A stretch of DNA of 64,000 bases from Melastoma dodecandrum (Eukaryota > Streptophyta > Magnoliopsida > Myrtales > Melastomataceae), in the NCBI GenBank assembly GCA_029817715.1, contig JARUPY010000455.1, forward strand, positions 191,001 to 255,000, written 5' to 3'. Position numbers and translations under genes: made by a program. Below the pieces are notes generated by a model. It did not search any database. It saw only the letters and a program-made list of their open reading frames with translations, and had not been told where the DNA came from. Below, one piece after another: positions 1-64,000 of the stretch. Each line of letters opens with the position of its first letter. Within the stretch, counting starts at the first letter, position 1.

Positions 1-1299
1 TCGATTCCTCTACTTTGGCGGCCACTTTATGGGTTATTTACATGATTCGTTTCAAGTTGAGGTCCAGTTACATGGTGGAGAAGGACAACTTTGCGATCTA
101 TTACGTGGTATGGTCTCACCCCGTCTCATTCTTTTGTTTCCTGTTATTCTTTGTTGTCAATTCTTGTACCTCAGATTATTCATCAGCATGGGTCCTCTTG
201 TACCCGTGATTTCCTCACGAAATTGCCTGTATGTTACTTCTACTGAAGCATTCTTGGAGACTTGGCCAATTGCTTTGTACCCTTGACTTGCCTTACCCAA
301 AAGGTGGTGAAGTGAGGTGTGATTATGCATCTGTTTGCCGGAAGCTTTCTTTTTTCTTTTTTTTTTTCTTAATAAAAAAGGAGAGGTAATCACTTCTAGT
401 TTTGTGTTCTTGCTTTATACCCAGACTGAACTACTAGTGATAATTTGTGGATGCAGTTGATACCATGTGCTCTGTTGGCCTTGTTGATTCACCCTTCAAC
501 CTCTCACCACATAGTGAACAGGATTTGCTGGGCCTTTTCTGTCTACCTGGAAGCTGTTTCAGTACTTCCACAGTTGCGGGTCATGCAAAACACTAAAGTA
601 AAGCACGATTAATCCATGTCCTTGATGGATCATGTACACGAGGCAGTGTTGTACTGTGCTGATGAACTTTTATCTTTTGGCAGATCGTCGAGCCATTCAC
701 GGCACACTATGTTTTTGCATTAGGAGTGGCTAGGTTCTTAGCATGTGCTCATTGGGTTCTCCAGGTCTGAAATTGATCTCTTGATAAGAGTAGGATGGTT
801 GTCTCAATTCAGTTAATTTATCTACAGAAAAGAAAAGCATGGGTGATTATCTTTGTTGGTTCTGTATCTCATTTTCATAATCTTCTACGTTCTATCAGAA
901 TCACCTCAATCGTCCTCTGTTTCTCTGTATTATAAGTTTGCCTTGATGCTGATATTAACTGTAGCTTATATCCCCCGAATGCATTTGTTTGCTCGTTCTC
1001 ATTTGAACTGATAGATTTGCGTTTGTGGCTAAATTAGGTCCTGGACAGCCGTGGTCATTTGCTGGTTGCGCTGGGGTATGGGTTGTGGCCATCAATGGTT
1101 CTCATCTCCGAAATAGTTCAGACCTTTATCTTAGCGGATTTCTGCTATTACTATGTCAAAAGGTCAGTAACAGGCATAATGGGAAGTACTTTACTTTTGA
1201 GGATTAGATTTTTGTGGTCCGAGCCTTCACACACACCTTGATTTTCTCAGTGTTCTGGGAGGACAGCTCGTGCTTCGTCTCCCATCCGGTGTAGTGTAA
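1..1299 (+). CDS. ERD2-like ER lumen protein-retaining receptor, 5' part outside window
   Basis: Seven-helix Golgi/ER receptor of the ERD2-like (KDEL-receptor-related) family; classical ERD2 returns HDEL/KDEL proteins to the ER, while the role of the plant ERD2-like branch is less clear. Exons read from splice sites: 1-107, 457-597, 684-764, 1038-1162 and 1251-1299, all phase-consistent, ending in TAA. Family-typical stretches are WVIYMIRFKLRSSYM, YLEAVSVLPQLRVMQNTK, IVEPFTAHYVFALGVARFL and ADFCYYYVKS, and the C terminus is LRLPSGVV. The C-terminal half is entirely hydrophobic segments. The start codon and first helices lie before base 1. A decayed copy of the same gene sits at about 21.7-22.4 kb in the same orientation. 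Confidence 0.9.
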
Positions 1300-2295
1300 C
1301 TAGCAGAGCCAATTCAGATGAGAAAAACTAACTTAAGATTTTCATCGCCCTTTGTAAGCTTTCTGATGCTTGTTATTGTGACATCTCACAAGTCCAAGCT
1401 TTTACCATAAGATGGTGCGAGCTGCTTTGGTTGGATAAATACTAAGCCTGTCTATGTGCCTCAACAATGGGGTGCAACGGAGCCTTGTTATCATGACCCT
1501 AACCAACTTGCGAGGGGCTTGGATCTGGCCAGTGGCTATGTCTATCAAGCACTGGAAATGGCGCGATATGGTTTAGAGCACTAGTGCAGTTTATGGTTTG
1601 GCTGCTTCCATTCTCCACGAATTGCATCGGTGGTAGAGTAGTGTTAGTACTGGGGATGTCTTTCGGACACAAAAATTGATGGCCAACACAAGGAAAAGCT
1701 TAACTCGTCTACATCTCATTCTAACCAGATCTCTCTAAACTTATGCCGCCCCACATGTAACAGGTACCATATGCCTCACGGAAAAAGAAAATTAATGTGT
1801 TATGAATGCCACGGTTAAAATCCAGGCCAGCGAAACGAAATTCCTTTTTCAGTCACGGTCAACTGTATGGTCCATCGTCCTCCCATTGAAACATGTTTTT
1901 CAAGGGTTTTTTTTTTATTATTATTTTAAAAGATATGGCGTTAATTTGATTTGATCCCTGCGATTAATGGCCTAGGAATTCAGGCTTCGTGCTGAATGAA
2001 TGCAGTTATTAATAGCTGAGTTGTGTTATACATTGCGAATAAACGAATTCTCAACGGAATTAAGGAATGTTTTTGTATTTACAAAAGTTATCTTATTGTA
2101 AATAAAAATAATAGGTTTCTGTATCTTTAACCGTAAAGAAGGAGAGAATAGGTACACAGTCGAAATGTCAAATTAAAAAAAAAAATGAAGTTTCTGGAGC
2201 ATTTTTAAACAACTCGATCGTGTATTATTTTGTATAATTTTTTATGAAAAAAAAAAAAATTGATTAGTTGGGTAAAAATTCATAGAGATTCACCA
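1300..2295. other. 3' flank of ERD2-like gene and intergenic DNA
   Basis: Contains the presumed 3' UTR of the ERD2-like gene and AT-rich spacer with T- and A-runs near 1905, 2170 and 2245. No coding signal recognised. The COBRA-like gene converges on it from the right. Confidence 0.5.
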
Positions 2296-4211
2296 TCAGA
2301 CTTTCCCAAACAACAATGCAACGACAGAGGCAATTACGAGGATGCAAAAGCCGGCACTCGCTTTCAGACCGGAACTGTCATTGGGAAGCGTAGGGAATTG
2401 GTCCGGGAGAGGCATTTGACAGTCTTCGCCGTTGAAATAAATCTTCCTTGGGAAAGCCCAGCCGTCCTTCAATGTAAATGCATCGCGATTCTTCTGCAGG
2501 ATAATATCTGTCGCAACTGAACCAAGCCGGTCTTTCTCTGCTTGCTGCAGTTCGCTGTTGTAATTGTCTATCCCCCAGAAGAGAGCAACGCTATCTGCAG
2601 CATTTTCAATGATGATTAAATTGATCCAACATTTTATTGCCACTTGCGTTACCCTGGGGAGTAGTAAGTCGCCCTTACCTTCGAGTCCGGCTGTCGGAAG
2701 GAGAGAACTGTTGAAGCTGTATACGATTGTGTTCTGGCTGAAACCAGGATGCTGCACCAACAAATTCCAGTGCGAGTAATTCCTCTTGTAATTAAAGTTT
2801 GATACCGTCAATTTCACCCTCCAATAGTCAACATAGTTGTTCTTCACATGCCAGTGGATGCCAACTGGGCAGTTGTGGTCGCTACATCGCAGAATGTCAG
2901 GATTGCCGAGTGCATCCGACTGCGACAGATGGTTCCCTTTGCTGCACGTAATGAATGCAGGTGCTTCTATCGAGAGGATGTTGTACCATTTCTTTTTTAA
3001 GGGATGATATCAAATAGAAATTACCTTGTGCATGAATCAGCCGTCTGACCTGCTTCTTTGCAACCACAGCTGCAGCTGGGACAGCCAGTGACTTTTGGAT
3101 TATAGAAACTTGAGAGAGAAACACAGCAGACCGGCGTTTGTTTAGCCAATATGCTCGAGTATGAACAAGCTGATTTCCATGTTCCTGAAATTCAGGAAAA
3201 AAAATATCATCAAGAGCATCGTCCGGATGTAAAACGGAGCATATGTTGAGCCCCTTTTATCATTTAAGCAATTAACATAAGTTATAATCAGGACTCTATT
3301 AAGAAAACTCACTAAGAACTTGCACTTCTCTCCTTCCTCCAATATCAGAAGAGATTGTTGGATCGGTGTCGATCAGCGGGCTACAAGTATAACCAGGACC
3401 TGGTGCCACCAGAGTGAGGTTTAGTGGCGGATAGCCACTTGTATTCTGCTCCAATCTTCCTACACGGATGTCAAACGACGAGAATGACTTGGAAGGATCC
3501 ACAGCCCATGCTGAGAGGACCCCACCACGACAACAGTCACCTGACCTGTTCTCTTTGGAGGAATCAGGGAGGTCACGTATGACAGGGCTCTTCAGGCAGG
3601 AATGCGGAATTTCATCCATGAAGGACGAGCAATTTCCATTCTGTGTGGCATAAGCACCGGATATCGACCATATAACCTCATCTTTGGCCCAAGTCCACCC
3701 CAACTGCCAACCCAGCTTGTCCACATGCCGATACAGCTGATAATTTTGTATGGTAACCCTTGCCTGAAAAAGAAAGGACCCACCGCTCAGAGTTTTTTCT
3801 ACTTTTCCACGCTCAAATTCATAGCCAACATATGAAATATTAGGCAGGATTACTTCCTTACCAGGAAACTCTATAAATCTGCAGGTGATTGCAGAAAGGA
3901 ACAAGTACTAGCATAGATAATGATATGAAGGTACAAATCCTCCATATACTCACCAGGTATCCATCGTCTGTCCACTTGTGAATATCGAAAACAACTGTGA
4001 CATTTCCATATGGATCCCTGGGGTCATAGCAATCTGGAACAAGAACATCGCATACAAGCGAAAAGCTTAAGATGCTTGCTGCCAAGCCTCTCCACAGAAA
4101 GAGATGCTCGAGGAAGCAATGGACACAACAGGGAAACGGCCTACCTGCTAACCTGTAAAATGTTGCTAATGCCACAGAAATTGAAAGCAAGGGCCAGAGT
4201 GGGGTCTTCAT
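2296..4211 (-). CDS. COBRA-like GPI-anchored cell-wall protein
   Basis: COBRA family protein, which binds or organises cellulose at the plasma membrane/wall during oriented expansion or secondary wall formation. Exons (minus): 4145-4211, 3954-4033, 3313-3763, 3050-3184, 2679-2966, 2296-2594; all phases agree and give about 439 aa, close to the usual 430-460. Features: signal peptide about residues 1-22; CBM-like region with DPYGNVTVVFDIHKW and WQLGWTWAKDEVIWS; the family-defining CCVS motif near residues 219-222 followed by a Cys-rich patch (CPSCSCGC); HWHVKNNYVDYWRVK; GWAFPRKIYFNGEDC; hydrophobic GPI-anchor tail after PNDSS. The exon 4 donor used (GTCAGA at 3049 downward) was chosen because the alternative GTAATT at 3024 breaks the frame. 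Confidence 0.92.
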
Positions 4212-5429
4212 CGTTTGTTTAGCCTGATGACAAGGTTAAGACTTTTATGTGGGAAGGAGAAGGGAGAGACACCAAGTTTACGGATGATAACGATGAGTTC
4301 AAGAAGACTCTTGGGAATTTCAAACATAATGTTAAACAAGGGAGGTAAGAATATCATCCATCCTTCAAAGACAAAACAGTTCCTCGTGGTCCTCTGCATA
4401 CTATGCAACGAGAAAGCTGACAGTTTGGAAAAAAGGACTTTTGGAATAGGGATGAGACAAAGACAGCAGAGATGACGATGTTGCCATTCCCAGCTACAAG
4501 AAACCTTAAACCTCCATTCTTTTGAAACAGGTGTAACATTTGATTCCCGAGTTGATTTGTTTGTCTTTTTTATGCATTCACCTTCCTTTTACCTATATGT
4601 CACACCTCCATAACCCATTTCTCTTTCTCTATCTATTTTCTCCGTCTCCACAAGGACCGTTTCTTGTTTTGTTTCCAACAATGCGCAGGAGAACTGGCCA
4701 AAACAGAAAAGCTACGGAGATCTCAATGGGATTGCATGAGTAGTTTGTCAATATGGTCCGACCGTATCATGAATTTTCAGGCAATCCAAAAACATACAAT
4801 AGCCTCTTTTAGTCCGAAGATGGTGAACCAAATCATAAGATAACTCAGAAAGCATTGGAACCTTCTCCCACAGATTGGACTTTTAGAACTTTCCTCCCAA
4901 ACAAATTTATTGGCGACAGCTTCATTCCAGATGAAGTAACTGCTGATGACATCAGAAGCTTAACCTTAAAATCACAAATTCCTCGGAAGACTAATAAAGA
5001 AAAAAAACCTCCCCTGTAAAGCATCAACCGGTTAAACTGATAATATTTCTAGTTTCTTGGAGGTGCTAAAGATGCATAATCGGCAGGACTTGGGAGCGTC
5101 AGATACTTGACATTGTCGGATAAATTGGTGAATGAGTATGTTTACTCTTTCTCGATAGAGAACCATGTTCAAAAAATTCGTGTTCATCTTCTCTATGAGA
5201 TAAAAGGCTCGGTCATCTCTGTATTCAGAAGAGTTCTTGGGGGAGTGGGGTAGTAGAGACTTAATACCTAGCTGAAAAGATGACACGCAGGATGATTGAC
5301 TCTCATCTCCCTCAAACATTACTTTCTCCCCAACCTCTGGGGCCACATTAATGGATCCTCCAGAATTTGACCTTTAATGTGAAGCTGCGCCTCTGCATCT
5401 TAAATGATCTTCCCACTTGCGAGCAGTTG
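4212..5429. other. Upstream region of COBRA-like gene, no other gene recognised
   Basis: Promoter/leader of the minus-strand COBRA-like gene should lie just right of 4211. A 104-codon minus-strand ORF at 5032-5346 has no family resemblance I recognise and no supporting splice or TATA context, so it is not called. Confidence 0.4.
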
Positions 5430-6530
5430 TTGATATAGCGGGTGCAAATCATGGCAGGGTGATCTCCCCCACCCCCCATGAATATCATTATGTCTTTCCT
5501 ATTGCAACTGTCTCATCGTAACAGATTACACAAGATTTGATTGTTGCTAAAGGAGTTCTGACGAGATCCTAATTAGTTATCAAAAATCTTTTGTTACCTC
5601 ATCTGTTAGTCTGTTGTGATTTTTAGATCCTTGTATTTATATATGTGTTGTGAATCCTAATGAGAAAGGTGCCTTTGAACAGTCTTCTACTGTTTAATCT
5701 CTATATGGTATCAAGAGTCAAACTGACTTAGTAGTCTTTCTGTTTTTTTTTTTCCTTCTGCCTCGCGATGGACTCTTCTGTTATTCAGCTCCAAGCACCA
5801 ACTCATCTCCCCATTAAGCTCACCCATATCAATTTTACGGTTTGACGACGTCAACTAGTCTCCACTCTGTTGGATTGGATCAAGCATAGTGGAGACTAAT
5901 GAGAAAGTTAGTGAGCACTTTAATGATGTTAGTGGGGTTTGAAATTAAGTCTAAGTGGTGTCCTTTCATTTGTCTTGTTGTCTTTTCATTTCCTTTGTTT
6001 TGTCTATTTAAGTTTCGTGATGTAATGGTTTCTCTATCAATCTATCTATCAAAAATCTAGAAAATAGCATTTGCTCAAAGGTTGTTTGAGTGTTCTTAAG
6101 TTTTGGTTCATCATTCGTCCTACAGAAGGTTGCGCTACAGAAGCTAGCGTCTGCAGAAGGTTTTATTGTTCTCTGTCTCATTTCTGTTATAGTTTCTCCT
6201 ATTGATGCATGTTTGTTTCCGCAACGTGAGACCCTACACACTCTCATTGGCTATAATCTTTTGAGATATATATATATGGGACCACTTCCCCTCCATCTGA
6301 ATTCCTTGATGTCGCTTAGACGCATCGCAATTCGGCATATACTATCTGGTATCGTCAAAATCAACTCATTGTCAATGGCATGCTCGGGAGCTGTATTGCT
6401 GTTGTTCAACCCCATATCTCATCAGTGTCCACTGCCAAGGAAACCTGAGATCGACTTAAGATGATATATGCTTACAAGTCTCGTATTAGAATCATGTCTC
6501 TGAAAGAACGGCTGATCGACAACCCTTTAC
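5430..6530 (+). mobile_element. Ty1/copia retrotransposon 5' remnant (LTR tail, PBS, gag), split by a solo LTR
   Basis: A primer-binding-like site TGGTATCAAGAGTC at 5706-5719 (Met-tRNA type, one base extra) follows an LTR-like stretch whose left edge is uncertain. About 50 bp further, a gag start is seen at 5767 (MDSSVIQLQ). The copia gag (UBN2) frame then breaks at 5868 and resumes at about 6244 with LLIGYNL-like, [16 protein letters not shown] and TAKETxDRLKMIYA signatures, up to MSLKERL near 6510. The interruption is exactly the solo LTR listed separately. In-frame stops and truncation at the gypsy junction near 6520 show that it is dead. Confidence 0.7.
5868..6238 (+). mobile_element. Solo LTR (371 bp) inserted in copia gag, 5 bp target duplication
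   Basis: Begins TGTTGGATTGG, ends ACCCTACA (TG...CA) and is flanked on both sides by CACTC (5863-5867 and 6239-6243). Removing it plus one CACTC rejoins the copia gag reading around the LLIGYNL motif. The strand is arbitrary because no internal region remains. A solo LTR forms by recombination between the two LTRs of a full element. Confidence 0.85.
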
Positions 6531-6539
6531 CCTTATTTG

Positions 6540-7005
6540 ATGGTAACTCAATCATAAGTCCAGGAATGGCACCGTGTAGCCCATTTAACAATTCTCTTCA
6601 ATCGCCAGAATTGAAAATTTGTCTATAGTAGTTTTTTTTTTTGAGCTCCCTATAGTCAATACAAAGCCTCTAACTACTGTCTTTCTTTTTTACCAATACC
6701 ACAGGAGATGCAAAAGGACTCGTACTATGTCGAATTATCCCGGATTCAAACATGTCATGCACCAACCTCTCTATGATGTCTTTCTGCGAACTATAAGATC
6801 CATAGGGTCTTAGATTTAAGCCTTGCACACCCTCCTCCAATGGAATGTAATGGTCATGTCCTCTTTTTGGAGGCAACCCTCTTGGTTCTTCAAATACGGT
6901 TGTGAATCTCCTTAATACCTCCTGGATGGGTGCAAGAATGATTTGGTGTTGATCTGTTGATTCCAAAAAGTTCTTGTCGCGGATGGATCCCATTTCCGGT
7001 TCCAT
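6540..7005 (-). pseudogene. Gypsy reverse transcriptase N-terminal fragment
   Basis: Minus-strand frame carries the classic pre-RT and RT start: RFTTVFEEPRGLPPKRGHDH, IPLEEGVQGLNLRPY, MFESGIIRHSTSPFASPVVL and KKKD. After a stop it continues with RLCIDYRELKKKTTIDKFS and EELLNGLHGA. The catalytic YxDD box is not present; the sequence stops before it at the copia boundary. Non-functional. Confidence 0.85.
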
Positions 7006-7009
7006 CTAA

Positions 7010-8330
7010 AATAGATATCCTCCCTTAACGATAAGGCTTCGGATTATGAAAACGTTTTGGAGTCGCCACTAACCTATTTTAAGTTTATGTTAGTAAAACT
7101 ATAAAGATTCGTATAGGTTCGGGAATTAAGGATTACTAAAAAGCATGCATCACAAAAAAATGAGACCTTTATCGTGTGTTTCCGATGTCCAAATTTATTT
7201 GAGCTCATTTTTTAGAAAAAGAGATTATTTGAAATTAGAAAAATGATCTCGAGCTCAATATGCTCACGATATCTATGTGAATAATTTTTATGAAATCATT
7301 TCTTAAAAATTGATTTTGGGCAAAATGCAAGCAATATAGATTTATTAATGCCCTTAACTATTTTTAAGCCAAACGGAATTCAAGAGAGAACCAGGTTTCG
7401 GGAAAGTGAGGTTAGTACCATTTCTCGACTTCCCTTTAAAATGAAATACCCCCGTTAGCGTTGTACCTTACGGTGCTGTTTTATAAGTAGGTTTATAACG
7501 AACCTAGTGAGTCATTGATGCCGAACGTTGATGAGAGTGAAGCCGTCTTCGTAGGGCCTTGATCTTCGAGAATCCGAAATAAACTCTCGAACATAGAATA
7601 CGTTTATTCTTGTCTTGAAAACGTTGAATGGGGTGCATGCCTTAGTTATCTGCAAGGCACGCCCCAAAATACCTACTCAAGAAATCAACACGACGGAGTA
7701 AACCATTCTAGAATAAAAACAAATTGAAATACTAAGTATAATAATTCTAATAAAAAATCGACCTTTGAACGTAGCGTGATTTGAAAATTTGGCTCATTTA
7801 ATAATAAATGTAAATTAATTATTGAGAATTTGTCTCACTTAATAATATTCATAAAGCTTGATTTAACTGGAACGAAACCTACATAAGTCAAAATTTGAAA
7901 ACATTCGCACGGATGACATAATGAATGAAATAAAATTAAAAATAGGCAAATAAATCTAAAATTAAAATAACAAAACGGAGGGAGAAGAGAGTAAAGGAAG
8001 GGGTTACCGAATTGTCGAGTAGCGCGAGTTGCAGCCGGAGTCATCGAGTGTCTGCATTTCAGGGGCGATGAGTTGGAGGCCACGAGTAGGAATAATCTGA
8101 AGCTTTGATGATGATGAAGTCTTGATTTTTTCTCCCAAATATTTCTTTTTTTTTTCTTAATCTATGAGATCACATCTTTAATTTTTGTTAAGATTTAATT
8201 TGTTCCTTTATGGATTGTTAGATTTTTAAGAACATGTAATCAAATATTCTTATGTGATTTTATTTGATCTCATGAATTTTTTTGTGATTTTATTTTTTGG
8301 TAAAAATTGGCTATCAACAGTTCTGTTTAG
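7010..8330. mobile_element. Unclassified 1.3 kb insertion inside the gypsy remnant
   Basis: No coding signal; AT-rich. Read on the minus strand its right edge begins TGTTGATAGCCAATTTTTAC, an LTR-like TG start, directly against gypsy sequence at about 8322. The other edge, near 7010, is unclear and I could not find a matching terminal repeat or a convincing target duplication. It contains TTGGAGTCGCCACTAA at about 7056. It may be an LTR-type non-autonomous element; that is inference. Confidence 0.4.
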
Positions 8331-8465
8331 GAACAATTAATAATCTCATATCTTTAGAATCCACCATAAATGCCCTGTTGTCACCCTAGCAAACTCATCT
8401 TCCCCGGCTGTTAATCTCATCTTCTTCTCGCCCCACTTGTAATTCATAGTTAAATTTGAGAAGTC

Positions 8466-9173
8466 CTATACTACAGTTTCCAAGAAACTGAGCCATTCCA
8501 TTTCCAAAATTAATTCACAACCTTTTATGGGCATTACCAGCACCTTTGTCTGATACTTTTCTCCCAGCATCTCCCATACAAACGACCTCACCATTGGCAT
8601 ACATTGCACTTCATCCCCGTTAGCTAACATTACCCCTTTGCTGGGAATTGGTTCAGTTCTGCACCCTACTTGCTTAGCCACCCCCACATCCAGAAAGTTA
8701 TGAATGATTCCTGAATCAATTAGTATCATTAACCTTCTCTTCTTATATTTCCCAATTACCTTCATAGATTTGTTCTTAAGGGATAAAGCCACCCCGTGTA
8801 GTGCATGTAGAGAAATCATTGGCACTTCTCTACCTTCCTTTGTACAACAATTCTCTTTCCCCAGGTTTTTACAGGAAATATTTCCCTCTTCTATAGTTAC
8901 TTCTTCTTCCCTGAATTCCCCTTCGTCTTCCAACATTATTGCATACATCTTTCTATTACTACACTTGTGGTTAAATGTATATTTCTCATCGCACAAAAAA
9001 CAAAGCCCTTTCAATCTTTTATCTTCAATTTCTGCTGGGGTAAGGCGTTTGTGGGTCGATTGATAAACTGGAGGTCTGCTTCCTCCTATTGTTAGACCCC
9101 TGCCCCCATTATCCTGTGCTCTATTCCCCATGGTCCATCTGGCATTAGGTTTGTTCACTAGAGTTGCCATCAT
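8466..9173 (-). pseudogene. Gypsy gag C-terminus and retropepsin-like protease fragment
   Basis: An open frame of about 235 codons. It contains a gag-end zinc-knuckle-like CFLCDEKYTFNHKC and a protease domain with ILIDSGIIHNFLD (DSG in place of DTG, as in many plant gypsy elements) and ANGDEVQC. The end reads LILEMEWLSFL, matching the usual D(I/M)-L-G-x-x-WL motif but degraded. It is separated from gag by a stop near 9200. Confidence 0.75.
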
Positions 9174-9204
9174 GCCCCTGGATTGGCCTTGCCACTGTTC
9201 CTAC

Positions 9205-9958
9205 CTATTTCCCCCTCGTGAACCCATCTCGTCCTCTTCCTTCCTCCTCACAGACCAAGGTCTTTCCTAAAACAATGGCATGATGAAGTGTCTTAGGATT
9301 AAATGATGTCATCAGCTTCCTATTTTCTCTCTTAAGACCACCTATAAACATCGCTACCCGATCTTCAGGTGACAAATCCACTAGTGTCACTAAAGACACA
9401 AATTCTTCAACATATTCCGAGTAGCTCTTCCCCTCCCTCAACTCCTTAAGCATTACGATAGGCCTAGACAGTACATTTGGTCCGAACCTAAGTAGCATAG
9501 CAGTTGAATACTCCGCCCAACTTATAGGACCTTTATGCTCTCAGTTTCTGCTAAATGCATAATGTCAATCTATAGCAAGGCCATTCAAGTGAATGGATGC
9601 TACATGAACCCTAATATTTGCTGGTGTTTCATCAAGATAAAAAAAAATGTTTCCTTTTAAATATCCATTCCTGCACATTACCCCCATCAAAAGACGGAAA
9701 CTCCACTTTTGCCGGTCTTGTAATCCTGTCTTTCGTCCTGGGACTAAAGTAGTCTCTCCAGCCTCCCGATTGTCCTTCCTCTGACAGCTCCCTCTGCTTT
9801 CCTCTACTTTTCCGCTCCATTTCATTCATTCTAGCCGTCAACTCTGCGAATTGCTTCCCCAGTCCATCGAACTTCCTCATTAGTTCATGTAACACTTGTT
9901 TGATCGAATCTGATTCCATGGCAGCGTGTCTAGCTTTATGATCAGAAACGAGCATCAC
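9205..9958 (-). pseudogene. Gypsy gag fragments
   Basis: Two overlapping frames: 9632-9958 (coiled-coil start, then KVEFPSFDGGNVQEWIFK, typical of plant gypsy gag) and 9205-9498 (VEEFVSLVTLVDLSPEDRVAMF and GLKRENRKLM, gag helical core). A frameshift near 9640 separates them, so the gag is broken. Confidence 0.75.
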
Positions 9959-9982
9959 CTAAATTGGGAATCAAGCATTCGC

Positions 9983-9994
9983 GCTCTGATACCA
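9983..9994 (-). other. Met-tRNA primer-binding site of the gypsy remnant
   Basis: The plus strand reads GCTCTGATACCA, the complement of TGGTATCAGAGC, which pairs with initiator Met-tRNA. It lies just upstream of gag in the minus orientation and a few bases from an LTR-like edge (TGATGCGTGG at 9999). Confidence 0.8.
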
Positions 9995-9998
9995 AGTT

Positions 9999-10560
9999 TG
10001 ATGCGTGGAAATAGATTGAAACGCAATTGCGAAGCTGGATTCCAAAAATTCACCAAAAAAACATCAAAGAAAACTCACACAGGGAGTCACCAACACAATT
10101 CCAGTCACCCCATGCGACACAAACACCACCAGCTGCACTGCCGGCCGCTTCTCCAATCACATCGCCCACAACATTCCTACTTACGCCTCCCACACCTTCC
10201 ACAATTCCTTCTAAACCCCAAAACAGAAAATATCTTATCCCCTACATTCTCTTTCTTCAGTCTTCCTTCTTATTCCCTCGCTGCAGCAGCCGCAACAGTC
10301 CGTTACTGGAGTTTGTTACGAACTTCCTCCCTCTTCACTTTAGGTCCCCCACCCTTCTTGTTCTTTTTAACTTCGTCCTTCTCCTTATCCCCAAGTTCCT
10401 CGCCTTTGGGTTTGAGTTTGTTGTCATCGGTCTCTCCAGGCCTTATTCCTTCTTTGCATAACCCATTAAGATTTAGCCCATACCTCTCCGTTCCCTCTCC
10501 TTGCTCCCACTTAACAATCATCTCATCAACGGTCGTCTCCGCTAGGGCTCCTCCTCTCGT
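9999..10560 (-). repeat. Probable 5' LTR of the gypsy remnant, far edge uncertain
   Basis: Immediately outside the PBS, so an LTR is expected here. The near edge is TG/CA-compatible at 9999. The block is C/T-rich without convincing coding content on either strand. The matching 3' LTR is missing because the element is truncated, so the outer boundary cannot be set; 10560 is a guess. Confidence 0.4.
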
Positions 10561-11791
<1,231 letters not shown>

Positions 11792-13806
11792 CTAAATAAC
11801 CTTTCCCCATGGCATTAGGACATGGTGGCAGGCAGCAGGATTGGATGATGCTGATTCTAGCGTCTCGTGGACGACTGAGTTTGACGACACTGAAATCGGG
11901 TTGCCCTCTAGCTGTAACATGACGCTCCCCAGTAATTCTGCCAGTATCTTCCTGAATTCATCCTCCTTCACCGTCTTCCCGTCATCCGCGTCCATCATCT
12001 TCATTGCGTCTTCTACCTCCTTGTCCATCTGTCATAATGATAGCATCATTGTTCTAGTCATTTGCTTTTATGGATGCCACCGTCTATCATGGCCAAGCAG
12101 CATATTTTGGAAAGGGAAATCACCTCATCAATGGCACCAACAGGAGGTAAGCCTGCCGAGGGGGCCAATACATCCAGCGCCACGCACAGGTACTCCATGG
12201 AGATCTTCCCGTGGTGATCTTTGGGGATATTCTCAAGAGCCCCGTCCAGTGCCTGCAATACAACATGAACAGAAATTATACCATTACTCTGATAGTGAGT
12301 CCTGGGTGAAGCGGAACTGAGCCACGCGAGTCAACGGCTGAAGGAACCTTGTCAAACTCGAACTTGTTTGACAGCAATCTCTTGATGCCGTTCCCATTGA
12401 AGGTGTTTTCGGTGTGCGCGACTATCACCGGTTTCTCCTTGAGCTGCTGAGGAAGCCTCTCCCCAACCTTCTTGAACTCAGCAAGGAAAGCCTCTTGTGA
12501 AAAGGATTCCCCTGGACGATTATCAATAGACATGTCCAAAACAGGTTCCACAATGTTGGCCATTACCTGTGCATAAATCAGGAGTAGTTCAATGCCCTGC
12601 AAGTGAGCCTTTTTAACCAAACATACAGAGAGAGAGAGAGAGAGAGAGAGAAGAAGAAGAAGAAGAAAAGAGAACCGTTTCCTAAGTGTGTAATCAATCA
12701 TACTAGATGTCTTACCCAAGGGTCGGAAGAAGGGGGCATGCCCTGGTCAACAGATAATTTCTCCAAGGCCCCGAGGATTGCATCGCGAAGGGATCCTCCG
12801 TCAGGGATGTCGAGCTGGGAGTATATGGAGACCATCTCAGTTTCGAAGACGGATCCGTTGATGAACTCGAAGAGGTCTTCCCCATCAATGCGGAGGATGA
12901 CAATGGGGTCTCTCTTCAAGCCAGCCGCCATGCCTAGGAGAATATCGGAGAGCACCTCCTTGAACTCTGACTTGCTCACCTTGTCTTGATTCCCATGTGT
13001 GAACTCGTTAAGCACCTGCCCCCAAAAACAAAAAATCCAACAGTCTCTTCTCTCAACTAGGCTTCTCTGCTAAAAATCCATGATCTTAAACTCAAACACT
13101 TGAAAAGAAAACAACCCAATGATCCATCAGATTCCCTGTGAGGAGGGTCCAAGAAAGAAAAGCGGAGAGAACCCACCATTTATTAACTTTTACATGCTAA
13201 GTATGCATAAAAATGAAAAAGGAGCCCTTACTACTTAAACTGTTGATTGGATTTTGAGAGAGTCCAAACGAAATTGGTAGTTGCTTGGATGAGTTATTTC
13301 AGATGCAAGCCTTTTCCTTTTTCCTTATATTATTTGGTGGAGGGGAGCAAGTGGGCGACCGACTAAGGAAAGAAAACGGCATAAAAGATTCAAGAGGAGG
13401 TTTGATTTTAGTAGAAGCCAAAACATGATGAGATCAACCTACCACAGACATGCTAATGCCAAATTCCCAGTTTAAACATTTGCAGATGACCGAAATAGTA
13501 AGTTGGGTAGTTTGTTTTGTTTTTCCTTGCTGGGTGGTGCGTGTGTGGGGTGGGGTGGGGGATACCTCGGAGTAGATGTGGTCGGAGTGTGGGGAGGTTC
13601 CCTGAGCAGGAAAGCCGAGGGCGGCACCGATGTCGGAAACGGCGGGCCTGGACAGAGAGCTTACCGTCCTTGTCCAAGTCCAACTGCTTGAACTTATGGT
13701 CGACGAAGGAGGTGAATACCTGGTCGTTCTCAACCAACTCCATAATGTCGGAACCGTCGAGCACCTGCCCGTGCCCGCCATGATGATGATCTGTTTCCCT
13801 CTCCAT
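11792..13806 (-). CDS. Plant EF-hand calcium-binding protein, frame broken in exon 1
   Basis: Resembles the plant EF-hand family whose members run about 370 aa with a DLDKDGKLS calcium loop near the N terminus; probably a cytosolic calcium sensor, role not established. Exons (minus): 13566-13806, 12716-13015, 12348-12566, 12124-12252, 11792-12028. Exons 2-5 are multiples of three and join cleanly: HGNQDKVSKSEFKEVL, GLKRDPIVILRIDGEDL, EKPVIVAHTENTF, NGIKRLLSNKFEFDK, DHHGKISMEYL, and the C terminus with LQLEGNPISVSSNSVVHE. Exon 1 is 241 nt, one base out of phase: it starts VLDGSDIMELVENDQVF...DKDGKLS, then the conserved PAVSDIGAALG continues in another frame, with the shift at about 13648-13655. 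Either a recent pseudogene or a sequencing/assembly error. Confidence 0.8.
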
Positions 13807-14780
13807 TCAATTAATCTCCGCCTTTCTCGTGACTCTTGTGAAATTACAATATATGGACGTAGCTTTTTTTGCTTTGGTTGGGTTTAATCGAGTATCAAAC
13901 GCAAAGGACAAATGTTGGCGTGCGTGTGCAGGAAAATCTAAGTAAAAGAAAGAAATGGGCATTTTGGTTTTGGCCACTTATCATTCGGGTGGTCGAGACA
14001 CGTGGGACGGTTTCTGGCGTTGGCAGGGGGACCAATCATCATCATCGTACCTTTTTGTCATATGAAAGGGGAGGGAGGGGGGGGGGGCGGTGGAGGTGAC
14101 GGTGGGGTGGTCGGTTCATTTATAAATTTTATCCCCACCACTTCTCTTCTATTTCTCTATCAACTCACTGGTTTGGTTTGGTTTGGTTTGGCGGGGCGTG
14201 GAGAATTTTGGCATCCTATTCGAGAGGACACGCGTCTGCGTGTAAGGGAAGGGGAAGTGAGAGAGATCCAGCACCTTCTACGACTTCTCCTTTCCCTTTG
14301 ATAAACATTATATCATCATCATGTTTGACCTTTTTCTGTTTACTCCCTAAAACCAATATGGGACGACCGGGGGGTGATGGAGGGTTTGATATTGGCATTA
14401 TTTACTAAAATGGGATCTTTCTCTTATTCAATAAAGCCCACGGATGAATGGCTGGCAGAGCCCATAATTAAGTCAATATGGGCCCCACATAGGCCCATAA
14501 AGGAGTCAGAGGCGTCCAGTCCAAATATGTCGTCAATATCTTGGCTTCTTCCTGGGATTCCCTGGGATTTGCTTGCAAGTGGGCGCGACTGTGTCTCAGG
14601 CCAAGTGTTTACGGGAAGAATTCCTAGTCACCTTCCTGGGGAGGTTAAGCAGTTGAGAAGAGGGGCCTTCTTTTCTTAATCGCCCCGAGACAAGATAAGC
14701 TTACGTATTACACTTTCCGAGAGGCCCCCTACAACCAATTCACTACCGGTAATATTTGTCTAGAGCCCAAAGAAAAAAGG
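13807..14780. other. Promoter side of the EF-hand gene, spacer
   Basis: No gene recognised. Contains G-runs at about 14075-14088 and TGGGCC/GGCCCA site-II-like motifs at about 14480-14500 (ATGGGCCCCACATAGGCCCA), which in plants often mark promoters of growth-related genes. There is no clear gene start beside them. Confidence 0.4.
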
Positions 14781-15082
14781 TTAGCTGTCGTCCTCTGTTT
14801 GGCATGCAAAAAGGTTGGGATCTGGATAGCAACGACTTCCATGTCCTTTTACGAAGCTTTGCAGCCGACAAGTGAAGTTGATGAAGGCTTCTTCATCATC
14901 GCAGGGGATGGTGGACCCCCCCCCCCCCCCTTGGGTTGGTTTAACCCAAACTCTTCTTCTGCCTTATCCAGCAAGTCCTGGAAACACGGGTGGTTCAGCA
15001 ACGAGATCGGTACTAGATGCCTCTTCCTCTGCCACGTATACCGCCAGGTGACCTTTCGAGATGGGAAAGACCGAACGCCCAT
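14781..15082 (-). pseudogene. SAUR-family gene with two frame breaks
   Basis: Small auxin-up RNA family, plant growth regulators that inhibit PP2C-D phosphatases at the plasma membrane. On the minus strand the core is recognisable but spread over three frames: [11 protein letters not shown] in one, then [20 protein letters not shown] and [15 protein letters not shown] in the next. After a 14-base C run on the plus strand (14917-14930), [19 protein letters not shown] lies in the third. The first shift is near 15040 and the second lies in the homopolymer, where MGGLTIPC would be expected. Runs of G/C are error-prone, so one or both breaks could be sequencing artefacts. Confidence 0.75.
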
Positions 15083-15108
15083 GATGAGTTTTAAGTATAC
15101 AGAAGCTG

Positions 15109-15140
<32 letters not shown>

Positions 15141-16461
15141 GTGTGTAGGGGGAAGCTTTCTATGTTTATTTTGTGTTCAAACTGGGGTAGGATGGGAATC
15201 AACTGATCAACTGCAACTATATATATACATGCATATGCATATGGGTGGGGGGGGGGGGGGGTGTGAATACCAAGGAATGGATTGAACGTGCATTGGCAGT
15301 TGCTGGCTGATTGAATGAAATGATTAAAAAAAAAAGGTATGGTAAATGGGATGGACATCTTTCAAATGAAAGCAAAGCTGTGATAGGGACCTCCAACCCC
15401 ATCCCAAAACGAGGGTGGTCCTGTGTTTGTGTGAGTTTACTATTTTCAAATCTCGAGAAAAGATGAGCAATGGGTCTACCACCTACAGTGGGTTTGAGAT
15501 CCTGTCCAGACACAACAGTACATGAGTATATTATTTATTATATATGCCTCCAGAGGAGGAGTCGATCAATTCTTGGATTTGGGTCCATTGGCCGTGGTTG
15601 GGAGTGTGTTGTAGTCCCCGCTTTGTTTGGATAACAACAAGTATGATTGGACTCATCTTCGCATGCACCCCTGCCTTATGTACAGGGATCAACTCATGTT
15701 TTCCTACAACCTCTCCCCTTCTTTTTTAATGGGATTAGCAAAGGATGATAACCCAATGTGTGCTGTCTCTGTCCCGTATGTGTTCCTCTCGTGAAGTGTT
15801 GGCGCTTTTATAATAACATCATATTCGAACGCCTCACTTCCAAATATTATTGGTGGGGGAACTACTGATGTTATTATTAGCATATGATCAATTTCCACCC
15901 TTCTCCTATTGATTGTTGATTTGCTTGCTGTCCAAGAGTCCCCCCCCCCCCGTGTTTTTTTTTTTAAGAAAGGATTGGGATCTCAGTTTCCCTTTGTTGA
16001 TCTCATCTTCTCGTTTATACTTACGTTCCTCTGTATAATTCCAGGCAGTGAAATCCCATTTGACTCTTGAATTGACTTACTGCATATCCCACCTCCGCTC
16101 CTTTACTTCACATTGAATTGACTGCACCCGCCATCGACACAGTAAACACCTAATAAAAAAAAATTATTTACTTTCGAAGGATAGGATGTATAGTTGCTTA
16201 CTGGTTCATTTTAAACTGGTGTTGTTGTTTTTTTTTTTTTAATCTCTGGCATGAAAGAAAAATGTGGGTTGCATTCCATAAGATATGGCCATCGCTGTAG
16301 CTGTGGTGCAAACTGGATTAGAACCCCTTTAAATGAAGAGATTTCGTATCTGTTGATAACAATCCTAATATAAAAAAAAAACATCAGGAATGAATAATAA
16401 TACATCCACGATCTTCTCAGCGGAAGGTGAACAATGAGAGACAGAAGCTATTATTATCTAT
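15083..16461. other. Intergenic with extreme G/C homopolymers
   Basis: No gene recognised. Contains a run of about 27 G at 15112-15138, about 16 G at 15245-15261 and about 10 C at 15942-15951, with AT-rich spacer between. Probable promoter of the broken SAUR copy at its left end. Confidence 0.5.
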
Positions 16462-16827
16462 CTATCTCCACTTTACATGATTCGACATTGATATTCTGGG
16501 AGATGAAGACGAAGAAGGGGAGGAGGAGGAGGAATGCGACATGTGAGAGGTGAGATGGATAAAGGTTTCCTGGTCGCAGGGAATGGTGAGGCCTCCCATG
16601 GGATGATTGAACACAAACTCCTCCTCGGCCAAGTCGAGCAGCTCCCTGAAGGAAGGGTGGTTGAGGCGGGCGACGGGGACCAAGAATCGCGTCCTCTCAA
16701 CTTCACCCACATAGACAGCGACGTGACCGCTGGGTACATGACCGTGATCAGAGGAGGGACGGTGAGTCCTGGTGATGGTGTCGGAAGATCGAAGCTTGAG
16801 GGCATGCTTGAGGAGGTTGGACTGCAC
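16462..16827 (-). CDS. SAUR-like auxin-responsive protein, intact
   Basis: Single-exon ORF of 121 aa, the usual SAUR size (90-150 aa). The auxin-inducible domain is complete: SGHVAVYVGEVERTRFLVPV, ARLNHPSFRELLDLAEEEF and VFNHPMGGLTIPCDQETFIHL (about residues 33-93), followed by a Ser/Pro-rich tail. Likely promotes acid growth by restraining PP2C-D phosphatases and so keeping the plasma-membrane proton pump active (family knowledge). The start chosen is the first ATG (MQSNLLKHALKLRSSD). It is the only undamaged SAUR of the four in this cluster. Confidence 0.92.
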   Translation of the reverse strand: MQSNLLKHALKLRSSDTITRTHRPSSDHGHVPSGHVAVYVGEVERTRFLVPVARLNHPSFRELLDLAEEEFVFNHPMGGLTIPCDQETFIHLTSHMSHSSSSSPSSSSSPRISMSNHVKWR

Positions 16828-17811
16828 CCGAATACCCAGTCTTCAGTAATTGGTTGCAGAAAATGTTATATGAGGGGAGGGGTGGGGGTGGGGATGCGTT
16901 GGAGTTGGACTGGTGGTTTTTGAAGATGATGATTAGGACTGCACCCCATCCTTTCTTCTTTTTCTTGAAGTATCCGTACTCAAATCAACTCAATCCCAAC
17001 CCCCGAGTTTGAAACAGAGTTTTTATCATATCATTTCCCCCCCCCCCCCTCTCAATGTCCCTTGCCCTGGCATAATTCCATCGTGCACGTTCTTGTCTTG
17101 CAGTAACACACACAAAGAAAACGAAAGATCATCAATGCAATTGAATTATGCAATTTCCCATTTGATTGGCTGGAGTTGCAGATGCCATGTGATTTTCCAG
17201 TCTCTCACGAGTTCTAATTGCAGGATATCCGCTTCTTTTTAAGAAAGAAAGATAAGAAGATGGGTGAATAAATATCAAGGGAAGTGAGACATAAAACCCT
17301 TTGGAGACGCAAAAGACTCTGCAATAGCTTGCTATAAGGCCTTGCCCCCACCCACCCCCAACACAAAAAAAAACCCATGATTTTTATTTTGTTATCGAGA
17401 TATCTCTTTGTGGCCATCCACCCAATCCACAGTCCCTCGCATGACTGCGCTGCTCTGCTCTGATCATATAATAAGATTTGCTCAAATGGCCGGAGTGTAA
17501 GCTTATATTTCCTTAAGACTTTCTTTCCTTGACAGAGCAACCGGTTTGAGGACCTCATTTACCACTTTCAGGTTATCATCAGCAACCCCATACAATACAA
17601 TTGTCGAGAGAGTTAGCAATGAGTCATATTAACAAAACTTGTCCCAGACACCTCCCCCCCTCCTCTCCTTCCATGTGTAACCTTCCTCTTTTGGTCCGTC
17701 TCTTGCCCTCGAATGAAGCCGAAAAATTCCGCTTCGAACGAAGCTGAAAAGTGCAGGAAAACGTTGCTCCGTGGATTGTTTTATCCATTTCGTTGGAGGA
17801 AACTGGGGATA
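16828..17811. other. Spacer between SAUR genes
   Basis: Upstream region of the intact SAUR gene. Contains a C-run at about 17038-17049 and T/A-rich stretches. No coding signal recognised. Confidence 0.4.
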
Positions 17812-18105
17812 TCAACAATGATGCAATGCGGAAGTTAGGCCAAGGAAGCATTCTTCGCCGCAGGGGATCAGGAGGCCGCCCATGTTTGGTTGGTCAAATC
17901 CAAACTCATCCTCGACCAAGTTCAGCAGCTCTTGGAACATGGGATCCTTCAGGTACCAAAGCGGGATGACATATCTTTTCCTAGCCTCCCCAACGTAGAC
18001 CATGAAATGCCCCTTGGGGATGTTGCATTTCCCACCGCTGATTTTGGAAGAGTCCTCTGGAGCCTTCCCATGACTTGGATTCTCGTAAACCTTGAAAATT
18101 CTTTC
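17812..18105 (-). CDS. SAUR-like gene, 5' end unclear
   Basis: The minus-strand frame is open from 18105 to a TGA at 17812-17814 and holds a complete SAUR domain: GGKCNIPKGHFMVYVGEARK, RYVIPLWYLKDPMFQELLNL, EDEFGFDQPNMGGLLIPCGE. The first in-frame ATG (18003) falls inside the domain at MVYVGEARK, too late for a normal SAUR. Upstream the frame meets a TAG at 18106-18108, and CATAG|GAAAG could be a splice acceptor. So the gene either has an upstream exon, unusual for SAURs, or lost its start. Confidence 0.7.
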   Translation of the reverse strand, partial: ERIFKVYENPSHGKAPEDSSKISGGKCNIPKGHFMVYVGEARKRYVIPLWYLKDPMFQELLNLVEDEFGFDQPNMGGLLIPCGEECFLGLTSALHHC

Positions 18106-18957
18106 CTATGCGTGATGGACAGAGATGAGAAGCCGGTGTGTGTGTACAAAAGTGATGGCGTAATTTAGGTTTGGTCCCTGACACGTAGCTGTAGCTCCAA
18201 AGGTCATATTTATGCAGTCCATAGAAGCAGCAGAAACCGCAATCTAGAAAAGAAGGCGTCGTGATCCATTAAGGTGTTATTTAATAGCAAGGGAAAGGAG
18301 GGACACATCAGATGGGGGGAGCCAAAAAAAGGGAGGGAGGGAGTCCACATGGGGACTGTCACCCATTTGGGCCTTTAGGACAATCGTTGGCCCTACCAAC
18401 TTGAAAGAGAGAAAAACATACGAGTGAGAGTTGGGGCATATGTTTGGTGGTCTTGGACTGGGGGTGTCATCAATCTATCTATTAGCAATGTATTTTGTTC
18501 CTTCTTGGGGGAATTATACAGTGCATAAGAGCATTGAACTTAGACCTTCTCCCTTCTCCACCCCCAACAAAACAAGCAAAGAAAATAATGTTGTTTTGTT
18601 GCGACCTTATTTGTTCATTCATTTCAAAATGCAACTCAGCCAAGACGAGAGGGGCCAAGGTGCCACGAAGAGGTCAAACATCCCACCCAGATGGAGATGG
18701 GTGAGGAGGGAATTGTTCCCCTGATCTTGTCCTTGCACTTTCAACTCCATCTATACTCACCTCTCCGGACCCACACTCTCCCATTAAACCATCAGCACTC
18801 ACCTCCCCTCTCCTCTTCTACTTATGTCTGTCTTGTGTATAAGTACCATCACCCCTTCCATCTTCCTCCACAAACCACACTCCTCATTATCTCATATACC
18901 CTCCACCCATCCTCTCCTAATCTCCTTCCTATTCCCCCAGAGATTACTTACAACTAT
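18106..18957. other. Spacer and probable promoter of the SAUR stub
   Basis: Strongly C/T-rich leader (about 18740-18950) preceded by a TATA-like GTGTATAAGTACC at about 18835-18847, on the plus strand before the stub at 18958. No other gene seen. Confidence 0.45.
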
Positions 18958-19039
18958 GGCATACAGGAAGTTGAATAAGTCGCCGAACACGGCTGTCCTC
19001 AAGTGGTGCTCAAGCTTGGGCAAAATGAAGCATATATGA
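18958..19039 (+). pseudogene. SAUR N-terminal stub
   Basis: ATG opens a 26-residue frame, MAYRKLNKSPNTAVLKWCSS then LGKMKHI, that matches the start of the SAUR subgroup beginning MAIRKSNKLPQTAVLKQILKRCSSLG. It then hits TGA at 19037-19039. The conserved KGHFAVYVGE domain is absent downstream, where the duplicated Rboh fragment begins about 180 bp later. The leader in front looks like a real promoter/5' UTR, so this is probably a truncated gene. Confidence 0.65.
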
Positions 19040-19221
19040 AGCATCATCTCCATCTGATTGACTTTCGCTAACCCGGACCTTATGAAGAATCCTTCTGCTG
19101 GAATTTTTCCTCGTATTTGGGTGTGCACTATGCACCCTTAATGGTAGAAGGTTTGATTACAAAAAATGCATGTGATTTTCTTCACTGATCAATAAATATG
19201 CGTGGATTGGGATTCATCATG

Positions 19222-19580
19222 GTAACAATTCATTCAGATTCAATTGATTTGAATAATTTCTAAATAAAGTTTGATCTTGATTGTTGTATCTTGATTTTCC
19301 CTAGTTGGAGAACCTGGAAATGTTGCTGCTGCAGGCACCAGACCAGTCGATTCGCCTAGGGGACAGCCGGTTGATGAGCCAGATCCTTAGCCAGAAGCTG
19401 AAGATCAAAACTTCCATATTTGTAGATCCTTGTACAGCAGTGGTATCGGAGTCACTCTCATTCATAACCCCCCCATATTTGTAAATACTAAAATTAGAAG
19501 AACCATTTTCCTTCTCTACCATATACCACAAGTCCTATATAATTTCCAAAATAACAGCATAACCTATACCCTCACGACAC
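19222..19580 (+). repeat. Direct repeat copy A: Rboh exon fused to PBS-like sequence
   Basis: A 359 bp unit repeated at 20227-20584, about 1,005 bp away. An intron-like tail ending TTTTCCCTAG precedes an exon at 19305 encoding LENLEMLLLQAPDQSIRLGD and SRLMSQILSQKLK, which is the respiratory burst oxidase (Rboh) segment just after the EF-hands. After it the sequence is foreign and holds TGGTATCGGAGTC (about 19440-19452), a degraded primer-binding-like site. Confidence 0.75.
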
Positions 19581-20046
19581 ATTATGTGCACATTATGGTC
19601 ACATCCCTCACGACATAATATTGAAAGATCCAAACCTTCCTCTTCGGAGCAGAAACGGACGTGGCCAAAACATATAAAGATCGGCGTAGTCGCTCATAGG
19701 GACAAATCTATCCGGATTGAGGATAGATTTGTTCTATATGGCCTATCTATACTATCAGGTACTTTTTGTTCTAATCTCTCTCCAATGATGTTTGTTAAAT
19801 CTGAATTGTCATTTGCGTATTGATGAAAGGACCTAAACCACCGAGCCGATCGTGTCCCACAGCAGCAACAAACTTGACTAATGGAGCAAGAACACCACAG
19901 ATACAAGTTATTCTAATTCATAATATGAACCCCCCACAATAGACAGACACGAAACAAACTATACTAAATGCAAGAACACACCGACACGCAGAATCAAACC
20001 AATATAATTTCTCCCATAGCCAGAAGATTGGGGTTGCCCTGGCTGC

Positions 20047-20127
20047 GGCTTCGATACAACGTGAAGAGAAGGCGGCTTCGATACAACGTGAAGAGAAGGC
20101 GGCTTCGATACAACGTGAAGAGAAGGC
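20047..20127. repeat. 27 bp tandem repeat, three exact copies
   Basis: Units at 20047-20073, 20074-20100 and 20101-20127 are identical. The period is a multiple of three, so a 9-residue unit repeats in frame (plus: AASIQREEK; minus: AFSSRCIEA). The plus frame stops soon after. It lies between Rboh copies A and B. Confidence 0.9.
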
Positions 20128-20226
20128 GATTTCAATTCCGTAAGTAACAAGTTTAATAGCAGGGAATAATATCATGGTACTTTCTATTTTGTCCAGCACT
20201 GCTTTGGTCTCTAGTTTGATTGTTGT

Positions 20227-20584
20227 GTAACAATTCATTCAGATTCGATTGATTTGAGTAATTTCTAAATAAAGTTTGATCTTGATTGCTGTTTCTTGAT
20301 TTTCCCTAGTTGGAGAATCTGGAAATGTTTATGCTGCAGGCACCAGACCAGTCGGTTCGCCTAGGGGATAGCCGGTTGATGAGCCAGATCCTTAGCCAGA
20401 AGCTGAAGATCAAATCTTCCATATTTGTAGATCCTTGTACAGCAGTGGTATCAGAGCCACTCTCATTCATAACCTCCCATATTTGTAAATACTAAAATTA
20501 CATGAACCCTTTTCTCTCTCTACAATACACCCCAAGTCCTATATAATTTCCAAAATAACAGCATAACCTACACCCTCACGACAC
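20227..20584 (+). repeat. Direct repeat copy B: Rboh exon fused to PBS-like sequence
   Basis: Second copy of the unit at 19222-19580, very similar by eye. The exon at 20310 encodes LENLEMFMLQAPDQSVRLGD and SRLMSQILSQKLK. It carries an exact TGGTATCAGAGCC about 20449-20461, which is the Met-tRNA primer-binding sequence of plant retroelements, soon after the Rboh homology ends. Confidence 0.75.
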
Positions 20585-20599
20585 CCAAAATTACAGCAT

Positions 20600-21074
20600 A
20601 ACCTACGCCCCCCGACGACCGCCTCGAGAAGGAAGCGAGCCCCTTCCTAAGCTCTTGCAACACCTGCCTCAGCGAGACATTCCGGAACAGAGCCGACGAC
20701 CGCTTCTCGAGGGTCTGCTTCGCGAGCAGCGCGAGCTCCGGGTCCTCATGTCCCCCTGCAGCAGGTGGACGTTGTGCACCGCAATGGAGTCATCCTCAAT
20801 ATCGAGCGTGATCTCCACCACGTTGGGATTATCATCGTCGCCCCCGTCATTGTCATAATCCTTGAAAGACGAGGACAAGTGAATGCGAGGGACGTTGAAC
20901 CTGGCGCTCTTCTGTAGACCTCTTGCCAACGGAGGCAAGCATGGGGCCGCTGAAGGGAGTCGGGTCGGTAGAAACGCTGTCAGCATCAGAAACGGTGTCA
21001 TTGTTGTAGCGGGAATTGTAGTAGGTGGAAGCCAACCTTAGTCCACCAAGGTCGCGGTCGCTCATTTCGGACAA
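20600..21074 (-). pseudogene. Rboh (NADPH oxidase) N-terminal fragment, frameshifted
   Basis: Minus-strand pieces match the cytosolic N terminus of respiratory burst oxidase homologs, the superoxide-producing plasma membrane enzymes. In three successive frames: SDADSVSTDPTPFSGPML; then KSARFNVP and NPNVVEITLDIEDDSIAVHN; then EDPELALLAKQTLEKRSSAL, FRNVSLRQVLQEL and SFSRRSSGG. There are at least two frameshifts. It faces away from the Rboh exon copies on the plus strand next to it, so the gene order is scrambled. Confidence 0.8.
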
Positions 21075-21561
21075 CCCGCGGCAACCCTAAATGTATCTCT
21101 AGTAGGAAGAAATTCTTTCTTCTCTTAAGGAAACACAGTGGAATTTGATGGCACATCCAAATGGATGAGTTTATAGGGAGGGCTAAATACAAAAAGGTTT
21201 CGTGGGAGAAAAAAGAAAAAGTTTAATTAGAAACATGTGTTTCGTGACTTGTGCCTCGCAATCGCAATGATTAAATGAACAAATTAGATGACCATATTAA
21301 ATCAAAGCCCAATCTCCCCATATCTAGTAAAAACTATAACCATGTAGAGTCCTCCGGCAAGAAGGTCACCCTCACCATGACTAGGCACCACCACCTTTGC
21401 GTATGTGTTTTTGTCTCCATATGAAGTAAAATGTACATGGGGGTGGCGATGAAATGAAATGACCCCATTTTCGATGTTGGACCAAATTATCACGATCCCA
21501 TTAGACCCCTCTCTAGTGTAGACCAAGTCCGACATATTTTCTTAACAATGGCATAATCTCA

Positions 21562-21688
21562 ACTCTCATTCATAACCCCCAATATTTATAAATTACTAAA
21601 ATTACATGAACCATTTTCTCTCCCTACCATACACCCCAAGTCTTATATAATTTCCAAAATAATAGCATAATCTACACCCTCACGACAC
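21562..21688 (+). repeat. Partial third copy of the direct repeat (3' part only)
   Basis: Matches the last roughly 127 bp of copies A and B (ACTCTCATTCATAACC to CCTCACGACAC) without the Rboh exon. This shows that the non-Rboh half of the unit also exists separately. Confidence 0.7.
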
Positions 21689-21734
21689 ATATATGATAAA
21701 TACCAAAATTTAACGAGGATTTCAACAATTAAAA

Positions 21735-22360
21735 TGTTTTTTTCGTGTGTTCTTGCTTTTTGCTCAGATCCCATTCTGAACTAGTAGTTGCGATAGTTTG
21801 TTTCGGGGATGCAAATGATACCATGTGCCGACTCGTCCGTTTCATCCCATGGTGAACAGGATTTGGTGAGCCTTTTTTCTGTCAACCTCGATGATATTCT
21901 GCAGTCCCATGTTCACCCCATGGATCTTGTAGATGGATTGACGAACTTTTATCTTTTGGCAGATTGTTGAGCCATTCACAGCATATTTTGGCTTTAGGTG
22001 TGACGAGATTCTTAGCCTGTGTTAATAGGATTGGGTTCTCCAAGTCTGAACTTGCTATAATAAAAAGTGTATGATGGTTGTCCCTGTCAGTCAATTTATC
22101 TACAATCGTCGTCACATCAACAAAAACACGATCGACTGTCTATTGTGGGTGCTTTATCTCATTTTCTTAATCCGGTTTGGAATCACCTTAACCGTCGTCA
22201 CCTGGTTCTTGCTTAAAACTGATAGAATTGAGCTTCTGGCAGAATTAGGTCGGCCGATCAATTGTCCTCGCCTCAGATATAGTCCAGACCTTCATCTTAG
22301 CAGATTTCTCACCGTTCTCCCCTCAGGTGTGTCCTGTAACTAGCACAGCCCATTCAGATG
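21735..22360 (+). pseudogene. Decayed ERD2-like copy retaining intron sequence
   Basis: Colinear with the intact gene at 1-1299. Matches include GCAAATGATACCATGTGC (exon 2 start), GTGAACAGGATTTG, TTTTATCTTTTGGCAGAT then TGTTGAGCCATTCACAGCATA (exon 3 with its acceptor), and GGGTTCTCCAAGTCTGAACTTG into intron 3 sequence with GATGGTTGTC. Also seen are ATATAGTCCAGACCTTCATCTTAGCAGATTTCT (exon 4, compressed here) and TCAGGTGTGTCCTGTAACTAGCACAGCC (exon 5 and 3' UTR). Large deletions and frameshifts abolish coding. Retained introns mean DNA-level duplication, not retroposition. Confidence 0.75.
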
Positions 22361-22811
22361 AGAAATTTTAACCTCTGTAAACTTTCCCGATCTTAACTTC
22401 CAAATCATAATGTAACAACTGAAATAAGTAAAAGTGAGTTTTGATGGAGCAGTTACATGAATATGAAGAAGCAGAACATCAACAGAGAGAAGCAACGCTT
22501 TGGTTTGAGTAGCAGCTCTGAACAACCGTCCCAATAATCGTAATCCATAAACCAACGAGTATCAAGCTTAAAAGAAGAGGAGTGACCTCGAAGCCAGCCT
22601 AAACTCAATTGTAAACTCATAGCCACCATGAACGGCCATATCAAGCAGAAAAATCACTCAATGGGAACACTTTTAGAACACCTAATAGCAATTACAAGGA
22701 GCCAAACCAAGATGTATGCCCGGGGGGCTGGCAGAGTTTCAAGAGGTCCCTTATTGCCATTTCCCGTAACCCACAACAACACAACCAACCAAAAAAGAAG
22801 AAAAGACTTTT
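22361..22811. other. 3' flank of the ATP synthase subunit e gene
   Basis: Likely 3' UTR of the minus-strand gene to the right plus spacer. No further coding signal recognised. Confidence 0.4.
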
Positions 22812-23649
22812 CTAATGGTGAGCCTTGGCTTCAGCTTTCGCATGAGACTTTACCTTTGCCTGTAAAAAAAAAACAAAGAAAGAGGTTTCTGAGTAGCAAT
22901 ACAGATGCAGCTTCAACGATTCGTAATTAAAATGTTACGACAGCTTCCAGAACACTGAAAACTCACTGGGAGGAGGGTGGGGGGTCATACCGTAAGCCAG
23001 AGATGAGTCACAAAATGCAGGAAGAAATGCAAAACAAAACAAAAGCAATCTAGACCTTTAAGACTCTCTCACTCCCCCCCCCCCCCCCCAAAAAAAAAAA
23101 AAAAAACCCCGGGGCTGCTGACAGACGAATGCCCTTAAATTGTATCCTAACAACAATTTTTCCAAGCCTAAGAATGCAAAAGGACCGACCAGTTGCTCGA
23201 CTAAGAAGAATCCAGGTTCCAAAGGCCAGAGAAACATCCCCCCCCCCCCCCAAAAAAAAAAAAAGCCTAACCAGAAAAAGGGAGTGGGAAGGGGTCGATC
23301 CTCCATTGAAGACCAGATCATAATCAAACAACATCAATCCAGAAGAAGCAATTTTTAAAGCGACGCAAACAAAAAAGGGGGGCAGATCTAAGAATGGATA
23401 GAGAGGGAGGGGAATCAGCAAATACCTTGAGGACTTTGAGCTTGAGGTTGCCATAAACGAGGCCGAAGGTAAAAGCGGAGGCACGAGCCACCTGATTTTC
23501 CCCCACCCCAACAACAAAAAAAAAAAACAAAACAAAAATTGGCATAAGAAAACCAGATCCGATGGACTGAATGAATCAAGGAGGGGAGGGGGGAATACCA
23601 AGGCGAGGGTGCTGGCGCCTGAGTATGGTCCTGGTAGGGGTGCCGCCAT
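22812..23649 (-). CDS. Mitochondrial ATP synthase subunit e-like small protein
   Basis: Three tiny exons: 23599-23649, 23426-23491 and 22812-22859, all phase 0, encode 54 aa. The protein begins MAAPLPGPYSGASTLALVAR, continues SAFTFGLVYGNLKLKVLK, and ends in the charged tail AKVKSHAKAEAKAHH and a stop. It matches the short plant proteins annotated as F-type ATP synthase subunit e (the dimer-interface membrane subunit): one transmembrane helix with a glycine near the middle, then a basic tail. Acceptors (AAATCAG, TTTACAG) and donors (TTG|GTATTC, AAG|GTATTT) are good. Every exon is too short to stand out as an ORF. Long C and A homopolymers lie in intron 2. Confidence 0.88.
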
Positions 23650-24274
23650 CTTCCTCCCACCCCCTTTCTTTTTTGTCAAAACCCTCCCCAGAAGAAACGA
23701 CCCGACTTCTGATTCCAATCAGCTCGTTTTGGGCAAAAAGCAAAAGCACCAATAGGACTGAGGATGACTGACAACTCCCAGTCCAACTAATCAATTTGGG
23801 CCGACATCCCCCGAAGCCCGACCGGCTTCCCCAGCACAACCAGTTTCAGGTCCAACATCAATCATAATAATAACATTTGATACTACCAATTCACATCAAA
23901 TCGTATTTTTATCAATATACATATATTCCCACAAATCAATGAAATGATACATATTATATATATGTTTATAATTAGATATTACAGCCCCTTCTTGTATGTA
24001 AATCTCCTTTCTTCGTCCCTTCATAATAAAAAGTAAATAAAGGTTTTTTGGTCACTAACTACTTACTCCATCCATGCAAATGCAAACGCAAATCAATAGG
24101 AAGAACACAACTGCAGATGTTGATGTTGTATGCAACAACAATACCCAACCCCCAAAAAAAAACTAATGAATGAATGCACTATATTATGACAGAAACTACT
24201 TCCGATGAGTGGTGGACGGAGATGGTCCGTTCGGAGCCCCCAGGATGTGGTTTCAGGACATTCACCAAATCACC
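23650..24274. other. Spacer between subunit e promoter and bZIP 3' end
   Basis: Upstream region of the subunit e gene on the left, AT-rich middle (ATATATAT near 23955), and bZIP 3' UTR on the right. No gene recognised. Confidence 0.4.
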
Positions 24275-26767
<2,493 letters not shown>

Positions 26768-27480
26768 CTCCTTCTACTTGAAAACCCAAATGCCCAAACC
26801 ACCACCAGCAGGCGGGCCAATTAACACCCACCCACACAGCAAGTCAAGTGAAGTCAGAAGAACCCAGGAGGCCGCCGCCTCTGCTGGAAAAAAAAAAAGG
26901 ATTTTTGCAATGTCAGGAAGGATGAGAGACTTTGGTTTAGGGGTTGTGGGAGGGGAGGGGGTTACCTTGTAAGAAGCAATCGGATGGTCATTACAAGACG
27001 CCGAACATCATCGCTCCCCACCCCAAAAAAAAAAAAAAAAAACCCGCCTTTTAATTTTTAATTTATTTTTATTTGTAGTAAAGGGAGGGAGGGGAGACGG
27101 AAACTGCAAAGAGGGGCGGATGATGCAACCCACAACACACACACAGTCAAATAACTCGGAAAAATGATAATATTATTCTGCTCTTGCAATCAATCTTTTA
27201 TGTTAAAGAGAAAGAGGGAAGGAGGGTTTTTACCTGGGAACTAGAAATTGAAGGAGAAGAAGAGAGGAGAGAATGCAGGAAGAAACGAACAAGGATATCG
27301 TGACTTCTCTTCCTTTCTCTCTGTTTTTTCTTGTTGTTGTCGTCGATGTTGTGAAAAGTCCCCCACCCCACCCCCCACCACCACCACTGCTTAGCTTTAC
27401 TAACTCCCCACCCACCAACACTACTATTTCTACTCGGGTCTTTTGTAGCATTAGTAGTAGATGTTGTTAAAGGAGGAGCA
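26768..27480 (-). promoter_or_regulatory. bZIP 5' leader with a probable intron
   Basis: No coding content. On the minus strand CAG|GTAAAAAC at about 27234 and a T-rich tract ending CCAGCAG at 26881 would make a 354 bp intron in the 5' UTR, a common arrangement. A long A-run at 27026-27042 lies inside it. This is inference from splice consensus only. Confidence 0.45.
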
Positions 27481-30400
27481 GTTAATTTTGTGGGAATTTG
27501 AATTTGGGTGGGGAGGGGTTCATTTCAATTTCATTCCGACTTCAATTTCATTTCTGCATGGATGGTGGGAGTTCCTTCTTCCCTCCTCCTCATCCGCAGC
27601 TTATCGTGCAATCAATTCCCTCCTTCCCACCGCCCCTTCTATGGGATGATTCTCCTTTGTTTTTTTTTTTTAATTTACCCTTTTGCTTTAATGGTTAAAG
27701 GAGAAGGAAACAGCAAGAGGGGACGCGCTTTCCTGGCTCTTCAAAATGGAAATGGTAGGCCATTGAATTTAATTATCCCATTTGGCCTATTCCTATTCTC
27801 CATCCCCCCCCCCCACCACTCCATCCAAAAACATTTTCTTACGTGAGCAAATATGTCGTAGGTAATCCCCTTTACTTATTTCATTTTCCTTTCTTGGGAG
27901 ATCCCCCATATTATATTTTTACTCGATATGGGGAGATTGGATTTCTACTTCAATGGATTCCCGGCACATATGAGGCTTCTAATTAAATGTTTTTTTTTTC
28001 TCCCAGAATACCTTTTTGTACTTAGCCCTCCCTATAATATAAACTCGTCCATTTAGATATGATAAACCCATCAAATTCCACTGTGTTTTCTTTTTATTTT
28101 TTATTTAGAAAGAGAAGAAAGAATTAATTTTTTTGTTTTGATTTGGTTCCATTAAAAAAAAAAGTCCACCTTTGACAGAGTAAGGAACGAGCGCCATTAA
28201 AGCAAAATCATAGCAAAAGGCAAAAGAAGAAAAAAAGACCAGGTTGCTTTCTTCCTTTGGTGGACAAAGGCCAAATGTAACGTCGTCAAATGTCAGGATT
28301 TTTCCCACCAGTGTTTTTAATTGAATGCTATTGGGGATAGGAGTTCCCGCGATGAATGCGGAGGAGGACGTGAACAAAACACACACCTTGGGACTCTCCT
28401 CTCCTGTCCTTCCGGCGGACACATGCAAACAATTGGACGTGGCCCAGAACACTAGTATTTCTTTTTCTTTTCTTTTTAATCTCTTGGGGGATGGGCCCCC
28501 TTTCACCCCCCCCCCCCCAACCCATGTGACACGAGAAGAACGTACGTGACTCGTATATCAATCATGTTGGTTTTTTTTTTTTTTTAAAGAGAGAAATTAA
28601 AATTATTTGGAAGGGGGCCAAAAGTGTAAAATCCAATCCATGGGTTATGGCTAAATTAGATCCCAAACGATGGTTCGGGAGGCAAAGGACCCCGGGAATA
28701 TGAATATATCCTTCCTTTTATTTTTTTTTCTTGGGTATGGGAGGAGACGGAATAATCAGAAAACTCTTTTTGAAGAGCAATTCCCACTCTACATCTTATA
28801 AAAGTTTTGATTGTAAATAGTAACAATCTGAATTTGAGGGATGGGTGGGACATGGCGGTGGGGACGGTGTTGTTGTTGACCCAATGGAGAAACATTTTAC
28901 CCATTTCCTCCTCATTAATTAGCTCTGTTTTGAATGCCGAGGGGAAGGAGGGTGGTTGTGCTCCTCGTGATTGAATAAAAAAAAATTTAGATTTGATTGC
29001 CCTCCTCAACCAGGAAGCAAGACCACCGGACACAAACAACAAGAGAAGCAGCAGCATCCCAAAGTTGGCCTTTTTTACTTGATGGTGATGTGGTATTGGT
29101 ACCGTGCTTGGCCCAGTATTTCTTCAGATCCAAGGGAACGCCTCACATCATAACCAGCCTACTCACCAAAGGCTCATCCGCCCTCGCCTCTTATTGCCTC
29201 AGTTTTTATATCTTAACAGTCAAAGGCATTTGCCTTCTTCATTTGATGGAGAGGTGCCATAGTCTGTTGCAGATAACAAAAGAACCCATCCTACAGAAGA
29301 GTTAAACATTTATCAGAAGAACATTTGCAAAACAATTAATGAATGGAGAAGCCCCTGGCCGAAGGAGAGTCTCACACTGGAGACCCAAGGAGACGTGCCG
29401 ATCGGAAGGAAGGTGGGATGATGGGAACGGCTGAGGAGGGGGAGACACACACTCCAGGGCTGGTGTTGGATGATGGTAGTGCTTCAAAGGTTAGAGAGGC
29501 TGACACAGAGGCATGTATGGGCATTGGCATGCTTAAAATTCCACCCGGACTACCACCCAAAACCCACACTTACACACTACTTGCTACTTCTGAATCAACA
29601 CAGTCCAATCCAATAGTAGAAAACCCCCCAAAATAATATGATTCTAATAATGATCGGGCCCAGCCCAATCCCAAAAACGAAGTCCCTCCCCTCCCCCCCG
29701 GACACTTATTCTTCTCCGACATTTTCCTTGGGAGACAAGCAACGTGGCAACCACTGGAGGACTGGAGTCCACTTGTCCATCCTGAACCGGTTTGGAAATT
29801 TTATTTGGATTCCGGGACTCTTTTTTTTGTTTTTTGTCTTTGGAAAAACAAATCAAAGATAATGATGAATGTGATTAACAGGAGAGGTCGGCAATATGAT
29901 CTGATTCGATGACTTTGAGGTCCTTGTAATTTTTTATTAGTAAAAAAAAGAAGAAGAAGAAGAAGAAAAAGGGAGGGACCCAATTTAATTGAGTAGGTGA
30001 TTGAAGACGATGTGAGGGAGGGGAAGAGTGTTCTTTTCGTTCCTAAGGGATCCTGTGTTTGTTGGCAATGGCATTTGCAGTTGTCTTCTATTATTATTTT
30101 ATTATTATCATCGTTATCATAATTCTTGTGGAATGATGGGTCATTAAGTTAGGCCATTGTTTCCCGTTGTCCCACCACCCCTTTTCTTTTTTCTTTTCAC
30201 TCGAAGATGTAGCCCTCCCCGAGGATTGCCAAATCCTTATCTAACTGGTTTCTTTTTTTCTCCCTAGGTTTTTTGTTTACACGTTAAAGTCATTTTTTAT
30301 TTTAACTATGGTAAGGCCCGTCATTGTGACGGCAAATGCGGTCGAAGATAAAAAATGTTTAGGTAAAAACTTGTCAAATTACGGACGAAATAAAGTTCGA

Positions 30401-31220
30401 TCGAAAATTCCGTCGAAGGAAGTGACAATCATCAGGACTTTATCAGAATTTCATAGCCAATTTTCGATGAGAACTTCATCAGGACTTGATCAAAGTAAAG
30501 AGTATGTAGTTACTTTAAATAAAATATGTGCAAAATGTATGTAACGATTATGTTAGCAGTTTTGCCGAAAGTTATTGTTCGAATATGATTAATTGCAAGT
30601 ATAAATATGTGGTCAGTCGTTTGTAATAAATACACGATAATTATTCAAAAATTCAGAAGGACAGTTTGATTATCTTCTTATATTATGTTTTTCAGAAATA
30701 AAAATACGTATTCGTGTTCATGTGTTTTTATTATTATTCTTCGTATCGCCGTCGGTTTAAAATTCTTACCGATCGTTTTTTTTAAATATTGTTAACTCTC
30801 GTTGGATCGTGGGATGCTTCGTCCCCGAACCGTTTTAATTCAAAAGGACAAGATTCTCCCCATCCCATGTGAAGGTGACGAAACAAGATAACAAAATTAT
30901 GGGGCGATGATGACGTCTCAATTGCCCCGCCACTTGGGATTTGGAATCCCCCTCTCCCCTCACATCGATGTGGGGAGACAACAATAATCCGACAGTAAAC
31001 CAATGTATGAATGAAATGATCCAATGCAACCCACTGCATTTGCCTTAAGGGCAAACCCTCCAAGAATATGTCCCCCTTCCATACTCGAAATTTTATATTA
31101 TAGGATAAACGCGCCGAAACGGTGCTCACTGTGTGTGGTCTTTCCCACGGGGGGGTCATAATAATAATATCAAAATATTGAATTTGTGGGTATTATTATT
31201 ATAATTTAAAAGGAAGAGAG
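27481..31220. other. 3.7 kb intergenic region, no gene recognised
   Basis: Short frames here look random. Visible: C-runs (27804-27813, 28506-28518), a GAA-type run at 29946-29970, GGGCCC motifs at about 29657, and a stretch at about 30310-30780 with GACGGCAAATGCGGTCGAAG and CGCCGTCGGT that resembles transposon interior but has no defined ends. Confidence 0.4.
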
Positions 31221-31230
31221 GGGAAGATGT

Positions 31231-32310
31231 TAACGTTACATAATTATGTAGTTTACTAATTAATACTAACGAAAAATAGTAAATTTTACTAAAAATTGAC
31301 CGTTACTAACGAAGTCAACGCATATTTAGTAAAAAATGTAGTAAAATTTACTACTTTTCAGTCAACTTTTAGTAAAGTCAACGCAAACTTAGTAAAAAAA
31401 TATGGAAATTTTACTACTTTTTCACTGTTCATTCCAGTTCAAGTTTACTACTTTTGCGCTGACTTTACTAAAACATTTCAATTAGTAACGTCAACGTAGA
31501 ATTAGTAAAAAAGTAGTAAAATTTACTCCTTTTTTTTACAAATATTTTGCGTTGACTTTACTAATTTTTACCCCCGTTACAGGGGTAAAACGGGGATAAA
31601 TCGGTAATTTCACATCAAAATAGGTTCGTAATAGGTTCGGAAACACTGTTCTAATTAGTAAATTCGTTAGTAAACACCTTCATTTTTTAGTAACAGTTTA
31701 CTACTTTTTTTAGTAAAAACATGTCAAAATTAGTAAAATTTACTAAGTGGAAGAGTTTTTTACTAAAAAAATACCAGAATTAGTAAACGGTTACTAATTA
31801 TCGGCATAATTCGTACAGTAAAAAGTAGTAAAATTTACTACGTTTTTTACTAACCTTGCGCTGACTTTACTAAAACATTTCCATTAGTAACGTCAACGCA
31901 TAATTAGTAAAAAAAGTAGTAAATTTTACTCCTTTGTTTACTAAAACCGGTTTGACTTTACTAAAATACGAAAAAAATTAGTAAAGTCAACGCAAAATAT
32001 TTGTAAAAAAAGGAGTAAATTTTACTACTTTTTTTACTAATTCTACGTTGACGTTATTAACAGAAATGTTTTAGTAAAGTCAGCGTAAAAGTAGTAAACT
32101 TGAACTAGAATGAACAGTGAAAAAGTAGTAAAATTTCCATACTTTTTTACTAAGTTTGCGTTGACTTTACTAAAAGTTGATCGAAAAGCAGTAAATTTTA
32201 CTACATTTTTTACTAAATATGCGTTGACTTCGTTAGTAACGGTCAACTTTTAGTAAAATTTATTACTTTTCGTTAGTATTATTTAATGAACTACGTAACC
32301 GTTACGCGCA
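31231..32310. repeat. Fold-back inverted repeat, about 335 bp arms around a 400 bp centre
   Basis: Left arm about 31235-31570 and right arm about 31965-32305 are near-identical reverse complements. Each encodes the same 67-residue shadow frame starting MTVTNEVNAYLVKNVVKF on opposite strands. The arms are built from short units such as TTTAGTAAAATTTACTA and TAGTAAAGTCAACGC, and the centre holds a third, partial copy (about 31857-31935). No transposase. It resembles a fold-back or long-TIR MITE; target duplications were not resolved. It ends about 30 bp before the pararetrovirus begins. Confidence 0.85.
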
Positions 32311-32549
32311 CGTACCGTTAGCCGCTTTCGGGGGGAGTGCTGTGACGTGGCTCTGGCACGAAGAATATTTGGGCACTTGGGGGTTGTTTTGGGAGTCTAG
32401 TTCCTTTCTACAGCTAGTGGAGAAAAGATTTTGGAGTTTACGGTGGGAGTTTGAGAAATTCCCCATTTACGGTGGCCCTATTTTTGTCTTTTTCCAAAAA
32501 AGCAATTTAGCCCAAAAGGTTTGACAGATTCGTCAATTAAGTCCTTGAA

Positions 32550-35500
32550 ATGGCTGGAGAAGGAAAATCTTCGGGAAATCCTTCTGGGACTCCATCGAGA
32601 ATGGAGTTCGTTCCAGATGCTAGATTATCTCCTTTTGGAGTTAGCAAGAGTATAAATGATATTTTAACTCAGCTAACGATTCAGGGGAGCAATGAAAGTC
32701 TAGAAAGCCGAAACCAGATGGCAAAGGAAGTAGGCTCCATTGTAAACTCAATGTTAGACGCTCTGGAAAGAGAAAGAGGTTTGAAAAGGCCTGAAGCCGA
32801 GGCGACCTCTGGACTGGAAAGTACTACAGGAAAACCAGTCGAAAGATTGAATCTGGGAGGAAGAAATTCCAAACAGAATCAAGGCAAGAGTGTGGATGAA
32901 ATGTATAAGGAGTCAGTAGCTCCTTTCATTTTAGACTCACAAAAGCGAAGTGCAAACTTGAACTCCCAAAGTGGGGAGTTGGCAAAAGACTTAAGGAAAG
33001 CCTTAGGTCTGGCAGAAGATACGCCAGTTCATTTAGACAACAGAACGTTTAACGAATTGGTAACTGCGAAGAGGGAAATTTACAGGCCCGATTATCCTCA
33101 TCGGACTAAACAAGAGTTTGTCCCAAGGGATAATGTTTTAAAGCCAATAATAACCCCTGGTGCTTTTCTGGACATTGATTGTGAAAAGCACGTATCTGAA
33201 AAGATAGATGAGTGGTTATCACTTATTCGGATGACGGCATCGGTAGGAGGAGTACCTCCTGGAGCAGTCTACGAATTATGTGTAGCAGCCCTCATGGGTA
33301 CGGCGCAAAAATATTGGAAAACCTTAGTGGCGCACACAGACATTAAGGAAAAGATAGATCAAGCGCTGACGGTTGACGGAGTATTAGCAATAATCGCTGA
33401 TGCTCTAAAACGAGAGTTCTGTGGTTTCTCATTGTCCACTGAAACTGTGGAAAAAGAGCAGTCCTTGACCGCTCTGGTTAAACTACAGATCTGTGATATG
33501 TGCTATTTTGATAACTACGTGTGTGAATTCCAGAAGTATTATTACAATCTGGATGTAGTATCTCAACAGTTCATATTAGGAACATTTTTTGCAAAACTTC
33601 CAGAGCCTTTGCCGGAAGTTGGGCAGAAGGCCTATGAATTACTTCTGAGTGAGGAAAAGATTGTCTCTGGACTCGGAGGTAAAATTCAGGCGGTAAAGTA
33701 CGCGATGCGTAAAGCATGTACTGAGCTCCAGGTAAAAGAGGCAGCTAAGAAGCTACCTTACCTAAACAAGAGCTGTTGCTCTCAGATAGAGTATGTGCCT
33801 GGAAGGTATGGATGCGATACTCGCAATACCCCAGGAGACTCTTTGAAGAGAAGGAACTTTCCTCATAAGAGGAAATTTGTTGGGTACAACAAAAAGAAAG
33901 TTTGGCCCAAGAAGGACTTCCAGCGAAAGCAAAGGGGAGGTCCTGCTTACAAACCAAGAAGGTTTGTAAGGAGAAGGGATAACCTAAAGGATAAAGATAG
34001 GATCGATGCTTTCAAGAGAAAGCATGGCAGAGAGCCTAAATGTCCTAAAGGGAAACCTTTGAGCAGTTGTAATTGCTGCTGGTTTTGTGGTTCAAAAGAC
34101 CACAAAGCGGATAGTTGTCCAAAGAAGAACCAAAGGAGAGAAAGACTCCGTATGGTCTTCCTGGATGACAGGAGTCGTGAGGAAGAAGTCCTTGCTTACG
34201 AGCCAATCGATGAGCAAGAGATTTCCGACTTAGACTCGGAAGTAGAATCGATTTATGAGATTGTGTCTGATTATGATACAGACTCAGAAGATGATTCTGA
34301 TCTCTGGACCAAACATCTGTTCATGATGCGAGCAGAAAGAGAAGGAGATGGTGATGAGTTGGTTCCTTTGGAGACAACGAATCAGGTACTGGAGGAAACC
34401 CACCAGTACGAAGATCCATCCCAGTCAATCCTGGAATGGAGGTTGCCAAATGTCAATGCGAGAGAAATTTATGAAGTATCGAGATTTAGGTTTCGATCCA
34501 CCATAGATATATCGCAGACCGAGGCGACGGCACAAGTCACGAGCACCGAGCTTGAGACTTTGGATATCCCACTCTTGAATGTACAACGCATAAGAGATAC
34601 CATGCGTAACGCGAGAGGTGTATATAATTATATACACATTGGGTTGATCCAGATAGGATTAGTCCCGCTGTTTCATTTACCAGCGGATAGTCCTGTGGTA
34701 GCAGCAGAGATCGATAAACATTGGCGAGAGTTTAGAGATCAGCTGATATCAGGAGTACAGGCTAACCTAGCACATGGTCCTGTATGGTTCCAAGTCCATC
34801 CAAACTTTATGATGGCTTTGAACGATCGCTGTTTGGGGACTTCATTGACCTTAAGAATCAAGTCGATGAATATGGATCGTATGAATCCCCAGGCCAAGTA
34901 TTTGGCGTATCACACTAGGGTAATTTACCGATTGGTAAATACCACCAGTCCTGGTGTGAGGAACATCTCTAGACTTACAGAGTTGTTCGAGGAAGGTCAT
35001 AACAACTACCAACAGTTCCATAGGCGTGAGGTGAATCCATTAGAATTAACCTGGCCAAGGAGTTGGGTTATGACTGAACCTGGTAGTAGCTCTAGGCCCA
35101 TTAGTGCGGCGAACATCCGACAGTGGGGTAATGAAATTAATCTTATGTTAGGAGATCCGTCAAGGGTTAATGAAAGAGCTGATAGGCATTTGCCTATGCT
35201 TAGCGAAAGGGCTGACAGACATTTGCCTGTGAGGATGCCAATCCTGAGAGAACCGTTCAATAGAACGCCCTCTGAAGTCTCTTCAAGAGCTAGTGATGTG
35301 GGAGAAGACGTAATAGTCTCTCGACCAGAGGTTGCAAGCGCACCTCCACTAATAGAAGAGATGTCTCGAAGGTCTGTTGATTCGAGAGCCCCGTCACAAC
35401 ATACGGGTAGAATCGTAGGGTATAGACAAGTATCATTACCAGTCTATGAAGACCCTGTGGATCAACCGAGAGAGGAATCCATAAGGATGTTAAGAGTTAC

Positions 35501-36278
35501 CAATATGGAAAACTCTTTATCTGAGATTCCTGAAGTTTGTAAGGTTATTGAGCAAATAGCCGAACAAAGGTCTATACCAATAGACGATATCTGGAGGATG
35601 ATAGAACCATCCCAGAAGGTACCTGAGAATATTGGGTTTAGTGTTAGGAAGGAAGACATGAGCACATATGTGGCTCTAACTTTCAAATTTCCTGGATACT
35701 ATGAGTATTCGCTGGATACTTTGATAGACACTGGGTGTAGCATAACTTGTGCTAGACTCAATGCTCTGCCAGATGAGTGGTGGGAACCACTGCAAAAACC
35801 CATCCATATGGTTAACGTCGATGGTATGGCCACAATTGTTGGCCATAAGGCCAGCAACGTGCCTGTCTTTATTGGTGGACAAAAGTTCATCATTAAAGAG
35901 ATTCTTGCACATCCTTTACTAGAGGCCGACATCATTATTGGTAATGCCTTTTTGAAGGGACAGAAGGAAAACCTTCCTTTTGTGCAGAATGAAACAGATG
36001 TTTCCATCGGTGGGGTAAAAATAAGTATTCTACAAGAGCCTAGACTTCGGTTAAAATTTGGCTTTTATCCGGTAAAACGGACAGAATACTGTGGAGATAT
36101 CCCATGTGAAAGAGCTTTCAGAGTGCGAGCTCAACGTGGTGATATACGGTTGGATGAGAACGAGTCATGGGTACAAACCCTGTTTTCTCCAACGAGTACC
36201 AGTAATTGTAGCTGGTATGACGACCTGTTTAAAAATCCAAAACAGGAAGTGTGTATGGCTGTAAAGTCCACATTCTAG
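32550..36278 (+). CDS. Pararetroviral polyprotein part 1: capsid, movement protein, protease
   Basis: Open frame of 1,242 codons. Residues about 130-480 have the capsid-like helical region and a very basic stretch (PHKRKFVGYNKKKVWPKK). A C-x2-C-x4-H-x4-C zinc knuckle lies at C510, C513, H518 and C523, followed by an acidic region. About 640-860 is a 30K-superfamily movement protein (ARGVYNYIHIGLIQIGL, GPVWFQVHPNFMMALNDR). Then comes a linker, then a retropepsin domain with IDTGCS (D1060-T-G) and ADIIIGNAFLKG. The order capsid then movement protein differs from the movement-first order of most caulimovirids. The frame ends at a TAG (36276-36278) just before RT, where a small indel appears to have shifted it. 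Length and openness suggest recent integration. Confidence 0.88.
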   Translation: MAGEGKSSGNPSGTPSRMEFVPDARLSPFGVSKSINDILTQLTIQGSNESLESRNQMAKEVGSIVNSMLDALERERGLKRPEAEATSGLESTTGKPVERLNLGGRNSKQNQGKSVDEMYKESVAPFILDSQKRSANLNSQSGELAKDLRKALGLAEDTPVHLDNRTFNELVTAKREIYRPDYPHRTKQEFVPRDNVLKPIITPGAFLDIDCEKHVSEKIDEWLSLIRMTASVGGVPPGAVYELCVAALMGTAQKYWKTLVAHTDIKEKIDQALTVDGVLAIIADALKREFCGFSLSTETVEKEQSLTALVKLQICDMCYFDNYVCEFQKYYYNLDVVSQQFILGTFFAKLPEPLPEVGQKAYELLLSEEKIVSGLGGKIQAVKYAMRKACTELQVKEAAKKLPYLNKSCCSQIEYVPGRYGCDTRNTPGDSLKRRNFPHKRKFVGYNKKKVWPKKDFQRKQRGGPAYKPRRFVRRRDNLKDKDRIDAFKRKHGREPKCPKGKPLSSCNCCWFCGSKDHKADSCPKKNQRRERLRMVFLDDRSREEEVLAYEPIDEQEISDLDSEVESIYEIVSDYDTDSEDDSDLWTKHLFMMRAEREGDGDELVPLETTNQVLEETHQYEDPSQSILEWRLPNVNAREIYEVSRFRFRSTIDISQTEATAQVTSTELETLDIPLLNVQRIRDTMRNARGVYNYIHIGLIQIGLVPLFHLPADSPVVAAEIDKHWREFRDQLISGVQANLAHGPVWFQVHPNFMMALNDRCLGTSLTLRIKSMNMDRMNPQAKYLAYHTRVIYRLVNTTSPGVRNISRLTELFEEGHNNYQQFHRREVNPLELTWPRSWVMTEPGSSSRPISAANIRQWGNEINLMLGDPSRVNERADRHLPMLSERADRHLPVRMPILREPFNRTPSEVSSRASDVGEDVIVSRPEVASAPPLIEEMSRRSVDSRAPSQHTGRIVGYRQVSLPVYEDPVDQPREESIRMLRVTNMENSLSEIPEVCKVIEQIAEQRSIPIDDIWRMIEPSQKVPENIGFSVRKEDMSTYVALTFKFPGYYEYSLDTLIDTGCSITCARLNALPDEWWEPLQKPIHMVNVDGMATIVGHKASNVPVFIGGQKFIIKEILAHPLLEADIIIGNAFLKGQKENLPFVQNETDVSIGGVKISILQEPRLRLKFGFYPVKRTEYCGDIPCERAFRVRAQRGDIRLDENESWVQTLFSPTSTSNCSWYDDLFKNPKQEVCMAVKSTF

Positions 36279-36288
36279 TCCTGCCTTT

Positions 36289-37545
36289 ATGGTTATTAAT
36301 CATGCCGAGCAGGTGCGAGGTAAAGCACGAATGGTTATAGATTATCGTCAGCTTAACAAAGCTACAAAGGACGATGGCTATAAGATTCCCACTGCGGGAG
36401 ATTTAATTGATAGGATAAGTCTGAGCCAACCAAAGTTCTTCTCTAAATTTGACTTGAAAAGTGGATACTGGCAAGTCAAGATGGAAGAAGAATCGGTTCC
36501 TCTAACTGCCTTCAATGCTCCGCAAGGAATGTTTGAATGGCTGGTAATGCCGTTCGGCCTGAAAAATGCTCCAGGCGTATTTCAGCGCAAAATGGATAAT
36601 GCTTTCAAGCAGGTCCGAAAATTTTGTGTGGTCTATATTGACGATGTGTTAATCTACAGTCAATCTGAAGATGAACACATGGGGCACCTTGATCAGGTGA
36701 CGGATGTCTTCCGGCGGGAAGGCATGATTCTATCAGAAAAGAAGATAGAATGGTTTAAGGAATCAGTTAACTTTTTAGGCATGGAGATTGAGCAGGGAAA
36801 AATTAAACTGCAAAGTCATATTGCTGAAAAAATAGTTATTTTTCCTGACAGACTTGAGGATAGGAAGCAAGTCCAAAGATTCTGTGGATGCGCTAACTAT
36901 GCAAGAAAGTTTGTGAAAGATCTTTCCCGAGATTTAAGTAGGATTGTGAAGAAAACCTCTTCCACAAATCCTTGGAAATGGGAAGATGAAGATACTCAAT
37001 CCATTAGAAGGATTAAAGCAAAGGTGAAAAATTTGCCACACTTTGCTCTACCTTCTGATAAGGACGAGTTAGTCTTGGAAGTTGACGCTTCTGAAAATTA
37101 TTGGGGAGCAGTCCTCAAAATTAGAGGACGAAAACCAGAACCGGTATGCAAATACTGGTCGGGAAGCTTCAAGGGGTACGAATTACGGTACCCGATACAT
37201 GAAAAAGAAGTATTAGCCTTAAAATACGGAATAAAGGCTTTTTACATCTTTTTGGCACTGAAAGCATTTTTAGTGCGATCTGACTCGACCTATGTAAAAA
37301 GGTTTATGAGTCTGAACCTTAAGGAAGCTAGGCAAACTAGACTCTTGAGGTTGCAGGAACTGCTGAGCTATTATAAATACGAGATCGAATACATTAAGTC
37401 CGACCACAACATAATAGCTGACTCTCTCTCTAGAGAACTTGCAAACACCTCTCTTTCTAAAAACTCTGCAGATGGATCCTGCTGCAAAGAGAAAGATATG
37501 CTGGGGATGCAAGAAGGAGGGACACTCCCGAAAGGTATGTCCTAA
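36289..37545 (+). CDS. Pararetroviral polyprotein part 2: reverse transcriptase and RNase H
   Basis: 418-codon frame, intact. RT: GKARMVIDYRQLNKATKDDG, FFSKFDLKSGYWQVKM, VPLTAFNAPQGMFEWLVMPF and the catalytic YIDD at residues 116-119, followed by VNFLGMEIEQGKI and the thumb/connection. RNase H: LVLEVDASENYWGAVL (about 260-275), HEKEVLALKYGIKAF, VRSDSTYVKRF and HNIIADSLSRE. There is no integrase after RNase H, as expected for a pararetrovirus. In this frame the RT homology begins a few residues before the ATG, but an upstream stop cuts it from part 1. Probably one polyprotein originally. Its 3' end overlaps the next ORF by about 75-107 bp in another frame. Confidence 0.9.
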   Translation: MVINHAEQVRGKARMVIDYRQLNKATKDDGYKIPTAGDLIDRISLSQPKFFSKFDLKSGYWQVKMEEESVPLTAFNAPQGMFEWLVMPFGLKNAPGVFQRKMDNAFKQVRKFCVVYIDDVLIYSQSEDEHMGHLDQVTDVFRREGMILSEKKIEWFKESVNFLGMEIEQGKIKLQSHIAEKIVIFPDRLEDRKQVQRFCGCANYARKFVKDLSRDLSRIVKKTSSTNPWKWEDEDTQSIRRIKAKVKNLPHFALPSDKDELVLEVDASENYWGAVLKIRGRKPEPVCKYWSGSFKGYELRYPIHEKEVLALKYGIKAFYIFLALKAFLVRSDSTYVKRFMSLNLKEARQTRLLRLQELLSYYKYEIEYIKSDHNIIADSLSRELANTSLSKNSADGSCCKEKDMLGMQEGGTLPKGMS

Positions 37546-39754
37546 TAAGGGAGATGGTGAGCATAGTGATGCTGGTTCCGTTTCAGGAACGAAAGCGGCA
37601 GTTCTCTGTTGGCAGTGCAAGCAACTAGGACATCGCTCTTACGAATGTCCCAAGAAGCTGAAAACTGCGGATTCCCAGAAAGGGAAGGCTGAACTTAAGG
37701 AGAAAGCAAAAGCTGATTCCGAGAGTAAGGCGAAACCAGATCTCCAGAAGGAGATGGCTAATCCCAAGGAGGCTGAGGCCAGATCTAAGGGAAAGGCGAA
37801 AGGATCCCAGAAGGGGATGGCTGGATCTAAGGGAAAGGTAACAACCAATCCCAAGGAGAAAGCGAGAGTTTCCCAAGAGGGGAAGACAGATCTGAAGGAG
37901 AAGGGTAATACCAACTCTGAAAGAAATGTGAAGATAGATCTTCAAAAGAAGATGACAGATCTGAAGGAGGAAAGCTCCAGAAGAGATGTGGAAATGGCAG
38001 ATCTGAAAGATAAGGCAAGAGCCGAGTCAGAGGAGAAAGCCAAGAAGAAGAGGAAAGCCAAGAGGCTTAGGTCTTCTGGTCCCAAAGGGGATGATTCTGT
38101 AACGGATGGTCCTAAGAAGGACGGAAAGGTTGAAGAACCTTGGTGGTCTCCGTTGACCATGGAGCAGTTTAACTACTGCCGAAATCACTTAGCCAAAGAG
38201 CAGAAAATTTCCATTAATCAAGCTGTGAAATCCTACAAGGCTTTGTTACAAAGCAAGGAGGAACAGAAAGAGAATATGGAAACACAGTATGCTGAGGAAG
38301 AGGCTAAGTTTAAGGCCATAATTGGCGAGCCAATTCAAGTAGTAGACCCTGAACCAAGGACAGAACCAGAAGAAGCGGCTGCAATGGAGTGTGAGCAATA
38401 CTTCGATTTCGGAAGTGCTTACGCGGCATTGGAAGGTAATCTGGAAAAGAAAGAAAGCCTTGAGGAAGCAATTCCTGTAAGAGACTCGGTCAAAGAGTCT
38501 GGTGAGACCTCTCACGGTGATAAAGGTCACGATGGCAAGAGCCATGTTGGGAAAACCCAAGAGGATCTGGAAGGGTCCTGGTTTTTTGATGAAGACTCAT
38601 TTGATGACGAATCCCTAAGTTGGGATGCGGCAGTGGTCTGTGGAGGACTCATGGCTGGCATCAAGCATGATGAAAAGCGCCAGATTGAGTTTTTTGCAAG
38701 AAAGACCGTTGAGTATATCAAAGACCTGGAGTTTAAGCTATCGGTTATGGCTTCAGGTGAGGAGGAGCTGTCTCGATTTGAAAAAGAAAGGCAGCAAATA
38801 TTCTCCACAACGATATCTATAATACCGGGAGAAGTTAGAGAATATGACGTCCCAAGGGTAACAGTAGACATGAGTGAATCCTCTCTTGAGGAAAACACTG
38901 TGCTTCAACCGTATCTACACTGGATATCGGGGAAGTGGCCGTCTCTGAGAATACACTCAGATATGGTGGGAGTAGCAGCGCCTTATGTGTATGCCGGGTT
39001 TGTGGACATACTGGAGATCGACAGATCAGAACCAGAATGTATGGAACCCCTGCCTACGTTAGTAAGGTATATACTCGGATGCCTAGGCTACGGATCGAAG
39101 TATGCCACGGCATTAATTACTAGCACAATGATGGAGGAAGAAGACCATCCGCAGTATGGGAATGTGATACTTCAAAATCTGCAAGTATGGGACATCCATC
39201 CGTGTGAGAGTAGACGTCTGACGGAACCTCATAAACAAGACCTCGATCAGAGAGGTTTATGGCGGAAATACTACAAGGACAAGACTGTCCGAAAGGCCAT
39301 AAAGGTTGAGTTCCTTAAGAACGTGTTAGAGCATGTGTTAGCCCGCAAGGACGAATACTACGTGCTCTGTGATGGTATGATCACCGTCACGATTCTTCAG
39401 TCAAATTTGAGCTTTATCGATGAGCAAGCAGGAGACCGAGGATGGCAGAGGATGCTTGACCTTCTGGATAGCTTCTGGAGGCGAGAAAACTCTGAGTTGC
39501 ATCTCCGAACCGACACCTTCGAGGTTTGGAGCAAGATTGCTGATTTCACCGACAAGACCTTGAATCAGCAAATCGAGCATGATGAGAGAGCCCAACAAAT
39601 ATCACGACAGATTCTTGAAGCAGTTCAAGACCAGCCGGGACTCTCAGAGAAAGAAGGAGTTGGCGAGACTTCAAACGCCAACAACAAGGAAGGAGTCTCC
39701 CAAGATAGTGCGCCAATGCAGACGGGAGAAAACGACTGTATAAAGTTAGACTAG
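37439..39754 (+). CDS. Pararetroviral second large ORF with two zinc knuckles
   Basis: 771 codons from the first ATG (a second, MDPAAKRK, at 37472 may be the real start). Two C-x2-C-x4-H-x4-C knuckles lie back to back: C21/C24/H29/C34 (CWGCKKEGHSRKVC) and C57/C60/H65/C70 (CWQCKQLGHRSYEC). Residues about 78-225 are a Lys/Ala/Glu-rich stretch of imperfect repeats ending in a nuclear-signal-like KKKRKAKRLR. Next is WWSPLTMEQFNYCRNHLAKE with a coiled coil, an acidic region, and a C-terminal globular region of about 300 residues that I do not recognise. The position after RNase H is that of the transactivator/inclusion protein in some caulimovirids, but I see no diagnostic motif. Nucleic-acid binding is likely; function unknown. 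Confidence 0.75.
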   Translation: MQTPLFLKTLQMDPAAKRKICWGCKKEGHSRKVCPNKGDGEHSDAGSVSGTKAAVLCWQCKQLGHRSYECPKKLKTADSQKGKAELKEKAKADSESKAKPDLQKEMANPKEAEARSKGKAKGSQKGMAGSKGKVTTNPKEKARVSQEGKTDLKEKGNTNSERNVKIDLQKKMTDLKEESSRRDVEMADLKDKARAESEEKAKKKRKAKRLRSSGPKGDDSVTDGPKKDGKVEEPWWSPLTMEQFNYCRNHLAKEQKISINQAVKSYKALLQSKEEQKENMETQYAEEEAKFKAIIGEPIQVVDPEPRTEPEEAAAMECEQYFDFGSAYAALEGNLEKKESLEEAIPVRDSVKESGETSHGDKGHDGKSHVGKTQEDLEGSWFFDEDSFDDESLSWDAAVVCGGLMAGIKHDEKRQIEFFARKTVEYIKDLEFKLSVMASGEEELSRFEKERQQIFSTTISIIPGEVREYDVPRVTVDMSESSLEENTVLQPYLHWISGKWPSLRIHSDMVGVAAPYVYAGFVDILEIDRSEPECMEPLPTLVRYILGCLGYGSKYATALITSTMMEEEDHPQYGNVILQNLQVWDIHPCESRRLTEPHKQDLDQRGLWRKYYKDKTVRKAIKVEFLKNVLEHVLARKDEYYVLCDGMITVTILQSNLSFIDEQAGDRGWQRMLDLLDSFWRRENSELHLRTDTFEVWSKIADFTDKTLNQQIEHDERAQQISRQILEAVQDQPGLSEKEGVGETSNANNKEGVSQDSAPMQTGENDCIKLD

Positions 39755-40344
39755 GACAATTTTGTCGGTCATTAGGACCCCACTAACTTTTGCAACAGTT
39801 TAGATTCCTTTTACTTTTGAGCTGGCAAACAGTGCATAGGCACCAGCTCCTTTGTGTATATATTCACAAGCCCTCTACCTCATTTGGGGAGGCGATCTGA
39901 ATAGAGAATTTTCTCTCACATCTCTCTGAGTTAGAAATTCTTTGATCGTCCTCCGGGAAAACCAATAGGTAATCCGAATAATACCTTAAGGAATCAAGAG
40001 TAAGGTGGTTAGAATTAACCAAACTTGGTTAAAGACTAACGGAAGGTCAGATCATTAGATCAGAACCTTGGGAGGATTGAAGCCTAAGGGCCGAAACCTT
40101 TGGATGAGGAGTGTCTATATAAGACCCTCGAGGTAAGGGCATTTGGTGTGACACAGAAGAGCCTCTCCACCCAATTCCCCAAATTTGAGGAATTCTTCAC
40201 TCTTGAAGATCCATAGTGCGGAAGCTTGGTGAACCCTCTGAGCTATCCTATCGGTTAAGGTATGATAAACATCTTTTGTGTTGTTTATGCTTTTCTTTCT
40301 TGAAAAGAGAATCTGAGAGACGTGCAAATGCACGAGTCATTCGT
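39755..40344 (+). promoter_or_regulatory. Pararetroviral intergenic region with TATA box and leader
   Basis: Non-coding between the second ORF and the small ORF. TGTATATATTC at 39855-39865 is a good TATA box; pregenomic RNA would start about 30 bp later, near 39890-39900 (CTGAATAGAGAATTTTC). The leader of several hundred bases then runs to the PBS, as in other caulimovirids. There are short upstream ATGs and no obvious terminator. Confidence 0.6.
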
Positions 40345-40653
40345 ATGACTGATTGTCCTAACCCAGAGTTGCTCCATTTGGATCACGGGGTTGGCAAGGA
40401 TTCTGCTACGGGACTACTAAACACTGTAGTAGATCGATTAACAAGTATCTCAGCACAAATAACTCAGCTGACTGAACTTGTGGATAGCTATTCTAAGAAA
40501 TTAGAAGAGCTGACTCTCTTGCAGAGTGAATTCGAGGAGTATTTCCTTGAAGGTAAAGCCAATCTTGGGTTTGCGGCAAGTTCGAAGTACTCAAACGAGT
40601 ATTCGAGGTTGGCAGAACGCTGGCGACAAAGACAATTGAGAAAATCATCTTAA
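40345..40653 (+). CDS. Pararetroviral small coiled-coil protein
   Basis: 102 aa from MTDCPNPELLHLDHG; the frame is open further upstream to 40216, but that N-terminal part has no coding look. The centre is a regular coiled coil (LLNTVVDRLTSISAQITQLT, ELVDSYSKKLEELTLLQSEF) and the tail is basic (RWRQRQLRKSS). This resembles in design, not clearly in sequence, the small virion-associated/aphid-transmission-type coiled-coil proteins of caulimovirids. It ends 23 bp before the PBS, inside the predicted pregenomic leader. Confidence 0.65.
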   Translation: MTDCPNPELLHLDHGVGKDSATGLLNTVVDRLTSISAQITQLTELVDSYSKKLEELTLLQSEFEEYFLEGKANLGFAASSKYSNEYSRLAERWRQRQLRKSS

Positions 40654-40676
40654 GTTCGATTTCTGTATATTTTTAT

Positions 40677-40689
40677 TGGTATCAGAGCC
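40677..40689 (+). other. Met-tRNA primer-binding site of the pararetrovirus
   Basis: TGGTATCAGAGCC, the 13-base match to initiator Met-tRNA used by caulimovirids to prime minus-strand DNA, in the same orientation as the viral ORFs. It conventionally marks position 1 of these genomes. Confidence 0.9.
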
Positions 40690-40870
40690 CGCTTAAGATT
40701 TATTTTCGTATAATTGTCTTGAAGGACTAAGTTGGAAGAAAAGAGAAAGTTTTTGGGTAAAATTGAGAGAAAAAGAGAGTGAATAGTGAAACAACCGTAA
40801 ATCCGTAATTTTGAAACTAGCAACCGTAAAACTCGTTGTTTTGGTAGATTCAGCCGCAAATATTAAATTC

Positions 40871-42350
40871 AGGATATAAGGGGGGGAGGGGGTGTGTATC
40901 GGGGGGAGGTCCAATCTTGGGAAATCCATCCCCAATAATCTACAAAGGATATTGCTTTCCACTTTCGGTCTTAGTATAACTATATATAAACGACGCGATA
41001 TTTGACTTGTGGTTCAAAGGGATGGTCGGGGATCAGGAGATTACGACAAGAATAGATTTGGTTAAACAAAAATGATCTTGCTACCAAAACCTACGCAAAA
41101 GATAATTTATGGTCAGTTGGGGAGGGGTGGGGGGAACCAACCTACCTCTTAACACCCAGAGAATTTCAACCAATCCCACCTCCACCAAGAAAAGATGACG
41201 CAAGCCATGGCGTCATAAAAATCTGGTAAAATTAGGACAGCCGGGGGGGGGGGGGGGCGTGCAGTACCTTTTTTTTAGGCTGACCGAATACAACCCACCC
41301 AAGGTAATCAAACCCCCTCTCCTTCCCTGGATGTTGTAATCTAATCTTTATTTATAAATAAAATAGTAATTAAAAAGAGTACCTACCATTACCCTCTGTT
41401 CCCTCTTGCCACGTGCATCCATCCATCCCTCTTCCTCCTTAAAATGGGTCTAAATATTAATGCTGTTGCTTTTCCAGCCCCGCCAAATTAAATAATTAGA
41501 GGGAGACAAAGACAAATAAATCCCAGTTCCTCATGAAGATTAATCAGATCGTTAACCAATTCTAAATATCCCCGTGGGGGTTGTCTTTACGTTGCGTGTG
41601 GAGGAGAGTAAGTAGCCAGCCAGCCAGCCAGGAAAACGCGTCCCATGCCGCGGGGGGGAGCGTCCGTGGAGAGTTAGGTTAAGGCTCTCTTAAAAGAAGG
41701 AAACTTCGCCGTCTCTTCCTCCCCTCACACCACCGCCATCGTCAAATCGTATCAAAACATGGCAACCTTTCCTGGGACCGGGGATTGCGGACGTTAAAAT
41801 TGGAAAAAGATGTCGTTCAGTGTGAACCGAGTGAAGAGGGATAAGTGGTCCCATCCCCCTTCCCCTCCCATGTTTGTTGTTGCTGTGAATATGCAAAAAG
41901 AGTATGCATGATACCTACAGAAACCAACCCCACCCAGAAGAGCACCATACGTAACAAAAATTGGTAGGAGAAACGGCGTGATTGTTGGTGGGACCACCAA
42001 AATCAAGCATTTCATGAGGGAGGGGGGCACGCGGGGACTCGATGCCGTTACTAACCGAATTTCGGACAATCACGAAACGTATTTCCCCTAAATCAAATTT
42101 CACTTATTCCTTTTCCTTATTTTTTGAAAGAAAATAATTTCACCTGAAAACTAAAATCATGATCGTGGTCAGAGAAGCGGAATCCATTAGCCGAACCTTA
42201 TCCCCCAACCTCACCTCACAATTAACTTTTTCTGATAATAGTCAGTGATAAGATTCAATGGTTCAAATTTATTGGTAGTTGTGTAACACGTCCGAGAGAA
42301 GGGGCCCAAATGGGAGATGGGGCCCAAAATGAGGACGAAACCCCTTCTGC
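40871..42350. other. Spacer and upstream region of arginine decarboxylase
   Basis: No gene recognised. G-runs at 40880-40890 and 41243-41257; four tandem CAGC-type repeats (CCAGCCAGCCAGCCAG at about 41615). The right end is the ADC promoter, with GGGCCC motifs at 42301-42325. Confidence 0.5.
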
Positions 42351-42358
42351 TATAAAAG
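42351..42358 (+). promoter_or_regulatory. TATA box of arginine decarboxylase
   Basis: TATAAAAG about 575 bp before the ADC start codon, preceded by GGGGCCCAAA and GGGGCCCAAAA motifs and followed by a C/T-rich leader. Implies a transcript start near 42385 and a leader of about 540 bases. Confidence 0.65.
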
Positions 42359-42591
42359 GAACCCCCCGCCAACCCACCCCCTTCCGTTCGACTCTCCCTC
42401 CCCCCCAAACCGCTTGCTCCACTTCCCTGCCTCCCATCCGCCCGAGTTCCTCGTCTGACGTCAACCGCCCCTTCACTCCTCCTTCTTCATCCCCTTCTCC
42501 GGCTTCCCTCGGCCCTTTTTACTAGCAAAGTCACGTCGTTCGTTCCTCCCTCCCCGTCTCTTCTCCGTCAGATCTGTGGCTCCGCGGCTGC

Positions 42592-42618
42592 ATGGTGGTG
42601 CCCTCCCTCTTCCGTTGA
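42592..42618 (+). CDS. Short upstream ORF in the ADC leader
   Basis: ATG in the predicted leader opens an 8-residue frame, MVVPSLFR, and stops at TGA. It would be met by scanning ribosomes before the main start at 42926. No conserved peptide is known to me for ADC leaders, so its importance is open. Confidence 0.4.
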   Translation: MVVPSLFR

Positions 42619-42925
42619 GAACTCCTCCACCGCCCGTTCCCAAGATCTTCGACCTCCGCTCCCCAAAAAGCTTCCTTCCCTCCCCTTTCTGAGTGGTTCT
42701 CGGTGTGGGGAAACCAGATCTGGTTAGGGTAGAAAGTGTGTGCCTTTGCCCCCTTCTTCCCTTACCTCCTTGCTCCTTTTGAGGGGGTAGCCGGGGCCTC
42801 GGCCTCGGCGGCTTTCAAAGCCCCCACCTCCACAACATCATCCAACTTTAACCTCAACCTTCAAAATTCCTCCCTCCTCTTAACCTTCTTCCTCTTCCTC
42901 CCCCCTCGCCGTCGACGATACAAGC

Positions 42926-45109
42926 ATGCCTTCCCTCGCCTTCTGCCTCGACCCCTCCATCCCCCCTCCCCCTCCCCCTCCCCCTCCACCCGCCCCTTTC
43001 TTCTCCCCTTCCCCCATCTCCCCCAGTACTCCCTCCCTTGATGCCACCATGGACGTCCATTCCCCCTGGTCCCCCGCCCTCTCCTCCTCCCTGTACCGCG
43101 TCGACGGCTGGGGCGCCCCGTACTTCTCCGTCAATTCCTCTGGGAGTGTCTCCGTTCGCCCTCATGGCATGTCCACGCTGCCACACCAGGAAATTGACCT
43201 TCTGAAGATCGTAAAGAAGGTTACGGATCCCGAATCCATGGGCGGGCTCGGCCTTCAGCTGCCCCTCATTGTTCGCCTGCCGGACATCCTTCGCAACCGC
43301 CTCGAGTCGCTCCAGTCAGCCTTCGACCATGCCGTTGAGGTATACGACTATGGCTCCCATTACCAGGGTGTGTTTCCTGTCAAGTGCAACCAGGATAGAT
43401 TTGTGGTTGAGGATGTTGTCAAGTTTGGATCGTCGTTCCGCTTTGGCCTTGAGGCGGGCTCGAAGCCCGAGCTCCTCCTTGCCATGAGCTGTCTCTGCAA
43501 GGGAAGCGCCGATGCTTTGCTCGTGTGCAATGGATTCAAGGATGCAGAATATATCTCGCTCGCACTGATGGCGAGGAAGCTGGGGCTGAATTGTGTGATC
43601 GTCCTCGAGCAGGAGGAGGAGCTTGATTTGGTGATCAATCTGAGCAGGAAGCTGTCCATAAGGCCTGTTATTGGCGCCCGGGCTAAGCTGAGGACGAAGC
43701 ATTCGGGGCACTTCGGCTCAACCTCCGGTGAGAAGGGAAAGTTTGGCCTGACCACGACTCAGATTCTTCGTGTCGTGAGGGAGCTCGAACTAGCTGGCAT
43801 GCTGGACTGCTTTCAGCTGCTGCATTTCCATATTGGCTCTCAGATCCCCACCACGGATCTGCTCGCCGATGGGGTCTGTGAGGCTGCTCAGATCTACTGT
43901 GAGCTTGTCCGCCTGGGCGCCCACATGGGTATTATCGACATTGGTGGTGGGCTCGGAATCGACTATGATGGTACAAAGTCCTCAGACTCAGAGATATCTG
44001 TCAGCTACAACCTAGAGGAATATGCGGCAGCAGTTGTCCGGGCGATTCGTTATGTGTGCGACCGCAAAGCTGTCAGGCACCCTGTGATATGCAGTGAGAG
44101 CGGGCGTGCAATTGTTTCGCACCACTCGATATTACTGTTTGAAGCAGTATCCAGTAGTGTCTATGATGCTCCTGCACTGTCTTCTCTTGGACTGCAGTAC
44201 CTGGTCAACAGTCTGTGTGAAGATGCTCATGCTGACTATAAGAATTTGGCTTCTGCTGCCGTAAGGGGAGAGTACGAAACCTGTTTGATGTTTGCTGACC
44301 GGCTGAAACAAAGGTGCATCGATCAGTTCAAGGAAGGGACGTTGGCAATCGAGCACCTGGCCGCGGTTGATGGCCTCTGTGATCTGGTCAGCAAGGCGAT
44401 CCGTGTTTCTGATCCCGTCCGCACATATCATGTCAACCTCTCAATATTCACATCCATCCCGGATTTCTGGGGGATAGGTCAGCTGTTCCCCATAATCCCA
44501 ATCCACCGCCTAGAGCAGAAGCCAACTGCTCGGGGCATTCTCTCCGACTTGACCTGTGACAGCGATGGGAAGATCGACAAGTTCATCGGAGGGGAGTCTA
44601 GCCTGCCTCTGCACGAGCTCGATGGGCATAATGGGAATGGGTACTACCTGGGGATGTTTCTAGGAGGGGCATACGAGGAGGCAATCGGCGGAGTGCATAA
44701 CTTGTTTGGCGGGCCAAGTGTGGTGAGCGTGTCCCAGTGCGATGGCCCCCACAGCTTTGCGGTGACCAGGGCAATGCCGGGGCTGTCGTGCGGGGACGTG
44801 CTGCGTACGATGGGGCACGAGCCAGAGATGATGATGGAAACGCTGAGGCAGAGGGCGGAGGAGTACGTGTGCGGGCAGAACCCGGGAGGAGTGGCTAGCA
44901 GGGTGGGGAGGTCATTCAGCAGCATGCCATACCTGACGGGGACATCCTCCTGTGGGCTGATAAATGTGATGACAAGCGGGATGAATGTGATAGGGATTGG
45001 GAACGGAAAAGGGTACTATTGCTGCCAAGTGGAGGAGGAGGAGGAGGGTTACGCAGCTGCTGCCGCCGGTGGTGGTGAAGAGGAGCACTGGTCTTACTGC
45101 TGTGCTTGA
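42926..45109 (+). CDS. ADC: Arginine decarboxylase
   Basis: Intronless 727-aa protein, the usual size and structure for plant biosynthetic ADC (SpeA-type, fold III PLP enzyme). It converts arginine to agmatine, the first step of the ADC route to putrescine, and is often plastid or cytosolic. Start at [10 protein letters not shown], followed by a poly-proline run (about 12-23). PLP lysine K153 in FPVKCNQ; PLP-binding HFHIGSQ at 300-306 and [12 protein letters not shown] about 338-349; [11 protein letters not shown]; catalytic Cys about 605 in [10 protein letters not shown]; and the long insertion typical of SpeA. The C terminus is low-complexity and acidic/Ala-rich ([20 protein letters not shown]). 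GC-rich compared with its neighbours, as is common for ADC genes. Probably regulated by stress and polyamines at transcription and translation. Confidence 0.96.
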
Positions 45110-46390
45110 TGGACGAGGTTGTCGTTTGTCGTGTGTGGTTTTAAGTAGAAGTTTGGGGTGGTTGGGTGGGTCGAAAGCGGAAGGCTTTTGGCCCTGTTTT
45201 TCTATTTTCTTTTGTTTTGTATTTGTGGTTTGGTTAAATGGGAGGGAGGGGGGTTCTATGTTTTATTTGGCGTTTGGTGGGTCTGAGGAGGAGGAGGATC
45301 AGGAAACGAAGTGTTGGTGGGGTCCTTTGGAATCTTCTTCATTGATTGCCTACGCCCCCGCCTTCTTTCTTTACCCTTTTTCTTTTTTTAATAAGATATT
45401 CAAATCATTCGCAACTAAAACTCTTATTCGTCTTATTATCATTTTAAGTTTTGTTTTTTTGTGTAGTCTCTGGTCAAACTGGGAAGGCTCGGCAGTTGAA
45501 TTTGACACTGACACACCACCCACCTTAAACATCCACCCCTGGGCCTTCACTCTCTCTCACTCTCGTGTTTTTGGGTTACTTAAAAGTAAGCCCCTCCTTT
45601 TGGGCTGGGCCCTCATTATATTATCACAAAGCCCAATAATATCCCAAAAGCATACCCCCGGGGGGCGGGGTTACGTTTGCCTTCCTCCCTCGGTTGTTTT
45701 AGCAGATTCTTTTGGTCCGAAGGAAGGTGGGGTTGTCTTCTCTTCTGGGTTTGTCCACTTCTTCTAAAACTCGGACCACATCAGATCAGGCTTACTCCTC
45801 CTCCAATTCCCCCCCCGGTTCTTCCTCTTTGTGCTTGTCGATTCCCTTCACTGACTTTCAATCTCCCAGTTTTCTCCCGATTTTTTTGCCTGTTTGGATT
45901 CCGGAAATATCCCCCTCCCCCCAAAAAAAAAATAGATATCTTCTTTTATTAAAATACTTTCGTTGTTAATCTTCTGCCTTGACGTGAGCAGAAATCTGGA
46001 GCGGCGCCTGTCTTTACGCCTGTGTGTTTGTGTTTTTTTAGGGTTTCTTGATTTCTGATTGCATCTTTTGATTTGATTCGTTGCGGCATGCGCCTTTCCT
46101 TGGAATCAAATCCTCCGTGACTGTGATTTTCGTTGTTATGTTGCTCCTCCCCCGATGATTTTGCCTTTTGTGGGGATTCCCGGAATAATTAACAATTGTT
46201 CTGACCAGGTGTACCGTCGTGATATGTACTATCTGAAGTAACAGTTCTGATGCGGGGCTCTGTCCTGCTTTTATTTTTCGTGTGATCAATCAGCTGCATA
46301 ATCTGGTATTTATTTTGGAATCTGCTAAGAGATTGACTACTTTCCATCTATTATTCAGGCCCTTGGGATCTGAATCTGCAGACTGTGAAG
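45110..46390. other. ADC 3' UTR, spacer and UFD1 promoter/5' UTR
   Basis: ADC 3' UTR probably ends before about 45500. TGGGCC-type motifs at 45602-45635 (GGGCTGGGCCCTC, AAGCCCAAT) precede the likely UFD1 transcription start. The UFD1 leader, possibly with introns, extends to the ATG at 46391. No separate gene recognised. Confidence 0.5.
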
Positions 46391-48659
46391 ATGGTATGCT
46401 CTTCTTGTGATGTATCTGCCGCTTGAATTAGCATATTCGTCTTGATCCAACCGTTCGACTGTCGTGTTGTTCCTTCAATCATGGAATGATGTTATCTTAT
46501 CTGTCTTCTTGGCAGTATTTTGATGGATTTGGATATCATGGGACATCGTTTGAACAGACATACAGATGCTATCCCGCATCTTTCATTGAAAAGGTCCAAA
46601 TTCTTACAACATTATTGCCTTTTACTTTCAATTATTAAATTATCATCACATCTATTCAATGATTCAGTAAAATGTGTTGCGAATTCCAGTGAGCGTAAAA
46701 TCCAGGCATTTGATTAGGCAAAAGAGTCTTATTCTTGAGCAGCTTTTTAATTCTATTATCACTTTCACTAAACTGTTTTCCTTTTCATTATCTTGCTCTT
46801 GCAGTCACAAATTGAAAGCGGCGACAAAAGTATGCATTTCATTCTTCTCTCGCCAATGCTTAATAACTATATACAACATTCACTTTGCCTGAGCCTAGCT
46901 TTTTTGTCTTTGCAGTCATAATGCCTCCTTCAGCCCTTGACCGTTTAGGTTAGTTTCTCATGATGTCCTGCAATATCATTTTTCTTTTATATGGCATCGT
47001 GTTCATCGGTTTTGTCTCGTTTCTTTCCAGCTTCTCTGCATATTGACTATCCAATGCTGTTTGAGCTCCAAAATGATTCTGCTGAGCGGGTTTCGCACTG
47101 TGGAGTTCTTGAGTTCATTGCTGAAGAAGGGATGATATATATGCCATATTGGGTAAAAGTTCATTGTTTTGCATGTGTGTTGTTTGTTTTGGGGGTTATG
47201 TAGCTAATGGAACTGCTATCTAATGGGTGAATGGTCTTGTTGGTGAACTAATTGACTTAGATGATGGAGAACTTGTTGCTGCAAGAAGGAGACTTTGTGA
47301 AAGTTAAAAATGTGACTCTTCCCAAGGGAACATATGTCAAACTGCAACCACATACGAAGGACTTTCTAGATATTTCCAATCCCAAGGCTATGTAACGGCT
47401 TTATCTTTTCTCTCCTATTGTGAATGCATGATCATCAAACTTTATATCAAAGGGCTGCTTTTTGCCCCCTCTCTTTGGTTCTGGGATCTGCCCAAATTCA
47501 TGAGTAGGATGACTTTTGCAATGCTGGGCTTGGATTGCATTCTGTCTGTTGGTTCAACCAAATCCTTAGTTTTTTTATAGTTGATATGCATCACATGTTC
47601 AGTATTCATGATGACCGATTAATACCTGTATTGATTGCCTTCTGCAGCTTGGAGACCACACTTAGAAATTATTCTTGCTTAACAACAGGAGACAGCATCA
47701 TGGTTGCATACAACAACAAGAAATACTATATTGATATCATAGAGACAAAGCCCTCTAATGCTATAACTGTCATTGAGACAGACTGTGAGGTTGAGTTTGC
47801 TCCTCCATTGGATTACAAGGAACCTGAAAAACCTGTGCCAGTTTCTCAGGGAAAGGCGCCCGTGGAAGGTGAATCAATCTTCCCTTGAGATTACTGTCAT
47901 GATCAATTGGATTCATATACAATTTAGTAGATGCTGGGCTCTCCAAAAACTGGATGTTGTGATTGAGTGTGTCGATGTACCTTGCTGGTGCCAGACATTG
48001 GGTTTTTATCATTGAAACTGTATGTCAGGGACAGGTTTCTATCTTGGCAATTACCTGTTGAATTAGATGACTCGTTACTCTGTTATGACGCAGAGGAATG
48101 ATTTATGCTTACTTGAATGTGATTGATGCTCTATCATTTCCTCTTACATATTGCATGTGCTGTAGCTGCTTACCCACTTTTGATGCATGGGATATTAACA
48201 AAATTGTTGCATCTTGGCAGCTGAAGAGTCGCCTGCCGAGGTTGTACCAAAGTTCAACCCATTCACTGGGTCCGCGAGACGCTTGGATGGTAAACCATTG
48301 AGCGCTCAGCCTCCTCCTATTTCCCCCACGGCGGCTTGCAAGGACAAGCAATCTGTTTCCAGCGGTAATGGGCAACCTTCTGCTGCAAGTACTTCGAAAG
48401 CCCCTGCTCGTCAAACTCAAGGGAAGCTTGTGTTCGGATCCAGTGCTAATCGTACACCCCAGGACACAAAAAAGGTTCACTCTCTACTGCATTCTCTATC
48501 AGAGCATGGCTCTTTTCACATGAATTTCTTTTTCTTAACGAGTTGAATTGGGCAATCCAGGAAAATGGGAAAGAAGTCAAACAAGAGGGGCCGAAAAAGG
48601 AAAAGGAGGAGCCCAAGTTCCAGCCATTCACAGGGAAGAAGTACTCGTTGAGGGGTTGA
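46391..48659 (+). CDS. UFD1: UFD1 ubiquitin recognition factor in ER-associated degradation
   Basis: Nine coding exons: 46391-46393, 46516-46593, 46805-46829, 46916-46948, 47031-47152, 47261-47391, 47648-47868, 48221-48474, 48561-48659; phases close exactly to 321 aa. UFD1 pairs with NPL4 and CDC48/p97 to extract ubiquitinated proteins from membranes and chromatin. The N-terminal double-psi beta-barrel runs from [20 protein letters not shown] through [46 protein letters not shown] and [13 protein letters not shown] to [15 protein letters not shown]. The C-terminal tail has two p97-binding SHP-like motifs ([13 protein letters not shown] and [13 protein letters not shown]). The start codon is alone at the end of its exon, directly before GTATGC. 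Confidence 0.95.
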
Positions 48660-48929
48660 AAAACAGAACTTTCGTGGGGGCGAAACGATGACCAAAAGCC
48701 TTGCTGCCCTGACCTTTTCCCGTCGCTTCTTTTAATATAACATATTACTATATGATTTGTAGAGCATCACTTGTTTATATAATTAGACTTTGGTCTTAAA
48801 TCCAGCCCTTCAAAAGATTGTAAATTGTCCACTATACATTTTATGATTTATGGCCCTCCTAGCCTTATATTATTTCAATTAATCAATTAATTATCGCATT
48901 ATCGGCTTACTAGGATATATCATTATGCA

Positions 48930-49012
48930 AATTGTGATGGGCTTTTATCCTTATGTAGATACTAATGGGCTTCGACCCATATGTAAATTCGGATGGGCTT
49001 AGGCCCATCTTT
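48930..49012 (+). promoter_or_regulatory. Site II-type (TGGGCY) cluster upstream of the bTHX gene
   Basis: Three closely spaced blocks, GATGGGCTTTTATCC, AATGGGCTTCGACCCAT and GATGGGCTTAGGCCCATC, lie 55-140 bp before the ATG. TGGGCC/T motifs are known to drive plant genes for cytosolic and organellar ribosomal proteins in dividing cells. Confidence 0.6.
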
Positions 49013-49066
49013 AGATAGATTTAAATTCCCCTGCAGCTTGTGTTGGGACGGCGGACGGCGGAGAAG

Positions 49067-49339
49067 ATGATGATGGCACAGAAGGGCGGAGGGGCGATGG
49101 CGGCCGCGGCTAAGGCAATGAGATTGTTGGGGTTGACGGGGAAGGTGAGGGAGATGGGAGGGGTAGGAGGGGAGGTGATAGAGTGCGGGAGAGGGGACAA
49201 GAAGACGAAGAAGGGGAAGAGGTTCAAGGGATCGTACGGGAACGTGAGGCCGAAAAAGGAGAAGATGATTGAGAGGATCAAGGACAAGGTGGAGGTTCCC
49301 AGGTCCACTCCATGGCCTCTCCCTTTCAAGCTCATCTGA
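49067..49339 (+). CDS. Organellar small-subunit ribosomal protein bTHX (S31), mitochondrial type
   Basis: Single-exon 90-aa protein. The conserved bTHX core is GDKKTKKGKRFKGSYGNVRP followed by KKEKMIERIKDKVEVPRSTP and WPLPFKLI at the C terminus, as in the plant protein annotated 30S ribosomal protein S31. The plastid paralog (PSRP4) has a different tail. The N terminus (MMMAQKGGGAMAAAAKAMRL) is Ala/basic and fits a mitochondrial presequence. Start set at the first ATG of the run at 49067; an in-frame GTG further up (49040) is not used. It binds in the head of the small ribosomal subunit. Confidence 0.9.
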   Translation: MMMAQKGGGAMAAAAKAMRLLGLTGKVREMGGVGGEVIECGRGDKKTKKGKRFKGSYGNVRPKKEKMIERIKDKVEVPRSTPWPLPFKLI

Positions 49340-49833
49340 CTCCCTTTTACTCCCCTCCCGATTGCTCTATGCGAACACTATGCGTCGGATTTTTTTTTTC
49401 TTTTTTGGGTGGAATTGCTAGCTGGGGTTTTTTGTTTTGTATCTTGAAAGTTGGATTTTGTTGAATTAACTTGGGCTATCTGGGAAATTAAGTGCCTCTC
49501 AGACATGTAGTTGATCTCACTGTTCTGAAAATCTGGTTTATGCTGAAAGCTGAGTGTTCCATCGGCGGATTACTGCTCGTTCCACTGGTTAAATTTACTT
49601 ACAATCTTTCGAGGAGAGTTACTATTCTATTATCTGAGACTTTAGGAGGTGCTTGTAGCATACTGGATTGAAAAGGCACTACTTAGTCGATTCTCTTCTC
49701 TAATAATGAAACATATAAACCAAACTAGAGAAACACGACAATGTTAGCCATTATTGCCGCTTCAAACTCTGTGTCTACCCAAAAATTTAGAGCAGAAGCT
49801 TGATTATTGCTTCTCAAACAATGGTAGTGGCAT
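49340..49833. other. Convergent spacer between bTHX and the membrane-protein gene
   Basis: 3' UTRs of the two converging genes; T-run at 49389-49405. No coding signal. Confidence 0.5.
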
Positions 49834-50606
49834 CTAGACCAGTCTGTTGAGAAGTCTCTCTCGCAATTTTGGTTCGTCGCCACATTTCGTTAGTGAAGGA
49901 CTAACCAATCCTCCTGCTAGCTCTACCATAATGATTGCCCCAATGATGATGTATATTAAGCCATAAACTATGCTGGCCACACCGATAGAGGTTGTCAGAG
50001 CATAGAGCCCTCTCTCGTTTATGGGACTGAGTGTGAGCTTCATTCCAGCGTAGGTTGCCCACAGGAGGGCAATCATCATGATCATGGCACCAAACATTCG
50101 GGTGATAATTGTTGTCTTTCTCTTGCTCTCTTCATAGTCTTCATCCTCATAACCTATGTCTTTAACATTTTATCAGGATTTGCAGATGTGTACCCGATGA
50201 TGCTGACTATATGTAGACAGTAAGTTGGATGATTACCTCGTAGTGATGCAGCCGTCTCCAGTCGAATCGGCGTAGGGAGTTTGAGTAAGGAGTTTGCTAG
50301 TACCGATATGCCAATGATCGAAAACCAGAAGCTGTAGAGGATAAGTCCCGTCCCGACATAGATGGACCCCTTCCCAAAGAGACCATGCCTGATTGGGGCA
50401 ATCGTCTGCCTGACATTGGGGTCCTCCCATATTATGACAGCCGCTGCAAAAATGGAGATGCCTGCCGCCACTTTTGCAAACTGCTTTTTGCATATCTTGT
50501 TGAACATCTTGGAAGTCGGGATAATGAGTAAGGATTGTCGCATTGGAGATTTCTTCCCCTCGGTGGATTGCTGCACTGTTGAGATGATTAAATCCTGCGA
50601 AGACAT
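49834..50606 (-). CDS. Unrecognised four-helix membrane protein
   Basis: Two exons (minus), 50237-50606 and 49834-50153, phase 1 join, 229 aa. Four hydrophobic segments: about 44-61 (FAKVAAGISIFAAAVIIW), 82-107 (SIYVGTGLILYSFWFSIIGI), 143-163 (MFGAMIMMIALLWATYAG) and 180-208 (GVASIVYGLIYIIIGAIIMV). An acidic/charged loop YEDEDYEESKRKT lies between helices 2 and 3, and the tail is charged and polar. No signal peptide. I do not recognise the family. Splice sites are good (GAG|GTAATC, GACATAG|G) and both exons stay open, so I take it as a real gene. Its function is not known to me. Confidence 0.7.
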
Positions 50607-51249
50607 GCTGGGAATGGACTGATCTTAGACGGCGATGATGTCAAAAGAGAGGAAACAGGAATTGGCTCGGAGTGTTTTCTGATTTTGCAGCAAGCTCGGA
50701 GCAGCTGAATGCAGGTTCCTCTCTAAGCCAGGTACGATGGCAGATATGTTCAAAGAGACAGGCACAAGGTTTGCAGTCAACTTGGCTGGTGCCGCGATTG
50801 CATATCATCATAATAATCACATAAGGCAAGAAAATCCACGTAGCAGAGGATTGTCAGCGGCATAGCTGTCTAATGCCTAATGCAGCCGATCCCCAAAGTG
50901 AATCGTAAAATGGCTTGCATTGCATTTTTGGCATTTCTTCCCCTCATTTGGCATCCCAGGGACGTGCTGTAACTGCTTGACCAGGGATAACATGTGGATT
51001 TTGCCCATCACGTTCCCTGCATGACCCAACTACTAACTCGAATAAAGATATGAAAAGCTTCAACACTGGCACGAAATAGATCCGGCATAAGCAATCAGAT
51101 AGGTAAAAGGGAATATCAACTACACTACTAAGTTGATGCAAGTTGATGCAGAGAAGCATCCGATTCCTGAGTCCAGATCAAACTGTTGTCGTGTTGTTGT
51201 CGTGATAGTATAGTTACTACACATCGACTTGCCTATTCTATTTTGTTGT
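50607..51249. other. Upstream region of the membrane-protein gene and kinesin 3' UTR
   Basis: No gene recognised; contains the start region of the minus-strand gene to the left and the 3' UTR of the kinesin to the right. Confidence 0.5.
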
Positions 51250-54200
51250 CTACACAATGGGTATGGAGCTTCTCTGCCTCCAGAGTGACGAGGAAACCCG
51301 CGGTGTAGTTGAGTTGAAGTTGAGTCCCAACATGCTTTTCAGAGATTGTCCTTGTTCGGTAAACCCCACCAGCTTCCCCACTATGGAAGCACTCTCCATG
51401 ACGTGGTTCACATCCTTAGTATCCCGCCACAGGTGGTTGGCCAGCTGAAGTCGCCTCCTCTTGGAGTTCTTAGCAATGCCCCATCTCTTGAAGAGTCCGA
51501 GCCTCTCTTCTTCAGACAATCTCCTCCCCATTAGCTTGCTCAGCTTCTCTCTCTCACGTTGTAGAGACTTCATACTGCAACCAAGAAAATGCCATAATAT
51601 CCCTTAGACTGAGAGAGCACAATGTTGTTCTTGTTTGGCACCTTGGTAAGATGGTGAAGTAGTTATTATGAAATCCAGTGGCGTCTAAAATAAGCAGTCC
51701 TAGTATGATTTAATTCAGGACGACCGAATAAGAGACGGACCTTGAGGACCATGTGACTACACGTCCATCTGCAAAGCTATGACCTCCACGAGAAAATGTT
51801 TCGTCCAAGAATGTAAGCCTTCTTAGCTCGACCTCCATGTAGACCGAATCCATTGGATCGCCTCGAAACATCAGAAAAAAGTAGGTTCTGTGCACCAATG
51901 GGATGTTGCAACTATGCCAAAGTTCTATTATCCTCCGCTGTCGCCTCTCAAACTCCTGGGGCCAGTCTGAAGCAGAAACCAAGGCTTCTTGTATGGGGTC
52001 TGAGCTTGATTCTTTCCTATCCTTCATGTTGGAGCCAGATATTGGCTCGTTCTCCTGAAAGGAAACAATGAAACGGATCATTATCATTCGATGAGTCAGT
52101 TCTGCCATCAACAAGCGTCGACAAGGCAATCTGCATAAACTGTTTTGGCGAATGGCGGTGTTGTTCCAGGAACATGCCTGATCACCCGAAAGTTGGTTTT
52201 CATAGGCATCCGCCATCTCCTTTAGCCCTGAAACAAATGCATTAACGCTAGGGATGTCCTCATCATCGTCTGGCATTGCTCCAATACTCCGAGCAACTGA
52301 ACTGCTTTCCAAGGATGATTGAGAATCATTCCTCGACAGCTGCACTGTCCCCGCGTCATAATTAGGGAGAGGGAAATTCTTTTTGAGCCCAACCTGTACA
52401 CCAGTGAAGCTTCTTTCAAGCTCACTGGCTGTTGCTTCAACCGTTTCCCCTATTGCAAGATTAAGAAATAAGATGATTCAAAATGAAGAACTGGTAAATA
52501 GATCCAGCAAGATGCCATCTAAGTCTATTGTACCTGCATATTCTCCCAAGTCTTCTGGGGACATATCATCAACATCAGGTGGTACAAGTGAATCAATAGT
52601 CTTTTGGACATGGTTTAATCTTTGCTCCAGAGCTCCATAATGAGAGATCCGGGCATCATTTTCCTCTTGGTCATCCCGAACAGGACCCAACACAGAATCT
52701 GGCTCAATAGTATCACCATCCACTGCTTGGCTCAAACATTCATCTGGTGATGAGGCAAGAACACCAGAGTCATTCCCCCTGCTTGAAACTTCCATATCTA
52801 CACACCTTACATCCTTGCAGTATTCATCAGAAGCTTCACCAGTTGTAATCTCTTCTACACTTGTGTCAGCTCGAAAATATTTATGACCAATTGATGGTGG
52901 TGAGGAGGTATCTTCGGTCATAAAATGCTCATTCTGCCAAAGTACATGAGATGTCTGTTCAAAGGTACTTCTTTTCTTGGTTTCCTCATAATAGCTTCCA
53001 TTTGTCACTCCTGACAATTCTGACATTGAGCCATTATCTTCCCATGTGCTTTGTCTTCTCCATCCACGATCATCACCAATTCCATTCTTTCCAATAGAGA
53101 AAAGATAATAGTTAGCTACATGTACATGTTTTGGAAAGAATCCAGTAAAGGTTGATAAACCAAGGGAACAATGTACCATCTTTTGGGAATCTTGATCATT
53201 GTCAATCAATTGTAGCAACTCCTCAATCCGAGAATGAGCTTGATCCCGCTGCTTAGTCAACTCCCTGATCTCCCTTTCCATCTATGGTAAAGAAAAGAGT
53301 TAGGTGCAGCATGACCAAAATGACTAACTGCCGTCAAAGCAAAAAATGTCAGAAAAACTTCTGATGTTTGCTCTCCCGCCGACAAACTTCTGAAATAAGT
53401 CTGGTTAAACTGTTGAAGCTCATTCTTATCATAAATATGATGCCAAATAATACCAAGCTAATACATGATGAACAAACTAACCTTTTCAATCTGGAGGTCC
53501 TTCTTCTTCAGCAGTCCCACGTAATCATAATTTGAAGGTGGAGGTCCAGGAGTTCTCAATTCACTTTCCAATCGAGCCACCTCCTTTTGCAGATGTTTGA
53601 CCAAAGCCTTGTCTGACATTACCACATTGACTTGTGCTTTTGTCATTACCTCTTTTGCACAACAGGCAAATAATAAAGTGTTTCTTGTCTGCTCAACATG
53701 GCTTCGTGCAGGGCTCAAATTGCAAATAATTGCTGTCCTTGCATTGCCTCCCAAGGCTGGCTGCAGTATTCTTGTCAACTTAGAGTCTCTGTAGTTTATA
53801 TGGCCATTTCTCCCTTTGCTGCATTTAGTATGCATCAACTTTAGGTGCTTATAAAATAACAAATCAACTTTTAGTTCAATATGATTATTTGCAGCCCTCA
53901 CAGCACCATTTTTAATATAGCAGTTCATGACATGCCTAACATCGGCCCATAATTCAATAAGGGAAATATTTACCTTAGCTTGCGAATAACATTTCCCAGA
54001 GTCAGTAAGCTACGGTTGATGTGGCAGCCTTCTTTCAGTCTAGCTCCAGCAGATAACGCCTGAGATGCACGTTCACTTCCAGCCAAATCTACAAAATTCT
54101 AATATTGAACAAAGAAACAATTCAATTTAGTGGCAACTCTAGTAGATTAGAAAATCAAGAATACCAAATGAGTAATAATGCATACCACACTTGCTGACAA

Positions 54201-55535
54201 GGCAGTGGAGCTGTCCTTGCCCATAAATTCGCGTGCTGAACTCTCCACTGTCTGCAAGAAGGAATACCCCCGAGTGTTCTCTCAACCAAATGAGTAGATA
54301 TTTTGTTCTATAGTGAAACTTTAACAATAGAATGGAACTAGAACTTGGTTAAGTGAGTCAGCGAACCAGTCGAAGAATCTGATGAGATCTGGAGCTTTTC
54401 TCATTTAAAGATGTTTCCCCAACTTGTCTTTGAGCTGTCACATAAAATTGATGGTTTAAATACATAAGAAGACCTGGTAGGAGAACATATTTATTTGTAA
54501 GCAAGATGCCCCAGATTCTACTTGCCTTCGCAAATTGCAACCAGTTGATTGAAGTGACTATGATCGCGTACACTTTCTTCTCTTAGTTTCTCCACGATGG
54601 TTCCCCTCTGGTGAATCAAAAACGTGTCACACTGATTTTTTTTGGGACCAAAACACAAAGGAGAAGATTGCATACCTCAGGGTCATCCAGCAACCTAAGT
54701 GAAACATTATCAGCACTCAGAAGGTCCCTGACAACTTCATTGTAGATTTCAATCGCGGAAAATTTCAAAGCAAATGCTCTTTCTTCATGCTGACATTAGG
54801 ACAACAGATCAGAGAGATGCAAGATAAAACAGTACACATAGAATGCACAATGAAGAAAATCGCTCATGCTAATGGTCACACCTTGTTTATGTAGTCGAAG
54901 ATGTCAGCTACTGAATAATCTGTTATTCCACACATAGTATACGTCTTTCCACTGCTTGTCTGTCCATATGCAAAAACAGTAGCTGGAGAGAGGATAAAAA
55001 GGAACACTTTTACTGCTCCACATGACAAGAAAGGTCAGAAAAATCTTAAATGATAACCTAGGGAATGAAACAGCCTCCGCGGCATTCTTCAGACGAACAT
55101 CTGGGAAGATCATGTCATACTTACAATTAATCCCACTGACCACTGAGAGAGTGATTTCCCTGATCCCCTCCTCATATAACTGCCTGGTGGTGTTGTCACC
55201 TCGAAATACTCTGTCTGCCAGAAACCGAAGCAGAAAAAAAAATTGAAAATGGACATTAGTAACACAAAAGATTCTTCTTAAAATACAACAGTTTATTTTT
55301 AGGGGCAGGACGTGAAACGATTATAAGAACATGGTGTTGATGCCGTACCAAAGCTATAGGCTGAAGGAAAAGTCGATCCTTCCCTGAGGCCGTTGCGGTA
55401 AAGGATGGTAGTGTCGTTGATGCACTCCCAATCTGCTAATTCACTTGCTGCAATCTCCTTCTCATTCAGAGGCCTCAATCTCACTAAAACTAGAATTTTC
55501 TCCTCGCGAGTGCCCGCCTCCTGCATCTTGTTCAA
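51250..55535 (-). CDS. KIN-7 (NACK-type) kinesin motor protein
   Basis: Thirteen exons (minus): 55349-55535, 55125-55214, 54882-54982, 54676-54789, 54526-54607, 54367-54434, 54186-54251, 53974-54098, 53482-53818, 52534-53281, 52178-52449, 51741-52054, 51250-51574, giving about 942 aa in consistent phase. Plus-end-directed microtubule motor of the plant kinesin-7 class, whose NACK members act at the phragmoplast. N-terminal motor: [14 protein letters not shown]-loop GQTSSGKT at 99-106, switch [10 protein letters not shown], switch [29 protein letters not shown], then neck coiled coil. C-terminal NACK-like region: [39 protein letters not shown] and GLFKRWGI. Intron 5 uses a GC donor (GAAG|GCAAGT). 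The exon 11 end is least certain: a GC donor (CAG|GCATGT) is needed to keep phase. Confidence 0.93.
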
Positions 55536-55617
55536 CTTCTATAGTCAGTTTCGGTCGTCACAGACAGCTCCCATGGTTCATCATCCTTCTCTACATTCCC
55601 CGTCGACCGTCGACAAC

Positions 55618-55673
55618 CAGAACACAGAACACAGAACCCAGAACACAGAACACAGAACCCAGAACCCAGAACC
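55618..55673 (+). repeat. 7 bp minisatellite, CAGAACA/CAGAACC
   Basis: About eight imperfect heptamer copies (CAGAACA and CAGAACC alternating) just outside the kinesin start codon, in the likely 5' UTR or promoter. Confidence 0.85.
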
Positions 55674-56285
55674 TATTCCTTGAATTCGCTCAATGAAGAT
55701 AACTCAACACCTATGACAAGCACCAGGAAGTGGGAATTAATTTTACACGTTTGAACTTGAAAATGTTAAAGCCAAAGAAGAGTATGAAGAAAACCCAAAT
55801 ATTTACAGGATACCACCAAAACTTGGATCCAACTAACTAAAAAAGCTAACAGAATGGAGAAGAAACATCATCAATAACAAAATGCTAATCATGGACAGAG
55901 TTCACCAACCAGAACAACCAGACCAACCACAATTTAAAAAATAAAAAAGAAATAGAAATGGGAATGTTGCTCGAGAGTTAGTTAGGATAAGCCTTTGCTG
56001 CTCATCCATTGCTCTTACTGACAATAACAATGTTCCTTCTCTACTCCTCCAAAAGGAAGCATTTTTTTTTTACCAATTTCTATTTCCTTTCCGTTTTCTT
56101 TTCAGCACATGTCTTTTTCGCATTTCTCTCAGCAAATAATAAGACATTCAGGGTTGGAAACTTTGGGTGGTGGCAACCTTGGATGCTTCTGTACAAAGTA
56201 AATAAAACCCTCTGGCTTCTGTTTCTGAGTTCCTTACGCATACTGGCCCAGGCATTCTCGTTTTCCCATTTTTGTCCCCTTCCTC

Positions 56286-56288
<3 letters not shown>

Positions 56289-56333
<45 letters not shown>

Positions 56334-56347
56334 GCGCGCGCGCGCGC
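56289..56347 (+). repeat. Compound microsatellite (CT)n-(CA)n-(CG)n
   Basis: About 15 CT, 8 CA and 7 CG dinucleotides in direct succession. The CA/CG part is strictly alternating purine-pyrimidine and could adopt Z-DNA; the CT part is homopurine-homopyrimidine. Confidence 0.95.
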
Positions 56348-58244
56348 AGAGACAATAAAAAAGAAATAAAAAGAAAAGGAAAGAGGAAAGCATTTCGAAG
56401 ATGCCTGAGAGACAGATCGGAGTTGGGAGCTATTCCGACTTCCTTCCCGGAGAGGCTCGACTAAAATTGGGAATCAATAACTATTCGCACTGACATTCCC
56501 TGCATGCGCATATAGTCCCCCAACGCCAACGCCCCTCTATTCAATGCCAGAGCTATAATGTATGCAAAACACAAGCCGATTAAATTCACGGAGACTCGAA
56601 TTGCGAATTCAATCAATCTGTGAAGAGTAAATGAAATTGTTAAATAAGAATCAAACGCAAAGAGATTCTCAATTACTTCCTATTAAATGCTGGAAAAGAG
56701 ATTTCGAGGAAGAATTGAATTCGAAAATGGAAAAAGAAAAAGTAACCAGAGCTGAAGTCTGAACATTACAATGAAATCTAAAGAGATAGTTCCAAAAAGA
56801 ATCAATGGAGTGGTTTAAGAGTAAGAAAACTCCAAAGCAGGCGGAGATGAGGAAAGAAGGTGGCCGGGGGGGACTGACAACGCCGCTTGGTGTTGGCAAT
56901 TACTTGAACGGAAAAAGAAGTGGGATTGTCGTGTGGGTACCGACGGGGGGAAAGAGAAGCGTCGCTCGGGGATGTAACTGTCTGGGAAATCCCCCACCAC
57001 ATCCACGATCTCAGCAAACAACAACAACTACTACTACTACAACTACAAGTTACTAATAACCGACAGCAAAAGGAGTAAGCTCCGCGGGCGACTGACCCCT
57101 CACTCTTCAGCCTCAATGTGGTGGAGGAGGATGGCGGAGGTGGGAGCTAATCGATCCGATGCAACAACCGTCGACAACGACAGTGAAATTTCTGCTTCCG
57201 GGGTTACGGGGACGCGGACAGATGAGGGTGGCTGATGTTGAAGTTACACTTTTGCCCTTGGGGTCAAATGGGCCACCGAAAGGCCCACGGCCGACACCCA
57301 TTTATTATTATTATTTTTATTCATGGAAAAAAATCTGAGATTGTAGTTGTGATCGGGAATAAAATAATTCATATTCAACTCTCCGAAGTTAAAAGGCAGA
57401 TGATGATGATGATGATGGTGAGGGTGACTGATTGACATCCTGTGCCTGCCTCCATCCCCCAAAATTTATGCCCTTATTCTCTTCCTAACATCGATTATAC
57501 CCCCAACCCTGGACTAATTCGTGGCCTCTCGGATAGTTCAGTTGACTCCAAAGGCATAACATATCAACCACTACCGACAAACATTGCTTGGATCACATGT
57601 TTCGACCCCCAACCACTTTTGTCCGATAATCTTTCGTGACCCCTCTTATTAAACAACCAAAAAGAAAAATGCATTCATTCATTTCCTTTTTTTTATATAT
57701 AAAAAAGGAAGTCTCCTCGTTAAAAGGCTCTGAACTTGGGCGGTTTTCTCAAAAAATAAAAAAAAAAGTGAAAGAAGAAAAAGCAAAATTTGAGTTGTCG
57801 TCTGGGATTTTGTTGGACTTTATGAGCAAAAGGAAAAGGCGTGGATAAAATTCCCTCGCCGGATATTTCGTGGGTACAAAGAAAAAAAAGGTGTGTTAAA
57901 TGCTTTAAAAAATTTTCATAGATTTTGCTTCGTAAAATACTAAGAATAATTTTAATTTTCGTAACTTATGATTCAACTTCGTAAAATAAAAAATGATTCG
58001 ATTTCGTACATATTCCACCTGCTGCCGATTGACCGACCACGGCGAGATTGCGACATCCCCACAGCTGGGCTGATTGGAAAGTTTTCTCGAGAGGTTGTTG
58101 GCATGCATAGACAAGGAGGAATGAGATTGAGGCGACGTGTTTGGAGGTTGCTGCCTCCAGGTTTGTAGATTACCCCTCCTGGAGTGAATTGATGCGTGAA
58201 GACGGAGAATTTGGGATCAGCGTGCACATGAAGCTGTCAGCCGA

Positions 58245-58875
58245 TGCCTTGTAAGATTCCTGAAAGGACATGGATTGATTTTAACAACAAAGTTAATCCA
58301 AATCACTCAAGCAGCATAAAACATGTACTTTTAATGGATGTAGTTGTCATAACCTCGGAAACCAGCACATTCAGTCCAACCTGCTTGTTGTCCCCATCAT
58401 ATTTCGTTGATGTTCTCCTCTGCACCAAGCGTTTGCCGTTGCTCTGGATGGATGTAATACAGGTAAGATTGGTTCCGAGTTGCCCTCTGAAGCTGCTTCC
58501 ACCATACTAAACTTATCCTGTCATAACATACAACGTCAGACTTGATCACTGAATGCAACCAAGTCCCAGAAAGCTTTCCGAGCTCTGCACCTGATATCCA
58601 TTGAAGTCGCAATAGAACGGGCAAACATCATTCTTGATATCTTCATTTCGCCATCTGCGTACTCAAATGCCTTTATGGCATTCCTCAGCAAGGTCTCCGA
58701 GTATCCAGGGTCAGAGGATCGGAATGCCATGGACGAAGTGACAAGGGCTGCAGCTGTCTCGCCAGCGACATGTTAGGCTGGATTCGGGGCATCAACCACA
58801 TGGACAGTCCTTGCCTAGTCCAGGTCCTCGGGTCTCTCCCAGCAGTTGTGGTCGATATTAGGGTCCCCAACCTGT
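58245..58875 (-). pseudogene. GH9 endo-1,4-beta-glucanase fragment
   Basis: The minus strand reads VGDPNIDHNCWERPEDLD, a stop, then ARTVHVVDAPNPA, a stop, then [40 protein letters not shown] and, after a frame change, [14 protein letters not shown], then RATRNQSYLYYIHP and NKQVGLNVLVSE. All are hallmark stretches of plant glycoside hydrolase family 9 cellulases, in the right order. At least two in-frame stops and several shifts are present, and both ends of the enzyme are missing. It is cut off by the hAT element's left flank. Confidence 0.85.
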
Positions 58876-58951
58876 CGAAGCATAATTACACGAACCGTTT
58901 AATCATAGTTGATCGGCAAGTGTTTGCCGGTCAACTAAGGAAGGCTACTAT

Positions 58952-59831
58952 TAGGGGTGGCAATTCGTGTTGTACGGGTCATGTCTTTTACGGGTTCGTA
59001 TCCAAAAACTTCAAATACGAGACATGATCTATTTAACTAATCGTGTCATCAGATAAAACTCGAGAACTAACACAATTAATAATCGTGTTAAACCGTTAAA
59101 ATTTTAAATAAATATTACAATTTTAACATAGAAAAGTATATTCATTTAAAATTCATGTATTCTAAATTAGAAAATTACTAAAAGGATGTCAAATATCACC
59201 AACTCCTAAAAAAGCAAAATTTACATTAGAATAATTAAAATATAATTAGCTTAAATAATTATTAATTACCTCCTCCATAAGCGAATTCCTTGTAAAAAGA
59301 AGTGTCTCAGCAGCTTCTGATTTTAATGAACTCTGATATTGGTCTAGGATTCAACCTGTAGTACTAAATGTAGATTCCGCAGCCAAAGTAGAGATCGACA
59401 CACTTAACACATCACGAGCCATTATTATCATGTTTGGATAGCGAAATTGATTACTTTTCCAATATGCCAATTAAGTCTAAATCAACCTTTCTATTTATTC
59501 GCGGTTCATCTAAATATTACTCCAATTCAGAGTTTTTTTAGCTAACGTAAAACTCCACTATATTTATTTGTTTGTACTTACATCAATTTAATGTGAAACG
59601 GGTTGAGCTTAAAAAAATAAAAATAATTTAAATTTATTTATTTATTAAAAATTATACAGCCTTATAAATGTATCAAATTTTAAAACCCGAACTCGGACAA
59701 AGATTTTATCGTGTCTAATAAGGTCTTGACCCGTTTAGATAAAAGACACATTAAGTTAAACCCAAACCCGCTCTAAATCGTGTCGGGTCATGTCAGTGTC
59801 AATGTGTCCGTGTCTGAAATTGCTACCCCTA
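58952..59831 (-). mobile_element. Non-autonomous hAT element, 880 bp, with 8 bp target duplication
   Basis: Terminal inverted repeats TAGGGGTGGCAATTCG (left) and, reversed, TAGGGGTAGCAATTTC (right). Perfect flanking duplication GCTACTAT at 58944-58951 and 59832-59839; 8 bp is diagnostic of hAT. Inside, on the minus strand at about 59257-59425, is a remnant of the hAT C-terminal dimerisation domain: MARDVLSVSISTLAAESTFS, a stop, then ILDQYQSSLKSEAAETLLFT. So it is an internally deleted derivative rather than a pure MITE. AT-rich otherwise. Confidence 0.92.
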
Positions 59832-59839
59832 GCTACTAT

Positions 59840-60605
59840 GGCCACAAACTTTATACAATACGCAACAGAGACAATATACGATGTTGTCACAACATGTCTT
59901 GGCTATGACTATATATATCTATATAAGAAAGAGGTCGGCGGCATTGTTCAATGAATGAAGTTTTTCACTGTGCACAAGAGCAAGAAAATTTAATGCCAAT
60001 CCTTTTACCCAAAATTGGTTTCCGAGGCCGGCCAATTCTTCTAAATGAGTAGCACTATTAGACCAATCTGCCGCAATTTGCCCTTAATTCAGATCGGAAA
60101 CACGTTGTCCAGTAACTCTCAGGGCGTTGCCGACGAACTAGAATTATCACATTCTATGTATTTTTAACATGACACGCGCAAAAGAAATAACTTTATGCAT
60201 TTTATACTCTGTTTTGAGTGTATTGCTTTTCTGTCCGTACCCGCACAAAGAAGCGGTCGGCCTGGGAGATGGGCTTGAGGAGGAGGTAGTCGTTGGAACA
60301 GCGCGTTGTTCCTCGGATAGATCGGAGGTAATCGGTCGAGGCAGTGGAAGTTGTTGGGCGGCGGCTGAGAAGAAAAGCCCGGTCCATTAACATCAAGGGC
60401 AACCCCGATGATCCTCGGATGATTTTATCACGGCACAGACCGACCGCTGCCCAAAGAAAAGGAAAGGAGTGGTGTCACTTTATTAATTTTGAGCGAGAAG
60501 CAAAGTATCTACGAGGCGGCGTTGGAGAGGGCGGTGGATTGCTACTTTACGAAATTCCGAGGTTTCAATGCAGAGGCGGCCCCTACCTCATCCTCGACTC
60601 ACGGC
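59840..60605. other. Spacer, no gene recognised
   Basis: AT-rich near 59850-60170, then GC-richer sequence with short frames of no recognisable family; it may include the lost 5' part of the following decayed gene. Confidence 0.4.
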
Positions 60606-61951
60606 CTACTTAGTTACAGACAGATTTCTCAGCTCGTGAAGGCCTAAGGCAAGCGTGCCTGCCTCGTAGATACTTTGGCTTTGGGTAAGATCCCCTTCTC
60701 CCTCTGCCTGGTTTGATAATTGATGAGCCATACTATGCTGGGTAGTACCATGATGAATCCTGCGTTGTTCGTTTGTGTTTTGCGTACGTCAGGAGTTTAG
60801 AAGCTCAAGGTGTGCCGCCTAAGCAGGCAGAAGCCATAACTTCCGCCATTACCCAAGTTTTGAATGATAGCTTAGAGAATGTGGCTCATTCTTTTGTTTC
60901 TAAAGCAGAAATGCAGAAAGTAAAGTCTACATTCATTTTTCTTAGTCAATCTAATCCATTCCTTCCGGAAAGGTGTGTTCCTTTGTTAACTCTAGCATTG
61001 TTTTGTGCTGGTCGAAATGCTTCAGGAATCCAATCTTTCCAAGTTCAATTCGGAAGTACGAAGTTCACAAGTACGTTTGCTTTCTGCTACTGCGACTATG
61101 ATTTTCTCAATTTTTTAAATCTGCCACATTATTGTGTCCAAGCAAAGGCAGTGGATTAAGATAGTCAGAAGGGAAATTTTGCGAATGATATACATGGCTT
61201 TTCGAAAGTCATGAACAAGCCATTATCTTATAGATTGAGTGTTTGTTATTGTCTCTTACTATTTGTAATGTTGCAAACCTTAAATTCTAGGACATACTAT
61301 AGTTTTTTGCTGATATTGGTCCGAATTTCTTGATTTGGAATTTGGAATGGGCCTAGTGTTATTGTAGAACATAGGTAAATAGTTGCCAGTGAAGTTCGTT
61401 TGTTTATCATCGGGATCTTGTTTTGTTATGCCCCAAAGTTTGTTTTGTTGGGCTTGCTTACATGGTTCGTTATTGTATTGATTGTAGGAGCATCAATTTT
61501 CTCTCTTGCAACTAGAAACCGAGAAACTACGAGGTGATATGGAAAAAATGTGCAGCGAATTGCGATATGTTTTCAATTCATGATTTAACACTTGAATTGT
61601 CTTATATTTTGCTTATCTCACTTTATAGGTAAATCTTACTGTTCTTTTTTGTTTTTTTTTTCTGGATTTGGTGACAAAAGGCGAAATCCGTGATGAGCTA
61701 GCAAATCAGAATGCCGAGACCACCAATTTAACGAACAAACTCGATAGGGCAAGTTGATATTGGTTTTGGAAATTTCAATTTGTCCTTTTGTTGGATTTCA
61801 AACAAGTATTAATGGTGTGAGAATATTGCAGGAAATACATGCTTTACACGCACCGTTGGAAGCTGCCACGTATGACGGTATCAAGTACTGTATAGGTACT
61901 CTTGTGTCGATTTCTGCGGTTGGTCTTGCCGTTATTCGCATTTTGATGTAA
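60606..61951 (+). pseudogene. FMP32/CCDC90-like mitochondrial membrane protein, decayed but with introns
   Basis: Exon-like blocks in order: about 60611-60690 (SYRQISQLVKA, stop, GKRACLVDTLAL), 60793-60919 (SLEAQGVPPKQAEAITSAIT...SKAEMQK), 61026-61070 (ESNLSKFNSEVRSSQ), 61488-61568 (EHQFSLLQLETEKLRGDMEK...LRY), about 61663-61748 (LDLVTKGEIRDELANQNAET...LDR) and 61832-61951 (EIHALHAPLEAA...GTLVSISAVGLAVIRILM, stop). This is the DUF1640 coiled coil plus C-terminal membrane anchor of mitochondrial FMP32/MCU-regulator-like proteins. Damage: a stop in the first block, no clean acceptor before the second, and the expected GQR-containing exon start replaced by a T-run at 61643-61661. Introns are kept, so it is a DNA-level copy. 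Confidence 0.7.
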
Positions 61952-62259
61952 AAGAAGATGTGTGTTTTGATTTGGAAACACGTTGATAAAGGCCAATTTT
62001 AGTGGACCGAAATATGGTCATTATTGCATTCGTTGGTCAAACCAAGTGTATTCAATTTCACGACATTTTTGTCGACATTTGTGTTTCTCGATGATTCTTT
62101 GAGGCTACCAGAACATTTTGGACTGCTATTAGCCTTGGATAGCATGAAAGTTGTACAGTAAGAAGTGGATGGATGGACTTAGACCAGACATGAGGTGAAG
62201 CATCCTTTGTCAGAGCTCTAGAGTCATAATACATTGAGTTCCTTATCTGGAAGGACAAG

Positions 62260-63140
62260 CATTAGAACAATGACGTGAAGCCTGTCTTGGCACTACGTGC
62301 CTACCATCAGCCCAATTCAAATAACTGAATGTGTACCTCCCTTGAACTGCTATGCGTGACCCAGATCAGGTTGGAAACAGTAGAACTGAATGACAAGTTA
62401 GATGGCTGGACTTTCACGATGATTCCTGCTGGAGCTTAAATTCAAGCTATATAGATTGAATTTCTTGTGCCGATGTTCGTCTTGGTTCTTGACACTGTGG
62501 TGCGTCACTGAAGGTTGAGGATGACAACCGAAGGCAGCTTCAATTCAAAAGCCAGTCTCTTTTCGTCTTGGAACAATCTGTTAGGACGCGGGTCATATTG
62601 CTGTTGACACTGTTGTTGGTTGTATTCCAAGGAACAGAAGAAGCATAAATAATTTTATATATCAGAGTCGAATGCCAGACCCGGATCCATGGCTCGGTTT
62701 GGATCAACATGGCCACCACCATAGTCAAATGCATCAGCTTGCTAGTGGGGAGCTCCTCCCTCTGCAACCACACACTGCACATATTAAAAGTTCCAAGAGG
62801 ATTAAAAGTCAATTAGGCCAGGAACTTTTACTCCTACAGAAACAATAAGAAATAAGTCTGGCATGAACCCGTGGTGACCAAAGCGGATTGGATACCGGCG
62901 GGGCTCCAATTGTGATGGATCATTCTTAAAAGTACCACAATACCGGAGACATGTGGGCAAGACATGGATGTACCGGATTCGAAACTGCAGCCAGGCGACT
63001 GTCTCCGAATCTGATGCAGCAGGCGACCAAGCAGCTAATATGCTGACACCGGGAGCAGCAATATCTGACTGAACAGAAAAAACATTTTCCTAGACCTTGT
63101 AGAGTCCTTATCGCGGGGCTGACTTGCTGAGAAGTCGTCA
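62260..63140 (-). pseudogene. Subtilisin-like serine protease (subtilase) fragment
   Basis: The minus strand reads in order [34 protein letters not shown] (the catalytic serine motif GTSMS), [15 protein letters not shown], then QADAFDYGGGHVDPNRAMDP, LEYN, LKLPSVVILNLQ, VQAPAGIIVKVQPSNLSFSS and GRYTFSYLNWADGRHVV. These are the C-terminal third of plant S8 subtilases with the fn3-like domain. Stops (after GGAPH and DSDI) and frameshifts make it dead. The N-terminal catalytic Asp/His part is absent. Confidence 0.85.
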
Positions 63141-63510
63141 AGGGAGATCAGGTGGAGATTTGGCATACAGATCCTCCCCCCTCGGAATATTCTCCGTCAC
63201 TCGGACGACGAGAAACGGACAACTTCCTTTCCTTTTTCATTTTTGTTTTTTTGTGAAGTTTGGTACTTTTTATGTGGGACTTTCAAGCAGCTACAGCTGG
63301 TTGATACCAACTCAATGAAAACATATAAAGAGCAGGCGAGTCAGCAGTCTCTTGCCCAAAAAGACCCCCGTCGGTTGAGCCTTCAGTTGTTCAAACAGCA
63401 ACGGTTAGAATCGCCCCCCCAAGTCCTTGTCCCCTCCTTACTTTGTCCCTCCTTTCCATCCTTATACGTCATTCCCTGGACTACCGACGACGCCTTTCCC
63501 CGCCTCACCC
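63141..63510 (+). promoter_or_regulatory. Upstream region of the MATE gene
   Basis: Only about 370 bp separate the subtilase fragment from the MATE start codon. C/T-rich leader from about 63400. A telo-box-like AAACCCTAA lies just after the chosen ATG, a position usually in 5' UTRs, so the true start should be checked. No TATA recognised. Confidence 0.4.
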
Positions 63511-63973
63511 ATGCATTTTCAAACCCTAATTCATTCCCCTCGCCGTCAACTTCCCCTCCCTTCATCCCCTTCATTCTCTCCTTCATGCCGTCGCATTCAT
63601 GGCTGCGGCTCCCCTCGTCCCTCGAATTTGCGCTTCTCCAGGCTTAGAGGGACCAGGGAACGGCTTCTGAATGCTCGCGCTAGTCACGGCGAAGCGGTTG
63701 CTGGCCGGGGCTTGATTTGTGAGGAAACTGGAACTGGGGACGGCGACGGCTTCATTCTGCCTTCCGACGGCGAACAAGTGGCGGATGTGGTGGCGGTGGA
63801 GGAGTCAGGGAAACCTGACTTGGATTTGGCGGGTTCGAGTATATTGGAGCAGATGAAGGAGATTGTCGTCTTTGCAGGGCCAGCGACGGGGTTGTGGCTG
63901 TGTGGACCGTTGATGAGTCTGATTGACACGGCTGTCATTGGTCAAGGGAGCTCACTTGAACTTGCAGCTTTAG
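63511..63973 (+). CDS. MATE-family transporter, plastid type (EDS5/DTX46-like), exon 1 only
   Basis: Frame from [20 protein letters not shown] runs 154 codons to a donor TTAG|GTATTG at 63974. The first 100 or so residues are Ser/Arg/Pro-rich without acidic residues at the start, like a chloroplast transit peptide. The MATE domain then begins: [40 protein letters not shown] and LAALG. This matches the plant branch containing EDS5 (salicylate/isochorismate export from plastids) and its homolog DTX46. The next in-frame ATG is the one in EQMKEI, too late, so the 63511 start is preferred. The rest lies beyond the window. Confidence 0.85.
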
Positions 63974-64000
63974 GTATTGACGTCTCAGGCTTGTTTTGCG

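What the first reader, a model, noticed from the sequence alone, without database searches (positions are those of the whole stretch)
32340..40870. Near-intact endogenous pararetrovirus with capsid-before-movement-protein order in one long polyprotein
Seen: a 1,242-codon frame with zinc knuckle (C510-C523), then a 30K-type movement domain, then the D1060-T-G protease, followed by RT (YIDD) and RNase H in the next frame. Known: most caulimovirids put the movement protein first; a capsid-then-movement order is, as I recall, found in cavemo-/solendovirus-type first ORFs, but there without a fused protease-RT. Inference: this combination may represent an undescribed lineage, and the open frames imply recent integration.
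Basis: partly seen in the sequence, partly recalled or inferred. Interest (0 to 1): 0.88.

Follow-up and report, generated by a model that had tools for sequence, protein, structure and literature searches.

The report
Plant virus with jumping-gene ends
A virus related to cauliflower mosaic virus lies in at least 98 places in one plant genome, and nearly all copies whose two ends were read end in inverted repeats flanked by a copied 9- or 10-base piece of the target, so a host jumping-gene enzyme likely inserts it, which would answer how viruses without an integration enzyme enter chromosomes.

Summary
The finding is real, but its most important feature was missed. Window 32393-40834 is one copy of an endogenous caulimovirid family (coat, movement, protease, RT, RNase H, a 778-codon third gene, tRNA-Met primer site). 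The order is capsid-movement-protease-RT-RNase H. In 40 of 98 copies the frame around RT has at least 1,728 codons, enough for all five; the window copy is split by a ~227-bp deletion. Near-full-length RT relatives outside Melastoma reach 53% identity.

The copies do not have random breakpoints. All 40 sampled copies (39 sites) end in ~90-bp imperfect inverted repeats. Two end classes exist: GAG..CTC with 10-bp target duplications (22 copies, all at least 8/10 identical) and GGS..GCC with 9-bp duplications (18 copies, 14 exact, 3 at 7/9 or less). The window copy has a perfect 10-bp duplication. One insertion has an uninterrupted empty site, 220/220 identical. Coding regions are under purifying selection, and both end classes occur on near-identical RTs.

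Best reading: a pararetrovirus inserted by host Mutator-type transposases, likely from circular viral DNA. The transposase, the circle and the host's name are inferred. Listings of seven paper searches showed no such report.

The parts
32383..32392 (.). left target-site duplication GTTGTTTTGG
   Evidence: identical to 40835-40844
32393..32549 (+). left terminal region, class A; begins GAGTCTAG; left arm of the terminal inverted repeat (about the first 90 bp)
   Evidence: 38 of 40 other scored matches to this end begin within 10 bases of it; 90-bp arm comparison in other copies
32550..36278 (+). ORF1 of this copy: capsid, movement protein, protease (1,242 codons)
33450..33737 (+). caulimovirus coat protein conserved domain PF22909
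   Evidence: E 3.1e-8
34077..34118 (+). CCHC zinc knuckle of the capsid
   Evidence: read from the translation
34464..34940 (+). 30K-type movement protein domain PF01107 (reaches the end of the piece searched)
   Evidence: E 1.7e-15
35661..35999 (+). caulimovirus aspartic protease PF02160
   Evidence: E 7.9e-12
36262..36267 (+). junction of a ~227-bp deletion in this copy; removes the start of RT and puts RT out of frame with ORF1
   Evidence: all 7 compared copies have the extra segment
36265..37545 (+). reverse transcriptase (RVT_1 36316-36789) and RNase H (37060-37374) frame
   Evidence: best solved relative 8r0s
37418..39754 (+). ORF3, 778 codons, two CCHC knuckles at its start, rest of unknown fold; a homolog in Melastoma candidum
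   Evidence: part under purifying selection
39857..39864 (+). TATA-like motif, candidate promoter of the pregenomic RNA
   Evidence: sequence reading only; untested
40207..40653 (+). open frame of 148 codons in the presumed leader; coiled-coil-like by eye, perhaps a virion-associated-protein analogue
   Evidence: function inferred
40677..40688 (+). tRNA-Met primer-binding site TGGTATCAGAGC
   Evidence: exact in 39 of 40 copies
40689..40834 (+). right terminal region with the right arm of the inverted repeat; this copy stops at an inner ..AAAACTC, 40 bases short of the usual right end
   Evidence: 36 of 39 other scored matches depart exactly here; extended right ends of other copies; inner inverted repeat 32437-32473/40794-40830
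40835..40844 (.). right target-site duplication GTTGTTTTGG

Best explanation
This is a family of endogenous caulimovirids whose copies end in terminal inverted repeats flanked by 9- or 10-bp target-site duplications, and which likely inserts from circular viral DNA through host Mutator-type (MULE) transposases. Shown: fixed ends, inverted repeats, duplications, an uninterrupted empty site, purifying selection on the coding regions, and both end classes on near-identical RT genes. Inferred: in the circular viral DNA the two arms meet head to head in the non-coding stretch between the primer-binding site and the ORF1 start, and a transposase supplied in trans cuts there and joins the ends to a staggered target, with a 10-bp stagger for class A and 9-bp for class B. 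The duplication lengths and G-initial repeats would fit Mutator-type enzymes, whose PF10551 domain occurs in at least 150 places in this genome. Because the candidate promoter and primer site lie at the right end while the genes start at the left, a linear copy would not be a complete template for pregenomic RNA, so multiplication presumably passes through circles. Recombination in that phase would reshuffle ends and bodies. The class-to-enzyme assignment is inferred and no transposase has been identified.
For: Fixed ends: 36 of the 39 other scored matches leave the window's right end at one base, 3 within 4 bases; 38 of 40 start within 10 bases of the left end. Target duplications: class A 22 of 22 copies at least 8/10 identical, 15 exact, mispaired flanks 2.86/10 on average; class B 14 of 18 exact at 9/9, the others 8, 7, 6 and 3, mispaired 4.01/9. 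Window copy 10/10 although it uses an inner end. Inverted repeats in all 39 copies aligned: 59-66 identical positions in 90-99 columns, z 4.7-11.4. Empty site 220/220 identical, in an NLR gene. 95 of 98 RT copies carry an end of these classes. dN/dS 0.075 for RT (37 copies), 0.164 for part of ORF3 (8 copies), 0.152 for the ORF1 start in 15 copies not chosen by protein score plus the window. End classes are not monophyletic on the RT tree (AU p 0.009); class A and B copies share RTs up to 99.5% identical. MULE domain in at least 150 places.
Against: No transposase is encoded and no host MULE with matching ends was found: in 11 MULE stretches of 3.3-5.3 kb, which need not reach the MULE's own ends, the best match had 5 substitutions in 22. 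The end patterns were found almost only on viral sequence (class B 20 of 20 extra sites; class A 11 of 12 stretches), so the origin of the repeats is open. 3 of 18 class B copies have poor duplications (7, 6, 3 of 9). No joined right-left (circle) junction was found in the assembly, which neither proves nor excludes a circle. Gene conversion between integrated copies could also give near-identical RTs with different ends. Promoter and leader are sequence readings only. RT copies were ranked by protein score, which lowers RT dN/dS; the less biased sample gives 0.152, with a stop in 3 of its 15 copies and 0.615 in its single close pair. ORF3 is open over the readable stretch in only 4 of 7 copies.
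Confidence: 0.62

Rival explanations
1. A MULE captured one provirus long ago (a Pack-MULE) and the composite has since spread only by cut-and-paste as a non-autonomous DNA transposon; the viral genes are passengers.
For: Terminal inverted repeats, duplications and a clean empty site are those of a DNA transposon; internally deleted derivatives of about 0.64 and 2.5 kb also carry 10- and 11-bp duplications.
Against: Passenger genes should drift, but dN/dS is 0.05-0.16 in the sets measured. Two end classes with different duplication lengths on near-identical RTs need more than one capture or exchange.
Confidence: 0.22
2. Ordinary endogenous pararetrovirus: random viral DNA pieces patched into chromosome breaks by end joining, later duplicated with the host genome.
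For: This is one of the two widely held hypotheses for the family (PMC10377300, section 3.1 read); class B targets are 92% A/T.
Against: Fixed ends at dozens of unrelated sites and a sharp 9- or 10-bp duplication; only one pair shares flanks among the 39 copies and the window compared.
Confidence: 0.02
3. Retrotransposon-like insertion: an LTR-retrotransposon integrase, or a hidden integrase in ORF3, inserts linear cDNA.
For: The body is reverse-transcribing; [quoted passage not shown]
Against: No long direct repeat joins the two ends among the 20 largest of 29 repeat families, no integrase or transposase domain in the six frames scanned, and inverted rather than direct terminal repeats. Duplications of 9-10 bp are longer than LTR integrases usually make (recalled).
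Confidence: 0.07
4. The inverted repeat is the folded leader of the viral RNA, and a nuclease that cuts the matching DNA cruciform opens the circle there, followed by repair-type insertion.
For: In a circle the arms would form one long inverted repeat between primer site and ORF1, where caulimovirid leaders fold (recalled).
Against: A cruciform nuclease does not explain a fixed target stagger of exactly 9 or 10 bp, nor two staggers tied to two end classes.
Confidence: 0.05

Closest known systems
Wendovirus (endogenous caulimovirid group, PMC9794742, sections read)
   Same: order capsid zinc finger, movement protein, protease, RT, RNase H, then an ORF of unknown function; plant genomes
   Different: wendoviruses use four ORFs and two proteases and the sections read report no inverted-repeat ends; here one polyprotein, one protease found, and TIR plus duplication
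Petuvirus and wollendovirus-type single-polyprotein caulimovirids (PMC13308828, sections read; petuvirus order recalled)
   Same: movement, capsid, protease, RT and RNase H in one ORF, second ORF of unknown function in WolV1, tRNA-Met primer site
   Different: movement protein first; no transposon-like ends in the sections read
Cavemovirus and solendovirus (four ORFs, PMC7660458 read whole; capsid-movement ORF recalled)
   Same: capsid before movement protein
   Different: polymerase in a separate ORF (recalled)
Mutator-like elements and Pack-MULEs of plants (PMC10741241, PMC4334395, passages read)
   Same: long terminal inverted repeats, TSDs of 7-12 bp (generally 9-11), non-autonomous copies depend on a transposase in trans
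   Different: cargo is a nearly complete viral gene set under purifying selection; no matching autonomous MULE found
Teratorn, a piggyBac-herpesvirus fusion of medaka (PMC10175614, passages read)
   Same: a virus that carries DNA-transposon ends and sits in many genomic copies
   Different: Teratorn encodes its own transposase and is a herpesvirus; this is a reverse-transcribing virus without a transposase gene

Membership tests
Caulimoviridae | RT and RNase H closest to caulimovirids | tested here: met
   8r0s 380 bits against Ty3 198 bits; named caulimovirus RTs among the homologs
Caulimoviridae | coat domain, 30K movement protein, A3 protease | tested here: met
   PF22909, PF01107, PF02160 above cut-off
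Caulimoviridae | tRNA-Met primer-binding site; no LTR; no integrase | tested here: met
   site exact in 39 of 40 copies
Caulimoviridae | genome of 7.1-9.8 kb | tested here: met
   window copy 8.44 kb; most paired ends of other copies lie 8.6-8.7 kb apart (coordinates)
Caulimoviridae | circular episomal dsDNA | not testable with these tools
   no joined end-to-end junction found in the assembly
Any named caulimovirid genus | RT above the 62% similarity threshold of PMC13308828 | tested here: inconclusive
   best 53% identity over 397 columns among 102 aligned relatives, 58% over half in a fragment; many genera were not in the set
Wendovirus | four ORFs with two protease domains | tested here: not met
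   one protease region found; one frame of at least 1,728 codons around RT in 40 of 98 copies
Cavemovirus/Solendovirus | polymerase in its own ORF (recalled) | tested here: not met
Mutator-like element | terminal inverted repeats | tested here: met
   39 of 39 copies aligned, 1 more by eye
Mutator-like element | target duplication of 9-11 bp | tested here: met
   10 bp class A, 9 bp class B
Mutator-like element | encodes, or shares its ends with, a MULE transposase | tested here: inconclusive
   none encoded; 11 partial MULE stretches without matching ends, of at least 150 MULE places
LTR retrotransposon (Metaviridae) | direct long terminal repeats and integrase | tested here: not met
Teratorn-like virus-transposon fusion | virus encodes its own transposase | tested here: not met
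   no transposase domain in the six frames scanned

The most novel reading that the evidence does not exclude
A plant pararetrovirus has adopted DNA-transposon ends as its own integration signal, borrows at least two different host transposases (10-bp and 9-bp stagger), can swap the end cassette between strains, and so has a regular proviral stage, which the family is said to lack. The preference of other endogenous caulimovirids for A/T and (TA)n sites could then be a trace of the same route, since Mutator-like elements that target TA microsatellites exist (PMC4486113, search listing only).
Probability: 0.4. Interest if true: 0.95.

Novelty: new variant of a known kind. Interest (0 to 1): 0.85.

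Why it matters
How caulimovirid DNA enters and multiplies in chromosomes is called 'speculative' in a 2023 review (PMC10377300, section 3.1 read) and 'unknown' in another (PMC10175614, passages read). Here is a family of at least 98 copies with precise ends, duplications, an empty site and many intact reading frames. That makes transposase-borne integration directly testable with non-viral reporters, gives exact boundaries for annotation, and asks whether pararetroviruses more widely use transposon machinery.

Tried and rejected
Chance or random breakpoints: rejected by the mispaired-flank control. Host duplication of one insertion: only one pair of copies shares flanks. LTR element: no long direct terminal repeats found. 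A host MULE family as source of class B ends: 20 of 20 extra sites, out of 53 not tied to listed RT copies, were viral. Matching MULE ends: nothing convincing in 11 partial stretches. Circle or tandem junctions: none by exact pattern. A second empty site was sought and not found. Structure predictions of the movement domain and of part of ORF3 had pLDDT 33 and 34 and were not used; no fold search was run. ORF1 residues 250-1130 had no homolog at E 1e-3; ORF3 had one, in Melastoma candidum. IMG/VR scan: none. Rfam on 31000-42000: none. No full named-genus RT tree could be made from the relatives available.

Rows dropped: end statistics omit one copy (s2_19), whose ends were found later by hand; the flank comparison omits it too. 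ORF1 dN/dS leaves out 5 of 20 fetched copies (1 without the start, 4 under 85% identical). The RT tree of relatives used 102 of 120 listed proteins, those with more than 300 aligned query residues; 556 proteins had matched.
Full report
WHAT IS THERE. The window lies in an unnamed 373-Mb assembly, G000, at C131:191001-255000. At 32393-40834 is one copy of an endogenous caulimovirid. Searched piece by piece, ORF1 holds the caulimovirus coat domain, a zinc knuckle, the 30K movement protein and the A3 protease, in that order; the next frame holds RT and RNase H. RT matches a solved 'Enzymatic polyprotein' (8r0s) with 380 bits against 198 for Ty3 (7q5b). ORF3 (778 codons) starts with two zinc knuckles, has no other domain found, and has one homolog in a 5.8-billion-protein search, in Melastoma candidum (84% over 63%). 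The RT homolog of highest identity is also from Melastoma candidum (90% over 48%). The host is therefore probably a relative of Melastoma; this is inferred. A primer-binding site TGGTATCAGAGC lies at 40677-40688 and is exact in 39 of 40 copies read.

COPY NUMBER AND FRAME. A protein search of the assembly scored 98 RT copies out of 7,292 first-look candidates, the 97 others 94-97% identical to the window. In 40 of 98 the open frame around RT has at least 1,728 codons (one flagged with a TAG), against 1,242 and 426 codons in the window copy, which lacks about 227 bp at the joint. That length equals the distance from the ORF1 start to the end of the RT frame in copies whose left end was read, so capsid, movement protein, protease, RT and RNase H most likely form one polyprotein in those copies.

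FIXED ENDS. A DNA search with the window's right end scored 40 of 565 candidates: of the 39 other matches 36 stop at the same base, 40834, and 3 within 4 bases. The left end gave 40 others, of which 38 begin within 10 bases of 32393, 1 begins 18 bases further out and 1 is a short partial match. I then read both ends of 40 copies: 20 paired from those two lists and 20 from the upper part of the RT list that were not in them. Two end classes appeared. Class A begins GAG and ends CTC; class B begins GGG or GGC and ends GCC; each has a diverged subtype.

TARGET DUPLICATIONS. In class A the 10 bases before the element equal the 10 bases after it in 15 of 22 copies and agree at 8 or 9 in the other 7. 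In class B 9 of 9 bases agree in 14 of 18 copies and 8, 7, 6 and 3 in the rest. Exact agreement occurs at length 10 only for class A and almost only at length 9 for class B (1 of 18 also matches at shorter lengths). Flanks paired wrongly agree at 2.86 of 10 and 4.01 of 9 on average. One pair of class A copies shares flanks, so these are 39 sites. The window copy has a perfect 10-bp duplication although it stops at an inner ..CTC 40 bases before the usual right end. Class B targets are 92% A/T, class A targets 64%.

INVERTED REPEATS. The first 90 bp and the reverse complement of the last 90 bp share 59-66 positions in 90-99 aligned columns in all 39 copies aligned, 4.7 to 11.4 standard deviations above shuffles; in one subtype copy a shuffle scored slightly higher (37 against 36). 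The arms lie outside the ORF1 start (125-169 bp from the left end) and outside the primer site (160-200 bp to the right end). End patterns gave 56 class A left ends (reversed-pattern control 6) and at least 183 class B left ends (145 hits of one pattern plus 38 exact hits of a form three letters away; controls 0); these are pattern hits, most not read further. Of 98 RT copies, 95 carry an end of one of these classes: 73 by pattern 3.0-5.6 kb upstream on the same strand (the 55 distances printed are 3.87-4.37 kb), 7 from ends already fetched or listed (3 of them by the right end only), 15 from newly read ends, three of which are typed only by similarity to a class A subtype. Three have no ORF1 start at that place.

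EMPTY SITE. The joined flanks of one class A copy (C464:72942-81635) match C117:2800910-2801129 over 220 of 220 bases with a single copy of the target. It is the best of 40 scored matches, because the site lies in a gene family; the uninterrupted frame is an NLR gene (Rx_N, NB-ARC). The insertion is thus clean and recent, or still polymorphic between haplotypes; allele or very young paralog was not decided. A second pair tried gave no empty site.

SELECTION. In 37 RT copies there is no stop and all have the same length. dN/dS is 0.075 over 666 pairs, and 0.05-0.08 in the 26 pairs with dS under 0.05. These copies were ranked by protein score, which favours low dN. Copies chosen by end pattern and absent from the RT list are a fairer test: the first 140 codons of ORF1 give 0.152 in 15 such copies plus the window, though 3 of those 15 have a stop. 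The only pair in that set with dS under 0.06 gave 0.615, too few to read. The first part of ORF3 gives 0.164 in 8 copies; its frame is open over the readable stretch in 4 of the 7 copies other than the window. The proteins were most likely needed while the family spread.

EXCHANGE OF ENDS. Class A and class B are not monophyletic on the RT tree (7 changes; holding class A together costs 66 log units, AU p 0.009; strongly supported branches alone force 2 changes). A class A and a class B copy share RTs 99.5% identical. In such pairs the ORF1 start and the stretch before the primer site are less alike (84-97% and 86-94% in the ten closest pairs), so exchanged tracts reach into the body. Gene conversion of RT between integrated copies could contribute.

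HOW IT LIKELY WORKS. A staggered cut of fixed length and inverted ends are the marks of a DDE transposase. Mutator-type enzymes fit best: duplications of 7-12 bp (PMC10741241, passages) or generally 9-11 bp (PMC4334395, passages), long inverted repeats, and PF10551 in at least 150 places here. No such gene was found in the element. The promoter-like TATA and the primer site lie at the right end and the genes at the left (sequence reading), so a linear copy would not yield a complete pregenomic RNA; a circle would, with the two arms joined between primer site and ORF1. This is inferred: no joined junction was found in the assembly by exact pattern. No autonomous partner was found.

WHAT IS KNOWN. 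A 2023 review calls the integration mechanism speculative and lists end joining at (TA)n repeats, LTR-retrotransposon chimeras and a suggested hijack of a transposon-derived integrase (PMC10377300, section read). Seven paper searches bear on the question and two more were on Mutator elements. None of the listings shows a paper on a caulimovirid with terminal inverted repeats and target duplications. I saw all hits, but 30 of 49, 15 of 4,405 and 10 of 86, judged by titles and abstract starts; subscription papers are mostly not held. The nearest idea in another virus group is Teratorn (PMC10175614, passages).

VERDICT. Observation partly confirmed; lineage probably new at genus level but not proven; domain order known from wendoviruses in split form. 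The transposon-type ends are the finding that deserves follow-up.

Noticed in passing
31230-32290: A long foldback of TTACTAAAA-type repeats (likely a MITE) ends about 100 bp left of the element.
   Followed up: no
42884-45109 (+): An open frame with the Orn/Arg decarboxylase PLP domain lies about 2 kb downstream of the element; COBRA-like and kinesin fragments lie elsewhere in the window.
   Followed up: partly
L143 (C599:1021360-1023360) and L070 (C604:2749483-2753017): Internally deleted derivatives of about 0.64 and 2.5 kb keep both ends and carry 10- and 11-bp duplications.
   Followed up: partly
L068 (C587:5927716-5931715): A ~49-bp class A right end is followed by non-viral sequence; perhaps a truncated copy or another element with the same end.
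   Followed up: partly
L180 (C265:8604266-8605016): A class B right end directly abuts a class A-subtype left arm: apparently one copy nested in the end of another.
   Followed up: partly
L161 (C602:1181321-1182021): The class B left end occurs twice, about 175 bp apart, with viral ORF1 after the second.
   Followed up: no
C464:72942-81635 against C117:2800910-2801129: A class A copy interrupts an NLR resistance-type gene in its Rx_N part, while the matching site on the other contig is uninterrupted.
   Followed up: yes
8469-9200 (-): Fragment with a retroviral-type aspartyl protease match (PF08284), probably an old LTR retrotransposon.
   Followed up: no
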